64,000 nucleotides of DNA from Antarctobacter heliothermus (lineage in GTDB: Bacteria; Pseudomonadota; Alphaproteobacteria; Rhodobacterales; Rhodobacteraceae), in NCBI RefSeq assembly GCF_002237555.1, contig NZ_CP022540.1, positions 3,043,001-3,107,000 of the forward strand, given 5' to 3'. Of the stretch, positions 1-64,000 are shown piece after piece. A program made the translations under genes and the position numbers. Numbering within the stretch: position 1 is the first letter of the stretch; the number at the start of each line of letters is the position of its first letter. The notes below the pieces were generated by a model. It made no database searches. It had not been told where the DNA came from and saw nothing but the letters and a program-made list of their open reading frames with translations.

Positions 1-1
1 G

Positions 2-307
2 CTGACCCCCAGCCGCGTTGTGATCAGCCGGTCCAGTGCGGTGGGGCCGTCGATGGGGATCTCGCTGGACGGGTATTACGATCTGGCAAGCGGGCGCATG
101 GACCTGCAGGGAGTGTTGTCGCCCATCTATCTGGTGAACGGCATCGGGCGGTTGATCTCGCGACAGGGAGAGGGGCTGATCGGGTTCAACTTCAACCTGC
201 GCGGCACGGTCGAAAATCCGCGTGTTCTGGTCAATCCGCTTTCGGCCTTCACTCCGGGTATGTTCCGTGACATCTTTCGGCGGCCTCCGCCCAAGCTGTC
301 TCAATGA
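2..307 (+). CDS. AsmA-like / DUF3971 protein, C-terminal fragment
   Basis: This is the 3' end of a gene that begins before the window; about 101 codons remain, in frame 2, closed by TGA. The fragment reads like the C-terminal AsmA-like domain of large YhdP/TamB-type envelope proteins, with a beta-strand-rich pattern (SLDGYYDLASGRMDLQG, then FNLRGTVENPRVLVNP) and a proline-rich tail ending PPPKLSQ. Such proteins are thought to help phospholipid transport or outer-membrane assembly. The stop lies 17 bases before queA, so the two are probably co-transcribed. The family call rests on the C-terminal domain only. Confidence 0.7.
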   Translation: MTPSRVVISRSSAVGPSMGISLDGYYDLASGRMDLQGVLSPIYLVNGIGRLISRQGEGLIGFNFNLRGTVENPRVLVNPLSAFTPGMFRDIFRRPPPKLSQ

Positions 308-324
308 TCCCAACAGGTTGACCT

Positions 325-1380
325 ATGAAACTTAGCGATTTCGATTTTGACCTGCCGGATCGGCTGATTGCCACCCGTCCCGCGCGCCCACGCTCCTCTG
401 CCCGGCTGCTGGTGGCTGAGGGGGATGCGATAACGGACGCGCATGTCTTTGACATCGCGCGTTGGCTGCGTCCCGGTGATCGGCTTATTCTGAACGATAC
501 CAAGGTGATACCGGCCAGACTTCAAGGCGTTCGCAAGCGGGTGTCTGATGCCGGAGAGACCGAGGCCAGGATCGAGGTCACCCTGCTGGAGCCACAGGCA
601 GATGGCACATGGGCGGCGTTGATCAAACCGCTGAAGAAAGTGCGAGATGGTGAGGAAGTAATATTTTCCAATGATTTGAGTGCCGTTCTTGAGGCGCGAG
701 AGGACGGGCGGGGAAGCCTGCGTTTCAACCTGTCGGGGGAGGATTTCGATGCGGCGCTGAATGCCGCCGGGGCCATGCCTTTGCCGCCCTATATCGCCGC
801 CAAACGCGCCGCCGATGACCGCGACCGCGAGGATTATCAGACCGTCTGGGCGCGCAACACGGGCGCCGTTGCGGCCCCCACGGCCTCGTTGCATTTTGAC
901 GACGCGCTGCTGGCGGCGCTGACAGCCAAGGGTGTCAGCTTTACCCATGTCACGCTGCATGTGGGCGCGGGCACGTTCCTGCCGGTCAAGGTTGAGGACG
1001 TGACCAGCCACAAGATGCACGGCGAATGGGGTGAGGTGACAGAGACCGCCGCGGCAGAGATCGCCGCAACCCGCGCCGCCGGGGGGCGGATCATCCCTGT
1101 TGGCACCACCGCGTTGCGGTTGATCGAGACCGCCGCGCGCGGCGGTCGGATCGCGCCATTTCAGGGGGTGACGGATATTTTCATCTACCCCGGTTTCACC
1201 TTCAACGTGACCGACGCGCTGATGACCAATTTCCACCTGCCGAAATCGACGCTGATGATGCTGGTTTCGGCCCTGATGGGCTCTGAGCGTATTCGCGCCA
1301 TCTATGAACACGCCGTGGCCGAGGACTATCGTTTCTTCTCTTACGGTGATGCCTCGCTGTTGCTGCCGCACCGCGACTGA
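325..1380 (+). CDS. queA: tRNA preQ1(34) S-adenosylmethionine ribosyltransferase-isomerase QueA
   Basis: QueA transfers and isomerises the ribose of S-adenosylmethionine onto 7-aminomethyl-7-deazaguanine in tRNA, giving epoxyqueuosine at wobble position 34 of His, Asp, Asn and Tyr tRNAs. The 351-residue product has family length and the expected start [15 protein letters not shown]. The conserved motifs [13 protein letters not shown], near residues 211-223, and [13 protein letters not shown], near 302-314, are present. It acts in the cytoplasm. The next gene is an MFS transporter rather than tgt. Confidence 0.97.
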
Positions 1381-1551
1381 CGACCACCGCGACGTTGGGA
1401 AATCCCCAAAATCCAATCGCTGAAACGCGAGTTTCCGCCGCTCGGGTGCCGGGAATGGTTTCCCTGCGACATCGAATCGTGCAGGGCGTCGCCTGTGGTC
1501 TGCAAATGATCAGCCATGCCCGGCAGTCTGGGCAAAAGAAGGAATAAACCG

Positions 1552-2814
1552 TTGCTGCATGTGATGAAAAACTCTTGGGCGCTCTTGCTTGGCATGTTGC
1601 TCCTGATGATCGGCAACGGGTTGCAGGGCTCTTTGCTGGGCGTGCGGGGGGCAGAGGCCGGTTTCTCTGCCGGCACCATGTCGATTGTGATGTCGGGCTA
1701 TTTTGCCGGTTTCCTGTTCGCGTCGCGGACGGTGCCCGGCATGATCCGGCGGGTCGGCCACGTCCGGGTCTTTGCCGCGCTGGGGTCGCTGATCTCGGCG
1801 GCGCTGATCTTGTTTCCGGCCTTGCAAGATCCGATTGCCTGGACGCTGGGGCGGTTGGTGCTGGGGTTCTGTTTCTGCGGCGTCTATGTGACCGCCGAAA
1901 GCTGGCTGAACAATGCCGCCGACAATGAAACCCGCGGTCAGACCCTGTCGGCCTACATGATTGTCCAGATGGGCGGCATCATCATCAGTCAGGGGCTGTT
2001 GGTTGTCCCGGATGCCTCGGGCTTCCTGCTGTTTGTCATTCCATCGGTGCTGGTTTCGATCTCATTTGCGCCGATTCTGCTGTCGATCCAGCCGACGCCG
2101 GCCTTTGAATCCTCCAAGCCGATGACTTTGCGAGAGCTATACGGTGTGTCGCCGCTGGGCATGGTGGGGATGTTCTTTCTGGGCGGCGTGTTTTCGGCGC
2201 AGTTCGGCATGGCCGCCGTCTATGCCACTGAGGTCGGTCTGAAACTCAGCCAGATCTCGATCTTTGTGGCGTCGTTCTATGTCGGTGCCTTGGTGCTGCA
2301 ATATCCACTGGGGTGGATTTCCGACCGGGTCGACCGGCGGCGGTTGGTCATGCTGGTGGCAGCGGTCGGTGCCGTGGCGGCGGCGGTCGCGGCGGCGCTT
2401 GGCGGGTCGTTTACCGTGTTGGTGGCCTCTGCCTTTGTGATCGGGGGGTGTTCTAACCCGCTGTATTCGCTGCTGATTGCCTATACCAACGACTTTCTTC
2501 AGCCCGAAGACATGGCCAGCGCCTCTGCCGGACTGCTGTTTGTCAACGGCATGGGCGCCATCGCCGGTCCGCTGGTGATTGGTTGGGTCATGGGGGTCGC
2601 CGGGCCGAGCGGGTTCTTTGTGCTGATCCTGGGGTTGCTTACGATCATCGCGGTCTATGCGCTGTACCGGATGACGCAGCGGGCTGCGCCCTCTGTCGGG
2701 GACACGGGCGCCTATGCGCCGGTCATGCCGTCCTCGACGCAGGTCGCCGTCGAGGTGGCGCAGGAGTATTTCATTGACCAACAGGACGAAGATGCAGAGT
2801 CCCCAACGCCTTGA
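1552..2814 (+). CDS. MFS transporter, 12-TM
   Basis: This is a hydrophobic protein of about 420 residues with the alternating helices and two-lobe layout of a major facilitator permease. A typical loop motif, GWISDRVDRRRLV, sits between the two halves. The substrate cannot be inferred. An ATG at 1516 also opens the frame but has no Shine-Dalgarno sequence. A TTG at 1552 lies 8 bases after a strong AAGAAGGA (1536-1543), so I prefer TTG as the start. The 171 bases between queA and this start show no gene. Family confidence is high and start confidence moderate. Confidence 0.85.
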   Translation: MLHVMKNSWALLLGMLLLMIGNGLQGSLLGVRGAEAGFSAGTMSIVMSGYFAGFLFASRTVPGMIRRVGHVRVFAALGSLISAALILFPALQDPIAWTLGRLVLGFCFCGVYVTAESWLNNAADNETRGQTLSAYMIVQMGGIIISQGLLVVPDASGFLLFVIPSVLVSISFAPILLSIQPTPAFESSKPMTLRELYGVSPLGMVGMFFLGGVFSAQFGMAAVYATEVGLKLSQISIFVASFYVGALVLQYPLGWISDRVDRRRLVMLVAAVGAVAAAVAAALGGSFTVLVASAFVIGGCSNPLYSLLIAYTNDFLQPEDMASASAGLLFVNGMGAIAGPLVIGWVMGVAGPSGFFVLILGLLTIIAVYALYRMTQRAAPSVGDTGAYAPVMPSSTQVAVEVAQEYFIDQQDEDAESPTP

Positions 2815-2913
2815 CTGTCAGAACCTGACAGAATTCGTGATTTGGGTGCCTGCCGCAGTATGCGCAATGATCGTTTGTGGTGGGATGCGTAATGGGTGAC
2901 AAAGGAGAAGCAG

Positions 2914-3495
2914 ATGATCACGTCCGACGATGTACTGGCCTTTTGGCTGGATGAGGTGGGCCCAAAGGGCTGGTACGCTAAGGACGACGCGCTGGATGAG
3001 ACGATCCGCACGCGGTTTGGCGACGCTCTGCAGGGGCTGATGGGCGGGCGTTTTGGCCTGTGGCTGACCTATCCGTCAGGCGCGCTGGCCTATATCATTC
3101 TGGCCGATCAGTTTCCGCGCAACATGTTCCGTGAAGATCCGCGTGCCTTTGCCTCGGATGAGGTGGCGCGCGCGGCGGCGAAACAGGCAATCCATCGCGG
3201 CTGGGATCTCAAGATCGACGCCCCGGCGCGGCAGTTCTTTTACATGCCCTTGATGCATGCCGAAAACCTGTGTGATCAGGACCGTTGCGTGCGCTTGTTC
3301 AAAGAGCGGATGCCGGAATCGGACAACAACCTGCTGCACGCGCGTGTCCACCGCGAAGTGATCCGCAACTTTGGCCGCTTTCCCTATCGCAACGCGGCCC
3401 TGTCGCGCCGCACCACCGAGCCAGAGCAGGGCTTTCTGGACAATGGCGGATACGCAGAGATCCTGCGCGATCTGCAGGCCGACGTCGCCGCCTGA
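2914..3495 (+). CDS. DUF924 family protein
   Basis: The 193-residue protein has the hallmarks of DUF924, an alpha-helical TPR-like family of unknown function: an N-terminal VLAFWLDEVGPKGWY segment, the core LADQFPRNMFR near residue 65, and FFYMPLMHAENL in the middle. It is probably cytoplasmic. The ATG at 2914 follows AAGGAG with a 6-base gap, whereas the in-frame GTG at 2896 has no ribosome-binding site. It sits 89 bases ahead of lpdA on the same strand, but I see no functional link. Confidence 0.9.
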   Translation: MITSDDVLAFWLDEVGPKGWYAKDDALDETIRTRFGDALQGLMGGRFGLWLTYPSGALAYIILADQFPRNMFREDPRAFASDEVARAAAKQAIHRGWDLKIDAPARQFFYMPLMHAENLCDQDRCVRLFKERMPESDNNLLHARVHREVIRNFGRFPYRNAALSRRTTEPEQGFLDNGGYAEILRDLQADVAA

Positions 3496-3584
3496 GTTCG
3501 TCGCCTGACCTGATGCGCGCGGGGTGATTGCCCCGCGCCCGGTGCTCGGCTAGCCTTTGCCGCGACGAGGCAGGGAGGAACGGC

Positions 3585-4979
3585 ATGAGCGAGCAACGCT
3601 TTGACATGGTGGTGATCGGGGCGGGCCCCGGCGGCTATGTCGCGGCCATCCGGGGGGCGCAACTGGGGTTGCGCGTGGCGGTGGTCGAACGCGAGCATAT
3701 GGGCGGCATCTGTCTTAACTGGGGCTGCATTCCGACCAAGGCGATGTTGCGCTCGGCCGAGGTGTTCCACCTGATGCAGCGCGCCAAGGAGTTTGGCCTG
3801 TCGGCCGAGGGGCTGGGCTATGATCTGGACGCCGTGGTCAAACGGTCTCGAGGGGTGGCGAAACAGTTGTCATCGGGCGTCGGGCATCTGCTGAAGAAAA
3901 ACAAGGTCACGACGATCATGGGTACCGCGCGGCTGGATGGGCCGGGGCGGGTGCATGTCACCACGGACAAGGGCGAACAGGTGCTGGAAGCTGCCAACGT
4001 GGTTCTGGCCACCGGCGCGCGGGCGCGTGAGTTGCCGGGGCTGGAGGCGGATGGCGACCGGGTCTGGACCTACAAACACGCGCTGGTGCCCAGGCGGATG
4101 CCGTCCAAGCTGTTGGTGATCGGGTCCGGGGCCATCGGCATCGAGTTTGCCAGTTTCTACCGCACCTTGGGGGCCGAGGTCACGGTGGTCGAGGTCATGG
4201 ACCGAATCCTGCCCGTCGAGGATGAAGAGATCGCCGCTTTTGCCAAAAAGCAGTTTGTGAAACAGGGCATGACAATCCTCGAAGGGGCCAAGGTTGCGCA
4301 GCTGGAGCGCGGTAAAGATGCGATTGTCGCCCATGTGGATAAAAATGGGGATAAGTCAAAGATCACTGTCGATACAGTGATTTCGGCTGTGGGTATTGTT
4401 GGAAATGTAGAGGGTCTGGGGCTGGAGGATATGGGCGTCCGGGTCGACCGGTCCCATGTCGTGACCGACCCGATGTGCCGAACCGGCGTCGAGGGTGTCT
4501 ATGCCATCGGCGACATCGCGGGCGCGCCTTGGCTGGCGCACAAGGCCAGCCATGAGGGGGTCATGGTGGCCGAACTGATCGCAGGACAGGATGCCCATGC
4601 GGTGGATCCGGACAGCATCGCGGGCTGCACCTATTGCCAGCCGCAGATCGCCTCTGTCGGGCTGACAGAGGCGCAGGCCAAGGCGCAGGGGTATGACATC
4701 AAGGTGGGGCGGTTCCCCTTTATCGGCAACGGCAAGGCCATCGCTTTGGGCGAACCGGAGGGTATGGTCAAAACGGTGTTCGACGCGGCGACCGGCGCGC
4801 TGCTGGGTGCGCACATGGTCGGGGCCGAGGTGACGGAACTGATCCAGGGCTACGTCGTCGGTCGGCAGTTGGAGACGACAGAGGCGGATCTGATGCAGAC
4901 CGTGTTCCCGCATCCGACGTTGAGCGAGATGATGCACGAATCCGTGTTGGATGCATGGGGGCGGGCGATCCATTTCTGA
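3585..4979 (+). CDS. lpdA: dihydrolipoyl dehydrogenase (E3)
   Basis: This flavoprotein reoxidises dihydrolipoamide to lipoamide with NAD+ in 2-oxoacid dehydrogenase or glycine cleavage complexes. The 464-residue product has the FAD fold GAGPGG at residues 12-17 and the redox-active disulfide GGICLNWGCIP (Cys43, Cys48). It also has an NAD-binding VIGSGAIGIEFASF in the middle and the C-terminal dimer/active-site motif HPTLSEMMHESV. The ATG at 3585 follows GGGAGGAA, and the longer upstream frame lacks support. E1 and E2 genes are absent here, so this E3 stands alone and its partner complex is unknown. Confidence 0.95.
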   Translation: MSEQRFDMVVIGAGPGGYVAAIRGAQLGLRVAVVEREHMGGICLNWGCIPTKAMLRSAEVFHLMQRAKEFGLSAEGLGYDLDAVVKRSRGVAKQLSSGVGHLLKKNKVTTIMGTARLDGPGRVHVTTDKGEQVLEAANVVLATGARARELPGLEADGDRVWTYKHALVPRRMPSKLLVIGSGAIGIEFASFYRTLGAEVTVVEVMDRILPVEDEEIAAFAKKQFVKQGMTILEGAKVAQLERGKDAIVAHVDKNGDKSKITVDTVISAVGIVGNVEGLGLEDMGVRVDRSHVVTDPMCRTGVEGVYAIGDIAGAPWLAHKASHEGVMVAELIAGQDAHAVDPDSIAGCTYCQPQIASVGLTEAQAKAQGYDIKVGRFPFIGNGKAIALGEPEGMVKTVFDAATGALLGAHMVGAEVTELIQGYVVGRQLETTEADLMQTVFPHPTLSEMMHESVLDAWGRAIHF

Positions 4980-5042
4980 TGAGGTCTGAGGTGGTCAGGT
5001 GGCTGCCGCATGGCAGGGGCAAGGGATTCGGAGGTCAACAAG

Positions 5043-5471
5043 ATGGCGGAACGCATGACAGTGCCCTCGGATGTTCCGGTCGCGGAGTTTCTGGCCGGGG
5101 TCGAACCGGCGCGGCGGCGCGAGGATGCGCTGGTGCTGGACCAACTGTTTCGGGAGGTCACAGGATGGCAGCCGGTGATCTGGGGCGCATCGATGGTGGG
5201 CTATGGGCGCTATGCCTACACCTATGCCAGCGGGCATTCCGGGCAAAGTCTGGCCACCGGATTTGCGCCGCGCAAGGCCAAGATGGTGGTCTACATCATG
5301 CCCGGATACACGGATTACAGCGCGATCCTGTCCCGGCTTGGGCCGCATAAACTGGGCAAGTCCTGCCTGTACCCTGGCGCGTTGTCGAAGGTTGATCTGG
5401 ATGTGCTGGCGGAATTGATCCGGGCCGGGCTGCGGGATCTGGCCGGGCATTGGCCGGTCGAGGCAAGCTGA
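5043..5471 (+). CDS. DUF1801 domain-containing protein
   Basis: The 142-residue soluble protein carries the DUF1801 signature: an N-terminal helix with EFLAGVEPARRREDALVLDQLF, then WGASMVGYGRYAYTY and KMVVYIMPG. The family is of unknown biochemical function and structurally resembles YdhG/SufE-like small folds. The start at 5043 has GGAGG eight bases upstream (5030-5034); a longer start at 5010 lacks one. It faces the following minus-strand gene across a terminator-like hairpin. Confidence 0.85.
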   Translation: MAERMTVPSDVPVAEFLAGVEPARRREDALVLDQLFREVTGWQPVIWGASMVGYGRYAYTYASGHSGQSLATGFAPRKAKMVVYIMPGYTDYSAILSRLGPHKLGKSCLYPGALSKVDLDVLAELIRAGLRDLAGHWPVEAS

Positions 5472-5535
5472 CTTGCCCGTGCGCCGCCGATCAGGCGTGA
5501 CGCGCATTGTGTTGATTGAACTTTGGTGATGCGAC

Positions 5536-5568
5536 AAACCTCTGGCCCGAGTGCCGGGTCAGAGGTTT
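5536..5568. terminator. bidirectional hairpin between convergent genes
   Basis: A long stem is formed by AAACCTCTG (5536-5544) and CAGAGGTTT (5560-5568), with an inner CCCG/CGGG extension and a short loop. It ends in a four-T run on the plus strand. It lies between the DUF1801 gene and the convergent 93-residue gene, overlapping the stop of the latter. Confidence 0.6.
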
Positions 5569-5840
5569 TCGTTGTCCGACCCCGGTGCCAATGCCTGCGG
5601 TATAGCTTGGCCGCGTTTTTTGGCATCCAGCGCCTTTTGCACGTGGTCATTCAGAAAGGTACGCGCGCGCCGTTCGGCCAGACGGATGCGAACGGCGGCG
5701 CGAAAGATTTCCTCGGATGAGGGCGAAGACGCCCCCAACACCGCAGCCACCTGGTCCGGCAGGTTCTCGTCCCCAAGCGCGTCCATCGCCTTGATCGTGT
5801 CACGGGCGAGCTTGTCTGCCAGATCATCGACGACGGACAT
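5559..5840 (-). CDS. hypothetical protein, 93 aa, helical
   Basis: I do not recognise this family. The 93-residue product is charged and mostly helical (DDLADKLARDTIKAMDAL, then EEIFRAAVRIRLAERRARTFL). It has no signal peptide or membrane segment and is probably cytoplasmic. It starts only 9 bases after the stop of the upstream hydrolase gene, so the two form an operon. The codon pattern is typical of the window. It may be an accessory to the hydrolase, but nothing shows this directly. Confidence 0.75.
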   Translation of the reverse strand: MSVVDDLADKLARDTIKAMDALGDENLPDQVAAVLGASSPSSEEIFRAAVRIRLAERRARTFLNDHVQKALDAKKRGQAIPQALAPGSDNENL

Positions 5841-5849
5841 GGGCGCTCC

Positions 5850-6503
5850 TCAGCGGCTGTTTTCGGTCAAGCGCCGCTTCACATAGGTGGACACCGAGTC
5901 CATCAGCGTGTCCATGTGCGGCTCTTCAAAGAAATGCCCGGACCCTTCGACCTCTTGATGGGTGATCGTGATCCCCTTCTGCTCATGCAGTTTGGACACC
6001 AGCGACCGGGTATCAACCGGCGGGGCCACACGGTCGGCGGTCCCGTTGATGACCAGACCGGACGAGGGGCAGGGCGCGAGGAAGCTGAAGTCATACATGT
6101 TGGCCGGCGGAGAGACCGAGACGAATCCGGTGATCTCGGGCCGACGCATCAGCAGTTGCATCCCGATCCATGCGCCAAATGAGAAACCGGCCACCCAGCA
6201 ATGCTTGGAGTTTTGGTTCATCGACTGCAGGTAATCGAGCGCGGATGCCGCATCGGACAATTCGCCAACGCCTTGGTCGTATTCACCCTGACTGCGTCCA
6301 ACACCACGGAAATTGAACCGCAGCACGGTAAAGCCCATGTTGTAGAACGCATAGTGGAGGTTGTAGACCACCTTGTTGTTCATCGTCCCGCCGAACTGCG
6401 GGTGCGGATGAAGAACAATCGCGATAGGGGCATCGCGGTCTTTTTGCGGATGATAGCGGCCTTCTAGTCGGCCTTCGGGTCCGGGAAATATCACCTCGGG
6501 CAT
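5850..6503 (-). CDS. alpha/beta hydrolase
   Basis: The 217-residue product is a serine hydrolase of the small alpha/beta fold (dienelactone hydrolase/BAAT-like group). It has HPHPQFGGTMNN after the first strands, the nucleophile elbow GFSFG with Ser in the middle, an acid in NGTADRVAPP, and the catalytic His in VEGSGHFFEE. The substrate is unknown. I start it at MPEVIFPGPEG because AAGGAG lies upstream; starts at 6527 and 6578 are possible. Its promoter region is shared with iscR, and an Irr-type palindrome lies between them, so iron may affect it too. Confidence 0.88.
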   Translation of the reverse strand: MPEVIFPGPEGRLEGRYHPQKDRDAPIAIVLHPHPQFGGTMNNKVVYNLHYAFYNMGFTVLRFNFRGVGRSQGEYDQGVGELSDAASALDYLQSMNQNSKHCWVAGFSFGAWIGMQLLMRRPEITGFVSVSPPANMYDFSFLAPCPSSGLVINGTADRVAPPVDTRSLVSKLHEQKGITITHQEVEGSGHFFEEPHMDTLMDSVSTYVKRRLTENSR

Positions 6504-6565
6504 GGGGCGGCGCAGCTCCTTACTCATCAACTTGAAGGGCGGCCCAACTGGACGCCTTGGCATTC

Positions 6566-6603
6566 TTGACCAAAACACGCGGCTACTTTAGAAGAGTTCT
6601 AAA
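6566..6603 (+). promoter_or_regulatory. iscR/suf promoter with overlapping Irr-type (ICE) palindrome
   Basis: A perfect 7-3-7 palindrome, TTTAGAA-GAG-TTCTAAA, occupies 6587-6603. It matches the ICE/Irr-box consensus TTTAGAA-N3-TTCTAAA described in alphaproteobacteria. A candidate -35 TTGACC (6566-6571) and -10 TAGAAG (6589-6594), 17 bases apart, place the palindrome over the -10 region. That would suit repression of the Fe-S operon by Irr when iron or haem is short. The site is about equally distant from iscR and the divergent hydrolase gene. Confidence 0.75.
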
Positions 6604-6690
6604 TCGGCTCCGGCGTGTTCCGGGCTGGGAAGCAGATAGGCAATTGAACGGGTAAGGTCAATTGCCGCCGCGATGAGGGGCGAAACTGCC

Positions 6691-7158
6691 GTGAAGCTGA
6701 GTACCAAAGGTCGCTACGCCATGGTCGCGTTGACAGATATCGCGATGCAGTCTTCTGAGGGGCTGGTCACGCTTGGCGATATTTCCAAACGGCAGGACGT
6801 GTCCTTGCCGTATCTGGAGCAATTATTTGTCAAACTGCGGCGCGCCGGGCTGGTGGAATCGGTACGCGGTCCGGGCGGCGGTTACCGCTTGGCGCGGCTC
6901 CCGGCAGAGATCCGGGTGGTCGAGGTGCTGGCAGCCGTCGATGAGACAGTGGATGCGATGCATGTGGGGGCGGGCGCCTCTGGCGGGCTATCGGGCAGCC
7001 GTGCGCAATCCATGACCAACCGCCTGTGGCAGAGCCTGTCGGCGCATGTCTATGTCTTCCTGCATCAGACACGGCTGTCGGATGTGGTCGAAAACTCGCT
7101 GGCGCCTTGTCCGGCGGTGCCGTCGATCTTTGCCGTGGTGGATGAAGAGGACAAGTAG
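6691..7158 (+). CDS. iscR: Rrf2-family regulator IscR, variant lacking the usual Fe-S cysteines
   Basis: The 155-residue protein opens with the Rrf2 winged helix (KLSTKGRYAMVALTDIA, then SLPYLEQLFVKLRRAGLVESVRGPGGGYRLAR), as in IscR, the regulator of Fe-S cluster assembly genes. The loop that holds three cysteines in E. coli IscR reads DAMHVGAGASGGLSGSRAQS here and has none; the only Cys is residue 140. A single-Cys IscR of this kind is known from Rhodobacter sphaeroides and binds an Fe-S cluster in an unusual way. The GTG start at 6691 has GAGGGG upstream and gives the canonical N-terminus. It leads the suf operon. Confidence 0.9.
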   Translation: MKLSTKGRYAMVALTDIAMQSSEGLVTLGDISKRQDVSLPYLEQLFVKLRRAGLVESVRGPGGGYRLARLPAEIRVVEVLAAVDETVDAMHVGAGASGGLSGSRAQSMTNRLWQSLSAHVYVFLHQTRLSDVVENSLAPCPAVPSIFAVVDEEDK

Positions 7159-7161
7159 GGC

Positions 7162-8265
7162 ATGTCACGCGTCTACCTTGATCATAACGCCACCACGCCG
7201 CTGCGCGCCGAGGCGCGCGCCGCGATGATTGCGGCGATGGATGTGGTAGGCAATCCTTCATCGGTCCACGCCGAAGGGCGGGCTGCCAAAGGCGTGGTCG
7301 AGACGGCGCGCGCGCAGGTCGCGGAACTGGTGGGTTGCCTGACCTCTCAGGTGATCTTTACCGGATCGGCAACAGAGGCGGCGGCGTTGGCGGTGGCGCA
7401 AAAGGATCGGCATGGCGGGGCGTTTGCCGCGCTGCCCACGGAGCACGACTGTCTGAACGTCTGGTCAGAGCTGGATTTGCCCGCGCTGCACCGCGCGGAT
7501 GGCACAGTTGGCAGTCTTGATGTGTTGGACGGGCAGGCGACACTGGTGGCTGTGTCTGCCGCCAACAGCGAGACCGGGATCATGATGCCGGACGGCTGTG
7601 TTGTGGCCAGTGACGGCGACAGGACCGTGGTCTGCGACATCACCCAGTTGGCGGGCAAGATGCCAGTCTTGTATCCCGAGGGACGCAAGCCGGCCTATAT
7701 GATCCTGTCGGCGCATAAGATCGGCGGCCCCAAGGGCGTTGGCGCGTTTATCAACTTCACCCGCGATGACCCACAGGCGATCCTGAAGGGCGGCGGGCAA
7801 GAGATGGGGCGGCGCTCGGGCACCGAAAACGTCATCGGCATCGCCGGGTTCGGCGCGGCGGCAGAGGCGGCGCATAGTGACGTTGCGGCAGGAAAATGGC
7901 ACCGGGTCGAAAAACTTAGAAACATTCTAGAAGAATCTCTTGAGGCTGCCTCTGAGGTGACTATTTCAGTCGGGAAAGACTCGGTCCGTTTGCCGAATAC
8001 CGCGTGCCTTGCGACTTCGGGCTGGAAGGGCGAAACGCAGGTCATGCAGATGGACCTTGCTGGCTTCTCTGTCAGCGCCGGGTCTGCGTGTTCCAGCGGC
8101 AAGGTCAGCCGGAGCCGCGTTCTGGAGGCGATGGGATACGACGACCAGACAGCAGGCGGCGCCATTCGGGTGAGCCTGGGTCTGGACACAACAGAAGACG
8201 ACGTGGCGCGCTTTTGCGACGCCTGGATCAGCAAATACCAGCGGCACCGCGCGCGGGCTGCATGA
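7162..8265 (+). CDS. cysteine desulfurase, NifS/IscS-like
   Basis: This PLP enzyme frees sulfur from L-cysteine as a protein persulfide for Fe-S assembly. The 367-residue product has the N-terminal VYLDHNATTPL, the PLP lysine in ILSAHKIGGPKGVGAF, and the catalytic Cys in SAGSACSSGKVSRS. It begins 3 bases after iscR, so it is co-transcribed. A second desulfurase (SufS) closes the operon. Near its 3' half, at 7916-7930, local AT-richness includes an ICE-like palindrome with one mismatch. Confidence 0.92.
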   Translation: MSRVYLDHNATTPLRAEARAAMIAAMDVVGNPSSVHAEGRAAKGVVETARAQVAELVGCLTSQVIFTGSATEAAALAVAQKDRHGGAFAALPTEHDCLNVWSELDLPALHRADGTVGSLDVLDGQATLVAVSAANSETGIMMPDGCVVASDGDRTVVCDITQLAGKMPVLYPEGRKPAYMILSAHKIGGPKGVGAFINFTRDDPQAILKGGGQEMGRRSGTENVIGIAGFGAAAEAAHSDVAAGKWHRVEKLRNILEESLEAASEVTISVGKDSVRLPNTACLATSGWKGETQVMQMDLAGFSVSAGSACSSGKVSRSRVLEAMGYDDQTAGGAIRVSLGLDTTEDDVARFCDAWISKYQRHRARAA

Positions 8266-8280
8266 AAGAGAGGAACCCCG

Positions 8281-9809
<1,529 letters not shown>

Positions 9810-9813
<4 letters not shown>

Positions 9814-10034
9814 ACTCGGGCTGGGTCAAAGGCGCGGTTCTGGGGCTGGCGGCAGTGTCGCTGGTCGTGACGGGCGTCGGTTGGCAAGAACCGGCGCTGG
9901 CCGCCGGTCCGTTGTATGACCCGACCTTCCTTTACGGGATTGATGTGGATGCCTCCATGCGGGTCCGCGACTGTGAGCCCAGCCTTTTCACCAAGCAACA
10001 CTGCAGCCTTTGGGGCCACTGGGGGCCGATGTAA
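9810..10034 (+). CDS. small exported hypothetical protein in the suf operon
   Basis: I do not recognise this 74-residue product. It starts with GTG overlapping the sufB stop (GTGA), which suggests translational coupling. Residues 1-32 look like a signal peptide: a Lys, a hydrophobic stretch ([17 protein letters not shown]), and an A-L-A-A cleavage-like site. The mature part has two cysteines ([16 protein letters not shown]) that could form a disulfide in the periplasm. A periplasmic role inside an Fe-S operon would be unusual, so it may be a passenger. Confidence 0.6.
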
Positions 10035-10107
10035 CGACAGCGCCGACGGGGCTTTCGATAGTTGTGTCTTACCTGAGAGAAGTCTCACAAGAACTTGGAG
10101 TTAAACG

Positions 10108-10419
10108 ATGATCGTCACCACGACCCCGGCCATCGAAGGCCGCCGCATCACCGCCTACAAGAGCATCGTCGTGGGTGAGGCGATCCTTGGCGCCAACGTG
10201 TTCCGGGACATCTTTGCCGGGATCACCGATATCATCGGCGGTCGCTCTGGTGCCTACGAGGCAAGCCTGCAGGAAGCGCGCGAAACCGCGCTGCGGGAAC
10301 TTGAAGAACGTGCGGCTGCCATTGGCGGCACCGCTGTGGTCGGCGTCGACCTCGACTACGAAGTGATCAACAACATGCTGATGGTTTCGGCCAGCGGCAC
10401 AGCGGTGGTGATCGACTGA
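10108..10419 (+). CDS. YbjQ family (heavy-metal-binding domain) protein
   Basis: The 103-residue protein matches the YbjQ/DUF74 family, a small pentameric fold annotated as a putative heavy-metal-binding domain. It reads [25 protein letters not shown], then [20 protein letters not shown] and GVDLDYEVI. It is probably cytoplasmic. A small inverted repeat (TGAGA/TCTCA, 10074-10087) and a ribosome-binding site (TTGGAG) lie just upstream. Its place between sufB and sufC suggests a link to metal or redox status, but no function is established. Confidence 0.88.
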
Positions 10420-10501
10420 CTCACCGCCCCGACATTGGAACACCGTCGCGCCCGCCATTGGGCAAAGGCGCGCGACAGACCAGACTTGAGAAGGACTAAA
10501 A

Positions 10502-11257
10502 ATGCTGGAAATCAAGAACCTGCACGTCAAACTTGAAGAAGAGGACAAGCAGATCCTCAAAGGCGTCAACCTGACCGTCGAAGCGGGCAAGGTGCATGCG
10601 ATTATGGGGCCGAATGGCTCTGGCAAGTCGACCCTATCCTATGTCCTGTCGGGCAAGGACGGCTATGAGGTCACTGATGGCGCGGCCACGCTGGAAGGCG
10701 AAGACCTGCTGGATATGGACGTCGAAGAGCGCGCCGCCGCCGGTCTGTTTCTGGCGTTCCAGTACCCGGTTGAGATCCCCGGCGTCGGCAACATGACCTT
10801 TCTGCGCACGGCTGTGAACGCACAGCGCAAGGCGCGCGGCGAGGAAGAAATGTCCTCTGCCGAGTTCCTCAAGGTGATCCGCGAAAAAGCCAAGTCGCTG
10901 AAGATCGACGCCGAGATGCTCAAGCGTCCGGTTAATGTTGGCTTCTCCGGCGGTGAGAAAAAGCGCAACGAGATCCTGCAAATGGCGATGCTGGAACCCC
11001 GGATGTGCATTCTGGATGAGACCGACTCGGGTCTTGACGTGGACGCGATGAAACTGGTGGCGGACGGCGTGAACGCGCTGCGCGACGCCGGGCGCGGCTT
11101 TCTTGTCATCACGCACTATCAGCGCCTGCTGGACCACATCAAACCGGACGTGGTTCACATCATGGCCGACGGTCGCATCATCAAGACCGGCGGGCCGGAG
11201 CTGGCGCTTGAGGTCGAAAAGAACGGCTATGCCGACATCCTTGCGGAGGTGGCGTAA
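10502..11257 (+). CDS. sufC: Fe-S cluster assembly ATPase SufC
   Basis: SufC is the ABC-type ATPase of the SufBCD scaffold. The 251-residue product has Walker A GPNGSGKST near residue 39, the ABC signature FSGGEKKRNEI near 149, and Walker B CILDETDSGLD with the catalytic Glu. An AAGGACT ribosome-binding site precedes the ATG. The stop TAA shares a base with the sufD start, so translation is coupled. Confidence 0.98.
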   Translation: MLEIKNLHVKLEEEDKQILKGVNLTVEAGKVHAIMGPNGSGKSTLSYVLSGKDGYEVTDGAATLEGEDLLDMDVEERAAAGLFLAFQYPVEIPGVGNMTFLRTAVNAQRKARGEEEMSSAEFLKVIREKAKSLKIDAEMLKRPVNVGFSGGEKKRNEILQMAMLEPRMCILDETDSGLDVDAMKLVADGVNALRDAGRGFLVITHYQRLLDHIKPDVVHIMADGRIIKTGGPELALEVEKNGYADILAEVA

Positions 11258-12537
11258 TGGCATTGCCACAGGCAAAACTGGACGCAACCGAGGCGCGGTT
11301 GTCCGCGCTGGCGCTGCCAGAAGGCGGATGGAGCGATCCGGCGCGTGCGGACGCGCTGTCGCGTCTGCGGGCCATGGGCCTGCCCACCGCCCGCGACGAA
11401 TACTGGAAGTACACCCGGCCCGAAACGCTGGTGACGGCTGACGCGCCCACGGCCGCTGTTCTGGATCAGGATGATGAGACGCCGCTGTTTGCTGCGCGCG
11501 ACCGGCTGAAGATCGTCTTTGTGGATGGCGTGTTTTCCGCCTCCGCCTCTGACGATCTGAGCCTTGAGGGCGTGTCTGTCGACCGGCTGGCCGAGGCAAA
11601 AGATATTCATTGGGCCAAAGACTTGTACGGCGTTCTTGAGGCGCAAGGGCAGACCCCGGTGGCCCGCCCGCTGGCAGCGCTGAACACCGCCTTCGCCAGC
11701 GATGGCGTGCTGATCCACGTCACCGGCAAGGTGTCCAAACCGATCAACCTGATCTATCGCCATGAGGATGAAACCTCGGATGCGATCCTGCATCATGTGA
11801 TCAAGCTGGACGCCGGGGCCGAGGCGACGATCCTTGAAAACGGACCCGCCGCCGCCCGGTTCAACCAGTGTATCGAGGTCGATGTGGCCGACAATGCCAC
11901 GCTGCACCACATCCGTGCGCAGGGCCGTGACCATGAGCGCCGCGCTGCCACGCACATCTTTGCCCGTCTGGGGCAAGAGAGCACTTTCAAGAGCTTTACC
12001 CTGACCGTGAACGGGATGCTGACCCGCAACGAGGTCGTGATCGACATCACCGGCGACAATGCGGTGGCGCATGTGGCCGGGGCCTGTATGGGAGACGGCG
12101 CATTCCACCATGACGACACCATCTTTGTCACCCATGACGCGGTGAACTGCGAAAGCCGTCAGGTGTTCAAGAAGGTGCTGCGCAACGGCGCGACGGGGGT
12201 GTTTCAGGGCAAGATCCTTGTCAAAGCGGGCGCGCAGAAGACTGACGGTTATCAAATTAGCCAGTCGCTGCTGCTGGACGGAGACAGCCAGTTCCTTGCC
12301 AAGCCGGAACTGGAAATCTACGCCGATGACGTCGCCTGTTCGCACGGCTCTACCTCCGGGGCGATCGACGAAGAGGGGCTGTTCTACCTGCGCGCCCGTG
12401 GCGTGCCGCGCGGCACTGCCGAGGATCTGCTGACCATCGCCTTTATCGCCGAAGCGGTGCAGGAGATCGAGGACGAGAGCCTGCAAGAGGAACTGGTCGA
12501 GCGTGTGGCGGCCTGGCTGGCGCGCCGGCGCAGCTGA
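11257..12537 (+). CDS. sufD: Fe-S cluster assembly protein SufD
   Basis: SufD pairs with SufB to form the scaffold on which clusters are built and is needed for iron acquisition. The 426-residue product has the SufD opening (REYWKYTRPETL near residue 50) and the beta-helix repeats. The family C-terminal block includes DDVACSHGSTSGAIDEEGLF, then LRARGVPRGTAEDLL. The start overlaps the sufC stop by one base. The downstream YIP1 gene begins 4 bases after its stop. Confidence 0.97.
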   Translation: MALPQAKLDATEARLSALALPEGGWSDPARADALSRLRAMGLPTARDEYWKYTRPETLVTADAPTAAVLDQDDETPLFAARDRLKIVFVDGVFSASASDDLSLEGVSVDRLAEAKDIHWAKDLYGVLEAQGQTPVARPLAALNTAFASDGVLIHVTGKVSKPINLIYRHEDETSDAILHHVIKLDAGAEATILENGPAAARFNQCIEVDVADNATLHHIRAQGRDHERRAATHIFARLGQESTFKSFTLTVNGMLTRNEVVIDITGDNAVAHVAGACMGDGAFHHDDTIFVTHDAVNCESRQVFKKVLRNGATGVFQGKILVKAGAQKTDGYQISQSLLLDGDSQFLAKPELEIYADDVACSHGSTSGAIDEEGLFYLRARGVPRGTAEDLLTIAFIAEAVQEIEDESLQEELVERVAAWLARRRS

Positions 12538-12540
12538 CCG

Positions 12541-13050
12541 GTGCCTGTCACCCGGGATATCGCCGCCACCTACCGCAGGCCGCGGCAGACCCTGCGCGCG
12601 CTGTTGTTGCGCGGGGTCAGTGAACCGCGCGCGCTGGCCTGCCTGATGGGGGCCTGTGCGGTGATGTTTGTGGCGCAATGGCCCCGGCTGGCGCGGGAGG
12701 CCCATCTGAAGGGCACTGATTTGGAGCCCGCGCTTGGCGGGGCGCTGCTGGCGACGTTGATCTTTCTGCCGCTGGTCTTTTACGTCGTGGCCGGGCTTAG
12801 CCAGTTGGTGTCTACGGCCGTCATGCGGCCGATTGGCGGGTACGATACCCGTTTTGCACTGTTCTGGGCGCTGCTGGCGGCCTCGCCGCTGGCATTGCTC
12901 TACGGGCTGGTTGGCGGGTTTATCGGGGCAGGCGGCGCATTGACGCTGGTTGGTGCCGCGTGGCTTGGCGTGCTGCTCTGGTTCTGGACCACGGGCCTGC
13001 GTGAGGCACGCAAACTGTCAGGGCCGGACGGCAAAGAGGGCGCGGCGTGA
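12541..13050 (+). CDS. YIP1 family membrane protein (first of pair)
   Basis: This is a 169-residue integral membrane protein with about four hydrophobic segments (for example ALACLMGACAVMFVAQW and ALLATLIFLPLVFYVVAGL) and a charged tail. Its pattern fits the YIP1 family. It starts with GTG three bases after the sufD stop and overlaps the next gene by 4 bases. No catalytic motif is visible. Membrane proteins of this type between sufD and sufS recur in roseobacters, as I recall; their role is unknown. Confidence 0.75.
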   Translation: MPVTRDIAATYRRPRQTLRALLLRGVSEPRALACLMGACAVMFVAQWPRLAREAHLKGTDLEPALGGALLATLIFLPLVFYVVAGLSQLVSTAVMRPIGGYDTRFALFWALLAASPLALLYGLVGGFIGAGGALTLVGAAWLGVLLWFWTTGLREARKLSGPDGKEGAA

Positions 13051-13631
13051 CCCCGGAGGCTTTCCTGAAGCTGGCGTTGCAAAGCGTGACAAACCCGCGT
13101 GAGGTCGCCGCCTTGTTGCTGTCGATCCGTCCAGGGCGTGAGGCGCTTTGGACGGCATTCGCGCTGGTCGTGGTGCTGAACGCGCTGATCTTTTCCGCCT
13201 CATTGCTGATGGATCCGACGGGCGTTCCGACCCTTTTGTCCAGCCCGGTGATGCTGCTGGTGTTGCAAGGTGCTGCATTGGCGGGCAGCATTCTGGCGCT
13301 GACGTGGGCCGGGCGGCTGTTCGGAGGCAAGGCGCGGATCGAGGAAATCGCCCTGCTGATGATCTGGATGCAGGCGCTGCGCATTTTGGTGCAGGGCGCG
13401 CTGCTGTTGATCATCCCGGTGTCTCTGGTGTTGGCGGGACTGGGAACAATGGCGGCCACGGCGCTTGGCGTCTGGATCGCCGTGAACTTTCTGGACGAGG
13501 CGCATGAACTGGGCGGCCCCTTGCGTGCCTTGGCCGTCTTGGTATTGGGCATGTTTGCAATGGCTTTTGCCGTCTCACTGCTATTGACCCTCGCAGGGGT
13601 CACACCCGAAGGAATCACAGGCTATGTATGA
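13047..13631 (+). CDS. YIP1 family membrane protein (second of pair)
   Basis: The 194-residue integral membrane protein has five hydrophobic stretches, among them ALWTAFALVVVLNALIF and ILVQGALLLIIPVSLVLAGL. It begins at a GTG inside the stop of the previous gene (GTGA) and ends 8 bases inside sufS, so the three are translationally coupled. Similar size and topology suggest it is a diverged sister of the preceding gene. No function is known; a heteromeric membrane complex is a possibility only. Confidence 0.75.
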   Translation: MTPEAFLKLALQSVTNPREVAALLLSIRPGREALWTAFALVVVLNALIFSASLLMDPTGVPTLLSSPVMLLVLQGAALAGSILALTWAGRLFGGKARIEEIALLMIWMQALRILVQGALLLIIPVSLVLAGLGTMAATALGVWIAVNFLDEAHELGGPLRALAVLVLGMFAMAFAVSLLLTLAGVTPEGITGYV

Positions 13632-14844
13632 CGTCGACACAGTTCGCGCCGATTTTCCGATCCTCTCGCGTGAGGTGAATGGCAAGCCGCTGGTCTATCT
13701 GGACAACGGGGCCTCGGCGCAGAAACCGCAGGTTGTGATCGACGCGGTGACGCGCGGCTATGCCGAGGAATACGCCAACGTCCACCGGGGCCTGCACTAT
13801 CTGTCGAACCTTGCGACCGAGAAATATGAGGGCGTCCGAGAGATCATCGCCCGTTTTCTTGGGGCCAAAGACGCCGAAGAGATCGTCTATACCACCGGCA
13901 CCACCATGGGCATCAACCTTGTGGCTTATGGCTGGGCGATGCCCAATCTTGAGCCGGGCGATGAGATTGTGCTGTCGGTGATGGAGCATCACGCCAATAT
14001 CGTGCCGTGGCATTTCCTGCGCGAACGGCAGGGCGTGGTCATCAAATGGGTCGATGTGGATTCGACCGGCTATCTTGATCCGCAAAAGGTGGTCGACGCC
14101 ATCGGTCCCCGGACCAAGCTGGTCGCGGTCACCCAACTGTCCAACGTGCTGGGCACGGTGGTGGATGTGAAAACCATCTGCGACGGGGCCCGCGCCAAGG
14201 GCGTGCCGGTGCTGGTGGATGGGTCGCAGGCGACGGTCCACATGCCGGTGAATGTCGAGGATATCGGCTGCGATTTCTACGCGATCACCGGGCATAAACT
14301 CTACGGTCCGTCGGCGTCCGGCGCGATCTGGATGCGCCGCGCCCGCATGGATGAGATGCGCCCGTTCATGGGCGGCGGCGACATGATCCGTGAGGTCCAC
14401 AAGGACGCAATCACTTGGAACGATCCCCCGATGAAGTTCGAGGCCGGAACCCCCGGCATCGTTCAACAGATCGGTCTGGGCGTCGCGCTGGAGTACATGA
14501 TGGGTCTGGGGATGGACAACATCGCCGCCCATGAGAAAGCCTTGCGTGACTATGCGCGGACCCGTCTGGACGGTCTGAACTGGCTGTCGGTGCAGGGCAC
14601 GACGCCAAACAAGGCCGCGATTTTTTCCTTTACGATGCAGGGGGCGGGCCATGCGCATGACATCTCGACCATCCTTGACAAAAAGGGCGTCGCGGTGCGG
14701 GCAGGGCATCACTGTGCCGGGCCGCTGATGGATTTCCTTGGCGTCACCGCGACCTGCCGGGCCAGCTTTGGCCTCTATAACACCACGGCAGAGGTGGACG
14801 CGCTGGTTGATGCGTTGGAACTGGCGCACGATCTTTTCGGCTAA
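13624..14844 (+). CDS. sufS: cysteine desulfurase SufS
   Basis: SufS is the group II cysteine desulfurase that feeds sulfur to SufBCD. The 406-residue product has the opening VRADFPILSREVNGKPLVYLDN, the PLP lysine in AITGHKLYGPSASG, and the active Cys in the SufS-type RAGHHCAGPLMDF near residue 364. It overlaps the upstream YIP1 gene. The companions often found next, SufE/SufU, the DUF59 protein SufT and the A-type carrier SufA, do not follow here. Confidence 0.96.
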   Translation: MYDVDTVRADFPILSREVNGKPLVYLDNGASAQKPQVVIDAVTRGYAEEYANVHRGLHYLSNLATEKYEGVREIIARFLGAKDAEEIVYTTGTTMGINLVAYGWAMPNLEPGDEIVLSVMEHHANIVPWHFLRERQGVVIKWVDVDSTGYLDPQKVVDAIGPRTKLVAVTQLSNVLGTVVDVKTICDGARAKGVPVLVDGSQATVHMPVNVEDIGCDFYAITGHKLYGPSASGAIWMRRARMDEMRPFMGGGDMIREVHKDAITWNDPPMKFEAGTPGIVQQIGLGVALEYMMGLGMDNIAAHEKALRDYARTRLDGLNWLSVQGTTPNKAAIFSFTMQGAGHAHDISTILDKKGVAVRAGHHCAGPLMDFLGVTATCRASFGLYNTTAEVDALVDALELAHDLFG

Positions 14845-14870
14845 TCTGCCGGTTTTCTAGACAGAGCACG

Positions 14871-14900
14871 CCCCTGTTCAGGTCATTTTATGAACGGGGG
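14871..14900 (+). terminator. stem-loop between sufS and the methyltransferase gene
   Basis: CCCCTGTTCA (14871-14880) pairs with TGAACGGGGG (14891-14900) through ten pairs, including one G-U, around a ten-base loop. No clear T-run follows, so it may be a weak terminator, an attenuator or an mRNA-stability element. It separates the suf operon from the next gene. Confidence 0.45.
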
Positions 14901-14959
14901 TTCAATTTCGCGTGGGGTCTTGGCAGGCTGTCGGCAACGCAACTGCCACGGAGAACCGC

Positions 14960-15970
14960 ATGTCGCTTTTGACCGACGCCGACGAAATTTCGCAAATCGC
15001 ATTTGGATTCATGGGATCGAAGGCGCTGTTCGCCGCGCTCGAACTGGGAATCTTTACCCATCTGGCACAGGGGGCGATGACGGCGACAGAGTTGGCGCAG
15101 GCGTCAAAGATACATGAGGACCGGGTGACAACCCTGCTGACGGCGCTGGCCGGTATGGGGCTGGTTGCGGTTGATGAGGACGGATTTTCCAACGCCCCCG
15201 CAGCACAGGCTTTTCTGGTGCAGGGCGCCAAGTACGATTTTTCCGACTATCTGCGCCTGCAGGTCGGGCGACAGATGTATCCGCTGATGGATCAACTGGA
15301 CGACGCGCTGAGCGGCAATATGGCCGAGGATGCGACCGCGTCCTATGCCGATTGGTTTTCCGACCCCGAGGAGGCGCGGCTTTATTCCGAAAGCCAGCAT
15401 TCCGGGTCGTTGGGTCCGGCGCGGCAACTGGTCAAGGCGCTGGATCTGTCCGGCAAACACAAGATGCTGGATCTGGGCGGCGGCACGGCGGCCTTTGACA
15501 TCACGTTGTGCAAGGCGAACCCGGATCTGACCGCGACGATTCTGGAGTTTCCCAATGTCGCGGCGCTGGGGCGCAAGTATGTGGACAAGGCGGGCCTGAC
15601 TGATCGGATCACCTATCTCGAGGGCAACGCGCTGGAGACACCATGGCCGCAGGGGCAGGATGTGGTGATGATGTCCTATCTGCTGTCGGGTGTGCCGGGC
15701 GACACCCATGCGCGGCTGATCCGGCAGGCGTTCGAGGTGCTCAATCCCGGCGGGATCGTGCTGATCCATGACTTTGTGGTACACGAGGACCGGAGCGGAC
15801 CGTCCTTGGCCGCCCTCTGGCAGTTGCAACACACAGCCTTTACGCCAGAGGCCCGCTCACTGGATGCCGGGTGGTTGGACGGGGCATTGGCGGGGGCCGG
15901 ATTTGCCGGAATAACCGTTGCCCCACTGATCCCGGAAATGACCATGCTGGCGCAGGCGCACAAGCCCTGA
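14960..15970 (+). CDS. dsyB: S-adenosylmethionine-dependent methyltransferase, probable DsyB (MTHB S-methyltransferase for DMSP synthesis)
   Basis: The 336-residue protein has the layout of O-methyltransferase family 2: an N-terminal dimerisation/winged-helix part (SQIAFGFMGSKALFAALELG, then DRVTTLLTALAGMGLV) and a C-terminal Rossmann domain. Motif I is MLDLGGGTAAFDI, near residues 169-181. A conserved-looking YADWFSDPEEA and QHSGSLGPA lie just before it. This pattern and length fit DsyB, which methylates 4-methylthio-2-hydroxybutyrate, the committed step of bacterial DMSP synthesis. From memory, dsyB lies beside isc/suf genes in several Rhodobacteraceae, as here. The ATG at 14960 follows GGAGAA. 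Another small-molecule methyltransferase is the alternative. Confidence 0.6.
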   Translation: MSLLTDADEISQIAFGFMGSKALFAALELGIFTHLAQGAMTATELAQASKIHEDRVTTLLTALAGMGLVAVDEDGFSNAPAAQAFLVQGAKYDFSDYLRLQVGRQMYPLMDQLDDALSGNMAEDATASYADWFSDPEEARLYSESQHSGSLGPARQLVKALDLSGKHKMLDLGGGTAAFDITLCKANPDLTATILEFPNVAALGRKYVDKAGLTDRITYLEGNALETPWPQGQDVVMMSYLLSGVPGDTHARLIRQAFEVLNPGGIVLIHDFVVHEDRSGPSLAALWQLQHTAFTPEARSLDAGWLDGALAGAGFAGITVAPLIPEMTMLAQAHKP

Positions 15971-16143
15971 CAGGCCGCACCCGCTGCGCTGGCGCGGGCG
16001 CGGGAAAAGGGTATGCCGGGAAACCGCGCGGTGCGGCACCGTGCGGATGCGGACCGCCGCGCAGAAATGTCAGCTTCTGTTTTTCAGGCTGTCAGTAAGG
16101 CGTTGCAGAGGTCGGCCCCTTGGGTCTATACAGCCGCCAGAAC

Positions 16144-16220
16144 GCACCCATAGCTCAGCTGGATAGAGCGCTGCCCTCCGAAGGCAGAGGTCAGAGGTTC
16201 GAATCCTCTTGGGTGCGCCA
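16144..16220 (+). tRNA. tRNA-Arg (anticodon CCG)
   Basis: A complete cloverleaf can be drawn: acceptor GCACCCA/TGGGTGC, D arm GCTC...GAGC, anticodon stem CTGCC/GGCAG around the loop CTCCGAA, T arm AGAGG-TTCGAAT-CCTCT, discriminator G and encoded CCA. The anticodon CCG reads the Arg codon CGG, common in this GC-rich genome. A broken integrase gene follows directly, so this tRNA was probably an attachment site. Confidence 0.97.
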
Positions 16221-16247
16221 AATTTCAGGCTAAGATCCTGTTCTTCC

Positions 16248-16968
16248 TCACATGAACGTAATTTCACCACCGCAGTTCGCGCTCCGGTTTCCAGAAGCCA
16301 TTGCCCGTTTGTTCGCGGATGGGATGTCGTGGGCGACCTCGTGAAGTGACTCGTGCCCCGTCCAGACGCCGATCCGGTGTGGGGGCCAGCCGCCCACTGC
16401 CAGGATCACAGTGCGTGCCTTGCGTAGCCCGAGCGCCGTCTTTCCGGTCAGCCCGGCATCCCGTGCCGCGTAGCTGATCAGCATCGACAGCGCCTTGATT
16501 GACCGCGCTTTGCCCGACCTCTAATGAACAGGAACTCCAATCCCGCGGCGTCGAGGAGTGCCTCGGGTCCGCCCGCAGGAACGGGTGGATAGGCTCTGCC
16601 ACCGGAACGCAGGCGTTGCCGCCGGTCTTCTCCTGCTCAAAGCTCAGGATGCCGTCGCGCGCACATTGCCAACCGATCCACGCGGCATCGATACAACGCG
16701 CCGCCGTCCAGAAAATCACCGCGAACGCTTGCCGCTCTGCCGGCCCGAGCGGCCAGCGGGCGCGGAAGGCGACCACGTCCATCGCCGTCCACGGTTCATG
16801 TGGTTTCGAGTTGCTGCGCCGGATCTCGGCGTCTCGGGCAATATTGTCGGTGCGCCAGTGTTCCGCCTTCGCGTAGGACATGAGCGCTCGCCAGACCGTG
16901 CGTTCGGCCCATGCGGCGGTGACCCCGTCCGCGCACCTGGCATGATGGATGCAGTTCGTTCTGGTCAT
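16248..16968 (-). pseudogene. tyrosine recombinase (phage-type integrase), frameshifted remnant
   Basis: Reading leftward, one frame shows an integrase core-binding region and the first part of a catalytic domain: ALMSYAKAEHWRTDN, then EPWTAMDVVAFRARWPLG, FWTAARCIDAAWIGW and LSFEQEKTGGNACVPV. The rest continues in another frame (RSGKARSIKALSM, GLTGKTALGLRKARTV, IGVWTGHESL), which carries the H-x-L-R-like and W-T-G-H signatures. The frame change is near 16,520, next to an in-frame TAG. The N-terminus is also degraded. It lies 28 bases past tRNA-Arg, as expected for an element that integrated there and decayed. Confidence 0.8.
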
Positions 16969-17438
16969 CCGGTCATCTTCTGTTGCAGGGCGTGGTCGTC
17001 CCATTTGGTCTGCAACGGCGGCCATCATGCCGGTGTAGGACCGGCGCGGGCATTCGGGGCCGGGCGGCATCCTGTGAACCGCGTTTCAGCGTTTCCAGGT
17101 CTCGCTGTCCCGGTCCGGCTCTGGCAGGCGATTGGTCTGCATCAAGTCCGGCAGTCCGCGCCGGTCCCGGTGGCGCAGTTCCGCTGCCCCGGCTGCGGCT
17201 GGACGCACATGCTCAACATTAACCCGTCACAGAGGCCCAGGTGGGCGTTCAGCGGCGACGTCGCCCTCGATCAAAATCAGCCGGACCTATACCGCGTCCA
17301 ATCGCGCCGATGAGAGTACGGCCTTAGTGACGGTTACACCGCGCTTGGCATACCTGTCACAGAGCCCAAGGGATAAATGTGTCTGGGGGAAAGGCAAGTC
17401 CGGGCTTCACGCGATTTACGCAACAAAGCCCCGCGCGG
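16969..17438. other. intergenic stretch without a convincing gene
   Basis: Between the integrase remnant and ectR I see only short frames with no family resemblance and arginine- or proline-rich composition. It probably holds the rest of the decayed element. I found no second copy of the tRNA 3' end here that would mark the other attachment site. Confidence 0.5.
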
Positions 17439-17921
17439 TCAGTGATCCAGCACGTTTTTGATGTCACCGGTATCCAACACCGGCGAGGCGTCCAGATCAT
17501 CGGCATCCAGCATCGCGGCGACGCGTTCCAGACTGGACACCAGCATCGCCTGTTCCCAATCCTCCATCGCCCCGAACTTGCGGACAAAGCGCTGTTGCAG
17601 CGGGTCGGGGGCCTCTGCCAGCGTTTGTCGCCCAGCGGCGGTGATATGGATATTAATCTGGCGGCGGTCGGTCTCTGATTTTTCGCGCACCGCCAGATTC
17701 TGCCGCACCAGTTTGTCCACCAAGGACGTCACCGTCGCCTGCGACACACGCATCTGGACAGAGATCTCTTTCGCCGTGGCATGGCCGCGTTCACCGATGA
17801 TCTGCAGCACGCGAAACTGCACGGCGGTGACGCCGGCAACCAGCTTCAACTCACGGCTGTACAATTCGGTCGCGCGCAGAATGCGGCGGATGGCGATCAG
17901 GCAGGTGTCAACGCGGTCCAT
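17439..17921 (-). CDS. ectR: MarR-family regulator of ectoine biosynthesis EctR
   Basis: The 160-residue protein has the MarR winged-helix: VTAVQFRVLQIIGERGHATAKEIS, recognition helix QATVTSLVDKLVRQNL, and wing REKSETDRRQINIHIT. It is divergent from ectA, the usual place for EctR, which represses ectABC at low salinity. Two short palindromes that could be its operator lie in the shared intergenic region. The effector is unknown. A general MarR function is less likely given the position. Confidence 0.88.
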   Translation of the reverse strand: MDRVDTCLIAIRRILRATELYSRELKLVAGVTAVQFRVLQIIGERGHATAKEISVQMRVSQATVTSLVDKLVRQNLAVREKSETDRRQINIHITAAGRQTLAEAPDPLQQRFVRKFGAMEDWEQAMLVSSLERVAAMLDADDLDASPVLDTGDIKNVLDH

Positions 17922-17956
17922 CGGCTGTCCAGTGCAAGGGATTACCTATCTTACAA

Positions 17957-17998
17957 GGCGTTTGAACGCCCTACAAAGAGAATAATGATTTGTAAATC
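17957..17998. promoter_or_regulatory. candidate EctR operators in the ectR-ectA intergenic region
   Basis: Two perfect palindromes lie within 42 bases: GGCGTT-TG-AACGCC at 17957-17970 and GATTT-GT-AAATC at 17987-17998. They begin 36 bases upstream of the ectR start and end 134 bases before ectA. MarR dimers bind sites of this form, so either may serve autoregulation and control of the ectoine operon. No binding data are available. Confidence 0.45.
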
Positions 17999-18132
17999 GA
18001 AGTGTAAACATGGCTCATATGGGTGTCTGAGGGCCAGAAATGGCTAGATTTGCACAAAAAATGCTTTGCACGTTGAAATACATGCTGCGTTACGCTAAGT
18101 ACCACCCAAAGCAATCAAGGAGACTTAGTCCG

Positions 18133-18663
18133 ATGCAACACCCGCGTGATATCACCCGTTCGTCCCTGCCCACTCTTCGCTGCCCCACAGCAGAGGATGG
18201 CGCGGCGATCTGGGAGCTGGTGCGCGCGTGCAAGCCGCTCGACGAGAATTCGATGTATTGCAACCTGCTGCAGTGCGATCATTTCGCCGACACCTGTGTC
18301 GTGGCCGAACGTGACGGTGAGGTTGTCGGCTGGGTGTCTGCGTACATCCCGCCCAACGACACGGACACGCTGTTCGTGTGGCAGGTTGCCGTGTCTGAAA
18401 AGGCGCGCGGTCTGGGGCTGGGTGGCCTGATGCTGCAATCCATCCTCGACCGTGACGTCTGTGAGGACGTGACACGGCTGCAGACCACCATCACCGGCGA
18501 CAACGAGGCGTCCTGGGCGCTGTTCCGCAAGTTTGGCCGCAGGCAGGGCCGGGGGCTGGATGTCCAGCCGTACTACACCCAGTCGCTGCACTTTCAGAAA
18601 CGGCACAAGACCGAGAATCTAGTCACCATCAAACTGGACGAAGAGCTGGCGCAGGCGGCCTGA
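18133..18663 (+). CDS. ectA: diaminobutyrate acetyltransferase EctA
   Basis: EctA acetylates L-2,4-diaminobutyrate with acetyl-CoA to N-gamma-acetyldiaminobutyrate, the second step of ectoine synthesis. The 176-residue GNAT-fold product has LRCPTAEDGAAIWELVRAC, the substrate-pocket segment LDENSMYCNLLQCDHF and the acetyl-CoA loop VSEKARGLGLGGLML. The ATG at 18133 follows AAGGAG; longer frames extend into the promoter region. It leads ectA-ectB-ectC-ask. Confidence 0.97.
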   Translation: MQHPRDITRSSLPTLRCPTAEDGAAIWELVRACKPLDENSMYCNLLQCDHFADTCVVAERDGEVVGWVSAYIPPNDTDTLFVWQVAVSEKARGLGLGGLMLQSILDRDVCEDVTRLQTTITGDNEASWALFRKFGRRQGRGLDVQPYYTQSLHFQKRHKTENLVTIKLDEELAQAA

Positions 18664-18709
18664 GCCCCGCGCCCCACGTCCTTCCCTGATCAGAATGAGA
18701 GAGACACAC

Positions 18710-19996
18710 ATGTCATCGCAAATCTTTAAACCGACCATTTTCAAACGACGCGAATCTGAGGCCCGCAGCTATTGCCGCGGGTTCGATACCGTGTTCACCA
18801 CCGCGCTGGGGTCGGAAATGACCGATGCGGCGGGGCGCACCTATATCGACTTTCTGGCGGGCTGTTCCTCGCTCAACTACGGTCACAATGACCCGGACAT
18901 GAAGGCCGCCCTGATGGCGCATCTGTCCGAAAACGGCATTGCGCACGGGCTGGACATGCACACCGGCGTCAAGGCGCGGTTCCTTGAGACGTTTGAGGAC
19001 GTGATCCTCAAACCGCGCGGCATGAACCACAAGGTCATGTTCACCGGCCCGACCGGCACCAACGCGGTCGAGGCGGCGATCAAGCTGGCGCGCAAGGTTA
19101 CCGGGCGTCACAACATCATCGCCTTCACCAACGGCTTTCACGGCATGACCATGGGCGCGCTGGCCTGCACGGGCAACGCGGGCAAACGCGCCGGCGCCGG
19201 CGCTCCGCTGGGCGGCACAACCCACATGCCGTTCGAGGGTGCCTTTGGCGAGAACGTCGACAGCCTTGAGATCATCGAACAGATGTTGGGCAACCCGTCT
19301 TCGGGTGTCGACGCTCCGGCGGCCTTCATCATCGAACCGGTTCAGGGCGAGGGCGGTCTGAACGCCGCGACGCCCGAGTTCATGCAGGGCATCGCACGCC
19401 TTGCCAAGGAACATGGCGCACTGCTGATTGTCGACGACATTCAGGCAGGCTGTGGCCGCACCGGCCCGTTCTTTTCTTTTGAGGAGATGGGGATTGAGGC
19501 GGACCTGATCCCGATGGCGAAATCCTTTAGCGGGATGGGCCTGCCGTTTGCGGCGCTGCTGATCAAGCCGGAACTGGACATCTGGACGCCTGCTGAACAC
19601 AACGGCACCTTCCGTGGCAACAACCACGCCTTTGTCACCGCCCGCGTGGCGATCGAAAAATTCTGGAGCGATGACGCCCTTCAAAAGGATGTCGCGCGCC
19701 GGGCCACGATGATCGAACACACGCTGGAAACCATCGCAACGATGGTGCCGGGGGCCAAGCTGAAAGGCCGTGGCATGATGCGCGGCGTCGATGTCGGCTC
19801 TGGCGATCTGGCGGGCGCGATCTGCGCCGAGGCGTTCGAGAACGGTCTGATCATCGAAACCTCGGGGGCCGGGGATGAGGTGGTCAAGGTTCTGGCACCG
19901 CTGACGACACCGGATGAAGTTCTGAAAGACGGGCTGAACATCCTGACAGAGGCGGCGCGTTCCGTCCTGACAACCCAGAAAATGGCAGCGGAGTAA
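18710..19996 (+). CDS. ectB: diaminobutyrate--2-oxoglutarate transaminase EctB
   Basis: EctB makes L-2,4-diaminobutyrate from aspartate semialdehyde with glutamate as amino donor. The 428-residue class III aminotransferase has the ectoine-type opening [15 protein letters not shown], the cofactor loop [17 protein letters not shown] and the PLP-binding Asp in [14 protein letters not shown]. The PLP lysine is in [12 protein letters not shown]. The ATG at 18710 has AGAGAG upstream. A start 15 bases earlier is possible but less likely. Confidence 0.97.
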
Positions 19997-20001
19997 CCGA
20001 T

Positions 20002-20403
20002 ATGATTGTCAGAGACTTCGAACAGATCAGCAAGAACCAGCCCGATCGCGTTGTATCCGACGCGCAATGGACAAGTGTGCGGATGCTGCTGGCCGATGAC
20101 GGGATGGGCTTTTCGTTTCACATCACGTTCCTTGAGGCGGGCTCGGAGCATGTTTTCGAGTACAAGAACCACTTTGAAAGCGTGTATTGCATGCAGGGCA
20201 AGGGCTCGATCACCGATCTGGCCACCGGCGAGGTGCACCACATCAAGCCGGGCGTCATGTACGCACTGGACAAGCACGACCGCCACCGCCTGAAGGCGGA
20301 CGAAGAGTTGGTCATGGCTTGCTGTTTCAACCCGCCCGTGACGGGCAAAGAGGTCCACCGCGAAGACGGCTCTTATGCAGCGCCCGAGGCGGTGGAGGCC
20401 TGA
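20002..20403 (+). CDS. ectC: ectoine synthase EctC
   Basis: EctC closes the ring of N-acetyldiaminobutyrate to ectoine. The 133-residue cupin has the family opening MIVRDFEQI, the [20 protein letters not shown] strand pair and the metal-site segment [19 protein letters not shown]. It ends with the catalytic-end block [13 protein letters not shown]. It starts five bases after ectB. No ectD hydroxylase is present nearby, so the cluster makes ectoine rather than hydroxyectoine unless ectD lies elsewhere. Confidence 0.98.
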
Positions 20404-20407
20404 TTTC

Positions 20408-21826
20408 ATGACTCATACAGTTGAGAAAATCGGCGGGACAAGCATGTCCCGCCTCGCTGAATTGCGTGACACGCTATTCCTGACCGACGGCAAGGCGGCT
20501 TATGGCCGTGTGTTTGTCGTGTCTGCCTTTGGTGGCATCACCGACTTGCTGCTAGAGCATAAAAAGACCGGAGAGGCGGGCGTCTACGCGCGCTTTGCCA
20601 ATGCCGAGGACGATCACGGCTGGCACGAGGCGCTCAGCCGCACCAGCGAGGCAATGATTGCCGCGCATGAGGACGTGCTGGACCATCCCGGCGACATCGA
20701 ACAGGCCACCGCCTTTGTGCAGGAACGTATCGAGGGCGCGCGCAATTGCCTGATCGACCTGCAACGCCTGTGTTCCTACGGGCATTTCCGGCTGAACGCG
20801 CACCTGCTGCACATCCGCGAGTTGCTGTCCGGTCTGGGCGAGGCACACTCCGCGCTTGTTGCTACACTGCTTTTGCAACGCTCTGGCGTGAATGCACGGT
20901 TGGTGGATCTGACCGGTTGGCGTGATGAGGACGACGTGACCTTGCAGGAACGGCTGGACCGGGGCATGTCGGGAATTGATACCGCCACCGAAATGCCCAT
21001 CGTGACCGGCTACGCTCAGTGCCAAGAAGGTCTGATGCGCGAGTTTGATCGCGGCTATTCAGAAGTGACGTTTTCGCGGCTTGCCGCCCGGACGGGCGCG
21101 CATGAGGCAATCATCCACAAGGAATTTCACCTGTCCTCCGCCGATCCGCGCATTGTGGGCGGCGACAAGGTCAAAAAGCTGGGCCGCACCAACTATGACG
21201 TGGCCGATCAGATGGCCAATCTGGGGATGGAGGCGATCCACCCCTCGGCGGCCAAGACGCTGCGTCAGGCGGGTGTGCCGCTGCGTGTCACCAATGCCTT
21301 TGATCCCGGCGATCCCGGCACGCTGATCGACGACCAGCCGGCCGAGACGCCGAGTGTCGAGATCGTCACTGGGCTGGACGTGATTGCGCTGGAGGTGTTC
21401 GAACAGGATATGGTGGGCGTCAAGGGCTACGATGCCTCCATCCTCGACGCGCTGACCCGCCACAAGGTGCGGATCGTGTCCAAGGTGTCCAATGCGAACA
21501 CCGTCACCCACTATGTCGATGCCTCGCTGAAAGCACTGCGCCGGGTCGAGGCGGATTTGTCGGAGAAATACCCGCAGGCCGAACTCAGCACCCGCAAGCT
21601 GGCGCTGGTGGCGGTCGTGGGCCGCGATCTCAGCGGGCTGTCGACCTTGCAACGCGGGCTACAGGCCTTTGATCATGCGGGGATCTATTCCGTTGGCGCC
21701 AGCCAGGGACCGCGCAATGTGGACACTCAGTTCATCCTCGAACGGGCGGATATGGAAAAGGCGATCAAGAGCCTGCATGACGCCTACTTCGACGACGAAA
21801 ACAAAAAGGTCGCGCTGGTCGCCTGA
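20408..21826 (+). CDS. ask_ect: ectoine-cluster aspartate kinase Ask_Ect
   Basis: This specialised aspartate kinase supplies aspartyl phosphate to the ectoine pathway and in other bacteria avoids the feedback control of LysC. The 472-residue product has the kinase start TVEKIGGTSMSRL and SRLAARTGAHEAIIHKEFHLSSADPRIV in the catalytic part. C-terminal ACT-like regions include VRIVSKVSNANTVTHYV and LVAVVGRDLSGLSTL. It begins 4 bases after ectC. The later aspartate-semialdehyde dehydrogenase step must come from a chromosomal asd outside the window. Confidence 0.95.
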   Translation: MTHTVEKIGGTSMSRLAELRDTLFLTDGKAAYGRVFVVSAFGGITDLLLEHKKTGEAGVYARFANAEDDHGWHEALSRTSEAMIAAHEDVLDHPGDIEQATAFVQERIEGARNCLIDLQRLCSYGHFRLNAHLLHIRELLSGLGEAHSALVATLLLQRSGVNARLVDLTGWRDEDDVTLQERLDRGMSGIDTATEMPIVTGYAQCQEGLMREFDRGYSEVTFSRLAARTGAHEAIIHKEFHLSSADPRIVGGDKVKKLGRTNYDVADQMANLGMEAIHPSAAKTLRQAGVPLRVTNAFDPGDPGTLIDDQPAETPSVEIVTGLDVIALEVFEQDMVGVKGYDASILDALTRHKVRIVSKVSNANTVTHYVDASLKALRRVEADLSEKYPQAELSTRKLALVAVVGRDLSGLSTLQRGLQAFDHAGIYSVGASQGPRNVDTQFILERADMEKAIKSLHDAYFDDENKKVALVA

Positions 21827-21877
21827 GGCATCCGCGACCGTCAAGAACAGACCGCGCAACGCGGCGTGAGCAGACTT

Positions 21878-21907
21878 GGGCCGACCCTGATGGGGGCGGC
21901 CCTTTTT
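21878..21907 (+). terminator. Rho-independent terminator of the ectoine operon
   Basis: GGGCCG (21878-21883) pairs with CGGCCC (21897-21902) and is followed by five Ts. It lies 51 bases after the ask_ect stop. Confidence 0.8.
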
Positions 21908-21976
21908 CGTGGTTGGGTGTCGCTGCTCCGTGACGATTCTGCCCGGCGGGGTCCACCTGCTGCCAGACACCCAAGG

Positions 21977-22396
21977 TCATATCGCCTCGGGGATGGGAAA
22001 CAGCAGGTCGTAGACCCAGTTGAACACAAAGGCATAGATCAGAAAGAACACGACAAAGGCGATGTCCATGATCAGTGCCTGCCACAGGCTGATGCCAAGA
22101 TAGATGGCAAACAGCGGCAAGGTCGCCACCAGCAGCCCGAGTTCGAACAGGATGGCGTGCAGGACACGTTCGGCCCCCGTTTTTTCGACGCGGCCCTTGA
22201 GCCGCTTCATCGTTCGATCGAACATAAGGTTATAAAAATAGTTCCACAGCGTCGCAAGAACAGACCCGATGATGACGATGACGCCCATGTCCTTGGCGTG
22301 CACGTCGAACCCCAAGGCGCCAAGCGGCACAATCAAAAGAATGCCGATGATCTCAAAGCTGATTGCGTGTCGAATTCGGTCGCGTGTTGTGCGCAT
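21977..22396 (-). CDS. PACE-family efflux transporter (AceI-like)
   Basis: The 139-residue protein has two repeated helix pairs: DRIRHAISFEIIGILLIVPLG with WNYFYNLMFDRTMKR, then RVLHAILFELGLLVATLPLFA with VFNWVYDLLFP. This is the two-copy bacterial transmembrane pair pattern of the PACE exporters, which expel chlorhexidine and other biocides and short polyamines. It acts in the inner membrane. I start it at MRTTRDR because GGGGAGG lies just upstream; an ATG 12 bases earlier has none. Confidence 0.9.
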   Translation of the reverse strand: MRTTRDRIRHAISFEIIGILLIVPLGALGFDVHAKDMGVIVIIGSVLATLWNYFYNLMFDRTMKRLKGRVEKTGAERVLHAILFELGLLVATLPLFAIYLGISLWQALIMDIAFVVFFLIYAFVFNWVYDLLFPIPEAI

Positions 22397-22561
22397 GGTC
22401 CTCCCCATCTGCTGGCCGGGTCGTCCCGGAAATTGGCCCCGATGGGGGAGGTCGTCCTTAGCCTGTGAACATATGAGTTCAAGCGCAAGTTTCCATAGGG
22501 CTCAACGAAGTGGATCGACGCCCACACCGGAAAACCAAACGAAATGCCGGTATGGCCCAGA

Positions 22562-22576
22562 GGGGGCAAGACCCCC
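22562..22576. repeat. G-rich palindromic intergenic element (copy 1)
   Basis: GGGGG-caaga-CCCCC lies in the 298-base gap before the molybdopterin-fold gene. Similar short palindromes occur at 25,508, 42,583 and 50,861, all between genes. Confidence 0.4.
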
Positions 22577-22694
22577 ATCCGTCGGGATTTGGCGTCAACC
22601 TATACTAAGGAACATGTCGTCCACCCCAAATGCCTCATGTTCTGTCAACGGTCCTGTGGCAGAACCAGTTCAGGATTTAGAGGTACCACGCATC

Positions 22695-23201
22695 ATGAAA
22701 ACCGCATTTTTCGCGGCGACCTGCGCCGCGCTGTTGTTCGTTACGTCTGCAATCGCTCAGGAGATGTCTGAACCGCAGGGCGCTGTGGTCCTGACAGTCA
22801 CCGGCAACATCAACCGCACCAACGGTGACGGGGCGGCACGGTTCGACCTCGACATGCTGCGCGCCGTGGGGGAGACGGAGGTGGTGACCGATACCATCTG
22901 GACCACCGGCGATCTGGTCTTTACCGGGGTCCAACTGGTCGATCTTCTGGCTTACCTCGGAGCCGGGGAGGGGGATCTCAGCGCGCGTGCGATCAATGAC
23001 TATGCCGTCAACGTGCCAGTCACCGACGCGGTTGAGGGCGGCCCGATCATCGCTTATGAGGTGGATGGCAATACCATGTCGCGCCGCGAAAAGGGCCCGC
23101 TTTGGCTCGTCTATCCCTATGCCGCTTCCAGCGATTACCGGACAGAGGTGATCTATGCCCGCAGCATCTGGCAGCTGGACCGCATGACAATCGGCGAATG
23201 A
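22695..23201 (+). CDS. small periplasmic molybdopterin-dependent oxidoreductase-like protein
   Basis: The 168-residue protein starts with a signal peptide (KTAFFAATCAALLFVTSAIAQ, cut near residue 21). It then resembles the sulfite-oxidase-type molybdopterin-binding fold in short form: LTVTGNINRTN, WTTGDLVFTGVQLVDLLAYLG, and AYEVDGNTMSRREKGPLWLVYP. The usual cofactor-binding Cys is not seen and the protein is much shorter than YedY, so it may not bind the cofactor. It is probably periplasmic, and its role is unknown. Confidence 0.75.
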   Translation: MKTAFFAATCAALLFVTSAIAQEMSEPQGAVVLTVTGNINRTNGDGAARFDLDMLRAVGETEVVTDTIWTTGDLVFTGVQLVDLLAYLGAGEGDLSARAINDYAVNVPVTDAVEGGPIIAYEVDGNTMSRREKGPLWLVYPYAASSDYRTEVIYARSIWQLDRMTIGE

Positions 23202-23270
23202 GCGGGGACAGCGGCAAGGCGCACCGGATCTCAGGCCACAACGCACCACTGCACCGAAAGGGACACCGGA

Positions 23271-23996
23271 ATGAACATTGCCTGCTGGTCCGGCCCCCGC
23301 AACCTGTCCACGGCGCTTATGTATGCCTTTGGCGCGCGGCCGGATTGCGCCGTCTGGGACGAGCCGTTTTATGCCACCTACCTTGACCGCACCGGGATCG
23401 ACCATCCCATGCGGGATGAGATCATCGCGGCGGGGCTAACCGACTGGGCAGAGGTGGCCCGCCGTTGCGCCGCCCCTGACCCCGAGGGGGCCGCGCATCT
23501 TTATCTCAAGCTGATGACGCATCATGTGCTGGACGGCGACAGCCTCGACTGGGCCGCCAAGGCCGCGCATGTGTTCCTGATCCGCCACCCGGCGCGCGTG
23601 CTGGCCAGCTATGCGGTCAAGCGTGAGAATCCCGATCTGGCCGACATCGGCTTTGCCCAGCAAAGCGCGATTTTCCAGACCGTGCGTGCACGCGGCTGGC
23701 GCTATGCGGTGATCGACAGCAATGACATTCGTCGCGCGCCCGAATCCGCTCTGCGCGCATTGTGCGATGCCATCAACCTTCCGTTTGATCCGACCATGTT
23801 GTCATGGCCCGCAGGCGGACACGCGGGCGATGGCGTCTGGGCGGCGCATTGGTATGACGCCGTTCACCGCTCGACCGGGTTTGCCGGGGCAGAGGGGCCG
23901 ATGCCCGCCGTTGATCCGGCCCTGAGCGCGGTTCATGACGCCGCATTGCCCCATTATCAGCAAATGCGGGCCGAAACGCTGCGGATTCCGGCCTGA
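23271..23996 (+). CDS. sulfotransferase-like P-loop protein
   Basis: The 241-residue soluble protein has a sulfotransferase-type phosphate loop at the N-terminus ([21 protein letters not shown]). It also has a downstream segment [17 protein letters not shown] like the 3'-phosphate-binding site of PAPS-dependent enzymes. The rest is less conserved. The acceptor substrate is unknown. An annotation as an uncharacterised P-loop NTPase-fold protein is the alternative. It lies just upstream of tig on the same strand. Confidence 0.75.
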
Positions 23997-24099
23997 AAGC
24001 GGCTTGCGCCGAGCCGCCACGGGCAATAGAAGGTGCCAAATTCGACGACCATTCGCGCCCCGGTTTCCGGGGCGCTTGACCATTCCGAGGGAAAACAAG

Positions 24100-25425
24100 A
24101 TGCAGGTCACCGAGACGCTGAAAGAGGGCCTCAAGCGCGGCTACGCCATCACCGTGACGGCGGCCGAGCTGGATGAGAAAGTCACCGTCAAGCTGAAAGA
24201 AGCGCAGCCTGACATCGAGATGAAGGGATTCCGCAAAGGCAAGGTTCCGCTGCCGCTGCTGAAAAAGCAGTTCGGCCAGCGCGTGCTGGGCGAGACCATG
24301 CAAGAGGTCATCGACGGTGCCATGAACCAGCACTTTGAGGACAGCGGCGACCGCCCGGCGCTGCAGCCCGAAGTCAAGATGACCAACGAAGACTGGAACG
24401 AAGGCGACGACATCCATGTCGAAATGTCCTACGAGGCGCTTCCCGAAGTGCCCGAGGTCGACGCGTCGGGAATCGAGCTGGAACGTCTGGTCGTCAAGGC
24501 CGAAGATGAGGCCGTCGACGAGGCGCTGAAATCTCTCGCCGAGACCGCGCAGGACTTTGAAGACAAAGACGGCGCGTCAGAAGATGGCGATCAGGTTGTG
24601 ATCGACTTCGTCGGCAAGGTCGACGGTGAGCCCTTTGAGGGCGGCGCTGCCGAGGATTACCCGCTGACGCTGGGCTCCGGTTCCTTCATCCCCGGCTTCG
24701 AAGAGCAGCTGGTTGGCGTGTCCACCGGTGATGAAAAGGCCGTTGAGGTCAACTTCCCCGAGGAATACGGCGCAGAGCATCTGGCTGGCAAAGCCGCGGT
24801 CTTTGACGTGACCGTGAAGGGTGTCAAAGCCCCCAAGGCCGCCGAGATCGACGACGAGATGGCCAAGAAATTCGGTGCCGAAGATCTCGACAGCCTCAAG
24901 ACCCAGATCCGTGAGCGTCTTGAAGCCGAATATGCCGGTGCCGCACGTCAGGTGATGAAGCGCAGCCTGCTGGACAGCCTTGATGGTCTGGTCAGCTTTG
25001 AACTGCCGCCGACCCTTGTCGACGCCGAAGCCAAGCAGATCGCGCATCAGCTGTGGCATGAGGAAAACCCCGACGTGCAGGGCCACGATCACCCCGAGAT
25101 CGAGACCACAGAAGAGCACACCACACTGGCAGAGCGCCGCGTGCGCCTTGGCCTGTTGCTGGCTGACCTTGGTCAGAAAGCCGAGGTTGAGGTCTCTGAG
25201 GCCGAAATGACCCAAGCGATCATGAACCAGGCGCGTCAGTACCCGGGTCAGGAGCGTGAGTTCTTTGAGTACGTCCGTCAGAACCCACAGATGCAGCAGC
25301 AGATGCGTGCGCCGATCTTCGAAGACAAGGTCATCGACCACATCGTCGAAAAGGCCAAGGTGACGGAAAAGGAAGTCTCGAAAGAGGACCTTCAGAAAGC
25401 GGTTGAGGAACTGGACGAGGCATAA
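24100..25425 (+). CDS. tig: trigger factor (ribosome-associated chaperone)
   Basis: Trigger factor binds nascent chains at the ribosome exit and has prolyl isomerase activity. The 441-residue product shows the ribosome-binding tail with the signature [17 protein letters not shown] near residue 46. The FKBP-type domain follows ([20 protein letters not shown] near 166), then a long helical C-terminal domain. The ATG at 24100 follows CCGAGGGAAAACAAG; the longer frame overlaps the previous gene and lacks support. Terminator-like hairpins follow. Confidence 0.97.
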
Positions 25426-25449
25426 GCCCCGCCTGTTAGACACCTACCG

Positions 25450-25475
25450 AAAAGCCGCCCCAAGGGGCGGCTTTT
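25450..25475 (+). terminator. Rho-independent terminator of tig
   Basis: AAAAGCCGCCCC pairs with GGGGCGGCTTTT across a two-base loop and runs into a T-tract, 25 bases past the tig stop. Confidence 0.85.
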
Positions 25476-25507
25476 TGCGTTGGTGCTGAGCGGGCAGGGC
25501 CATGGGT

Positions 25508-25522
25508 GGGGGCCGCGCCCCC
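25508..25522. repeat. G-rich palindromic intergenic element (copy 2)
   Basis: GGGGGC-CGC-GCCCCC is a perfect short palindrome between the tig and rplI terminators, resembling the elements near 22,562, 42,622 and 50,861. Confidence 0.4.
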
Positions 25523-25573
25523 CTGATGCGTCTGACGTATTTTCTACGCGCTCACACTGCGATCGACACAACG

Positions 25574-25604
25574 AAAAAGCCCCCGCGCATCGCTGCGCGG
25601 GGGC
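25574..25604 (-). terminator. Rho-independent terminator of the rpsF-rpsR-rplI operon
   Basis: On the minus strand GCCCCCGCGC and GCGCGGGGGC form a ten-pair stem (25579-25588 and 25595-25604) with a six-base loop, followed by five Ts (25574-25578). It lies 25 bases past the rplI stop. Confidence 0.88.
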
Positions 25605-25628
25605 CAATCTGTGCGCGAGAGCGCGCTA

Positions 25629-26252
25629 TCAGTCGTCGTCGCCTTCGGCGGCAGCGGCATCGGTGCGAACCGGGGCATCGCCATCGTCGTCGTCTGCGGC
25701 GGCACCGATCTCATCGAACAGCTGCGACACTTCGAAATCGGCTTGCGCCTCTTCTTCAGCGGCCAGTTCGCGGATCGATTTGCCGCTTTCCTGCAACTCG
25801 GCCTCTTCGGGCGAGCGCGCGACGTTCAGCGTGACCACACACATGACCTCGGGGTGCAGGTGCACCTCGACGTCGTGCAGGCCCAGCTCTTTGATCGGCG
25901 TGCGGATCAGAACCTGCTTGCGGTCGATCGTAAAGCCTTCTTCGGTGGCAACATCGGATACGTCACGCGTGGTAACGGAGCCGTACAGGTTGCCGCCGTC
26001 GGATGCCTGACGAATCACGACGAACTGCTGTCCGTCGAGACGCGATGCCAGTGCTTCGGCTTCGGTTTTGGTTTCGAGGTTACGCGCTTCGAGCTGTGCT
26101 TTTTGCACTTCGAACTGCGCGATGTTCTCTTTCGACGCGGTCAGCGCCTTGCCCTGCAACAGCAGGAAGTTGCGCGCGAAGCCCGGTTTGACGTCGACGA
26201 CGTCGCCCATCTGGCCCAGCTTGGCAACACGTTCGAGAAGGATAACTTGCAT
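25629..26252 (-). CDS. rplI: 50S ribosomal protein L9
   Basis: L9 binds 23S rRNA in the large subunit. The 207-residue product has the family start [36 protein letters not shown] and the C-terminal globular domain with [10 protein letters not shown]. It is longer than the E. coli protein (149 residues) because of an acidic tail ([13 protein letters not shown], then clusters of Asp), a usual alphaproteobacterial trait. It is last in the rpsF-rpsR-rplI operon. Confidence 0.97.
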
Positions 26253-26264
26253 GTCAGGTTCTCC

Positions 26265-26492
26265 TTACTTCACGGCGTAGGGCAGCAGGGCGAGAAAGCG
26301 GGCGCGCTTGATGGCGCGGGCCAGTTCACGCTGCTTTTTCGCCGAAACGGCGGTGATACGCGACGGCACGATCTTACCGCGTTCGCTGACGTAGCGCTGC
26401 AGAAGACGGGTGTCTTTGTAGTCAATTTTGGGTGCGTTGTCGCCCGAGAAGGGGCAGACCTTGCGGCGGCGGAAAAATGGTTTTGCGGCCAT
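26265..26492 (-). CDS. rpsR: 30S ribosomal protein S18
   Basis: S18 binds the platform of the small subunit with S6. The 75-residue basic protein has the S18 core [43 protein letters not shown]. It lies between rpsF and rplI with short gaps, the standard operon order. Confidence 0.98.
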
Positions 26493-26514
26493 GGCTTAGC
26501 TCTCCTTCTTCAGA

Positions 26515-26886
26515 TCAATCGCGGGGACGGCGTTCGCGGCGGTCGCCACGGTCACCGCGCTCGTCGCGCTTTTGCATCTGGACCGAAGGGCCCTCGACAT
26601 GGGCATCGACCTTGATGGTCAGGATGCGCATCACGTCATCATGCAGGCGCATCAGGCGTTCCATTTCCTGAACGGCCGAGGCAGGTGCGTCGGTCCGCAG
26701 GAAAGAGTAGTGACCCTTGCGGTTCTTGTTGATCTTGTAGGCCATCGTCTTGACGCCCCAGTACTCGCTTTCAACGACTTTGCCGCCGTTGTCAGAGAGA
26801 ACCGTGGAAAAATGTTCGACAAGCCCTTCGGCCTGCGCGTTGGACAAGTCCTGACGCGCGATAAAGACATGCTCGTACAGCGGCAT
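26515..26886 (-). CDS. rpsF: 30S ribosomal protein S6
   Basis: S6 forms a heterodimer with S18 on the 30S platform. The 123-residue product has the canonical start PLYEHVFIARQDLS, the core VVESEYWGVKTMAYKINKNRKGHYSFL, and a basic-acidic tail rich in Arg, Asp and Gly. I use the ATG at 26886; the upstream in-frame ATG gives a non-homologous extension. It leads the operon. Confidence 0.97.
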   Translation of the reverse strand: MPLYEHVFIARQDLSNAQAEGLVEHFSTVLSDNGGKVVESEYWGVKTMAYKINKNRKGHYSFLRTDAPASAVQEMERLMRLHDDVMRILTIKVDAHVEGPSVQMQKRDERGDRGDRRERRPRD

Positions 26887-27084
26887 GTGCACTCCATTTC
26901 TATCGAGGCGCATTTCATAGGGCAGGGGCTAAATCCTTCCACACCCTGCCCACGAGAGACTGCGCGGGAAAACGTCCTTGCGGAAGGAACGCCCCATATA
27001 CACGCATCCCCGCAATCCGCAAGGGCCGTGCAGGATGCCAACGGATTGCCCCGGTCGCGCCCAATTCACGGCTCAATCTCAGGT

Positions 27085-27099
27085 TTAACCTTGCGTTAA
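27085..27099 (+). promoter_or_regulatory. CtrA-type binding site TTAA-N7-TTAA
   Basis: TTAA at 27085-27088 and TTAA at 27096-27099 are separated by exactly seven bases and followed by C. This matches the full consensus for the alphaproteobacterial cell-cycle/motility/GTA regulator CtrA. It lies 25 bases upstream of the small membrane-protein gene at 27,125. Confidence 0.65.
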
Positions 27100-27124
27100 C
27101 CAATAACGTGAGGACGAGAGTGAC

Positions 27125-27382
27125 ATGGCACTGACAGAGATTGCACAGACCGGGTACGCGGAAACCAAGGACAAGGCACCCGAAAATACCCTTCCCGTGA
27201 ACATCGACGGCCTCGCCCGTCGGCTGGTAGGGGCGGCGATGACCATCGCGGCCTTTCTGTTGTGGCTGGTGCCAGAGGGCATCACCCTTCCGTCGGTCCT
27301 GCTGATCAAACTGGGCATCTCCATTGTCTTTCTGGGCGTCGGTCTCAGCCTGATGACGGTTCCCAAGAAACTGCGCGACTGA
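27125..27382 (+). CDS. small membrane protein, 85 aa, function unknown
   Basis: I do not recognise the family. The 85-residue product has a soluble N-terminal 30 residues and two hydrophobic helices (LVGAAMTIAAFLLWLV and LIKLGISIVFLGVGLSLMT) separated by a short loop, ending in a basic tail PKKLRD. It is an inner-membrane protein. The start follows GAGGACGAGAG. A CtrA-type site just upstream suggests control with motility, cell-cycle or gene transfer agent functions. Confidence 0.75.
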   Translation: MALTEIAQTGYAETKDKAPENTLPVNIDGLARRLVGAAMTIAAFLLWLVPEGITLPSVLLIKLGISIVFLGVGLSLMTVPKKLRD

Positions 27383-27487
27383 TCTGTTCGGCATCGCACG
27401 GACCCTGTTGGTTTTGCTGGAATTGAGTGGCGCGTGCCATCGCGCCATCTGTTCGGCACATGAAGCCAACAGAAGGTGCACCGACCT

Positions 27488-28069
27488 ATGAAACAATTCT
27501 TCTTTGCCTCGGCGATCGCCGCGCTCCCCTTTGCCGCAATGGCCAGCGAAGCTGAAAACTACGCGCTGGACCCCAGCCACAGCCAGATTGTGTTCACCTA
27601 CAATCACCTTGGCTATTCGACGACCTACGGCATGTTCTCGGGGTTTGAGGGCGATATCGCATGGGACAAGACCGATCCGGCCAAATCGTCCGTGACCGTG
27701 TCCTTTCCGGTGCGCACCATGTTGACCGGCTGGGAAGGGCGGTTTGACCATTTCATGACCGCTGAATTCTTTGACGCCGATGAGGGTGCGGACGAGATGG
27801 TGACATTCACCTCGACCGACATCAACGTCACCGGTGAGACAACCGCCGTCATCACTGGCGATCTGACCCTGAACGGCGTGACCAAATCGGTCGCTCTGGA
27901 CGCCACGCTGAACCAATCGGGCGATCACCCGATGGAGGGCAAGCCTTGGGCCGGGTTCGACGCCACGACCATCCTGCTGCGGTCGGACTATGACCTGGGC
28001 ATGTTCGCCCCCTACATCAGCGATGAGGTTCAAGTCATGATCTCGATCGAGGCGATGAAGGCCGACTAA
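27488..28069 (+). CDS. YceI family periplasmic protein
   Basis: The 193-residue protein has a signal peptide (KQFFFASAIAALPFAAMA, cleaved near residue 20). The YceI lipocalin-like barrel follows: YALDPSHSQIVFTYNHLGYSTTYGMFSGFEG and the closing NQSGDHPMEGKPWAGFDATT block. YceI proteins bind polyisoprenoid-type lipids in the periplasm. A convergent gene next door fuses a cytochrome b561 to a second YceI domain, so the pair may handle a quinone-like ligand. The ATG at 27488 is preferred over one 12 bases upstream. Confidence 0.93.
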   Translation: MKQFFFASAIAALPFAAMASEAENYALDPSHSQIVFTYNHLGYSTTYGMFSGFEGDIAWDKTDPAKSSVTVSFPVRTMLTGWEGRFDHFMTAEFFDADEGADEMVTFTSTDINVTGETTAVITGDLTLNGVTKSVALDATLNQSGDHPMEGKPWAGFDATTILLRSDYDLGMFAPYISDEVQVMISIEAMKAD

Positions 28070-28093
28070 GTCCGAACCTTTGGACGAAAAAGA

Positions 28094-28125
28094 ACCCCCT
28101 GCGCCTCACAGCGCAGGGGGTTTTT
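28094..28125. terminator. bidirectional terminator between the YceI gene and the cytochrome b561-YceI gene
   Basis: CCCCCTGCGC (28095-28104) pairs with GCGCAGGGGG (28111-28120) around CTCACA and runs into TTTTT on the plus strand. The minus strand also ends in an AT-rich run, so it can serve both convergent genes. Confidence 0.88.
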
Positions 28126-28140
28126 CTTTGCGTATAGCGA

Positions 28141-29340
28141 TCACTCGGCGCGTTCGGCGGACAAGGTCACGTTGATCCGCACCGTGTGATCCAGTTGCGC
28201 GGGGTCAGTCATGTTGTCGCCGATGGCAAAGGCGCGTCGGTCCAGCGTGGCGGTGCCGGTCATCTGCGCTTTGGGTCCGTCGATACTCAGCGCAAAGGGC
28301 AGGGTGACGGGCACCTGATGACCTTTCAGGTCCAGCGTGCCTTCGGCCACCAACCCATCTTCGCCACGCAGGAGTTGCGCTGTGAACACCGCCGTCGGAA
28401 ACTGGCCTGCATCAAGGAAATCGGTCCCCAATGCCTGCGCCGTGACCGATCCCAGCGTCAAAGAGCCGATCGCCACCTCGACCCGCACATCGCCTTTGGG
28501 GCCGAGGGCCGCGCTGTCGTCATAGCGGATGTCTGCCGTCCACGCGCCAAATGACCCTTCGACGGTCTGACCAAACTGTTGGATGCTCAGTCCCAGCGTG
28601 CCCTCGGTCACGGTCCAGTCGCTTTCGACCTCCGCCAGCGCCGCCACCTGTGCCGCCTCGCTGCCGTGCCCGTAGGCCCCGACAAAACCGCCCAACCCCA
28701 AGGCAACGGCCCATGCCGCCAGTGCCGCAACAGGCGCGGTCAACCCGTGCCGCTTGCCCGCACCGCCACCGGCCTGTGTCTTTCCGGGCCACATCCGCCG
28801 CAACGTGGCGTCGCGGTCGATGACGTGATGTTTGACCGCGCCCGCGACATGCAGCACCAGCGACACAACCAGCACCCATGCAAAGACCCAGTGCAGGCCA
28901 GAGGCGATCCCGGCGACCGTCTCACTTTCCGGCACCAGCGGCAGCGATTGCCCCAACGGCCACCAGATCGGCGCAAACCCTGCGGTTGCCGCGTGATGCA
29001 CCCAACCCGACAGCGGAACCGCCACCAAAGAGCCATAAAGCAGCCAATGCACTGTCTCGGCGGCAAAGGTCTCGGCCCGGCGTTCAGGGTGCAGCGGCGC
29101 GGGCTTGGTCTGGGTCAGCGTCCAGAGGATGCGCGCCAGCGCGATAAAAAACAGCGCCACGCCCACAGTCTTGTGCAGCGAAAACAGCCACGCCTTGTTG
29201 GCCAGTTGGTCTGCCGTTTCATAGGGCAGGTCGTTCGCGATCAGCCCCAGCGGGATCATCACAAGGATGCCAAAGGCGGTCAGCCAGTGCAGGGTCTTTG
29301 TGATCGTGCCATAGCTTTGCGATGTGTTGGTCAGTGCCAT
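28141..29340 (-). CDS. cytochrome b561 - YceI domain fusion protein
   Basis: The 399-residue product joins two domains. Residues 1-180 form a four-helix cytochrome b561: ITKTLHWLTAFGILVMIPLG, FSLHKTVGVALFFIALARILW, VHWLLYGSLVAVPLSGWVHH, and WVFAWVLVVSLVLHVAGAVKHH with haem-ligand histidines. After a further helix near residue 215, residues 245-399 form a periplasmic YceI barrel ending DRRAFAIGDNMTDPAQLDHTVRINV. Such fusions suggest electron exchange with a lipid or quinone held by YceI. The start at 29340 is the ATG of MALTNTSQSYG; a longer frame lacks support. A YceI gene is convergent with it. Confidence 0.92.
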   Translation of the reverse strand: MALTNTSQSYGTITKTLHWLTAFGILVMIPLGLIANDLPYETADQLANKAWLFSLHKTVGVALFFIALARILWTLTQTKPAPLHPERRAETFAAETVHWLLYGSLVAVPLSGWVHHAATAGFAPIWWPLGQSLPLVPESETVAGIASGLHWVFAWVLVVSLVLHVAGAVKHHVIDRDATLRRMWPGKTQAGGGAGKRHGLTAPVAALAAWAVALGLGGFVGAYGHGSEAAQVAALAEVESDWTVTEGTLGLSIQQFGQTVEGSFGAWTADIRYDDSAALGPKGDVRVEVAIGSLTLGSVTAQALGTDFLDAGQFPTAVFTAQLLRGEDGLVAEGTLDLKGHQVPVTLPFALSIDGPKAQMTGTATLDRRAFAIGDNMTDPAQLDHTVRINVTLSAERAE

Positions 29341-29519
29341 CTGTGGTCCTCGACGTATCGGTCTCTTTGCGGCTACAGCTAACGCAGGGACCGCAGGGCA
29401 CAATTCCGCGCGCCCGCACAGGGGGCCAGCGCCGTTGCAGAGCAGCCCCAAGTGATTGCGGAACGCGGCGCGGACGGGTAAGCCCTGCGGAACGGAAATT
29501 TTCTGCTGAGGAGACGGGC

Positions 29520-30458
29520 ATGAGCCGCGCATTCATCTTTCCCGGGCAGGGGGCACAGACCATCGGCATGGGCCGCGACTTGGCCGAGGCCTATCCGGCG
29601 GCGCGTGCCGTCTTTGACGAGGTCGATGAGGCCCTTGGCGAAAAGCTGTCGGCGCTGATCTGGGAAGGCGAGATCGAAACGCTCACCCTGACCGAAAACG
29701 CCCAGCCAGCCCTCATGGCCACCTCCATGGCCGCCATGCGCGCGCTCGAGGCCGAAGGCGTCGGCATCGACGCAGCCGCCTTTGTCGCCGGGCATTCATT
29801 GGGCGAATATTCCGCGCTGACCGCCGCCGGTGCGCTGACCCTTGCCGACGCCGCACGCCTGCTGCGCAAGCGCGGGCAGGCCATGCAGGCCGCCGTGCCG
29901 GTGGGCGTGGGGGCCATGGCCGCGCTGCTGGGGCTGGACCTTGATGCCGTGCGCAAGGTCGCGGCTGAGGCCGCTCAGGGTGATGTGGTCGCCGCCGCCA
30001 ATGACAACGACCCCGGTCAGGTGGTCATCTCTGGCCACAAGGCGGGCATCGAACGCGCCGTCGAACTGGCCAAGGCCGCAGGGGCCAAGCGCGCCGTGAT
30101 GCTGCCGGTCTCTGCACCCTTCCACTGCGCCCTGATGCAACCCGCCGCCGAGGCGATGGCGCAGGCGCTGGCCGACGTCCAGATCAACGCCCCCGCCGTG
30201 CCGGTGGTGTCCAACGTCGAGGCCGCCCCGGTCACCGACCCGGACAAGATCCGCACCCTGCTAGAGGCACAGATCTGCGGCGCGGTCCGCTGGCGCGAAT
30301 CCGTGCAGACCATGGTCGACGCCGGCGTCGAAGAGTTCTGGGAAATCGGCGCAGGCAAGGCCCTGTCCGGCATGGTGCGCCGCATCCACCGCCCCGCCAC
30401 CGTCCGCAACATCGGCACGGCGGCAGACATCACCGCCGCCGTTGACGCCGCGAACTAA
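29520..30458 (+). CDS. fabD: malonyl-CoA--ACP transacylase FabD
   Basis: FabD loads malonyl groups on acyl carrier protein for fatty acid synthesis. The 312-residue product has the family start SRAFIFPGQGAQTIGMG, the catalytic Ser in GHSLGEYSAL near residue 90, and a catalytic His in SAPFHCALM. The ATG at 29520 follows GAGGAGA. fabG and acpP follow on the same strand. Confidence 0.97.
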   Translation: MSRAFIFPGQGAQTIGMGRDLAEAYPAARAVFDEVDEALGEKLSALIWEGEIETLTLTENAQPALMATSMAAMRALEAEGVGIDAAAFVAGHSLGEYSALTAAGALTLADAARLLRKRGQAMQAAVPVGVGAMAALLGLDLDAVRKVAAEAAQGDVVAAANDNDPGQVVISGHKAGIERAVELAKAAGAKRAVMLPVSAPFHCALMQPAAEAMAQALADVQINAPAVPVVSNVEAAPVTDPDKIRTLLEAQICGAVRWRESVQTMVDAGVEEFWEIGAGKALSGMVRRIHRPATVRNIGTAADITAAVDAAN

Positions 30459-30475
30459 ACAAAGAGGATATGAGC

Positions 30476-31213
30476 ATGTTCGATCTGACCGGAAAATCCG
30501 CGCTGATCACCGGGGCCTCTGGCGGCATCGGCGGCGCCATTGCCAAGGCGCTGCACGGTGCGGGCGCCAACGTCGGCCTGTCCGGCACCCGCGTGGAGCC
30601 ATTGAATGAACTGGCCGCCGACCTGGGCGACCGCGCCTTTGTCCTGCCCTGCAACCTCGGCGACGCCGAGGCCGTCACCGCACTGCCCAAACAGGCGGCA
30701 GAGGCGATGGGCAGCGTCGACATCCTCGTGAACAACGCCGGCATCACCCGCGACAACCTGTTCATGCGCATGTCCGACGACGAATGGCAAAGCGTCATCG
30801 ACGTCAACCTGACCTCCACCTTTCGCCTGTGCAAAGGCGTGCTGCGCGGCATGATGAAATCGCGCTGGGGCCGCATCGTGAACATCTCATCCGTCGTGGG
30901 CGCCACCGGCAACCCCGGTCAGGGCAACTATGCCGCCGCCAAGGCGGGCATGGTCGGCATGTCCAAATCGCTGGCCTATGAGGTCGCCAGCCGCGGCATC
31001 ACCGTCAACGCGCTGGCCCCCGGTTTCATTGAAACCGCGATGACCGACAAGCTGACCGATGACCAGAAAACCGCCATCCTGACCCAGATTCCCACCGGTC
31101 GCATGGGCGCTCCGGCGGAGATTGCGGCAGGTGTGCTCTATCTTTCCAGCCCCGAAGCAGCGTATGTGACGGGAACGACGTTGCACATCAATGGCGGCAT
31201 GGCCATGTTGTGA
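30476..31213 (+). CDS. fabG: 3-oxoacyl-ACP reductase FabG
   Basis: FabG reduces 3-oxoacyl-ACP with NADPH. The 245-residue SDR-fold product has the cofactor loop TGASGGIGG near residue 12 and NNAGITRDN near 83. It also has the Ser/Tyr/Lys catalytic set (NISSVVGATGNPGQGNYAAAKAG). I prefer ATG 30476, which is 8 bases from GAGG, over 30470, which is 2 bases from it. It is in operon with fabD and acpP. Confidence 0.97.
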   Translation: MFDLTGKSALITGASGGIGGAIAKALHGAGANVGLSGTRVEPLNELAADLGDRAFVLPCNLGDAEAVTALPKQAAEAMGSVDILVNNAGITRDNLFMRMSDDEWQSVIDVNLTSTFRLCKGVLRGMMKSRWGRIVNISSVVGATGNPGQGNYAAAKAGMVGMSKSLAYEVASRGITVNALAPGFIETAMTDKLTDDQKTAILTQIPTGRMGAPAEIAAGVLYLSSPEAAYVTGTTLHINGGMAML

Positions 31214-31430
31214 AATGCGCCGTAGCCTGTTGCGCTGCGGCGTGGGAAAGCGTTTGCCATCCCCGCCGCCTGTGCTATAGGCCGCGCAGATTTTCCGCTG
31301 GTGGCGCGTCGTTACACGCCGCCCGCGCCCCGGTTCTCCGGGAGATCGAGCCGCCCGCAAGGGCATGAGACGCCACGCCAGAGGCAGGGCAGAATGGGCG
31401 ACACGCCCGACAGACTTGTGAGGAACAGAC

Positions 31431-31664
31431 ATGAGCGACATCGCAGATCGCGTGAAGAAGATTGTGGTCGAGCACCTGAGCGTCGAAGAAGAGAAGGTGA
31501 CGGAATCTGCCTCGTTCATCGACGATCTCGGCGCCGACAGCTTGGACACCGTGGAACTGGTCATGGCCTTCGAAGAAGAGTTCGGGATCGAGATTCCGGA
31601 CGACGCGGCTGAAACCATCCAGACGTTCGGCGACGCGGTGAAGTTCATCACCGAAGCGCAATAA
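31431..31664 (+). CDS. acpP: acyl carrier protein
   Basis: The 77-residue acidic protein carries the growing fatty acid on a 4'-phosphopantetheine bound to Ser in [10 protein letters not shown]. Its start [16 protein letters not shown] and end [16 protein letters not shown] are typical. It lies 217 bases after fabG, a gap long enough to hold its own promoter, and is followed by a strong terminator. fabF, usual next, is missing. Confidence 0.98.
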
Positions 31665-31687
31665 GCCTATCGCCACCGGCGACATTT

Positions 31688-31717
31688 AAACGGCGCTCCC
31701 TCCGGGGGGCGCCGTTT
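31688..31717 (+). terminator. Rho-independent terminator of acpP
   Basis: AAACGGCGC (31688-31696) pairs with GCGCCGTTT (31709-31717), and the T-run continues two bases further. It lies 23 bases after the acpP stop. Confidence 0.88.
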
Positions 31718-31942
31718 TTCTTTGGGTGTCTGTCCTGGGGGAATACCGCTTTGGTCAGCTGTGCGGGCTTTGCGGGGCGTCGATGTGGATAGCCCGACCG
31801 TCGTGGCCGGTCCATTGCCGCCACTGGTCGCTGGCTCTAATGCTGCGCCTCAGCTTCAACAGACCCGCCTCCCGCGTCGCGCAACGTTTTGGCGGGATTT
31901 AGGACGGTTGTGCGGACGATGCCGCCAGCCACCTTGTGCGAG

Positions 31943-32437
31943 TCAACGACTCCTTTGACAGTAAGAGCGATAAGCACTTTGCATCAGATCTTCGCGAGAA
32001 GAAGGTGACTGAAACATTAGGATTTTATAGCCTTCGGCAAGGAGACTTTGTTTGGGAGAAAGAGTCGATATTGCCAGCAAGTTGAAGGATGAAACTTCCT
32101 CGGCAAAAGTGTCGGGGTCATATCGGAACTGTTCCTTCGCTCTCCTTACGCAGATAGAAATTGCGTCCATACCGAAAGATTGCCTTATGAAGTTTGTGGT
32201 GGAACGTACCGAATTGGCAAAGAAATCTTCCGGCGAGAGTCCAACCGCAAAAAAGCAAGTTAGGGCTATCGCTGTGCCGAAAAGGTAACCTCGCACGTTC
32301 TCCAATATGAAGTTCCATACGTTACCTCTGGAACTCCCCAAAAAGCGTTGAACGACCCGAAACAGCCCCTCGGGTAATACATACAACATCCCGAATGCCA
32401 CAATGATTTCAATGATTGGAATGTAAAATTTAGCCAC
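31943..32437 (-). CDS. orphan hypothetical membrane protein in AT-rich stretch
   Basis: I do not recognise this 164-residue protein. Its N-terminal half has two hydrophobic segments (FYIPIIEIIVAFGMLYVLP and GYLFGTAIALTCFFAVGL), and the C-terminal half is soluble (DAISICVRRAKEQFRYDPD and onwards). The start is a GTG with a GAAGG-like site upstream. Base composition is clearly lower in GC than its neighbours, which suggests acquisition by transfer. It stands alone between acpP and an AEC transporter on the opposite strand. It may not be expressed. Confidence 0.55.
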   Translation of the reverse strand: MAKFYIPIIEIIVAFGMLYVLPEGLFRVVQRFLGSSRGNVWNFILENVRGYLFGTAIALTCFFAVGLSPEDFFANSVRSTTNFIRQSFGMDAISICVRRAKEQFRYDPDTFAEEVSSFNLLAISTLSPKQSLLAEGYKILMFQSPSSREDLMQSAYRSYCQRSR

Positions 32438-32778
32438 TTCAAAAGCCTTCTACGCATTCAAATGCCGAGGCATAAAACGTCGATTAGCCATTCGACGCAA
32501 GCACGAAAACTGCGAGGATTGGGCCCGGAGCGGTCCTCGAATATACCGACCTCACCGCACCACATGGTTGAGAAAAACCGTTCAAGCCACAGCGTCCCCG
32601 AACTGCCTCTGTCAGACCCACAAAACAGCTTGATCTGTCCGCCCAAAACCAGTGCGTGCCATCGTACCCGGCACCCCCGGTTTTTCTTTGCAACGCGCCC
32701 CCATCTCGGACTGGTCTTTCCCCAAGGGGCGGCGCTATGTAGCGCGCAACCTCACCTAGCCCAACGGGAATATCACGC
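32438..32778. other. intergenic stretch without a convincing gene
   Basis: I found no credible frame. The short open frames on both strands show no family resemblance and have Ser, His or Arg-rich composition. The left part is AT-richer than the genome average, and GC rises toward 32,700. It probably contains the promoter of the AEC transporter gene. Confidence 0.5.
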
Positions 32779-33687
32779 GTGGTTCTTCTCACGATCTGGC
32801 CGCTCTTTGCGCTCATTTGCCTCGGTCATGTGCTGGCCAGAACCGGCTTTCCCGATCCCGGCTTTTGGCCCGCGGCAGAGCGGATCAACTATTTCATCCT
32901 GTTTCCGGCGCTGCTGGTGTCCAGCCTTGTCGATGCGCCCATCGGCGATCCGCAGATCCTCCGGCTGGGGGCGGCGGCTGTGACCACCCTCCTGGTGGCC
33001 GCCCTTGGGATGGCTGTGGCACGCTGCGTCTTTCCAACGCCCTCAGCCCGCTTTGGCCCGGCTTTGCAGGGCGTCGTGCGGTTCAATACCTTTCTGGGTC
33101 TTGCCGTCACGGCCAGTCTGGCGGGGGCAGAGGGGATGGAACGCGCGGCGGTCTACCTTGCGGTCTGCGTCCCGGTCGTCAACGTGGTGTCGATCATCGC
33201 CCTAAGCGAACGTGACGTCCTGCGTCGCCCCGGCGCGCTGTTGCGGATGATCCTGTTCAATCCGATGATCCTGGGTTGTCTGTTCGGGATCTCACTGGCG
33301 CTTTTGGGGCTGGGTCTGCCTTTTGGCACCGGGACTTTTCTAGAGCTTTTGGCACGGGGCAGCCTGCCGCTGGGCCTGCTCTGTGTCGGCGCCGCACTGC
33401 AACCCTCGGCGCTGCGTCAGGATATAGGCCCGGTCTTGGGGAACGCGGTCCTGCGGCTGTTGGGGATGCCGGTTCTGGCGGCGCTGATCGGCTTGGCCTA
33501 TGGACTCGACGGGGCAGAGGCGCTGGTGCTGGTGGTGTTTTCGGCCATTCCCACGGCGCCGGCTGCCTATGTGTTGACCCGCCAATTGAACGGCGACGGT
33601 ACGTTTATGGCCGGACTCGTCACGGCACAAACGATGGCGGCCTTGGTCACGATTCCGCTGGTGTTGCTGGTCCTTGGTCTGGGCTAA
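32779..33687 (+). CDS. AEC (auxin efflux carrier) family transporter
   Basis: The 302-residue integral membrane protein has ten helices and the AEC family opening (LTIWPLFALICLGHVLARTGF, then INYFILFPALLVSSLVDAP). The C-terminal half includes FSAIPTAPAAYVLTRQLNGDG with the conserved proline pair. Family members export organic acids or related anions. The substrate is unknown. The start is a GTG with a weak ribosome-binding site, so a nearby start is possible. Confidence 0.88.
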   Translation: MVLLTIWPLFALICLGHVLARTGFPDPGFWPAAERINYFILFPALLVSSLVDAPIGDPQILRLGAAAVTTLLVAALGMAVARCVFPTPSARFGPALQGVVRFNTFLGLAVTASLAGAEGMERAAVYLAVCVPVVNVVSIIALSERDVLRRPGALLRMILFNPMILGCLFGISLALLGLGLPFGTGTFLELLARGSLPLGLLCVGAALQPSALRQDIGPVLGNAVLRLLGMPVLAALIGLAYGLDGAEALVLVVFSAIPTAPAAYVLTRQLNGDGTFMAGLVTAQTMAALVTIPLVLLVLGLG

Positions 33688-33789
33688 ATCGCCGGGTAAA
33701 CGTCACCGAAAGGTAAATCCGTCTCTGCAAGTTATTGAAGACGCTACGTCACCTGACCCGCCACGCGTGGACACGTCCGCCCGATGGCC

Positions 33790-34611
33790 TCAGATGTCCG
33801 ATTTTTTTGCTGCCTTCTCCACCGCCTTGGCCGCATCCCAAAGCCGGTCCATTTCTTCCAGATTGCTATCCTCGGGCCGCCGTCCATCCTTGGCCAGGGC
33901 CGCCTCGATGGACTTGAAACGCCGGGTGAATTTTCCATTGGCCGCCCGCAACGCCGCCTCGGGATCGATCCCCATATGCCGCCCCAGATTGGCCATCACA
34001 AAGAGCAGATCGCCAAATTCCTCAAAGCGGTGGTCATCATCCTCAGCCTCGCGCAGCTCATCCATTTCCTCACGCAGCTTGTCCATCACCTCATCGGTGG
34101 TGGGCCAGTCAAACCCCACCCGCGCCGCTCTTTTCTGCAGCTTCACCGCCCGCAACAAGGCCGGCAAACCCAACGCCACCCCGTCCAGAACGCCCGTCTC
34201 TTTTTTCGAGGCCCGCTCTGCCGCCTTGATCGTCTCCCAGTCACGGGTCTGCTGCTCGGGCGACTTGTCGCGGCTTTCATCGCCAAACACATGCGGATGC
34301 CGCGCCACCATCTTGTCCGACATCCCATCGGCGACCTCATCAAAGGTGAACAGCCCGGCCTCTTCGGCCATTTGCGCGTGAAAGACCGACTGAAACAACA
34401 GATCGCCCAGCTCTCCTTTCAGTTCATCCCATTCCTTGCGCTCGATCGCATCGGCAACCTCATAGGCCTCCTCGATCGTGTAGGGGGCGATTGTCGCAAA
34501 TGTCTGCTCAAGATCCCAAGGACAGCCGCTGTTCTGATCGCGCAAACGCCGCATTATTTCGCGCAGGCGCGGCATCCCGCCCGTCGGATTGTGGATCAGA
34601 TCGTCGCTCAT
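33790..34611 (-). CDS. mazG: nucleoside triphosphate pyrophosphohydrolase MazG
   Basis: MazG hydrolyses NTPs and dNTPs to monophosphates plus pyrophosphate, a house-cleaning role. The 273-residue two-domain product has the start RLREIMRRLRDQNSGCPWDLEQTFATI. It then has the metal-binding EEAYEVADAIE motif with KGELGDLLFQSVFHA near residues 50-75, and a second half EEFGDLLFVMANLGRHM. It is divergent from the M20 gene that begins 65 bases away. Confidence 0.95.
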   Translation of the reverse strand: MSDDLIHNPTGGMPRLREIMRRLRDQNSGCPWDLEQTFATIAPYTIEEAYEVADAIERKEWDELKGELGDLLFQSVFHAQMAEEAGLFTFDEVADGMSDKMVARHPHVFGDESRDKSPEQQTRDWETIKAAERASKKETGVLDGVALGLPALLRAVKLQKRAARVGFDWPTTDEVMDKLREEMDELREAEDDDHRFEEFGDLLFVMANLGRHMGIDPEAALRAANGKFTRRFKSIEAALAKDGRRPEDSNLEEMDRLWDAAKAVEKAAKKSDI

Positions 34612-34676
34612 TGCATCCGCCCCCGCTTTGGTCGCATGGTCCCTGAAATGTCGGATCAGGCACGGGGAGTCCAGCC

Positions 34677-35831
34677 ATGGCGGTGATCAATCGAATCGCG
34701 GGGTTTGCAGAGGAAATGACGGGCTGGCGGCGTCACCTGCACCGACACCCGGAACTTTGCCTGGAATGCCATGAGACAGCGGCCTTTGTCGTGGATCGAC
34801 TGCGCTCTTTCGGCATCACCGACATCCACGAAGGCATCGCCACCAGCGGTGTGGTCGCGGTGATTGAAGGGCAGGGGGATGGTCCGGTGACGGGGCTTCG
34901 TGCCGATATGGATGCCCTGCCAATGGATGAGGAAACCGGTGCCGAATGGGCCAGCACAGTGCCGGGGCGGATGCACGCCTGCGGCCACGACGGACATACC
35001 TCGATGCTGCTGGGGGCGGCGAAATACCTCGCCGAGACGCGCCGGTTTACCGGCCGCGTGGTGCTGATCTTTCAACCGGCAGAGGAAACCATCGGCGGTG
35101 GGCGCATCATGGTCGAAGAGGGGATCATGGACCGCTTCGGCATCCAAGAGGCCTATGCGCTGCACACCGATCCCTTTAGCCCATTGGGAGAGTTCCGCAC
35201 CACACCCGGACCGATCATGGCGGCGGCGGATGAGTTCCGCGTGACGGTCAAGGGACATGGCGGCCACGCCGCCTATCCGCAAATCTGCCGCGATCCGATG
35301 CCCGCAGCCCTTGCCATCGGCCAAGCCCTGCAAACCGTGGTGTCGCGCAACACCGACCCGCTGGCGGCATTGGTGGTGTCGCTGACCTTGTTTCAGGGCG
35401 GCAGCGCCTCCAATATCATCCCCGACAGTGTCACACTGGGCGGCACCGTGCGCAGCCTGACACCAGAGGTGCGCGACATGGCCCAGACCCGCATCACACA
35501 GATCGTCAGCAGCATCGCGGAGGGTTACGGCGTCGAGGGCATCCTTGACTATGAACGCAACTACCCGCCGACCATCAACCATGCCGAACAGACCCGCTTT
35601 GCCGCGCAGATCGCGCGTGAGGTTTCGCCGCTGGTGACCGATGACATGATCCCCGAAATGGGGGCGGAAGATTTCGCTTATATGCTTGAAACCCGGCCCG
35701 GCGCATTCCTGTTCCTTGGGCAAGGGCACGGACCGTCCGTCCACCATGCGGGCTTTGATTTCAACGATGCAGCGGCGCCCATCGGGGCCAGCTTTTTCGC
35801 CCGCCTGATTGAGCAGCGTCACGCCTTGTAA
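34677..35831 (+). CDS. M20 family amidohydrolase (first of tandem pair)
   Basis: The 384-residue zinc peptidase-like hydrolase belongs to the M20D amidohydrolase group, which cleaves N-acyl amino acids. It has HRHPELCLECHETA, the metal-binding GLRADMDALPM and HACGHDGHTSMLLGAAKYL, and AEETIGGGRIMVEEG. The end block is PEMGAEDFAYMLETRPGAFLFLG. A close paralogue follows after 122 bases, and the substrate is not clear. Confidence 0.93.
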   Translation: MAVINRIAGFAEEMTGWRRHLHRHPELCLECHETAAFVVDRLRSFGITDIHEGIATSGVVAVIEGQGDGPVTGLRADMDALPMDEETGAEWASTVPGRMHACGHDGHTSMLLGAAKYLAETRRFTGRVVLIFQPAEETIGGGRIMVEEGIMDRFGIQEAYALHTDPFSPLGEFRTTPGPIMAAADEFRVTVKGHGGHAAYPQICRDPMPAALAIGQALQTVVSRNTDPLAALVVSLTLFQGGSASNIIPDSVTLGGTVRSLTPEVRDMAQTRITQIVSSIAEGYGVEGILDYERNYPPTINHAEQTRFAAQIAREVSPLVTDDMIPEMGAEDFAYMLETRPGAFLFLGQGHGPSVHHAGFDFNDAAAPIGASFFARLIEQRHAL

Positions 35832-35953
35832 GGGACACGCCGCCCAGCTTCTTCTTGGCAGAATTACTCAATCCCACGGCTTTCACAGACGGCCCGTTCA
35901 GGCTCTTTCCAATGTCGGTCCAAACGGGCAGTCTGCGCGCAAAGGAGACCCCT

Positions 35954-37114
35954 ATGCCTATCGTCAATTCCATCGCCGCGTCTGAACCTCAAATGACGGA
36001 ATGGCGCCGCTATCTGCACCAGCATCCTGAACTGGGATTGGATTGTTTCAAGACCGCAGAGTTCGTGGTGGATCGGCTGAAGGAATTTGGCATCACTGAC
36101 ATTCACACCGGTATCGCGCGCACGGGCGTTGTGGCCATCATCGAGGGCCGCGCGACGGGACGGACGATTGGCCTGCGCGCCGATATGGATGCGCTGCCGA
36201 TGGAGGATTTGTCCGGTACGGATCACGCCTCGACCATTCCCGGCATGGCGCATACCTGCGGACACGACGGTCACACCACCATGCTGCTGGGGGCGGCAAA
36301 GTATCTGGCCGAGACGCGGAATTTTTCCGGCAAGGTCGCGCTGATCTTTCAACCTGCAGAGGAAAATGAGGGCGGCGGGCGCATCATGGTCGAAGAGGGC
36401 ATGATGGACCGGTTTGGCATCGATGAGGTGTATGGCATCCACAACATGCCCGGTGGTCCGGTCGGCCACTTGCACACCAATCGCGGAGCTCTGCTGGCGG
36501 GAGTGGATGAGTTTACTATCGAGATCACCGGCGTAGGCGGGCATGGCGCGATGCCGTTCCAGACCCGTGATCCGGTGGTGACGGCAGCCTCTGTGGTGCA
36601 GGCGTTGCAGACCATCGTGTCACGCAATGTCGATGCGCTGGACCGGCTGGTGGTCAGTGTGACGCAGGTTCACACCGGATCGGCCATGAACATCGTGCCG
36701 GAAACCGCTATCCTGAACGGAACCGTGCGCTATTTCGACAAGGCGGTTCAGTCGGTCGTCAAAGAGCGCATGGCCGAGATCGTCGAGTATCAGGCCAAAA
36801 GTTTCGGCATGACGGCCACGTTGAACTATATCGAGGGCTATCCGCCCACGGTCAATCACCCTGAACAGGCGGAATTCGCAGCCGAAGTCGCGCGTGAGGT
36901 GGTGGGCGCCGAGGCGGTGGACATCGACTCTCCCCCGATCATGCCGGGAGAGGATTTTTCCTACATGCTGGAGGCGCGACCGGGGGCCTATTTGTTTCTG
37001 GGACAGGGCGACACGCCCGGATGCCACCATCCCAAATACGATTTCAATGATACCATCGCGCCGGTCGGTGCGAGTTTTTTCGCGCGGCTGGTTGAAAAAG
37101 CCCTGCCGCTCTGA
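35954..37114 (+). CDS. M20 family amidohydrolase (second of tandem pair)
   Basis: The 386-residue product has the same M20D motifs as its upstream neighbour: GLRADMDALPM, HTCGHDGHTTMLLGAAKYL, and EENEGGGRIMVEEGMMDRFG. Overall the two align along the full length and are clearly paralogues, but they differ through many positions and so are not a recent duplicate. The ATG at 35954 follows AAAGGAGA; the longer frame upstream is unsupported. Agmatinase follows, so the group may act in amine or amino-acid breakdown. Confidence 0.93.
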   Translation: MPIVNSIAASEPQMTEWRRYLHQHPELGLDCFKTAEFVVDRLKEFGITDIHTGIARTGVVAIIEGRATGRTIGLRADMDALPMEDLSGTDHASTIPGMAHTCGHDGHTTMLLGAAKYLAETRNFSGKVALIFQPAEENEGGGRIMVEEGMMDRFGIDEVYGIHNMPGGPVGHLHTNRGALLAGVDEFTIEITGVGGHGAMPFQTRDPVVTAASVVQALQTIVSRNVDALDRLVVSVTQVHTGSAMNIVPETAILNGTVRYFDKAVQSVVKERMAEIVEYQAKSFGMTATLNYIEGYPPTVNHPEQAEFAAEVAREVVGAEAVDIDSPPIMPGEDFSYMLEARPGAYLFLGQGDTPGCHHPKYDFNDTIAPVGASFFARLVEKALPL

Positions 37115-37182
37115 TCCGTGCCGGGCGGCCCTTTGCGGCGTCGCCCACCCACCCACCCCGACATCGCAAAGGGCCACCCGCC

Positions 37183-38151
37183 ATGAGCCTCGAAGACGCC
37201 AAGCGCCAGATTGACCACGCCTTTACCCGTGACGACCTCAAAGGGCCGTCGTTCGAGAATGTCTTTGCCGGGGCGCCGTCGTTTCTGCGCCGCAAATACA
37301 CCAAGGATCTGCCCGGGGTGGATGTCGCGGTGACGGGGCTACCGTTTGATCAGGCGGTGACCAACCGGCCCGGCACGCGGCTGGGGCCGCGCGCGATCCG
37401 TGAGGCGTCCCTCTTGCAGACGATGGATGAGCCTTTTGGCTGGGGCTATGATGTGCTGTCGGAATTCGCCATCGCGGACTATGGCGACATGGCCTTCGAT
37501 TATGCCATGCCGTCCGAGGTGCCCGCGCGGATTGCCGACCATGTGGGCGGCATTCTGGATGCGGGTGCCGCCTGCATGGTGCTGGGCGGCGACCATTCGG
37601 TGACCCACGGCTGTCTGCGCGCCCATGCCGCGAAACACGGCCCGTTAAGTGTGATCCAATTCGACGCGCATACCGACACCTGGGCGGATGATGACATGGC
37701 GCGCGTCGATCACGGCACCTTTATGTACAAGGCCGTCAAGGAAGGGTTGGTAGAGCCGGAACGCTCTGTCCAGATCGGCATCCGCACAGACAACCCCGAT
37801 ACGCTGGGGTTCAACATCCTTGATGCGCGGCAGGTCCATGCCGAAGGGCCGGAACGGATCGCCGAGCGGGTGCATGAGATTGTCGGTCAGCATCCCTGTT
37901 ACCTGACCTTTGACATCGACGCGCTGGACCCGGCCTATGCGCCGGGCACCGGTACGCCGGTCTGGGGCGGGTTGACCAGCCATCAGGCGGCTGTGATCCT
38001 GCGCAGGCTGGCGGGAATCGACCTGAAAGGCGGCGATGTGGTTGAGGTGTCGCCGCCGTTTGACACCACCGGGGCCACGGCTGTGGCGGCGGCGCATGTG
38101 GGCATGGAATTGCTGTGCCTTTGGGGTTGGACCCGTCGCGTGACGGGATGA
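37183..38151 (+). CDS. speB: agmatinase / ureohydrolase
   Basis: Agmatinases hydrolyse agmatine to putrescine and urea using two manganese ions. The 322-residue product has the metal-site motifs GGDHSVTHG near residue 131, QFDAHTDTW near 162 and FDIDALDPAYAPGTGTP near 243. The ATG begins after a purine-poor leader. Some members of the family act on guanidinobutyrate or other guanidines, so the substrate is uncertain. Confidence 0.9.
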   Translation: MSLEDAKRQIDHAFTRDDLKGPSFENVFAGAPSFLRRKYTKDLPGVDVAVTGLPFDQAVTNRPGTRLGPRAIREASLLQTMDEPFGWGYDVLSEFAIADYGDMAFDYAMPSEVPARIADHVGGILDAGAACMVLGGDHSVTHGCLRAHAAKHGPLSVIQFDAHTDTWADDDMARVDHGTFMYKAVKEGLVEPERSVQIGIRTDNPDTLGFNILDARQVHAEGPERIAERVHEIVGQHPCYLTFDIDALDPAYAPGTGTPVWGGLTSHQAAVILRRLAGIDLKGGDVVEVSPPFDTTGATAVAAAHVGMELLCLWGWTRRVTG

Positions 38152-38255
38152 CAAGTGCGGCGGCGCGCAGCGCAGTCGCAAAACCGTGGCTTTCAGAATC
38201 GCCTCCAGGCATGTCATGCCGGGGACCAGTTTGAGCACTGTGAAAGAGACACGCC

Positions 38256-38669
38256 TTGCGCATGGCATTTTTTCTAATCCTGTTGATCGTTCTTGGCGGC
38301 ATGGCCTGGATCCGGTTTGCGCCCTCTGACCCTGCCGACTGGCATGTCGATCCACAGGTGACGGCGGATCAGGATCTGGCCGCCGGTGTACGGCGGCGGA
38401 TTCCGGCAGGCCCGAACAAATTTGAACGCCTTCACGCCATCATTCTTGAAACGCCGCGCACCGAAATTCTGGCGGGCACGCAGGACGACGGGCAAGTGAC
38501 CTATGTCACCCGGTCAAAGTGGATGGGGTTTCCCGACTACACCACGGTGCGGGACAGCGAAGATGTGCTGGCACTGTGGGCACGCTCGCGCTTTGGTCAA
38601 TCGGACCTTGGGGTGAACCGCGCGCGGGTCGAAGACTGGCTGCAACGGCTGGAGGCCGACGAGGGCTGA
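38256..38669 (+). CDS. DUF1499 domain-containing protein
   Basis: The 137-residue protein has an N-terminal membrane anchor (AFFLILLIVLGGMAWIRFA) and then the DUF1499 domain: HAIILETPRTEILAGTQ, then YVTRSKWMGFPDYTTVRD. It is probably membrane-anchored facing the periplasm. The first start is a TTG (38256); an ATG two codons later is equally possible. The function is unknown. Confidence 0.88.
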   Translation: MRMAFFLILLIVLGGMAWIRFAPSDPADWHVDPQVTADQDLAAGVRRRIPAGPNKFERLHAIILETPRTEILAGTQDDGQVTYVTRSKWMGFPDYTTVRDSEDVLALWARSRFGQSDLGVNRARVEDWLQRLEADEG

Positions 38670-38724
38670 GGCCCCGGCGTCGGGGATGACTTGACGGCCC
38701 CTGCGCTTTGGGCAATGCATCCCC

Positions 38725-39774
38725 ATGATCCCGACAGACAGACTTCATCAAATCAAGGAGCGGCTCGAATTTGTCGAGGCGCGCATGTCCTCTGGCAGCG
38801 GCGATATCGCGGCGCTGGGGCGTGAATACGCTGAGCTGAAGCCCGTGGTGAGCCAGATCGCCGAATGGGAGCAACTCTGCGCCGAGATCGCAGAGGCGGA
38901 GGCGTTGCTGGACGATCCAGAGATGCGCGCGCTCGCCGAAGAGGAACTGCCGCAGTTGCGCGCCCGTCTGCCAGAGGCAGAGCGCGCGGTGCAACTGTCA
39001 CTGTTGCCGCGCGACGCCGCCGATGCGCGCCCCGCGATGCTGGAAATTCGCCCCGGCACCGGCGGCGATGAAGCGGCGCTGTTCGCCGGGGATCTGGCCC
39101 GCATGTACCAACGCTATGCCGAGGCCAAGGGTTGGCGCTGGGAAGTGATCGAGGAACAACTGTCAGAACTGGGCGGTGTGCGCGAATTGGTGGTACGGAT
39201 CGCCGGGGACAATGTCTTTGCCCGGCTGAAATACGAAAGCGGCGTACACCGGGTTCAGCGGGTGCCAGAAACCGAATCTGGTGGGCGTATCCACACCTCG
39301 GCGGCCACGGTGGCCGTGTTGCCAGAGGCCGAAGAGGTGGATATCCGCATCGACCCGAACGACATCCGCATCGATACCATGCGATCATCGGGGGCGGGCG
39401 GGCAGCACGTCAACACCACCGACTCGGCCGTCAGGATCACACACTTGCCCACTGGTATCGTCGTTACCAGTTCCGAGAAATCGCAGCACCGCAACCGTGA
39501 GATCGCCATGCAGGTGCTGCGCGCGCGTCTGTTCGATCAGCAACGCCAGCAGGCCGATGCGTCGCGCTCTGCCGACCGCAAGGCGCAGGTCGGGTCGGGT
39601 GATCGGTCCGAGCGTATTCGCACCTACAACTTTCCGCAGGGGCGGCTGACCGATCACCGTATCGGCCTGACGCTGTACCGGCTGGAACAAATCATGGCCG
39701 GCGATCTGGATGAGATCATCGATGGGCTGACGGCGGAACATCAAGCCTCGCAACTGGCTGAGATGGGGGCATGA
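38725..39774 (+). CDS. prfA: peptide chain release factor 1
   Basis: RF1 terminates translation at UAA and UAG. The 349-residue product has the N-terminal helical domain, the core [26 protein letters not shown] and the GGQ motif in [25 protein letters not shown] near residue 229. It ends with [19 protein letters not shown]. prmC, which methylates the GGQ glutamine, starts five bases past the stop, so the two are coupled. Confidence 0.98.
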
Positions 39775-39778
39775 CGGC

Positions 39779-40627
39779 ATGACGCGGGGTTCGGACCTGT
39801 TGTCGCGCGCAACCGCGCGCCTGACCGAGGCAGAGGTCCCCGATCCGGGGCGCGATGCGCGGCGCCTGATGGCGCATGTGCTCAAGGTGCCGCCCGGACG
39901 CCTGACCCTGTTTCTGCCCGAGCCGGTCGATCCGGCGCTGGAGGTGGTCTATCTGACCATCGTCGAACGCCGCGCCGAGCGGGTGCCTGTCAGCCACCTG
40001 ATCGGGCGCCGGGCGTTTTACGGGCGCGATTTCCTTGTCACCCCAGAGGTTCTGGACCCGCGCCCAGAGACGGAAACGCTGATCGAGGTGGTCCTGACCG
40101 AACCCTTTGCCACGGTGCTGGACCTTGGCACCGGGTCGGGCTGTATCCTGCTGACCCTGCTGGCCGAACGTGAGAGTGCGGTTGGTGTGGGTACGGATGT
40201 CAGCACAGCGGCGCTGAATGTCGCTTATTGGAACCGCAACGCGCTGGACCTGCAACACCGGGCCGACCTGCGTGAGGGCAGTTGGTATGCGGCGCTGGAG
40301 GCGAATGAGGACCAGTTCGACCTGATCGTGTCGAACCCGCCCTATATCGCGGTGAACGAAATGCCGTTTCTTTCCCCTGAGGTCCGCGAACATGAACCGC
40401 GCCTGGCGCTGACCGATGAAGCCGACGGACTAACCGCCTACAGGGCGATTCTCTCAGGTCTGACCGCGCATCTTTCTCCGGGCGGTCGGCTGGTGGTTGA
40501 GATCGGTGCCAGCCAGGGCATGGCGGTCTCCCGGCTATTTTCCGAGGCCGGATTGCGCGGTGTGCGGGTGATTCCCGACATTGATGGCAGAGATCGTGTG
40601 GTTCTGGGCACGCGACGCCGTATTTAG
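39779..40627 (+). CDS. prmC: peptide chain release factor N5-glutamine methyltransferase
   Basis: PrmC methylates the Gln of the release-factor GGQ motif. The 282-residue product has an N-terminal helical domain and a Rossmann methyltransferase with LDLGTGSGCILLTLLAE and the substrate motif VSNPPYIAV. It starts five bases after prfA, the standard arrangement. Confidence 0.97.
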   Translation: MTRGSDLLSRATARLTEAEVPDPGRDARRLMAHVLKVPPGRLTLFLPEPVDPALEVVYLTIVERRAERVPVSHLIGRRAFYGRDFLVTPEVLDPRPETETLIEVVLTEPFATVLDLGTGSGCILLTLLAERESAVGVGTDVSTAALNVAYWNRNALDLQHRADLREGSWYAALEANEDQFDLIVSNPPYIAVNEMPFLSPEVREHEPRLALTDEADGLTAYRAILSGLTAHLSPGGRLVVEIGASQGMAVSRLFSEAGLRGVRVIPDIDGRDRVVLGTRRRI

Positions 40628-40841
40628 CGGCTTTTTCGTGCCTAAATCGCCGATTTTGTGGTATTTTGACTTGTCACATTTCTGTCCATGTGCATATTCA
40701 GTGTTAGCTGCTCAGTCGAATGGCTCTCTTGCCGATCCTGCGCAACGTCAAGCCAACATAAGGGTGACCCTAACGGATTGGCGCAAGATGCGCCCTTGCC
40801 CCGTCACCAAGCCGTCGAAATAAGGCTGGAAATCAGACAAT

Positions 40842-41699
40842 ATGCGTTCTTCCAAATCCCGCTCGCGGAACAAGAGCAATCGTAACCGCAACAACAACAA
40901 CAATACCTTGGGTAATGTCGTCAACCGTGTGTTCGACAGCAGTGGCCCAGAGGGTAAAGTGCGCGGGACTCCGCAGCAGATCATCGACAAATACAATCAA
41001 CTTGCCCGCGATGCGTCCCTGAGCAATGACAGAGTTGCGGCAGAGAACTTTCAACAACACGCCGAACATTACATGCGGATGTTGAGCGAGGCGCAGCGCG
41101 AACAAGACACGCGCCGTGAACAGCAGGAACGCGAAAACCGCGAGCGTCAGGCGCAGCGGGATCGGGAGCGGACGCAACGTGATGGCGCGTCCGATCAACC
41201 GGACCGGGCAGAAAAGTCCGACAGGTCAGATCGGCAAGACAGACAAGACCGTCAGGACAGACCCGCACGCCAGTCACATGCGCCCAAAGCCGATGAGCAG
41301 GGCACGTCGATTGCCGGGGATGTGCTGGATCTCGGGGCCGAGGACGATGGCCCCGGTCTGGTCGACACTCCGGAATCCCGGGCGGAAACCACCCCTGCGG
41401 TGACACCATCGGCAGAGCCCAAACCGGCACCAACCAGAAGCCGGGCCCCCAGATCCCAGGCGCCCAAAGCACAGGCACCTAAAGCACAAGCAGCGGATCC
41501 TGTGGACCCCGGTGCCGATGCGCCCCAAGCCTCAGACGATGCGGCTGTGCCCGCCGCGTCAGACGAAAAGCCCAAAAAGCCGCGCGCCCCGCGCAAACCC
41601 CGCAAAAAGCCTGAGCCGAAGCCGGAAGCCGTTGAGTCGGACACGCCGCCCGTCGCCACAGAGCCGGGTGATACCCCGCCTCCGGACGCCGCCGAGTAA
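40842..41699 (+). CDS. DUF4167 domain-containing protein
   Basis: The 285-residue protein opens with the conserved alphaproteobacterial DUF4167 segment: RSSKSRSRNKSNRNRN, then TLGNVVNRVFDSSGPEGKVRGTPQQ and AAENFQQHAEHYMRML. After residue 95 it is disordered, first Arg/Glu/Gln-rich with repeated DRQDRQD blocks, then rich in Pro, Ala and Lys. It may bind RNA or another nucleic acid given the Arg/Asn-rich start, which is inference. The 214 bases upstream hold no gene. Confidence 0.92.
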   Translation: MRSSKSRSRNKSNRNRNNNNNTLGNVVNRVFDSSGPEGKVRGTPQQIIDKYNQLARDASLSNDRVAAENFQQHAEHYMRMLSEAQREQDTRREQQERENRERQAQRDRERTQRDGASDQPDRAEKSDRSDRQDRQDRQDRPARQSHAPKADEQGTSIAGDVLDLGAEDDGPGLVDTPESRAETTPAVTPSAEPKPAPTRSRAPRSQAPKAQAPKAQAADPVDPGADAPQASDDAAVPAASDEKPKKPRAPRKPRKKPEPKPEAVESDTPPVATEPGDTPPPDAAE

Positions 41700-41728
41700 G
41701 TTCGGATTTCAGATAATCGGGCCGCGCG

Positions 41729-42571
41729 TCAGACGGCAGCAAGGCTGCGCGCCAGCGCGCAGAATTGCTCCAACGGAACACGCTCGGCCCGCTCTGTCGG
41801 GGCAATCCCGGCCACGGCCAGGTGATCCTCGATTTGCGGTGACAGACCCTTCAACGCGGCGCGCAGCATCTTGCGCCGCTGGTTGAAGGCCGCCGCCACC
41901 ACCCGTTCCAACACCTTCGCATCCGCCTCGAACCGGGGCGCAGGCAGCGCGGTTAGGTGCACCACGGCGGAACTGACCTTGGGTGGCGGGGTAAAAGCGC
42001 CCGGCGGCAGCGTCAGCGCGATCCGCGCGTCGCAGCGCCACTGAGCCAACAGCGCCAAACGGCCATAGGCCTTGGAGCCCGGCTCTGCCACGATCCGCTC
42101 TGCCACCTCCTTTTGGAACATCAGCGTCAGGGACCGCCATGCCGGCGGCCATACCTTTGGCGTCAGCCACCGCACCAGCAATTCTGTGCCGACATTGTAG
42201 GGCAGGTTGGCGCAGATCGCATAAGGCGGCGTCAAATGGGCCGCGGCATCAACCTCCAGCGCATCGCCCTCGATAAACTCCAACCGGCCCGGATATGCCT
42301 CGGCAATTTCGGCCAGCGCAGGCAGACAGCGCGCATCCTTTTCAACCGCCAGCACCTTGCGCGCGCCTTCGGCCAGCAACCCTCGGGTCAGTCCGCCGGG
42401 GCCGGGGCCCACCTCCAGCACGTCGGTGTCCGACAGGTCGCCGGCCACGCGCGCGATGCGGGCTGTCAGGTTGAGGTCGAGAAGAAAGTTCTGACCCAGC
42501 GACTTGCGTGCGGACAGTTGGTGACGCTTGATCACCTCACTCAGCGGGGGGAGGGTGTCGATCGCGCTCAT
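41729..42571 (-). CDS. rsmA: 16S rRNA (adenine1518/1519-N6) dimethyltransferase RsmA
   Basis: RsmA dimethylates two adjacent adenosines near the 3' end of 16S rRNA. The 280-residue product has the family opening [19 protein letters not shown], the cofactor motif [14 protein letters not shown] and [15 protein letters not shown]. The C-terminal [13 protein letters not shown] is also present. It lies downstream of pdxA in the conserved lpt-surA-pdxA-rsmA order. Confidence 0.97.
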
Positions 42572-42582
42572 GTTTTCTTCTG

Positions 42583-42640
42583 TCCGAAAATATCCTGGGG
42601 GGGAATTGGCCTATGGCCAAGGGGGGGCAAAGGCCCCCGC
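42583..42640. repeat. G-rich palindromic intergenic element (copy 3), composite
   Basis: The 103-base gap between rsmA and pdxA holds TCCGAAAATATCCTGGGG, then a TTGGCC-TAT-GGCCAA palindrome (42606-42620), then GGGGGC...GCCCCC (42622-42638). The composite layout looks like a dispersed repeat rather than a terminator. A similar GGGGGC/GCCCCC core recurs at 22,562, 25,508 and 50,861. Confidence 0.5.
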
Positions 42641-42674
42641 CTGCGGTGCGGCACATCCCGTGGGCTGGTCTGGG

Positions 42675-43643
42675 TCATGCGTTGGCCATTTGTGCTGCCA
42701 TGCGCAGTGCGGCCAGTGTGGAACTGGGATTGGCAACACCCTTGCCTGCGATGTCATAGGCTGTTCCATGATCGGGCGAGGTGCGGATAAAGGGCAGTCC
42801 TAGCGTGACGTTGACACCCTCATCGAAGTCCAGTGTCTTGATCGGGATCAGGGCCTGATCGTGATACATGCAGATCGCAGCGTCATAGCCTGCACGGGCG
42901 CGAGCGTGGAACATCGTATCGGCGGGCAGAGGGCCGCGCAGGTCCATCCCGTCAGCCCGCAAACGGTCCAGCACCGGGGCAATCAGTGCCGCGTCCTCAT
43001 GGCCCATGCGACCGCCTTCGCCCGCGTGCGGGTTCAGACCAGACACCGCAAGGCGTGGGGCGGCTATGCCGAATTGTGTTTTGAGTGCCGTGTGTGTGAT
43101 GCGGATACGCCGCTCCAACAGGGCGGGGGTCAGCGCGGCCGGCACATCCGCCAGCGCGATATGAATGGTGACCGGGACCACGCGCAGGCGGTCAGAGGCC
43201 AGCATCATCACCACCTCGTCCACACCCGCCAGATGAGCGAGGAACTCGGTATGGCCGGGAAAGGTAAACCCCGCACCCTCTGCCAGCGCCTGTTTGCTGA
43301 TCGGCAAGGTGCACAGGGCTGACGCCACACCGGCCTGCACTAGACGCACACCTTCTTCGATAGCTGCGATCACGCCGGGCGCATGGGAGGCTTGCGGCAG
43401 TCCGGGCACGCGGGGGCCGGGCATGTCCAAGGGCCAGACCGGCAGCCCCTCACCAACTCGGACCGTCGCTTGCACGGGATCGTCCAAAACCACATGCGGC
43501 ACGCGCCCGGGCAAGTGCGCCGGATCGCCGATCCAGAAGAACGGCAAGTCGCGCCCCAAACGGTCCCATGCTGCCTCAGCCAATTCCGGCCCGATCCCAG
43601 CAGGTTCCCCGCAGCTCAACGCGACGGGAGAGGCCCCAGTCAT
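42675..43643 (-). CDS. pdxA: 4-hydroxythreonine-4-phosphate dehydrogenase PdxA
   Basis: PdxA oxidises 4-phosphohydroxy-L-threonine in the pyridoxal phosphate pathway. The 322-residue product begins PVALSCGEPAGIGPELA and has the metal and substrate block SGLNPHAGEGGRMGHEDAALI near residue 207, and CMYHDQALIPIKTL. Its start overlaps the surA stop by 4 bases. Confidence 0.97.
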   Translation of the reverse strand: MTGASPVALSCGEPAGIGPELAEAAWDRLGRDLPFFWIGDPAHLPGRVPHVVLDDPVQATVRVGEGLPVWPLDMPGPRVPGLPQASHAPGVIAAIEEGVRLVQAGVASALCTLPISKQALAEGAGFTFPGHTEFLAHLAGVDEVVMMLASDRLRVVPVTIHIALADVPAALTPALLERRIRITHTALKTQFGIAAPRLAVSGLNPHAGEGGRMGHEDAALIAPVLDRLRADGMDLRGPLPADTMFHARARAGYDAAICMYHDQALIPIKTLDFDEGVNVTLGLPFIRTSPDHGTAYDIAGKGVANPSSTLAALRMAAQMANA

Positions 43644-44863
43644 CGGTTGACGATACGGGCGTCGGCGCGCAGCTGCGCAAGATAGCCATCGGCCAGTGTG
43701 GCCAGACGCCGGTTGCGCAAACCGATTGTGATTTCGCCCCGGTCAACATCTTCGGTAATTTGCGTGGACCGCCCGCAGAGCATCAGAAACACCAGCGTCT
43801 GACCGCCCGAACGTGTGAGTGCTGTCGAGACCTCTCCGGGGTCCAGCTTGGTCAGTTCCAGCGCGATGTCCGTCGGCAGATCGTCCACTGGCAGCGTGCC
43901 GCGTTCCAGGACCTCGGGGGGTTGTCCCTTGGCGACGCCATACAGGTCGTCGCAGCGGTCCACCCGACCAGCCAGCACGCGGGCGCGCGCCAGTGTTTCG
44001 GGGGTCCGGCCTCCGGCCATATAGTAGGCGGCGTATTCCACCGCAGTGACCTCTGGCGGGCTAAAGCCGGTTTCCTCGATGTCGCGCAACTGGAACAGGG
44101 CAACGGCGCCGTCCAGCGGAATAGGCGCTGTCACCTCGCCCGGTGCAAGGCCTAGCAGCAACGGGCGCAGTTGCGGCGGCAGATCGCTCAGGTTCTGCCA
44201 GGGCAGGCGGCCGCCAGCGTCGCGGCTGGCGGTGGCGGAATACTGCCGCGCCTGGGCCGAAAAGGCACCGGTGCTGTCGAGTTGCGCAATACGTTCCGCG
44301 CGGGCGCGAACGGCATCCTCTTCGCCCGGCGGCATCGGCATGATGATTTCAGATACCAGAACGCGCACCGTGCTTGTGCCCGATTGCAGCGACAGGGCGC
44401 GGTCGATCTCATCCTCGGACACGGTGGCGCGACCGCCGAACCGGGCCTGAACCAGTTGGCGCCAGCTCAGACCGGCGGCGACGAAATCGCGAAAGGTCTG
44501 TTCGGCTACACCCTCGGCGCCAATGGCCGCGACGAATTGATCGCGGTCCAGATTGGCGCGCGCAGCAAACTCACCCATGCCGTCCAGCACTTCTTGTTCT
44601 GTCGGACGGACGCCGTTGTCGCGTGCCGCCTGAATGCGCAGGCGGTCATCTATCAACTGTTCGCGTGAGAGTTTGTCGAGGTTTCCGGGTGCTTTCAGCA
44701 CCTGCAACATCCGCTTACGCTGTGCGATCTCATAATTGGTGATGACGCTGTCGTTGACCTGAATGGCGGGGGCAAAAAGGTTCTGCGCGGCCAGCGGCGC
44801 GGGGCTCAAGGTGATCGAGAGGACCGCAAGGGCCGGTGCAAGCAGGCGGGTCAGAATGAACAT
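43640..44863 (-). CDS. surA: periplasmic peptidyl-prolyl isomerase SurA-like
   Basis: SurA chaperones outer-membrane proteins, including LptD, through the periplasm. The 407-residue product has a signal peptide (FILTRLLAPALAVLSITL, ending PLAAQ) and the SurA N-terminal domain (QVNDSVITNYEIAQRKRMLQ, then LSREQLIDDRLRIQAARDNG). A parvulin-type region is in the middle. I place the start at 44863, so the gene overlaps the lptD stop by 13 bases, in the conserved lptD-surA-pdxA order. Confidence 0.9.
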   Translation of the reverse strand: MFILTRLLAPALAVLSITLSPAPLAAQNLFAPAIQVNDSVITNYEIAQRKRMLQVLKAPGNLDKLSREQLIDDRLRIQAARDNGVRPTEQEVLDGMGEFAARANLDRDQFVAAIGAEGVAEQTFRDFVAAGLSWRQLVQARFGGRATVSEDEIDRALSLQSGTSTVRVLVSEIIMPMPPGEEDAVRARAERIAQLDSTGAFSAQARQYSATASRDAGGRLPWQNLSDLPPQLRPLLLGLAPGEVTAPIPLDGAVALFQLRDIEETGFSPPEVTAVEYAAYYMAGGRTPETLARARVLAGRVDRCDDLYGVAKGQPPEVLERGTLPVDDLPTDIALELTKLDPGEVSTALTRSGGQTLVFLMLCGRSTQITEDVDRGEITIGLRNRRLATLADGYLAQLRADARIVNR

Positions 44864-47016
44864 GTGCGGCGATACTCCTTGCCACTGGCGTCGGCGCCAA
44901 AGCCTGTTAGCGCGACGGTCAGATCGAATTCGGTAGACGGTTCCAGGGTGGTCGAGGACGCGTAGTTCCGCGTCGCCTGAAGATCCACCTGAATACATTC
45001 GTTTCGGTATTGCAGGCCCAGACCGACACGGTCAAGCCGGTCATCGCCAAGGTCATAGCGGGCCTCACCCGAGGTGGACCAGTTCCGGGTCAGTTGATAG
45101 CGGCCATCAAAGGTCCATTCGGATTGTCTTTGGGTCCGGTCCTCATCGGAATCGGTGACCAGCAGCAGGTAGGACGCGCCAAGGTCCATTCGCGTGTTGG
45201 ACCATCCGGCACGCGCTTCTGCCTTGGAAAACAGGCCGTCTTCGTCCAGCAGACCGCGCGCCGACAGCGTGATCCCCAACGGGTTGGCAAAGCGTCCCGC
45301 GATCAGCAAGTCAGAGGCGGTATCGCTGAGCCCGGACGAAAGCGAAAAATCGGGCTCGGCGGTTTCACGCCAGACCTTGCCCAGCGTCAATGCCGCCGAC
45401 CAGCCACCCGGCGCCTTGTGCAGCCAGCGCAGTCCGGCGGCGACGGTTGTGCCGTGTTCGCGGCGGTCAGCGGCGGGAAAGCGGGACAGCGACAGCAAGT
45501 TGGCCTCGTCAAATTCGACCCGCGTGCTTTCGTCGTTGGGGTTTTTCAGCCGCTCGCCGCCGACCCAGCCCAGTTGAACGATCGGCTCCAGCAGGGTGCG
45601 CCCGCCGCGCGGACCCTGCCGTTGCAGGGGATAGCGGAATTCAATTGCGACACCGGGGATGGCGCGGCTGACTTCGGCATCCGATGTGACGTCATCCTCT
45701 GTGATGTATCGGTCGGCCCACAGATGTGTGGACAGCCCGACGCGCAGGCCACTGGCCACGGTCCAGCGGTTGCGCCAGCTGAATTCGGCATTGAACCGGG
45801 TGACATCACGACCGTCGATTTCGGTATCGTCGTCGCTGCCATCGGTATCGCGTTTGGATTGGCGCAAATGGCCGTGGACATCGGTGCCCAACCGGAACTC
45901 TCCGCCGAAGGACGGAAAAAACCGTTGCTCCCTGCGGTAGTCCGCGATGAAGCGGGGCTGGGTTGCGTTGTCCTCATAGTCGCGCAGTGTCTGATAGTTC
46001 AGAATGCTGGTGTCCATGAAGCTGTCGGCGGTCACCCGTGTCAGCGACAGATTGCTGGCCAGACGGTCGGCGCCGCTGATGTCGTAGTCGTTCAGATAGG
46101 CATCATCCGAAACACCTTTGAGATTGAACGACAGTTTGTAGTCCTGCAAAACCCGAAATTCACCTTCGGCAAAAAGATAGCCGCGCGGATCTGCCATCAA
46201 CGTGTCAGACGACAGCGCTCCGTGAATGGTCAGGTCGCCACTGCGAAAGGCACGCCTGTAACGGAACCCCATCGTACGGGTTTCCGACGCCAGATAGGGC
46301 GTCAGGGTCAAATCCTGATGCCGTCCGATGGGAAAGAAATACGGCACCTTGACCCCGACACCCAGCAGGGAACTGCTGGTGAAGGTCGGGAAAAGGAACC
46401 CGCGGGCGCGCGGCAACGTGGGGTCGGGCAGGCGCAGGTGGGGAAAGTAGAAGATCGGCACGTCCAGAACACGAAACTGGGCATTGTCGAAATATAGCTG
46501 GCGCTCTTCCTGATCATGCACGACGCGCGATGCGCGGATCTGCCAGAGCGGTACTTTGCGTTGTCCGCAGACAAGGCAGGATGTGACGGCAACCTTGCTG
46601 AACTGGGTAAAGCGGCCATTCACCCGGCGCGCCTCGACCGAGGCAACCTGCAATTGTTGGTCAAGAACCATGCGCGCCCCGGACAGCAGGCCGTTTTGCA
46701 GGCCCTGATCCAGTTCGGCATAGGTGGCGACCAGAATATTGCCGGTCTCGTCGATGATGCGGATCGGGCCGTCGATGATCAACTGATCGGTTGTGCCGTC
46801 ATAGACGATGCGCCCGGCGGTCATGCGCACGCCGTCATGAAAGGCTTCGACATTGCCGGTGGCAATCAGCCGTTCGCCGTCTTCGACAAAGACGGCGTCG
46901 GCCACGAGCATTGCGGGCAGGGCATCGGCGTCCGGGGCGTCCTGCGCCAAGGCCGGTCCGGCCAGAACGCACAGCACCGCCAGCAGACGGATAAGACGGT
47001 CAAACATGCGGGTCAT
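44851..47016 (-). CDS. lptD: LPS-assembly protein LptD
   Basis: LptD forms the outer-membrane barrel that inserts lipopolysaccharide with LptE. The 721-residue product has a signal peptide (MFDRLIRLLAVLCVLAGPALA) and the periplasmic OstA-like domain (YDGTTDQLIIDGPIRIIDETGNILVATYAEL). Two Cys follow, near ARVVHD upstream, and a long C-terminal beta-barrel ends with RTCSF. The start ATG overlaps the lptG stop (ATGA), so it is coupled to the LPS exporter permeases. Confidence 0.96.
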   Translation of the reverse strand: MTRMFDRLIRLLAVLCVLAGPALAQDAPDADALPAMLVADAVFVEDGERLIATGNVEAFHDGVRMTAGRIVYDGTTDQLIIDGPIRIIDETGNILVATYAELDQGLQNGLLSGARMVLDQQLQVASVEARRVNGRFTQFSKVAVTSCLVCGQRKVPLWQIRASRVVHDQEERQLYFDNAQFRVLDVPIFYFPHLRLPDPTLPRARGFLFPTFTSSSLLGVGVKVPYFFPIGRHQDLTLTPYLASETRTMGFRYRRAFRSGDLTIHGALSSDTLMADPRGYLFAEGEFRVLQDYKLSFNLKGVSDDAYLNDYDISGADRLASNLSLTRVTADSFMDTSILNYQTLRDYEDNATQPRFIADYRREQRFFPSFGGEFRLGTDVHGHLRQSKRDTDGSDDDTEIDGRDVTRFNAEFSWRNRWTVASGLRVGLSTHLWADRYITEDDVTSDAEVSRAIPGVAIEFRYPLQRQGPRGGRTLLEPIVQLGWVGGERLKNPNDESTRVEFDEANLLSLSRFPAADRREHGTTVAAGLRWLHKAPGGWSAALTLGKVWRETAEPDFSLSSGLSDTASDLLIAGRFANPLGITLSARGLLDEDGLFSKAEARAGWSNTRMDLGASYLLLVTDSDEDRTQRQSEWTFDGRYQLTRNWSTSGEARYDLGDDRLDRVGLGLQYRNECIQVDLQATRNYASSTTLEPSTEFDLTVALTGFGADASGKEYRRTCSF

Positions 47017-48107
47017 CCGTCCTCCATATGCAGTACCAATCCCATTGCCAGAAGAACCGAGGCGACCGGCGGCACCCATGCCGCGACAAGCGGTGCCAAC
47101 TGACCGTTTTCCCCCATGATCTGGGCAAAGTTTCGCACATAGTAGAGGCCAAAGCCAAGCAGCACGGCGGACAATATCGCGATTCCGGTGCGGCCCAGCC
47201 GCGTGGGCCGCATGGTAAAGGCCGCGCCGATCAGGACCATTGCCATCAGGAACAGAGGGCGGGACAGTTCCATATGCAGCCAGACAACATAGCGACGGGC
47301 CGAAAAACCAGCGGTTTCAAGACCCTCGATGAAGGTGGGCAAATCCCAGATCGCCACGGCCGAGGGTTTGCCGAAACGGTCGCGGATGCTGTCCTGTGTC
47401 AGATTCGACGGCAGGCGCAGGAACTCATGTTCTTTTGCCCCCGACTCGGGGTTCAGGCCCGGGGTCAGCGGCCATGCCTTGGCGGCGCTCAACTCCCAGA
47501 AACCGTCGTCAAGTCGCGCACTGTCGGCAAGGATGCGGGTCGCGGGTCCGCCGTCCGGCGCATATGTGACGATAGAGACATCGAACAGCTCTGTTGCCTC
47601 GTCATTGGCGCGGGCGGCATGGATCACCGCCTGACCCAGATCGCCTCCCTGCCGTAGCCACAGCCCCTCGGGGCCAATGGACAGGGCAGAGGCGCTGCCG
47701 CTTTCATAGGATTCGCGCAATTCGTTGTAGCGTTTGGATGTGGTCGAGACGATGGGATTCATCAGCCCGACAACCAGTCCACCGATCACCAGCGCCACCA
47801 TGACCGGAGCCATCAGAGTGGCCACGCCCGAGCGCCCCGCCGCCCTTGCGGCCACCAACTCGGATGATCGTGCCAGCCCAAGAAACAGCCCGACGGTCGC
47901 GAGGATCATAACCAGCGGGATGATTTCGTAGATGGCACCGGGCAGTTTCATCAGCGTGACCCGCATCACCTGTCCAAACGTCACGTCATCGTCAAAGCGG
48001 CGCATTTCCTCGATCAGGTCCAAAAGGCCCTGAAACAGCGCGAATACGCCGAAGACGCTGAGGAAGATCCACAAAAAGCGGCGGGCAAAATAGAAATGCA
48101 GGGTCAC
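47013..48107 (-). CDS. lptG: LPS export ABC transporter permease LptG
   Basis: LptG is one of two permease subunits of LptB2FG, which extracts lipopolysaccharide from the inner membrane. The 364-residue product has the LptF/LptG layout: three N-terminal helices (LHFYFARRFLWIFLSVFGV), a large periplasmic jellyroll, and three C-terminal helices (LFLMAMVLIGAAFTMRPTR). The GTG start overlaps the lptF stop by four bases. A longer open frame upstream has no homologous extension. Confidence 0.93.
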   Translation of the reverse strand: MTLHFYFARRFLWIFLSVFGVFALFQGLLDLIEEMRRFDDDVTFGQVMRVTLMKLPGAIYEIIPLVMILATVGLFLGLARSSELVAARAAGRSGVATLMAPVMVALVIGGLVVGLMNPIVSTTSKRYNELRESYESGSASALSIGPEGLWLRQGGDLGQAVIHAARANDEATELFDVSIVTYAPDGGPATRILADSARLDDGFWELSAAKAWPLTPGLNPESGAKEHEFLRLPSNLTQDSIRDRFGKPSAVAIWDLPTFIEGLETAGFSARRYVVWLHMELSRPLFLMAMVLIGAAFTMRPTRLGRTGIAILSAVLLGFGLYYVRNFAQIMGENGQLAPLVAAWVPPVASVLLAMGLVLHMEDG

Positions 48108-49240
48108 GCTGTGGCCTCCTGCTGATGCGCGCGCGCGCGTCTGGGCCGGAATGGCCGGGCCGCGATCCACAGCAATGCCGTGGCCAACGTCAGACCGACT
48201 ATGCTGGGCAAATAGACCAGTGGCCATAGCCGGTAGTCGCCGCGCACCGGGTCGGTCACAGCACTTTCCAGCACTTTGACAAACACCAGCAGACCGATGG
48301 CAAAGACAATCTGGCGAGTCACACCGAACCGTGAAAACCCGCCAACCATCAACGCGGAATAGCCGATCATGGAAAAGGCCAGTGCCAGCAATGGCAGCTG
48401 GAATCGCAGATGCCCTTCCTCGATAGCCTCGCCCGGCGAATCCTTTGCCTCGTCCGCCGAGGCGGCAGGCTGGGTGATCAATTCCCATGTGGACATGTAG
48501 TTGAGGCGGCGTTTGGTCGGCGCGGTGGATGTGACAAGGCCCGATACATCATAGATCAGGTCGCTGAAATTCGTGGTCGACAGGCGGCGGGTCTCAAGAT
48601 CCAGCGTCTGGGCCATTCCCGTCAGCATCACCAGCTTTGGCCCGACGTCGTCGCGCAACAGATAGGCCTGTTCTGACGTATAGATCACGTCGCGCCCCGG
48701 CGTGCGCCGGTCCGACAGCACAACGTCGCGCAATTCGCCCTCAGCGGTAATGTCGCGAATGTAGAAGGTCACGCCGTCGATAGGATGCAGAAACGCGCCG
48801 TCGCGCAGCAGCCGGGCACTGACCGAGCCCGAAAGTGCCTTTTCGCGAATGCGCAATTGCTCCAGCGATTTGGGAACCAGTAGATGGGTCAGCATCGACA
48901 TCATCAGCGCCACGACACATCCGAACAGGAACACCGGCCGGGCCAGCCGCCAAGGCGAATAGCCGGTGGCCTGCACCACCGTAAGCTCACTGTCGCTGCT
49001 GAGCCGGTTGGTGACATAGACCGCAGAGGCAAAGGCGGACAGGGGGAGCACAAAGGTGATCACAGCCGGCAGTGAGAGGGCGGTGAATTCCATCACCACA
49101 CCCACCGAATGGCCGTCTGAAATCAGCTGATCGAACAGGGTAACAGCCTTGTTCACCCAATAGACCGATACAAGGACTAGGGCGAAAAAGCCGAACGCTA
49201 CTATCAGTTGCGACAGGACATATCTGTCGAATCTTTGCAA
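48104..49240 (-). CDS. lptF: LPS export ABC transporter permease LptF
   Basis: LptF pairs with LptG in the LPS exporter. The 378-residue product shows FDRYVLSQLIVAFGFFALVLVSVYWVNK, then LPLSAFASAVYVTNRLSSDSELTVVQATG, and a large periplasmic domain with final helices. I start it at a TTG (49238-49240) because homologues begin with the RFDRY segment. The frame is open further to 49312, but that extension looks non-coding. The gene is divergent from pepA. Confidence 0.9.
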   Translation of the reverse strand: MQRFDRYVLSQLIVAFGFFALVLVSVYWVNKAVTLFDQLISDGHSVGVVMEFTALSLPAVITFVLPLSAFASAVYVTNRLSSDSELTVVQATGYSPWRLARPVFLFGCVVALMMSMLTHLLVPKSLEQLRIREKALSGSVSARLLRDGAFLHPIDGVTFYIRDITAEGELRDVVLSDRRTPGRDVIYTSEQAYLLRDDVGPKLVMLTGMAQTLDLETRRLSTTNFSDLIYDVSGLVTSTAPTKRRLNYMSTWELITQPAASADEAKDSPGEAIEEGHLRFQLPLLALAFSMIGYSALMVGGFSRFGVTRQIVFAIGLLVFVKVLESAVTDPVRGDYRLWPLVYLPSIVGLTLATALLWIAARPFRPRRARAHQQEATA

Positions 49241-49375
49241 ACGCGTGGTCCCCCCAGACCAGTGCAGGTCTGCGCACCCTAATCCATCGTTTGGAATTGG
49301 GAAAGGTGGCACTGGTCAACCGCGCTGGGGGGCGTTACCTCTTTTGGCGAAACTCAGCTCAGGAGACGAGGACAC

Positions 49376-50836
49376 ATGACCGATCTGCGCGCGATCAGCT
49401 TTGCCGAGGTGGCTCTGGACGGAATTGACGAAACGGGCGGGCGTCTGGCCGTCGTGGTGTCACCCGAAGGCACGCTCAGCCCCGGTGCGCGGCGTCTGAA
49501 CCGGCTGACCAAAGGCGCGCTGGGACGCGCGGTTGAAAGCGAGGCGTTCGGCAAGCTGGACGCAGGGGACGCGATGACGCTGGCTTGGCCGTCTGGCCTG
49601 ATGGTCGAGGCGTTGGATATCGTCAAGCTGGCCCGCCGTCCCGCAACGGTCGAGGCCCGCAAGGCCGGTGGCACGCTGGCGCGGCTGGCAGGTAAGGCGG
49701 CACTGACCATGCTGGTCGAGGCGACGCGCCTGCCAGAGGAGATCGCCCTTGGCGTGGCCCTGCGCAGTTACGCCTTTACCGCGCGCAAATCCAAGCCGGA
49801 TGAGGCCCCTGCGGCCGCCGTGATGATGGTCAAGGCCCCGGATGAGGCAGAGGCCGCGTTTGCCTCCGCCCGCGCGGTGGCCGAAGGCGTCGCCTTTACC
49901 CGCGATCTGGTGTCTGAGCCAGCCAACGTGCTGTCGACGACAGAGTTTGCCGCCCGGCTGGAGGCGCTGCGCGACACCGGGCTGGAGGTTGAGGTTCTCG
50001 AAGAGGACAAGCTGGCCGAACTGGGTATGGGCGCGCTGCTGGGCGTGGGCATGGGATCGGCCATGCCCTCCAAGGTTGTCGTGATGCGCTGGAAGGGGGC
50101 CGAGGGCGCGCCGCTGGCGTTGATCGGCAAAGGTGTGGTGTTCGACACCGGCGGTATCAGCCTCAAACCCGCCGCTGGCATGGAAGACATGACCATGGAC
50201 ATGGGCGGTGCGGGTGTTGTCGCGGGCGTGATGAAAGCACTGGCTCTGCGCAAGGCGCAGGCGCATGTGGTCGGTCTGGTTGGTCTGGTTGAAAATATGC
50301 CGTCGCACATGGCGCAGCGTCCGGGCGACATCGTGACATCCATGAAGGGCGACACAATCGAGGTCATCAACACCGATGCCGAAGGGCGGTTGGTGCTGGC
50401 GGATGTGATGTGGCACGCACAGGAAAGCGAACAGCCCTCGGCCATGATCGATCTGGCTACGCTGACTGGAGCCTGCATTATTGCACTGGGGCATGACAAC
50501 GCGGCGGTTTTCTCAAACGACGACGCGCTGGCGGGGGATTTCCTCAAGGCTGCCGGGGCCGAAGGTGAAGGCGCATGGCGTTTGCCGCTGGGCAAGTCCT
50601 ATGACGACTTGATCAAGAGCCAGAAGGCCGACATGAAAAACGTCGGCGGCCGCCCGGCGGGGGCGATCACGGCGGCGCAGTTCCTGCAACGTTTCGTCAA
50701 GGACGGCATTCCGTGGATCCACCTGGACATCGCCGGCGTGGCCCAAGTGACCAAGGACACCGATCTGGCACCCAAGGGGGCGACTGGTTGGGGCGTGATG
50801 GCGCTGGACCGGCTGGTGCGCGACCGGTTCGAGTAA
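49376..50836 (+). CDS. pepA: leucyl aminopeptidase PepA
   Basis: This is a cytosolic M17 metallo-aminopeptidase. The 486-residue product has the metal-binding C-terminal domain with LIGKGVVFDTGGISLKPA, the family signature NTDAEGRLVLAD near residue 333, and PSHMAQRPGD. The ATG follows CAGGAGACGAGGACAC. In some bacteria PepA also binds DNA. holC follows, a common pairing in Alphaproteobacteria. Confidence 0.97.
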   Translation: MTDLRAISFAEVALDGIDETGGRLAVVVSPEGTLSPGARRLNRLTKGALGRAVESEAFGKLDAGDAMTLAWPSGLMVEALDIVKLARRPATVEARKAGGTLARLAGKAALTMLVEATRLPEEIALGVALRSYAFTARKSKPDEAPAAAVMMVKAPDEAEAAFASARAVAEGVAFTRDLVSEPANVLSTTEFAARLEALRDTGLEVEVLEEDKLAELGMGALLGVGMGSAMPSKVVVMRWKGAEGAPLALIGKGVVFDTGGISLKPAAGMEDMTMDMGGAGVVAGVMKALALRKAQAHVVGLVGLVENMPSHMAQRPGDIVTSMKGDTIEVINTDAEGRLVLADVMWHAQESEQPSAMIDLATLTGACIIALGHDNAAVFSNDDALAGDFLKAAGAEGEGAWRLPLGKSYDDLIKSQKADMKNVGGRPAGAITAAQFLQRFVKDGIPWIHLDIAGVAQVTKDTDLAPKGATGWGVMALDRLVRDRFE

Positions 50837-50860
50837 CGCAGAGCGAACAGGTCTGGACCG

Positions 50861-50893
50861 GGCACCGGGGGCAGGGCGCAGCCCCCCGGTGCC
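50861..50893. repeat. G-rich palindromic element (copy 4) between pepA and holC
   Basis: GGCACCGGGGG (50861-50871) pairs perfectly with CCCCCGGTGCC (50883-50893) over an 11-base loop. There is no T-run, and the sequence resembles the other G-rich intergenic palindromes. It may reduce read-through or stabilise the pepA mRNA. Confidence 0.5.
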
Positions 50894-50916
50894 ACCGGCC
50901 ATAAACGGAGGAGCCG

Positions 50917-51375
50917 ATGGGAGACGCCTATTTCTATCACCTGACCCGACGGCCGCTGGAGCTGATGCTGCCGGACCTGCTGGCCAAGTCGCTGGAGCGC
51001 GGGTGGCGGGTGGCGGTGCGGGGCACGGACCCGGACCGCATGGACTGGCTGGACCAGAAGCTCTGGCAAGGCCCCGAAGAGGGCTTTCTGCCGCACGGTC
51101 TGTCCGGCGGGCCGCACGACGCGGATCAGCCGGTGTTGCTGACCACCGACGTCCAGGCGGCCAATGATCCTGGCTGCCTGATGGCCATCGACGGGGCCGA
51201 AGTCTCGGCCGATGAGGTGGGCGCGCTGGATCGGGTTTGCGTGTTGTTTGACGGTGGCGACAGCGCGGCCGTGCAACGGGCGCGAGACCAGTGGCGCCTG
51301 CTGACGGGGGCAGGCTGCAAGGCGCAATACTGGTCCGAGGAATCAGGGCGCTGGGAAAAGAAGGCCGAAAGCTGA
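50917..51375 (+). CDS. holC: DNA polymerase III chi subunit HolC
   Basis: Chi links the clamp loader to SSB at the replication fork. The 152-residue product has the chi start AYFYHLTRRPLELMLPDLL, then LAKSLERGWRVAVR, and a C-terminal half with VCVLFDGGDSAAVQRAR. The ATG follows GGAGGAGCCG. It lies 80 bases after pepA. Confidence 0.94.
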   Translation: MGDAYFYHLTRRPLELMLPDLLAKSLERGWRVAVRGTDPDRMDWLDQKLWQGPEEGFLPHGLSGGPHDADQPVLLTTDVQAANDPGCLMAIDGAEVSADEVGALDRVCVLFDGGDSAAVQRARDQWRLLTGAGCKAQYWSEESGRWEKKAES

Positions 51376-51412
51376 GGGGGAGCCGAACTATCGACAAAAC
51401 TCCCCGTTTGGA

Positions 51413-51997
51413 TCAGCGTTGCAACACCATCTTGCCGCCGGAAATCTGTAGGCTGGAATAGCGATCGAGATAGGTCATGCCCAGCAAAGAGTTCTGCATG
51501 TCGCCTGCGTTCAGATAAGCCGCAACCCGCTGATCCGCAAAGGGCCCCAATTCGACGGTGTCAAGCGTGACCGGCGCGGTCTGAACCTTGCCGTTGGCTG
51601 TCATCGCCGCGGAAAGAAAGTGCAGGCTGTCGACGTCGATCCCTGCGCGTTCTGCTGCGCTGCGTGTCAGCACGACTGATGTTGCGCCAGTGTCCACGAC
51701 AAACCGGGTGGGGGTGCCGTTGATCTGCAAGGTGACATAGTAATGCCCATCGGGCGCGCGCGGCAGTTCGATGCCGCCCTCTTCACCACCAACGACCATC
51801 TGTTGCGGCATAACGGTGCCACGAATGTCGCTCCACAGTCCGAAGACCGCGATCACTCCGACAAAGATCAGCGCCCAGGCTGCCATCTGTTGCATGGTCT
51901 TGCCAAGGCTGGCCCGGCCCTGAACAAAAAACCAACTGACCAGCACGCCGCCCAGCAGCACAAGATAGATGAGATTTCCGATCTGGTCTCCGGACAT
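51413..51997 (-). CDS. retropepsin-like aspartic protease (clan AA, TIGR02281 type), membrane-anchored
   Basis: The 194-residue product has two N-terminal hydrophobic segments (GNLIYLVLLGGVLVSWFF and WALIFVGVIAVFGLW) and then a periplasmic single-domain aspartic protease with the active-site loop FVVDTGATSVVLT near residue 108. The ATG at 51997 lies downstream of AAAGGGG, so I prefer it to the TTG at 52027. The substrate is unknown. Confidence 0.92.
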   Translation of the reverse strand: MSGDQIGNLIYLVLLGGVLVSWFFVQGRASLGKTMQQMAAWALIFVGVIAVFGLWSDIRGTVMPQQMVVGGEEGGIELPRAPDGHYYVTLQINGTPTRFVVDTGATSVVLTRSAAERAGIDVDSLHFLSAAMTANGKVQTAPVTLDTVELGPFADQRVAAYLNAGDMQNSLLGMTYLDRYSSLQISGGKMVLQR

Positions 51998-52057
51998 GGC
52001 ATGGTTCCCCTTTGGCCCACTATTCAAGATAGGGGTTTCAACGCCGGGGAAACAGGG

Positions 52058-52678
52058 TCAGGCGGGGGCAAGTCCGAAATTGCGCAGCCCATCGAGGACG
52101 AATTGCACCGACAACGCCGCCAGCAGCATCCCTAGAACCCGCGTCACGACATTGATGCCGACGCGGCCCAGTAGATGTTCGATTGGCCCTGCGATCAGGA
52201 ACAAGGCCAGCGCCACCAGCAGAACAGCCACCATTACGGCGAGGATCGACAGAACTTCGACTGTGTCGCCGGTCTGACCCACAAGCAGGATAATTGAGGC
52301 GATGGCCCCCGGTCCAGCGATGAGCGGGATGGCCAGCGGAAAGACAGACGGGTCGGGGAACTCTTCTTCGTCGGCCTTGTCCTCGCGCCGTTTGGTGCGG
52401 CGTTCGAACAGCATATCCAGCGCGGTGATGAACAGCAGGATACCGCCCGCGATGCGAAAGGCGGACATCGAAATGCCGATAAAGCCCAGCACCGCCTCGC
52501 CGAAAAAGGCGAACAGCGTGAGGATGCCAAAGGCGACGCCACAGGCGCGGTAGCCCACCATGCGACGGTGGCGCGCATCGGTGTCCTGAGTGAGCGCGAT
52601 AAAGATCGGCGTCAGCCCGATGGGATCAATCACCACAAAGAGGGTGACAAAGGCACTGATGAGGAAAGCGGCGTCCAT
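52058..52678 (-). CDS. MarC family membrane protein
   Basis: The 206-residue protein has six hydrophobic segments and the MarC family opening SAFVTLFVVIDPIGLTPIFIALT. The central FPLAIPLIAGPGAIASIILL is conserved. MarC proteins are widespread inner-membrane proteins of unclear function; an early link to multiple antibiotic resistance was not confirmed. I use the ATG at 52678. Confidence 0.92.
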   Translation of the reverse strand: MDAAFLISAFVTLFVVIDPIGLTPIFIALTQDTDARHRRMVGYRACGVAFGILTLFAFFGEAVLGFIGISMSAFRIAGGILLFITALDMLFERRTKRREDKADEEEFPDPSVFPLAIPLIAGPGAIASIILLVGQTGDTVEVLSILAVMVAVLLVALALFLIAGPIEHLLGRVGINVVTRVLGMLLAALSVQFVLDGLRNFGLAPA

Positions 52679-52851
52679 AAAACAAGGGGTACTGGCGATC
52701 TTCAATACTGTCCAGATCGCCCACTACGCCCCGCGTTTGCCAAGTGCAGGAGCGACTTTCGCGCCACTGTCAGGTCACCCGTCCCTTGGTGACCTGCGAT
52801 TTGTCCGCCGGTGCCGCCGTCGCTGAAGGGCGAACGAGCAGCGCCCGGAGA

Positions 52852-54711
52852 TCAGGCGTTCTCAGCCGCGTCCAGTTTTTCAGCTGCCGTTTCCCACATC
52901 ACCTCGGCGCGGTGCAGCGCGTCCATGACCTCTGCGTATTTCTTGTTCCAGACTTCAAGTTCGCCGACCTTGTCGTTTTCATACAGCGCCGGGTCGGCCA
53001 GCTTTTTAGCCAGCTTCTCACGCATCTGTTCGATCTTGGCGATACGGTCCTCACATTTGCGGACGTCAGAGCGTAGCTCTTGCATCCGGTCGCGCGACGG
53101 TCGCTTGGGCTTGTCGGGCGCGGATTTGGAGGATTTCGCCGGTTTGGCCGGGGCATCCCGCGTCAGCAACATGGTGCGGTAGGCGTCAAGGTCGTCCTCA
53201 TAAGGTTTGACCGTGCCGCCCCCCACCAGCCAAAGACGATCCGCCACCATCGACAGCAGGTGCATGTCGTGGCTGACAAGGATCACCGCCCCGGAATAGG
53301 CGGTGAGCGCCTCAACCAGCGCCTCACGCGATTCGATATCAAGGTGGTTGGTCGGCTCATCCAAGATCAGCAGGTGCGGCGCGTCTAGCGTCGCCAGCAA
53401 CAGCGACAGGCGCGCCTTTTGACCACCGGACAGACGACCAACCTCTGTTTCCGCCTGCGCTGCCATCAGGCCAAAGCCCGCCAGCAGAGCGCGCAGTTTG
53501 GGCGGCAGTGTGCCGGGGCGTTCGCGTTGGAGATGCTGCAACGGCGTTTCATCCAGATGCAGTTCGTCGACCTGATGCTGGGCGAAGTAACCGATGCGCA
53601 GCTTGGACGAGCGGCTCATGCGACCGTCCATCAGTGGCAGGCGGTCGGACAGCAATTTTGACAGGGTGGACTTGCCCTGACCGTTCTTGCCCAACAGCGC
53701 GATGCGGTCGTCTTGATCAATGCGCAGGTTCAGTTTGCGCAGCACCACGGTGTCGCCATAACCGGTTGAACCGCCTTCAATGTTGATGATCGGCGGCGAC
53801 AGTTCATCGGGCTGCGGGAAAGAGAACACGCGCTTGGCGGCCTCTTCGGGCGGGGTGACCATGTCCATCCGCTCAATCATCTTGAGGCGGGCTTGGGCCT
53901 GTTTGGCCTTGGAGGCCTTGGCGCGGAAACGGTCGACAAACCCTTGCAGATGGGCGCGGCGGTCCTGTTGTTTCTTGGCGGTGGCGCTGAGTTGTGCGCG
54001 CTTTTCGGCGCGTAGCTTGACGAAACCGTCATAGGGCGTGCCGTAATAGGTCAGCTTGCGGTCCTCGACATGCAGGATCGTGTTCACAGCCCGGTTCAAT
54101 AGTCCGCGGTCGTGGCTGATGACGATCACCGTGTGCGGGTATTTCATCAGGTAGCTTTCCAGCCACAGTGCGCCTTCGAGATCCAGATAGTTGGTCGGTT
54201 CGTCCAGCAGCAGCAAGTCGGGCTGGGCAAAGAGCACGCCTGCCAGTGCAACTCGCATCCGCCAGCCACCCGAAAAGGCAGAGCAGGGCTGTTTCTGCTG
54301 GTCGTCGTCAAAGCCGAGACCCTTGAGGATCGTGGCGGCGCGGGCCTCGGCGCTCCATGCGTCGATGTCGGCGAGACGGGTCTGAACCTCGGCGATGCGG
54401 ACACCGGTGGCGGTCTCTGCCTCTGCCATCAGGGCGGCGCGTTCTGTGTCGGCCTCCAGCACGGTGTCGATCAGCGAGGTCTCTGACGCGGACACTTCCT
54501 GACTGACGCCGCCGATGCGGGCGCGTTGTGGCAACGAGATGTCGCCCCCGTCCAGCGTCAGCTCACCCTTGATCAGTCGGAAGAGCGTGGTCTTGCCCGC
54601 GCCATTGGGCCCGACGAGGCCAACCTTGTGACCGTCCGGGATTGTGGCGCTGGCTCCGTCGAACAGCGGGCGGCCGTCCACGGAAAAGGAAATGTTTTCG
54701 ATCTTCAACAT
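52852..54711 (-). CDS. ABC-F family ATPase (Uup/YheS-like)
   Basis: The 619-residue product has two ABC ATPase domains and no membrane segment. Walker A motifs GPNGAGKTT and GKNGQGKST and signatures FSGGWRMRVALAGVL and LSGGQKARLSLLLA are seen. The linker is rich in basic helices, and a C-terminal coiled coil contains RDRMQELRSDVRKCEDRI. ABC-F proteins act at the ribosome; Uup-type members influence translation or DNA. The start is at 54711. Confidence 0.95.
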   Translation of the reverse strand: MLKIENISFSVDGRPLFDGASATIPDGHKVGLVGPNGAGKTTLFRLIKGELTLDGGDISLPQRARIGGVSQEVSASETSLIDTVLEADTERAALMAEAETATGVRIAEVQTRLADIDAWSAEARAATILKGLGFDDDQQKQPCSAFSGGWRMRVALAGVLFAQPDLLLLDEPTNYLDLEGALWLESYLMKYPHTVIVISHDRGLLNRAVNTILHVEDRKLTYYGTPYDGFVKLRAEKRAQLSATAKKQQDRRAHLQGFVDRFRAKASKAKQAQARLKMIERMDMVTPPEEAAKRVFSFPQPDELSPPIINIEGGSTGYGDTVVLRKLNLRIDQDDRIALLGKNGQGKSTLSKLLSDRLPLMDGRMSRSSKLRIGYFAQHQVDELHLDETPLQHLQRERPGTLPPKLRALLAGFGLMAAQAETEVGRLSGGQKARLSLLLATLDAPHLLILDEPTNHLDIESREALVEALTAYSGAVILVSHDMHLLSMVADRLWLVGGGTVKPYEDDLDAYRTMLLTRDAPAKPAKSSKSAPDKPKRPSRDRMQELRSDVRKCEDRIAKIEQMREKLAKKLADPALYENDKVGELEVWNKKYAEVMDALHRAEVMWETAAEKLDAAENA

Positions 54712-54915
54712 GGGACGGCGCGTGCCAGAGGCGCGCGGGGGTGTCAATGCACGGCGTTGCTTCGGTGGTCAGAGATAAATTTTCCATGAAATTTCCACTG
54801 CGGTCAAAACCGCGTTTCATTGGCGGGCTTTCCAATCGACGCGGCCCATGCTACCGCCCCGCGCATCATTCATGACCCGGACACAACGTCCGGGGATAAC
54901 CCGATGGAGCATCCC

Positions 54916-55338
54916 ATGGCCCTTGAGCGCACTTTCTCAATCATCAAGCCCGACGCCACCCGCCGCAACCTGACCGGCAAGATCAACGCCAAGTTCGAAG
55001 AAGCGGGCCTGCGCATCGTCGCGCAAAAGCGTATTCACCTGACAAAGGCGCAGGCTGGCCAGTTCTACGCCGTCCACTCGGAGCGTCCGTTCTATGACGA
55101 ACTGTGCGAATTCATGGCGTCGGAGCCGGTTGTCGTGCAGGTTCTGGAAGGCGAAGGCGCCATCCTGAAGAACCGCGAAGTCATGGGCGCAACCAACCCC
55201 GCCGACGCCGCACCGGGCACCATCCGCGCAGAGTTTGCCGAATCGGTTGGCGAAAACTCGGTCCACGGGTCGGACGCGCCGGACACCGCCAAAGAAGAGA
55301 TCGCATTCTTCTTCTCGGGTCTTGAACTGGTCGGCTGA
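54916..55338 (+). CDS. ndk: nucleoside diphosphate kinase
   Basis: Ndk transfers the gamma-phosphate between nucleotides through a phosphohistidine. The 140-residue product has the start [20 protein letters not shown] and the active site NSVHGSD near residue 114. It is family length. The ATG at 54916 is preferred over a longer frame. A terminator follows. Confidence 0.98.
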
Positions 55339-55363
55339 GCCGGTCCTGTTCTCTATCTTGCTG

Positions 55364-55393
55364 AAAGGCCGTCCTTTTGGGGCGGCCTTTTTT
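55364..55393 (+). terminator. Rho-independent terminator of ndk
   Basis: AAAGGCCGTCC pairs with GGGGCGGCCTTT across a TTTT loop, ending in six Ts, 26 bases past the stop. Confidence 0.85.
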
Positions 55394-55423
55394 GTTGCGG
55401 TTTAGAGGGCAGGGCGCGGTCTG

Positions 55424-56146
55424 TTATTGCTGCAGCGGCCTTGGCTGTGATCGTCTTGTGTGGTGCACTTCAGCAAGGATTGGCAGATGATCCGACGGGT
55501 GGCGCCCGTTTTCCTTGCGCGGCGGCGCAAGTACCCGGATGTCTAGCGCCGCACAATGGGCCACGCGGTCCAGCGCCCCCAGTGGCAAGGTCGACGGATA
55601 CGTCCGCCCCGGCGTCACGATATTGTAGCGCTGTGCTAGTCGGCCAAGACCCACCTTGCGCGACCATTCGTTGAAATCGCCCAGAATGACTGTGGGCAGG
55701 GGCGGCAGGGCGTCCAGTGCGTTGCGGATAAAGTCCAGTTGCTGGCGGCGCGAATGACGCAAAAGGCCCAGATGCACGCCGACCACCCGAACCCCGGGAA
55801 GATCGACGGAGACCGCTCCGCGTGGTTCCAGTCCGGGCAAAGGATAGTGGTGGATCTGATCTACGGTCAGCTCAGGCCGGGCCAGAACCGCGATGCCATG
55901 CCAGCCAAGGCTGACGGCGTTGCGTGCGACGGGCAGGGGGCGCAGGCCGGTTTCGGGCTCGATCCTGTCGCGCGGCAGGGCAGAATGGCGCGACCCAAGA
56001 CGAAAATCAGCCTCTTGCAGAACCACCACATCCGCATCCAGCGCGGAAATCGCCGACAGCACCCGCAACGGATCGCGGCGCAGGTCAGAGCCAAGGCCCG
56101 CGCGAATGTTGTAGCTGGCAAGGCGAAGGGGTGAAGAATCCGACAT
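55424..56146 (-). CDS. endonuclease/exonuclease/phosphatase family protein
   Basis: The 240-residue product has the DNase I-like fold: LRLASYNIRAGLGSD, then ADVVVLQEADF, VGVHLGLLRHSRRQQLDFI, ILGDFNEW and SDHLPILAEVH. The catalytic His, Asp and Asn residues of the family are visible. It lacks a signal peptide. The substrate could be a phosphodiester or a phosphatase target. It is divergent from the next gene, which starts 40 bases away. Confidence 0.9.
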   Translation of the reverse strand: MSDSSPLRLASYNIRAGLGSDLRRDPLRVLSAISALDADVVVLQEADFRLGSRHSALPRDRIEPETGLRPLPVARNAVSLGWHGIAVLARPELTVDQIHHYPLPGLEPRGAVSVDLPGVRVVGVHLGLLRHSRRQQLDFIRNALDALPPLPTVILGDFNEWSRKVGLGRLAQRYNIVTPGRTYPSTLPLGALDRVAHCAALDIRVLAPPRKENGRHPSDHLPILAEVHHTRRSQPRPLQQ

Positions 56147-56186
56147 GGTCTATATATTGGGAGGCAGACCTGAAAAAGAAGCCCAG

Positions 56187-56831
56187 ATGTTCCACATCAA
56201 GAGTTCTCTCGTTGTCCTGTTCATTCAGGCGGTCCTGGTGGTCGAAGCCGTGATAGGGGCGATGACCCAGACGTGGTCTGCGGTCTTTGTCGCCGTGTCG
56301 ACATTGGTCCTGACGTTTCTGCCGCAGCGATTTGCTGGGTATCTGGGTATCGAGCTTCCAAAACCGTTCTTGACGGGCATTGTGCTGTTTATCTTCGCGA
56401 CCTTGTTTCTGGGCGAAGTCGCGGACTTTTACGAACGCTTTTGGTGGTGGGATGTGGTTTTGCATTTCACGTCGGCGCTCAGCTTTGGTCTAATGGGATT
56501 TCTGTTGATTTTCATGCTGTTCGAAGGGGACAGATATGCCGCTCCGCCTTGGGCATTGGCCGCGTTGGCCTTTTGCGTCGGAGTGTCGATCGGTGCCATG
56601 TGGGAAATCTTTGAGTTCAGCATGGATCAGCTTTTCGGCATGAATATGCAGAAATCCGGGCTGGTGGACACAATGACGGACCTGATCATCGACACCGCAG
56701 GCGCGGCAATTGGGGCCTTTGCGGGGTTCTTGTTCCTCAAAGGGCGTCAGCTTGGCGGTCTGGGCAAGGTGCTGGATCAGTTTGTTCAAGCGAACGAGCG
56801 ATTCTACGGCAAGCTGCGCAAGAAAAGGTAG
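56187..56831 (+). CDS. DUF2238-like integral membrane protein
   Basis: The 214-residue protein has about six helices, among them SLVVLFIQAVLVVEAVIGAM, FLTGIVLFIFATLFLGEVADFYERF, FWWWDVVLHFTSALSFGLMGF and AFCVGVSIGAMWEIFEFSMDQ. The WDxxLHFxS and WEIFEF pattern is that of DUF2238/YjdF-type proteins of unknown function. I use ATG 56187. An ATG 42 bases earlier could be the start; neither has a strong ribosome-binding site. Confidence 0.82.
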   Translation: MFHIKSSLVVLFIQAVLVVEAVIGAMTQTWSAVFVAVSTLVLTFLPQRFAGYLGIELPKPFLTGIVLFIFATLFLGEVADFYERFWWWDVVLHFTSALSFGLMGFLLIFMLFEGDRYAAPPWALAALAFCVGVSIGAMWEIFEFSMDQLFGMNMQKSGLVDTMTDLIIDTAGAAIGAFAGFLFLKGRQLGGLGKVLDQFVQANERFYGKLRKKR

Positions 56832-56899
56832 GGCGCGGTGCCCGGAGTTTGCATTGGCGCGACACTGTCGGGTGTAGGCAAGTGAGTAATCTGGGCGGA

Positions 56900-57241
56900 T
56901 CAGCGTTGTTCGGGTTTCGCGATCACGCCGATCTCATTCAGGATCTTGTCCAACGCACTTTGCGCGGGAGCCTTGGTTTCTGCCTTGAGCCCGTCAAACT
57001 GCGCGCGCAGTGCGTCCTTTTCCGCGCCTTTGCAGTCGTTCCACGGACGCCCTTGCAGTGCCATGTGCAAGACGTAGTAGCCGATGAAATGCGGACGTTG
57101 GCCGGCGAGCAGCAGTTTACGGTAGGCCTCATGCGCGCCGAGGGCACGAAGGCTCTCGGCGTCGGGGATGCCGGCCGCAGTGCAGGCATCCTCGAACGCC
57201 GGGCCAAGATTGCGGATGGCGCTGACTGGCGTACCGCTCAT
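56900..57241 (-). CDS. TfoX C-terminal domain protein
   Basis: The 113-residue product has the TfoX/Sxy C-terminal domain: IRNLGPAFEDACTAAGIPDAESLRALGAHEAYRKLL, then ALQGRPWNDCKGAEKDAL. TfoX proteins regulate competence in gammaproteobacteria, but single-domain versions elsewhere have no known role. It overlaps the upstream PEP-mutase-family gene by four bases (ATGA), so it is translated with it. Confidence 0.88.
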   Translation of the reverse strand: MSGTPVSAIRNLGPAFEDACTAAGIPDAESLRALGAHEAYRKLLLAGQRPHFIGYYVLHMALQGRPWNDCKGAEKDALRAQFDGLKAETKAPAQSALDKILNEIGVIAKPEQR

Positions 57242-58041
57242 TTCAGCATGGGGTTCAATACGTCGAAGGGCAGGCCATCTGACAGCGTGTCAAAGCGACC
57301 GTTCGCGCGGAACATGTCCTCTCCGGCGGTGTGGATCGTGCGATATGTGGCGCGGGCCAAGGCCGAGCCAAGCGACAGGCGCGCGACGCCAAGAGCGGCA
57401 AATTCGGCGCGGGTGTGTTTGGTGAACGGGCCGGACACCAGCGCATTGAAGGGCAGGCTGGTGGCGTTGACCAACCGACCCAGCGCCTCCATTGAGGGGG
57501 GGGCGGGGACATAAACGGCGTCGGCGCCTGCGGCCTCGAATGCCTGAATGCGGGCGATGGCCTCTTCAATGTCGTAGTGGCCGGTCAGGATGCCATCGGC
57601 GCGTGCCACAAGAAAAAAATCTCGCGGCAAGGCGCGGGCAGCGCTGGCGGCGGCGCGGATGCGTTCGGCTGACAGCGTGGCATCATAGGGCGCGGTGCCC
57701 GGCAGGGCCGTGTCCTCAATACAGATGCCAGCGAGACCGATCTCGGCGGCCAGACGCACAGTTTCGGCGCAAGTTTCGGGTGCCTCGCCAAAGCCGTTTT
57801 CGAAATCGCCTGATACGGGCACGTCAACGGCAGCGATGAGATCCTGCGCGTGGGCCAGTGCCTCATCGCGGGTGATGGTGCCGGTGTCTGAACGGCCCAG
57901 CGTAAAGGCGTGGGCCGCCGAAGATGTGGCAATGGCCTTGGCCCCAAGGTCGACCAACATCTTGGCCGATCCGGCATCCCACGCGTTGGCAAGGATGAAC
58001 GGATCGCCCGGGCAATGCATGTCGCGAAAGCTGTCAGGCAT
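57238..58041 (-). CDS. isocitrate lyase / phosphoenolpyruvate mutase family protein
   Basis: The 267-residue product is a short PEP-mutase-superfamily barrel: ILANAWDAGSAKMLVDLGAKAIATSSAAHA, then VPVSGDFENGFGE and ICIEDTALPGTAP. It is likely a carbon-carbon lyase, but the substrate cannot be told. It starts at ATG 58041, overlapping the stop of the upstream aminotransferase gene by 8 bases, in the same operon as the TfoX gene. Confidence 0.88.
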   Translation of the reverse strand: MPDSFRDMHCPGDPFILANAWDAGSAKMLVDLGAKAIATSSAAHAFTLGRSDTGTITRDEALAHAQDLIAAVDVPVSGDFENGFGEAPETCAETVRLAAEIGLAGICIEDTALPGTAPYDATLSAERIRAAASAARALPRDFFLVARADGILTGHYDIEEAIARIQAFEAAGADAVYVPAPPSMEALGRLVNATSLPFNALVSGPFTKHTRAEFAALGVARLSLGSALARATYRTIHTAGEDMFRANGRFDTLSDGLPFDVLNPMLK

Positions 58042-59224
58042 CGGCGCGGGCCTTGTTGTCCGCAAAGGCGCAAAGGGTTTTCAGCGCCTCGACAAGGCGG
58101 TCATCCGCGACGGTCAGGGCAACGCGGACGTGACCGGCGGCGGATTTGCCAAAGCTTTCGCCCGGCATGACGGCTATCAGGTGTTCATCCAACAATGCCT
58201 CGGCAAAGTCGCGCCCTGAGAGACCGGTCGCGCGGATGTCGAGCATCAGGTACATGGCCCCTTGAGCGGGGATAGCGGTGACGGTGTTTTGTTCGGCGAT
58301 CACCTTCAGCGCGAGATCACGGCGACGGCGGAACGGAGTGGAGATCTTGTCTTCAAGGTCTGGACCTTGATTGAGGGCAAACAGCGCGCCGTCTTGGATA
58401 TATCCGGGGACACCATAGGTGGTCGAGGTGGCCAGATCGATGAGCCGATCGATGGCGTCTGTCGGGCCAACCAGCCAACCGGCGCGCGAGCCGGTCATGG
58501 CGTGGCTTTTTGACATCGACCCGACGACCAGCGTGCGCTCTGCCATGCCGGGGAGGGTGCGCGGGCTGATGTGCTCGCCTTGCCAAACCTGCGTGTCATA
58601 GACCTCGTCCGAGATCAGCCATAGATCGTGGTCGATGGTTGCGGTTGCGATCTCCTCAAGCGTTTCAATCGGGTAGACCATTCCGGTGGGGTTGTTGGGG
58701 GTGTTGACCAGTAGGCTTTTGGCGCCGCTTTCTGCGGCGGCGGCGCGGATAGCGGCCCCCTGGGGCAGGAAAGCGCGGTCCGCCTCTGTCGGCACCGGAA
58801 CGGCGCGCCCTGAGGCGGCGCGGATCGTGCCGGGGTAGGTGGCGTAATACGGGTCAATGTAAAGCGCGGCATCGCCGGGTGACAGGACGGCGACATGGGC
58901 GGCGAAGAGTGCGGCCTGCCCACCCGGGGTGATCAGCACGTTTTCAGGGCCGGTGGGCACGCCGGTGCGCGCCGTGATGCGGTCGGCCACGGCCTGACGC
59001 AGTTCAGCCACGCCGGGCACCATGGCATAGCCGGTGTGACCACCGCTGGCCGATGCGTGGATGGCCTGAAGGATCGACGCGTCGGTGCCGATGTCATGTT
59101 CACCGATGGTCAATTCGGTCACTGGCTGGCCCGCGGCGGCCATTTTACGGGCGCGGTAGAACACCTCCCACCCGTCGGAACCGCCTTCGTTAAGTGTGGT
59201 GATGCGGGTGGAGAGTTGGGGCAT
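58034..59224 (-). CDS. class I/II PLP-dependent aminotransferase
   Basis: The 396-residue fold-type I aminotransferase has ENVLITPGGQAALFAAHVAVLSPGD, the cofactor region SLLVNTPNNPTGMVYP and the PLP lysine in VVGSMSKSHAMTGSRAGWL. It begins PQLSTRITTL at ATG 59224. Aspartate-like substrates are typical, but the specificity is unknown. It is the first gene of a three-gene operon with the PEP-mutase-family and TfoX genes. Confidence 0.92.
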   Translation of the reverse strand: MPQLSTRITTLNEGGSDGWEVFYRARKMAAAGQPVTELTIGEHDIGTDASILQAIHASASGGHTGYAMVPGVAELRQAVADRITARTGVPTGPENVLITPGGQAALFAAHVAVLSPGDAALYIDPYYATYPGTIRAASGRAVPVPTEADRAFLPQGAAIRAAAAESGAKSLLVNTPNNPTGMVYPIETLEEIATATIDHDLWLISDEVYDTQVWQGEHISPRTLPGMAERTLVVGSMSKSHAMTGSRAGWLVGPTDAIDRLIDLATSTTYGVPGYIQDGALFALNQGPDLEDKISTPFRRRRDLALKVIAEQNTVTAIPAQGAMYLMLDIRATGLSGRDFAEALLDEHLIAVMPGESFGKSAAGHVRVALTVADDRLVEALKTLCAFADNKARADA

Positions 59225-59376
59225 AGAGTGTTCCTTTTGTTGAGAAAGTCTTGCCAGAGCCAAAGTGGCGCGGCAAGCAGCTTATCCCCTTGTTAAGGTT
59301 TGGTTTGGATTTATGAACGAAATCAGTTGGTTGCGTCCGGAGGGTGGATTGACCCAACGCGCGGCGGACCGTATGT

Positions 59377-59420
59377 TTTCCCCATGCTGGACAAGGTACG
59401 GCAAGCGGCACCTGGGGAAA
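59377..59420. promoter_or_regulatory. inverted repeat in the leader of the gene transfer agent cluster
   Basis: TTTCCCCA (59377-59384) and TGGGGAAA (59413-59420) are an inverted repeat separated by 28 bases, 73 bases before the first GTA gene. They may be paired operator half-sites or an mRNA stem. A degenerate TTAA-N7-TTTG (59293-59307) further upstream is too weak to call a CtrA site. Confidence 0.35.
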
Positions 59421-59492
59421 CATTCAGGGCTGACTTTCCTTCCTGCCACCCCGCGGAGGGGCAAGAACCTACAGGCAAGTAAGGTGTCGAGC

Positions 59493-59855
59493 ATGAGCAG
59501 AGCAGAGCAAAGAGAAGAAGAACAGCGCATCGTCATCACCGCCAATGAGCGGTGCGAGCGTTTGCGCAAACAGCGCGACCGGGCAACCGCTACGATCGAG
59601 AACCTTATCGACCAGATCGGTGAGCTTCAGGACAACGCCCGCAAAGGAGAGTTGGCGAAAAAGTCCGAGGCGAGTGGCGCCTTGAACGAATTGAAATACT
59701 GGCTGCGTGCAGCCCGGGAAACGGAGATGGAACTTGAAGCAATCATCCGAAAGGAAGAGGGAATCGGGGATGCCTATGGGCTTGACCTTGAATGCGCCCG
59801 ATCTGCGATCCGGTGCCGCCTGGATAGCCTCCGCACCTGCTGTGGTGAAGGATAG
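59493..59855 (+). CDS. gene transfer agent small terminase (TerS/g1-like)
   Basis: The 120-residue coiled-coil protein fits the RcGTA g1 product, now recognised as the small terminase. It is rich in Glu/Arg/Lys with a long helix (QREEEQRIVITANERCERLRKQ, then ATIENLIDQIGELQ). It begins at ATG 59493 and overlaps the large terminase by 86 bases. The identification rests on its place before terL and on the helical composition, as small terminases are poorly conserved. Confidence 0.75.
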   Translation: MSRAEQREEEQRIVITANERCERLRKQRDRATATIENLIDQIGELQDNARKGELAKKSEASGALNELKYWLRAARETEMELEAIIRKEEGIGDAYGLDLECARSAIRCRLDSLRTCCGEG

Positions 59856-61146
59856 GTTTCTGGCTGAAATGACCGACGGGGAGCGCCTTGCGCTCCCCTA
59901 TCTGTTCGATTTCTGGGCCCATCCGCATCAACTGCCACCCGAGGGCGACTGGCGGACTTGGGTGATCCTAGGCGGGCGCGGCGCGGGCAAGACGCGGGCC
60001 GGGTCGGAATGGGTGCGTGCGCAAGTTGAGGGCTCCAAGCCGTTGGACAAGGGCCGCTGTCGGCGGATTGCCTTGATCGGTGAGACTTATGATCAGGCGC
60101 GCGAGGTGATGGTTTACGGCGAGAGCGGTATTCTGGCCTGCACCCCGTTTGACCGGAAACCAAAGTTCAATGCCTCTCGCCGGACGCTGATCTGGCCGAA
60201 CGGGGCAGAGGCGGTGCTGTTTTCGGCGCAAGACCCCGAGGCGCTGCGCGGGCCGCAGTTTGACGGGGCTTGGGCGGATGAGTTGGCGAAGTGGAAAAAG
60301 GCGCGGGACGTCTGGGACATGTTGCAGTTCGGTCTGCGGCTGGGGGATGCCCCACGCGTCTGCGTGACGACGACACCGCGTAACATCGAAGTCTTGAAGG
60401 AGTTGCTTGAGACGCCCTCGACTGTGTCGACCCACGCCCGGACAGAGGCGAACCGAGCGCATCTGGCAGCCTCTTTCCTAGAGGAAGTGCGGGCGCGCTA
60501 TGAGGGGCAATCACTGGGTTTGCAGGAACTGGACGGCGTTTTGCTGGATCAGGTCGACGGGGCCTTGTGGACGCGCGAGATGCTTGACGGCGCGCGTGCC
60601 GGACGGCTGCCGCAGATGGACCGGGTTGTGGTGGCGGTGGACCCGCCGGCGGGCAAGGGGCCACGATCGGATGCCTGCGGCATCGTGGTGGCCGGGATTG
60701 TCGAGGCGGACGACCCGCGCAACCGGCGGGCCTATGTGCTGGAGGATGCCTCTATCCAAGGGTTGTCGCCTACGGGGTGGGCCACGGCCGCGCTGGAGGC
60801 GGCGGCGCGCTGGGAGGCGGACCGTGTGGTGGCAGAGGTCAATCAGGGCGGAGCGATGGTGGAAACCACGCTGCGGCAGGTCGATCCCTATGTGTCCTAC
60901 AAGGCCGTGCATGCCACCGAGGGCAAGTCTGTTCGGGCCGAGCCGGTAGCCGCGCTGTACGAACAAGGGCGCGTGAAACATGCGGGCGGGATGGACAAGC
61001 TGGAATCGCAGATGTGTCTGATGACGCCACACGGCTATGAGGGGTCGGGCAGTCCTGACCGCGTAGATGCGCTGGTCTGGGCGTTGACGGAGCTGATGCT
61101 GGGCAAGCGCCCGATAAAGCGGACACCAAAAGTGCGCGTGCTTTAG
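59770..61146 (+). CDS. gene transfer agent large terminase (g2)
   Basis: This is the DNA-packaging motor ATPase of the RcGTA-type particle, which takes random host DNA rather than its own genome. The 458-residue product has an N-terminal WVILGGRGAGKTRAGSEWVRA Walker A-like motif and DGAWADELAKWKKARD as Walker B with the catalytic Glu. A C-terminal RNase H-like nuclease (VAVDPPAGKGPRSDACGIVVA) follows. The ATG at 59770 follows AAGGAAGAGGG. Confidence 0.95.
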   Translation: MPMGLTLNAPDLRSGAAWIASAPAVVKDRFLAEMTDGERLALPYLFDFWAHPHQLPPEGDWRTWVILGGRGAGKTRAGSEWVRAQVEGSKPLDKGRCRRIALIGETYDQAREVMVYGESGILACTPFDRKPKFNASRRTLIWPNGAEAVLFSAQDPEALRGPQFDGAWADELAKWKKARDVWDMLQFGLRLGDAPRVCVTTTPRNIEVLKELLETPSTVSTHARTEANRAHLAASFLEEVRARYEGQSLGLQELDGVLLDQVDGALWTREMLDGARAGRLPQMDRVVVAVDPPAGKGPRSDACGIVVAGIVEADDPRNRRAYVLEDASIQGLSPTGWATAALEAAARWEADRVVAEVNQGGAMVETTLRQVDPYVSYKAVHATEGKSVRAEPVAALYEQGRVKHAGGMDKLESQMCLMTPHGYEGSGSPDRVDALVWALTELMLGKRPIKRTPKVRVL

Positions 61147-61342
61147 GGCGTTGCGCAAGGAGCGAACGGTGGTGTGACGCGGACTTAAGACCACCACCAT
61201 AGTTTGCTTCATGAGACGCAGGGGACAGCAAGCCTCTGACCCAATCGAAAGACGGAAATGACCTGTAGCGCGATGGCCTTTCGGCTTTCGCGGGCGGGGC
61301 GGTGCGGGCCCTTGGGCCGCCTGAGGAAAGGAGCGACTAGGG

Positions 61343-62542
61343 ATGGTATTCGATTTTCTGCGGCGGAACGGGCAGGGGCCAGAGGTGGCGAGCGCACCGG
61401 AGGCCAAGGCCTCGGCGACGGGTCGTGTCGTGGCGCATCTGAACGGCGGTCGCGTGGCCTGGAGCCCGCGGGATACTGTGTCGCTGACCAAGCAGGCCTT
61501 TGCCGGGAACCCGGTGGGGTTTCGCGCGGTCAAGCTGATCGCCGAGGCTGCGGCAGCCCTGCCGCTGGTGCTGCAGGACAATGCGACGCGCTATGCCGAG
61601 CATCCGATCCTCAAGCTGGTTGCCGCGCCGAACCCCGGTCAGGGGCGGGCGGAACTGTTCGAGGCGCTGTATGGTCAGTTGCTGTTGTCGGGCGATGGCT
61701 ATGTCGAGGCGGTGGCAGGCGACGAGGGTCTGCCGTTTGAACTGCATGTGTTGCGCAGCGACCGGATGAGTGTGGTGCCCGGCGCGGATGGCTGGCCAGT
61801 GGCCTATGAATACGCGGTTGGCGGGCGCAAGCATCGCTTTGGTGTGACGGGGGCGATCTCTCCGATCTGTCATGTGAAGGCGTTTCACCCTCAGGACGAT
61901 CACTATGGATTGTCGCCCTTGCAGGCGGCGGCGCAGGCAGTGGATGTTCATAACGCGGCCTCACGCTGGTCCAAGGGACTGCTGGACAATGCGGCGCGGC
62001 CATCTGGGGCGATTGTCTGGAACGGTGCAGACGGGCAAGGGCAGCTAAGTCCTGAGCAGTTCGAACGGTTGCAATCCGAGATGGAGATGCACCACCAGGG
62101 CGCGCGCAATGCAGGACGTCCGATGTTGCTGGAAGGCGGGTTGGACTGGAAGCCGATGGGCTTTTCGCCCTCGGACATGGAGTTCCAGAAAACCAAAGAG
62201 GCGGCGGCGCGGGAAATCGCGGTGGCCTTTGGTGTGCCGCCCATGCTGCTGGGGATCACCGGCGAGGCGACCTATGCCAACTATGCCGAGTCGCACCGCG
62301 CCTTTTACCGCCAGACGGTGCTGCCGCTGGCGACCAAGGTCGCGGCGAGCGTGGGGCGCTGGCTGTCGGCCTGGGTTGGCGAAGAGGTGGTTCTGACCCC
62401 CGACCTGGATCAGGTGCCTGCGCTGGCGGTGGAACGCGATGCTCAGTGGAACCGAGTGGCGACGGCCGATTTTCTGACACCTGCGGAAAAGCGCCGTTTG
62501 CTGGGGCTGCCTGCCGTGATGGAGGACGAGGCCAGTGACTGA
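61343..62542 (+). CDS. gene transfer agent portal protein (g3)
   Basis: The portal forms the ring through which DNA enters the capsid. The 399-residue HK97-type portal has TKQAFAGNPVGFRAVKLIAEAAAALPLVLQ, then LLLSGDGYVEAVAGD, EVAFGVPPMLLGITGEATYANY and the final part AEKRRLLGLP. It starts after GAAAGGAGCGACTAGGG. The 196 bases upstream of it, after terL, hold no gene but contain a GGTGGTG/CACCACC inverted repeat. Confidence 0.95.
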   Translation: MVFDFLRRNGQGPEVASAPEAKASATGRVVAHLNGGRVAWSPRDTVSLTKQAFAGNPVGFRAVKLIAEAAAALPLVLQDNATRYAEHPILKLVAAPNPGQGRAELFEALYGQLLLSGDGYVEAVAGDEGLPFELHVLRSDRMSVVPGADGWPVAYEYAVGGRKHRFGVTGAISPICHVKAFHPQDDHYGLSPLQAAAQAVDVHNAASRWSKGLLDNAARPSGAIVWNGADGQGQLSPEQFERLQSEMEMHHQGARNAGRPMLLEGGLDWKPMGFSPSDMEFQKTKEAAAREIAVAFGVPPMLLGITGEATYANYAESHRAFYRQTVLPLATKVAASVGRWLSAWVGEEVVLTPDLDQVPALAVERDAQWNRVATADFLTPAEKRRLLGLPAVMEDEASD

Positions 62543-62762
62543 GTTGCGTTCACGGCATGAGCAATTCGCCTGTGCGCCGGGCCTGCGGCTGGAGGCACAT
62601 GAGCGGGTGAGCAAATTGCAGTTCGATGCCCTGACAGATCGGTTTCAGCGGTTGGAGTTACTGATGGAACGGCTGGAGCGGCGGCTTTGGTTGACGGTTT
62701 ACGGCGTCGCGGGGGCAATCCTGGCGGATGTCTTTCAGGGATTGCTGACGGCCGCCCCCTGA
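62535..62762 (+). CDS. gene transfer agent small head-associated protein (g3.5)
   Basis: The 75-residue product matches the small g3.5 protein of RcGTA clusters (RCAP_rcc01685 family) in place and design: an N-terminal basic helix, a coiled segment TDRFQRLELLMERLERRLWL, and a hydrophobic C-terminal helix. Its start overlaps the portal stop by 8 bases. The role in head formation is known only by genetics in Rhodobacter. Confidence 0.8.
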   Translation: MTELRSRHEQFACAPGLRLEAHERVSKLQFDALTDRFQRLELLMERLERRLWLTVYGVAGAILADVFQGLLTAAP

Positions 62763-62842
62763 GGGGGACGGGGCTATCGAAGAGGTGCCGGTGCGATCCT
62801 TGCCAAGCGGATCAGCGCCCGACCCCAAAGAAGGGTAGATGG

Positions 62843-63382
62843 ATGGATCTGGAACACAAGTTTTCCCGCTTTGACGCGGAAGTGACCGTCGAGGGTCACA
62901 GGATCGAGGGCTATGCCTCGCTCTTTGGGGCCTGCGATCAGGGCGGCGATGTTGTCGCCAGCGGGGCCTATGCCCGGTCGCTGACCCGGCTGGCCGCAGA
63001 AGGGCGCGCGGTCAAGATGCTGTGGCAGCACGACCCGGCGCAGCCCATCGGGATTTGGGCCGAGGTGCGAGAAGACGAACGCGGGTTGTTCGTCAAAGGC
63101 AGGCTGCTGGACTGTGTCGAGCGTGGCCGCGAGGCGGCGGCGCTGATCGAAGCGGGCGCAATCGACGGGCTGTCGATCGGCTATCGCACACTGAAAGCCA
63201 CCAAGAACGACAAGGGCCACCGTGTCCTGACGGAACTGGAGCTCTGGGAAGTGTCACTGGTGACGTTCCCGATGCTGCCCAGTGCGCGGGTGGCATCCAA
63301 GGGGGAGACACCCGACGATGCCGCGTTGCGTGAATTGGCGGAAGCCCTGGAGGGCATGCGCCACAACCTGGCGGGCGGCTGA
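62843..63382 (+). CDS. gene transfer agent prohead protease (g4)
   Basis: The 179-residue HK97-type prohead serine protease cleaves scaffold or capsid N-termini. It has the opening FDAEVTVEGHRIEGYASLFG, the catalytic His in WQHDPAQPIGIWAEV, and the catalytic Ser in DGLSIGYRTLKA. It starts at ATG 62843, 81 bases after g3.5. Confidence 0.94.
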   Translation: MDLEHKFSRFDAEVTVEGHRIEGYASLFGACDQGGDVVASGAYARSLTRLAAEGRAVKMLWQHDPAQPIGIWAEVREDERGLFVKGRLLDCVERGREAAALIEAGAIDGLSIGYRTLKATKNDKGHRVLTELELWEVSLVTFPMLPSARVASKGETPDDAALRELAEALEGMRHNLAGG

Positions 63383-63410
63383 CGCGCGCCACTCATGAGG
63401 GAAACTAGGG

Positions 63411-64000
63411 ATGAACAAGACCGAGACCAAGTCTCGGACCGGGGAAGATTTGTCTCCGGTCGCCCGGGTGAATGCCGCGATGGCGGGACTGATCGGGGAC
63501 TACAGGGCCCTACAGGCCGAGATTGAAGAAAAGCTTCAGAAACAGGAAGAGCGACTGACCATGCTGGATCAAAAGACCGCAAAAGCGAACCGCCCGGCAC
63601 TGTCGACCCGTACCGAGGTCGAAGCCCCCCACCAAAAGGCCTTTGACGCCTATCTGCGCTCTGGCGACGATGACGGCCTGCGTGGTCTCGAGCTGGAAGG
63701 CAAGGCGATGTCGTCCGCTATCAATTCTGACGGCGGCTATCTGGTCGATCCGCAGACCGCGGAGACGATCAAATCCTCACTGAACACCACGGCCTCGATC
63801 CGTCAGATCGCCAATGTGGTGAATGTGGATGCCTCTGCCTTTGACGTGCTGATCGACCAGAACGACACTGGCGCGGGTTGGGCGAATGAGACCGGATCTG
63901 CCGCCGAGACTGGCACGCCGACCATCGAGCGCATCTCTATCCCACTGTACGAGTTGAATGCGATGCCGAAGGTGTCACAGCGCTTGTTGGATGACAGTGC
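63411..64000 (+). CDS. gene transfer agent major capsid protein (g5), 5' part
   Basis: This is the first 196 codons of an HK97-fold major capsid protein, cut by the window end. The N-terminal 110 residues are helical and charged (a scaffold-like delta domain). The capsid core then begins: HQKAFDAYLRSGDD, GGYLVDPQTAETIKSSL, and GSAAETGTPTIERISIPLYEL. The protease encoded just upstream is expected to remove the N-terminal part. Confidence 0.96.
   Translation, partial: MNKTETKSRTGEDLSPVARVNAAMAGLIGDYRALQAEIEEKLQKQEERLTMLDQKTAKANRPALSTRTEVEAPHQKAFDAYLRSGDDDGLRGLELEGKAMSSAINSDGGYLVDPQTAETIKSSLNTTASIRQIANVVNVDASAFDVLIDQNDTGAGWANETGSAAETGTPTIERISIPLYELNAMPKVSQRLLDDS

Follow-up and report, generated by a model that had tools for sequence, protein, structure and literature searches.

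A well-supported member of the DsyB family between the suf genes and tRNA-Arg(CCG) of Antarctobacter heliothermus

Introduction

Does the methyltransferase gene that lies directly behind the suf genes of Antarctobacter heliothermus encode the enzyme DsyB of bacterial DMSP synthesis, and how does it come to lie there? The gene belongs to a stretch of 64,000 nucleotides (contig NZ_CP022540.1, positions 3,043,001 to 3,107,000 of the forward strand), hereafter the window, whose initial annotation took it for a probable dsyB. Among cultured bacteria that produce DMSP, DsyB is reported to be the known enzyme met with most often (PMC10989797), and a copy here is thus expected and unsurprising. A. heliothermus itself is reported to have been isolated with a marine diatom (PMC6691348).

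The best explanation of the locus as a whole is that the gene is dsyB and its product an S-methyltransferase of 4-methylthio-2-hydroxybutyrate (MTHB) feeding DMSP synthesis, a reading to which we assign a probability of about 0.93. Homology, architecture, active-site residues, clade and genomic slot are shown directly, while the reaction is predicted from the solved enzyme. The gene is a well-supported member of a known family in a slot common to many related bacteria; the only parts that may be new are this suf-dsyB-tRNA slot and a promoter repeat in relatives.

Results

Open reading frame, domains and active site

The gene opens with an ATG on the forward strand and encodes 336 residues (Table 1). 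Although the mechanical open reading frame begins farther 5', at GTG 14912, ATG 14960 was taken as the start because the alignment with the protein of Nisaea denitrificans begins there. In a search against all solved structures, the product gave an ungapped match over residues 1-336 to N. denitrificans DsyB (7wdq/7wdw; E 8.7e-144), which excludes chance by far and confirms that the frame is real; the next distinct solved methyltransferase was RedM (E 2.7e-30). The identity, counted against the contig of N. denitrificans DSM 18348 that encodes the solved and assayed enzyme, is 219/336 (65%) at 100% coverage, above the thresholds by which DsyB is counted in metagenomes (identity of 40% or more to a ratified sequence, with coverage of 70% or more; PMC11306096). 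The proposed two-domain family-2 architecture was recovered by Pfam, with an N-terminal O-methyltransferase dimerisation domain (PF08100, residues 6-87, 67.9 bits) and a C-terminal SAM-dependent Methyltransf_2 domain (PF00891, residues 133-315, 65.3 bits), both over cut-off. The cofactor motif that had been placed at residues 169-181 reads MLDLGGGTAAFDI. At E <= 1e-60 the genome holds one DsyB copy. A second O-methyltransferase domain of the same genome (G000:C1:3531655-3532005) lies within an open frame of 2593 residues, probably a large multi-domain protein.

Table 1. Features around dsyB, in positions of the window
Feature	Position	Strand	Basis or remark
Remainder of suf cluster	6673..13631	+	
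Rrf2/IscR-type regulator	6673-7158	+	
Cysteine desulfurase	7162-8265	+	
sufB	8281-9813	+	
YbjQ	10108-10419	+	
sufC	10502-11257	+	
sufD	11257-12537	+	
Small protein without Pfam match	12541-13050	+	
Yip1-domain protein	13047-13631	+	
sufS, cysteine desulfurase	13624..14844	+	NCBIfam TIGR01979, 529 bits, cut-off 475
Weak terminator-like stem, 5 pairs, TTTTCTAGAC tail	14837..14852	+	over sufS stop codon
Hairpin, 11 pairs, 10-nt loop	14870..14901	+	-18.3 kcal/mol, z -4.2, 0/200 shuffles as stable
GGAG, ribosome-binding-site-like	14950..14953	+	by eye
dsyB, predicted MTHB S-methyltransferase, 336 aa	14960..15970	+	homology, Pfam, active-site residues, tree
tRNA-Arg(CCG)	16144..16220	+	behind dsyB
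MarR-type regulator before ectoine genes	17439..17921	-	sub-cut-off matches only, best Saro_0803 family 46.3 bits
Ectoine cluster	18040..21826	+	NCBIfam/Pfam-type domain searches
ectA	18040-18663	+	
ectB	18695-19996	+	
ectC	20002-20403	+	
Aspartate-kinase-like gene	20375-21826	+	

Six residues of DsyB are reported to bind MTHB (Y97, Q101, Y129, Y142, Q146 and H291), their substitution severely lowering activity, and six to contact SAM (S150, G173, D196, D223, A224 and S239; PMC10989797). The two segments singled out in the initial annotation as fitting DsyB prove to hold such positions, YADWFSDPEEA containing Y129 and QHSGSLGPA containing Q146 and S150. The window has all six MTHB residues, and none of them varies over the 102 aligned rows (the window and 101 relatives, namely the 80 best DsyB loci and 21 from family genomes), while nine outgroups, comprising L128-L133 (31-35% identity) and the methyltransferases RedM, SibL and MmcR, keep zero, one or two of them and carry W, F, L, I or D at position 97. 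In a wider set, relatives down to 46% identity retain the six positions, barring F142 in three rows (L123, L125 and L126) and a fragment (L117) that is cut at an internal stop and has nothing at position 291; a relative at 42% identity (L127) has F142 and S291. The fragment is a DsyB homologue of genome G449 with one in-frame TAA about three quarters along, either a broken gene or a sequence error.

At the SAM site, positions 150, 173 and 239 are invariant over the 102 rows, 224 is A in 94, E196 occurs in 37 and N223 in 78. The window, with E196 and N223, lies within the range of the family and is identical to the solved enzyme at four of the six positions. The two differences from the solved enzyme, common as they are in the family, weigh against the reading; we know of no characterised enzyme that carries both residues.

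Placement in the DsyB clade

A tree was built from 49 hand-picked rows (the window, 39 DsyB-like proteins and the nine outgroups) with 200 bootstrap trees; among its clade rows one, N. denitrificans, is known as an assayed enzyme, and the set is without L. aggregata DsyB and algal DSYB. The window falls inside a 40-row DsyB clade (support 100/98) that excludes all nine outgroups, as the proposed identity predicted, and the outgroups stand beyond one branch in 100% of the bootstrap trees, their branches being long (program warning) and the deep order among them unsure. The sister of the window is A. heliothermus DSM 11445 (100/99), followed by Mameliella (100/94). In 387 genomes of the class, DsyB-like matches run from 741 to 272 bits (43-100% identity), and the next match drops to 183 bits (35%); this gap is a sign of a discrete DsyB family. 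DsyB was found at E <= 1e-60 in 22 of 296 family genomes and in five of six searched genomes of the genus, the own genome counted in both; the genus is the grouping of the tool and, judging from identity values, seems to take in Mameliella.

These data bear on whether the gene could be a general O- or C-methyltransferase that shares the fold of DsyB, of the antibiotic or bacteriochlorophyll type, and resembles DsyB in looks only. Source annotations of relatives read methyltransferase, acetylserotonin O-methyltransferase or demethylspheroidene O-methyltransferase, and the top NCBIfam model for the frame is BchU (TIGR02716). However, its 88.3 bits are far below its cut-off of 276.1, no NCBIfam model reaches its own cut-off for this frame, and the tree places RedM, SibL and MmcR, each with one or two of the MTHB residues, beyond the DsyB clade. 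On the score gap, the MTHB residues and the tree a general methyltransferase was rejected, and we hold this reading to be very improbable.

The suf-dsyB-tRNA slot

As first described, suf genes lie directly upstream: SufB, SufC, SufD and SufS pass curated cut-offs of NCBIfam, the IscR-like protein scores above the cut-off of the Rrf2 superfamily and below that of the IscR model, and the cysteine desulfurase next to it has sub-cut-off NCBIfam matches only. From the stop codon of sufS to the dsyB ATG there are 115 bp.

The proposal that dsyB adjoins isc or suf genes in several Rhodobacteraceae was borne out for suf by a survey of the best 80 of 138 confirmed DsyB loci, in which SufS (counted at > 60% identity within the DNA examined per locus) was nearby in 48. 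In 47 of these 48, sufS lies upstream on the same strand as dsyB, within 415 bp of it in 43 and at 895-1678 bp in L009, L010, L033 and L060. The other 32 loci hold no SufS in the DNA examined, which covers only about 4 kb upstream in L061, L070 and L078. A tRNA-Arg(CCG) follows within 363 bp behind dsyB in 42 of the 48 suf-linked loci and about 1.6 kb beyond it in L034, L041 and L049; it is far off on the other strand in L030, absent in L026 and on the other side of an inverted dsyB in L075. The tRNA finder, run on 15 of the 32 unlinked loci, placed tRNA-Arg(CCG) right behind dsyB in four (L031, L056, L057 and L065). Among the matches listed from the open-access literature, no statement of dsyB beside isc or suf was found; in one matching paper 'iron-sulfur' stands in the references only.

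Two of these loci are unusual. In the metagenome-assembled genome of Maritimibacter sp. NAT7 (L075), dsyB lies between sufS and tRNA-Arg(CCG) in inverted orientation, a sign that it was re-inserted or turned round within the same slot. A record labelled Enemella evansiae TN21-6 (L045) carries a whole Rhodobacteraceae-type suf-dsyB-tRNA region with SufB 94% identical to that of the window; this 'actinobacterial' record is possibly a mislabelled genome and not a true actinobacterial dsyB.

The slot also occurs empty. In a genome of the same genus without dsyB (G678, L157), tRNA-Arg(CCG) begins about 90 bp behind sufS and is followed by about 10.7 kb of other DNA and then a MarR-type gene and ectAB. 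SufS was present in all 120 family genomes searched, and loci were taken for the best 30; among 26 dsyB-less genomes drawn from the 29 that remain without the own one, 18 have tRNA-Arg(CCG) within 1.5 kb behind sufS and eight do not. Since the sufS-tRNA-Arg pair is widespread and includes dsyB-less genomes, dsyB occupies a defined gap, whose history may be a single gain with losses or repeated gain. Over 47 loci, the distances of DsyB and SufS show a moderate correlation (Mantel r 0.43, not reached in any of 999 permutations), a hint that the two were partly inherited together.

The gap between sufS and dsyB

The gap in the window holds the hairpin at 14870-14901, after whose stem a long T-run is absent; by eye, a similar hairpin with G-U/G-C swaps is present in A. 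heliothermus DSM 11445. It may be a suf terminator, a control element or neither. The terminator-like rule admits loops of 3-8 only, and the hairpin is not among the three sites that it finds in 14800-16300; as shuffled sequence gives a mean of 1.4, the stem over the sufS stop codon may be chance. A consensus scan of 14800-16300 returned no sigma-70-like promoter. A SAM or SAH riboswitch before dsyB was considered and rejected: Rfam at E up to 0.1 gave three matches in 6000-22500, the first being the tRNA, the second lying antisense to it and the third a Guanidine-II riboswitch below threshold. The last, at 22416-22463 on the reverse strand, scores 29.5 bits, just below the gathering score of 32.

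An inverted repeat before dsyB in relatives

In relatives, the gap holds an inverted repeat, NCGAC-N6-9-GTCGN, whose position relative to the start of dsyB is -69 to -96. It lies within -105 to -45 in 31 of the 48 suf-linked loci and in one of the 32 unlinked ones (best 80 of 138), the background being 446 of 21,699 windows of 70 bp taken from other parts of these loci and 30 of 479 segments of 260 bp in SufS loci; a looser test over 250 bp (score at least 12/14) found 17 of 48 linked loci, three of 32 unlinked loci and four of 810 shuffled stretches. Since the pattern was derived from these same sequences, the counts do not amount to independent tests. In two unlinked Chachezhania loci (L037 and L050) the repeat stands at -123 and -136. 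Thalassovita gelatinovora and Nioella nitratireducens are among the relatives that carry it. The 17 suf-linked loci that lack it in that place include A. heliothermus and Mameliella, and it is absent before dsyB in the window. Where the repeat occurs, its spacing is kept with respect to dsyB and not to sufS, and by eye a -10-like hexamer follows about 30 bp before the start codon.

It is in this light that a suf-dependent expression of dsyB has to be weighed, in which the gene would be a passenger of the suf operon, expressed with suf under Rrf2/IscR-type control by iron or oxidative stress and without a promoter of its own. The 115 bp between the two genes on one strand, the same close and co-oriented pairing in 43 of the best 80 of 138 loci, the gap without a consensus promoter in the scan and the correlated DsyB and SufS distances all favour such a passenger. 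Yet the repeat of relatives stays fixed relative to the dsyB start even where sufS and dsyB are 390-1678 bp apart (L007, L009, L010, L021, L028, L029 and L060, with L033 as an exception that has no repeat), dsyB stands without suf in the DNA examined of 32 of the best 80 loci (three of them covering only about 4 kb upstream), and a strong hairpin interrupts the gap in the window. A suf passenger is possible, if doubtful; dsyB would probably form, wholly or partly, its own transcription unit behind sufS.

The same repeat before an MttB-type gene

A search of 12 genomes for the exact motif GCGACA-N5-7-TGTCGC gave 55 sites, compared with 17 for its reversed control. The dsyB sites account for six of the 55, and 39 of the other 49 lie inside ORFs (GC3-based gene picker), and the raw enrichment is thus a weak argument; in the own genome there are seven sites against three for the control, five of the seven inside ORFs. 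The search led to sites before an MttB-family gene in one other genome and in the own one. The family was surveyed in 13 genomes, the own one counted, with loci for 30 of 31 listed places split by score. Among copies at 719-751 bits (L241-L252), the repeat (N5-9) stands at -77 to -93 from the start in 8 of 12, or in 7 of 11 if L243, one of the copies that prompted the test, is excluded. It is found in one of 13 copies at 782-796 bits (L228-L240), that of the own genome (L232), and one of five other copies (L253-L257) has a repeat farther off. Two copies of implausible frame and without a usable start (L239 and L248) were counted as lacking a site, with none in 300 bp upstream. NCGAC-N5-9-GTCGN is seen upstream of dsyB in relatives within L007-L081 and at MttB-type genes within L241-L249, and the flanks, too, are common to the two kinds of site (CTGAAAaCGACA...). 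The lineage of the window has the repeat before two own MttB-type genes and instead the hairpin at dsyB.

In G690, the MttB-type gene is followed by an H-NOX haem-NO-binding gene and a GGDEF diguanylate cyclase gene (Pfam); by eye, the own copy at G000:C1:4663681-4665195 and that of G691 share this layout. A further intergenic site precedes a dimethylglycine-dehydrogenase-like gene (DAO and GCV_T domains).

As to the regulator, MetR was rejected, its consensus ATGAA-N5-TTCAT not fitting, and the accessible passages of the same source say of the SahR motif no more than that it is a 20-bp palindrome (PMC4239095). The RegA/PrrA motif is reported as a GCG-type inverted repeat of variable spacer and is called degenerate (PMC4263372; consensus in PMC5435760). 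Compared by eye only, the second half-site GTCGC fits this degenerate consensus and the first partly, and RegA/PrrA is a candidate from such loose likeness. It may be proposed, tentatively and as something rather unlikely, that in Rhodobacteraceae relatives dsyB has its own conserved operator (~GAAARCGACA-N5-6-TGTCGYTTTC) just upstream of the promoter, shared at the same distance with the MttB-type gene, so that DMSP synthesis would be part of a small regulon responsive to redox/NO or to methyl groups, with a RegA/PrrA-type response regulator perhaps in control. No paper with dsyB stood among the matches listed for a dsyB promoter in the open-access literature, which says little.

The osmolyte neighbourhood

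Beyond the tRNA, about 1.2 kb without a recognised gene lead to a MarR-type regulator, ectABC and an aspartate-kinase-like gene; the ectoine cluster lies 2 kb further on. The regulator, which has no curated match, is a putative EctR. Right behind the tRNA, an open frame without Pfam match on the reverse strand (16264-17070) appears by eye to be recombinase debris, and the tRNA looks like an insertion hot spot.

Discussion

By analogy with the solved enzyme, the product of dsyB would methylate the sulfur of MTHB, which would arise from methionine through transamination and reduction. A dimeric DsyB would bind SAM in its C-terminal Rossmann domain and close against the N-terminal dimerisation domain, placing the MTHB sulfur beside the SAM methyl group; proximity and desolvation would then bring about methyl transfer to give DMSHB and SAH. 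Decarboxylation of DMSHB would yield DMSP, an osmolyte and anti-stress compound.

As DsyB catalyses the key step of the route to DMSP that is commonest among those known in bacteria, the gene predicts DMSP production by A. heliothermus, as would be expected from other dsyB-bearing bacteria. A true MTHB methyltransferase might nonetheless yield little or no DMSP if the gene were silent or a decarboxylase missing, leaving DMSHB as the end product. The decarboxylase gene of such bacteria is reported as not known, a gap that makes the completeness of the pathway unreadable from the genome; R. pomeroyi is reported to lack decarboxylase activity, and in the cyanobacterium Z. navalis, whose enzyme is DsyG, DMSHB is said to outweigh DMSP (PMC11306096). 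Against such an outcome, dsyB presence and transcription are said to indicate whether DMSP can be made and at what level (PMC10989797), and the gene is intact and present in five of six searched genomes of the genus, the own one counted. We consider such an outcome improbable. In the accessible passages of the open-access literature no DMSP measurement for Antarctobacter was found; no paper there joins 'Antarctobacter' and 'dsyB', and of the three with 'Antarctobacter' and 'DMSP', the passages of one make no mention of dsyB.

The suf-dsyB-tRNA-Arg(CCG) slot, together with its empty versions, offers a natural system for the gain and loss of DMSP synthesis, and the operator in relatives, if real, would help to trace what induces DMSP synthesis in bacteria.

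RedM, SibL and MmcR, class I methyltransferases, share the two-domain fold and the SAM motif but score 91-109 bits against 482. Other methyltransferases named for DMSP pathways are eukaryotic DSYB, TpMMT, MmtN, BurB, DsyG/DsyGD and DSYE; of these, DSYB, TpMMT, DsyG and DSYE are reported to be MTHB methyltransferases (PMC10989797, PMC11306096), eukaryotic DSYB being about 33% identical to DsyB (PMC10989797). The DsyB of N. denitrificans is like that of the window in full length, domain layout, the six MTHB residues and four of six SAM residues, and unlike it in the D196 and D223 replaced here by E and N, in its 65% identity and in its surroundings, where 10 kb on either side hold no match to the suf genes of the window. 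Closest are the proteins of Mameliella (L004-L006; 80-82% identity) and of A. heliothermus DSM 11445 (L003; 96%), both with the same suf-dsyB-tRNA-Arg(CCG) order; they differ farther downstream, where L004 has ectR-ectA about 9 kb past dsyB, no ect genes lie within 10 kb in L005 and L006, and the contig edge is reached before any ect genes in DSM 11445.
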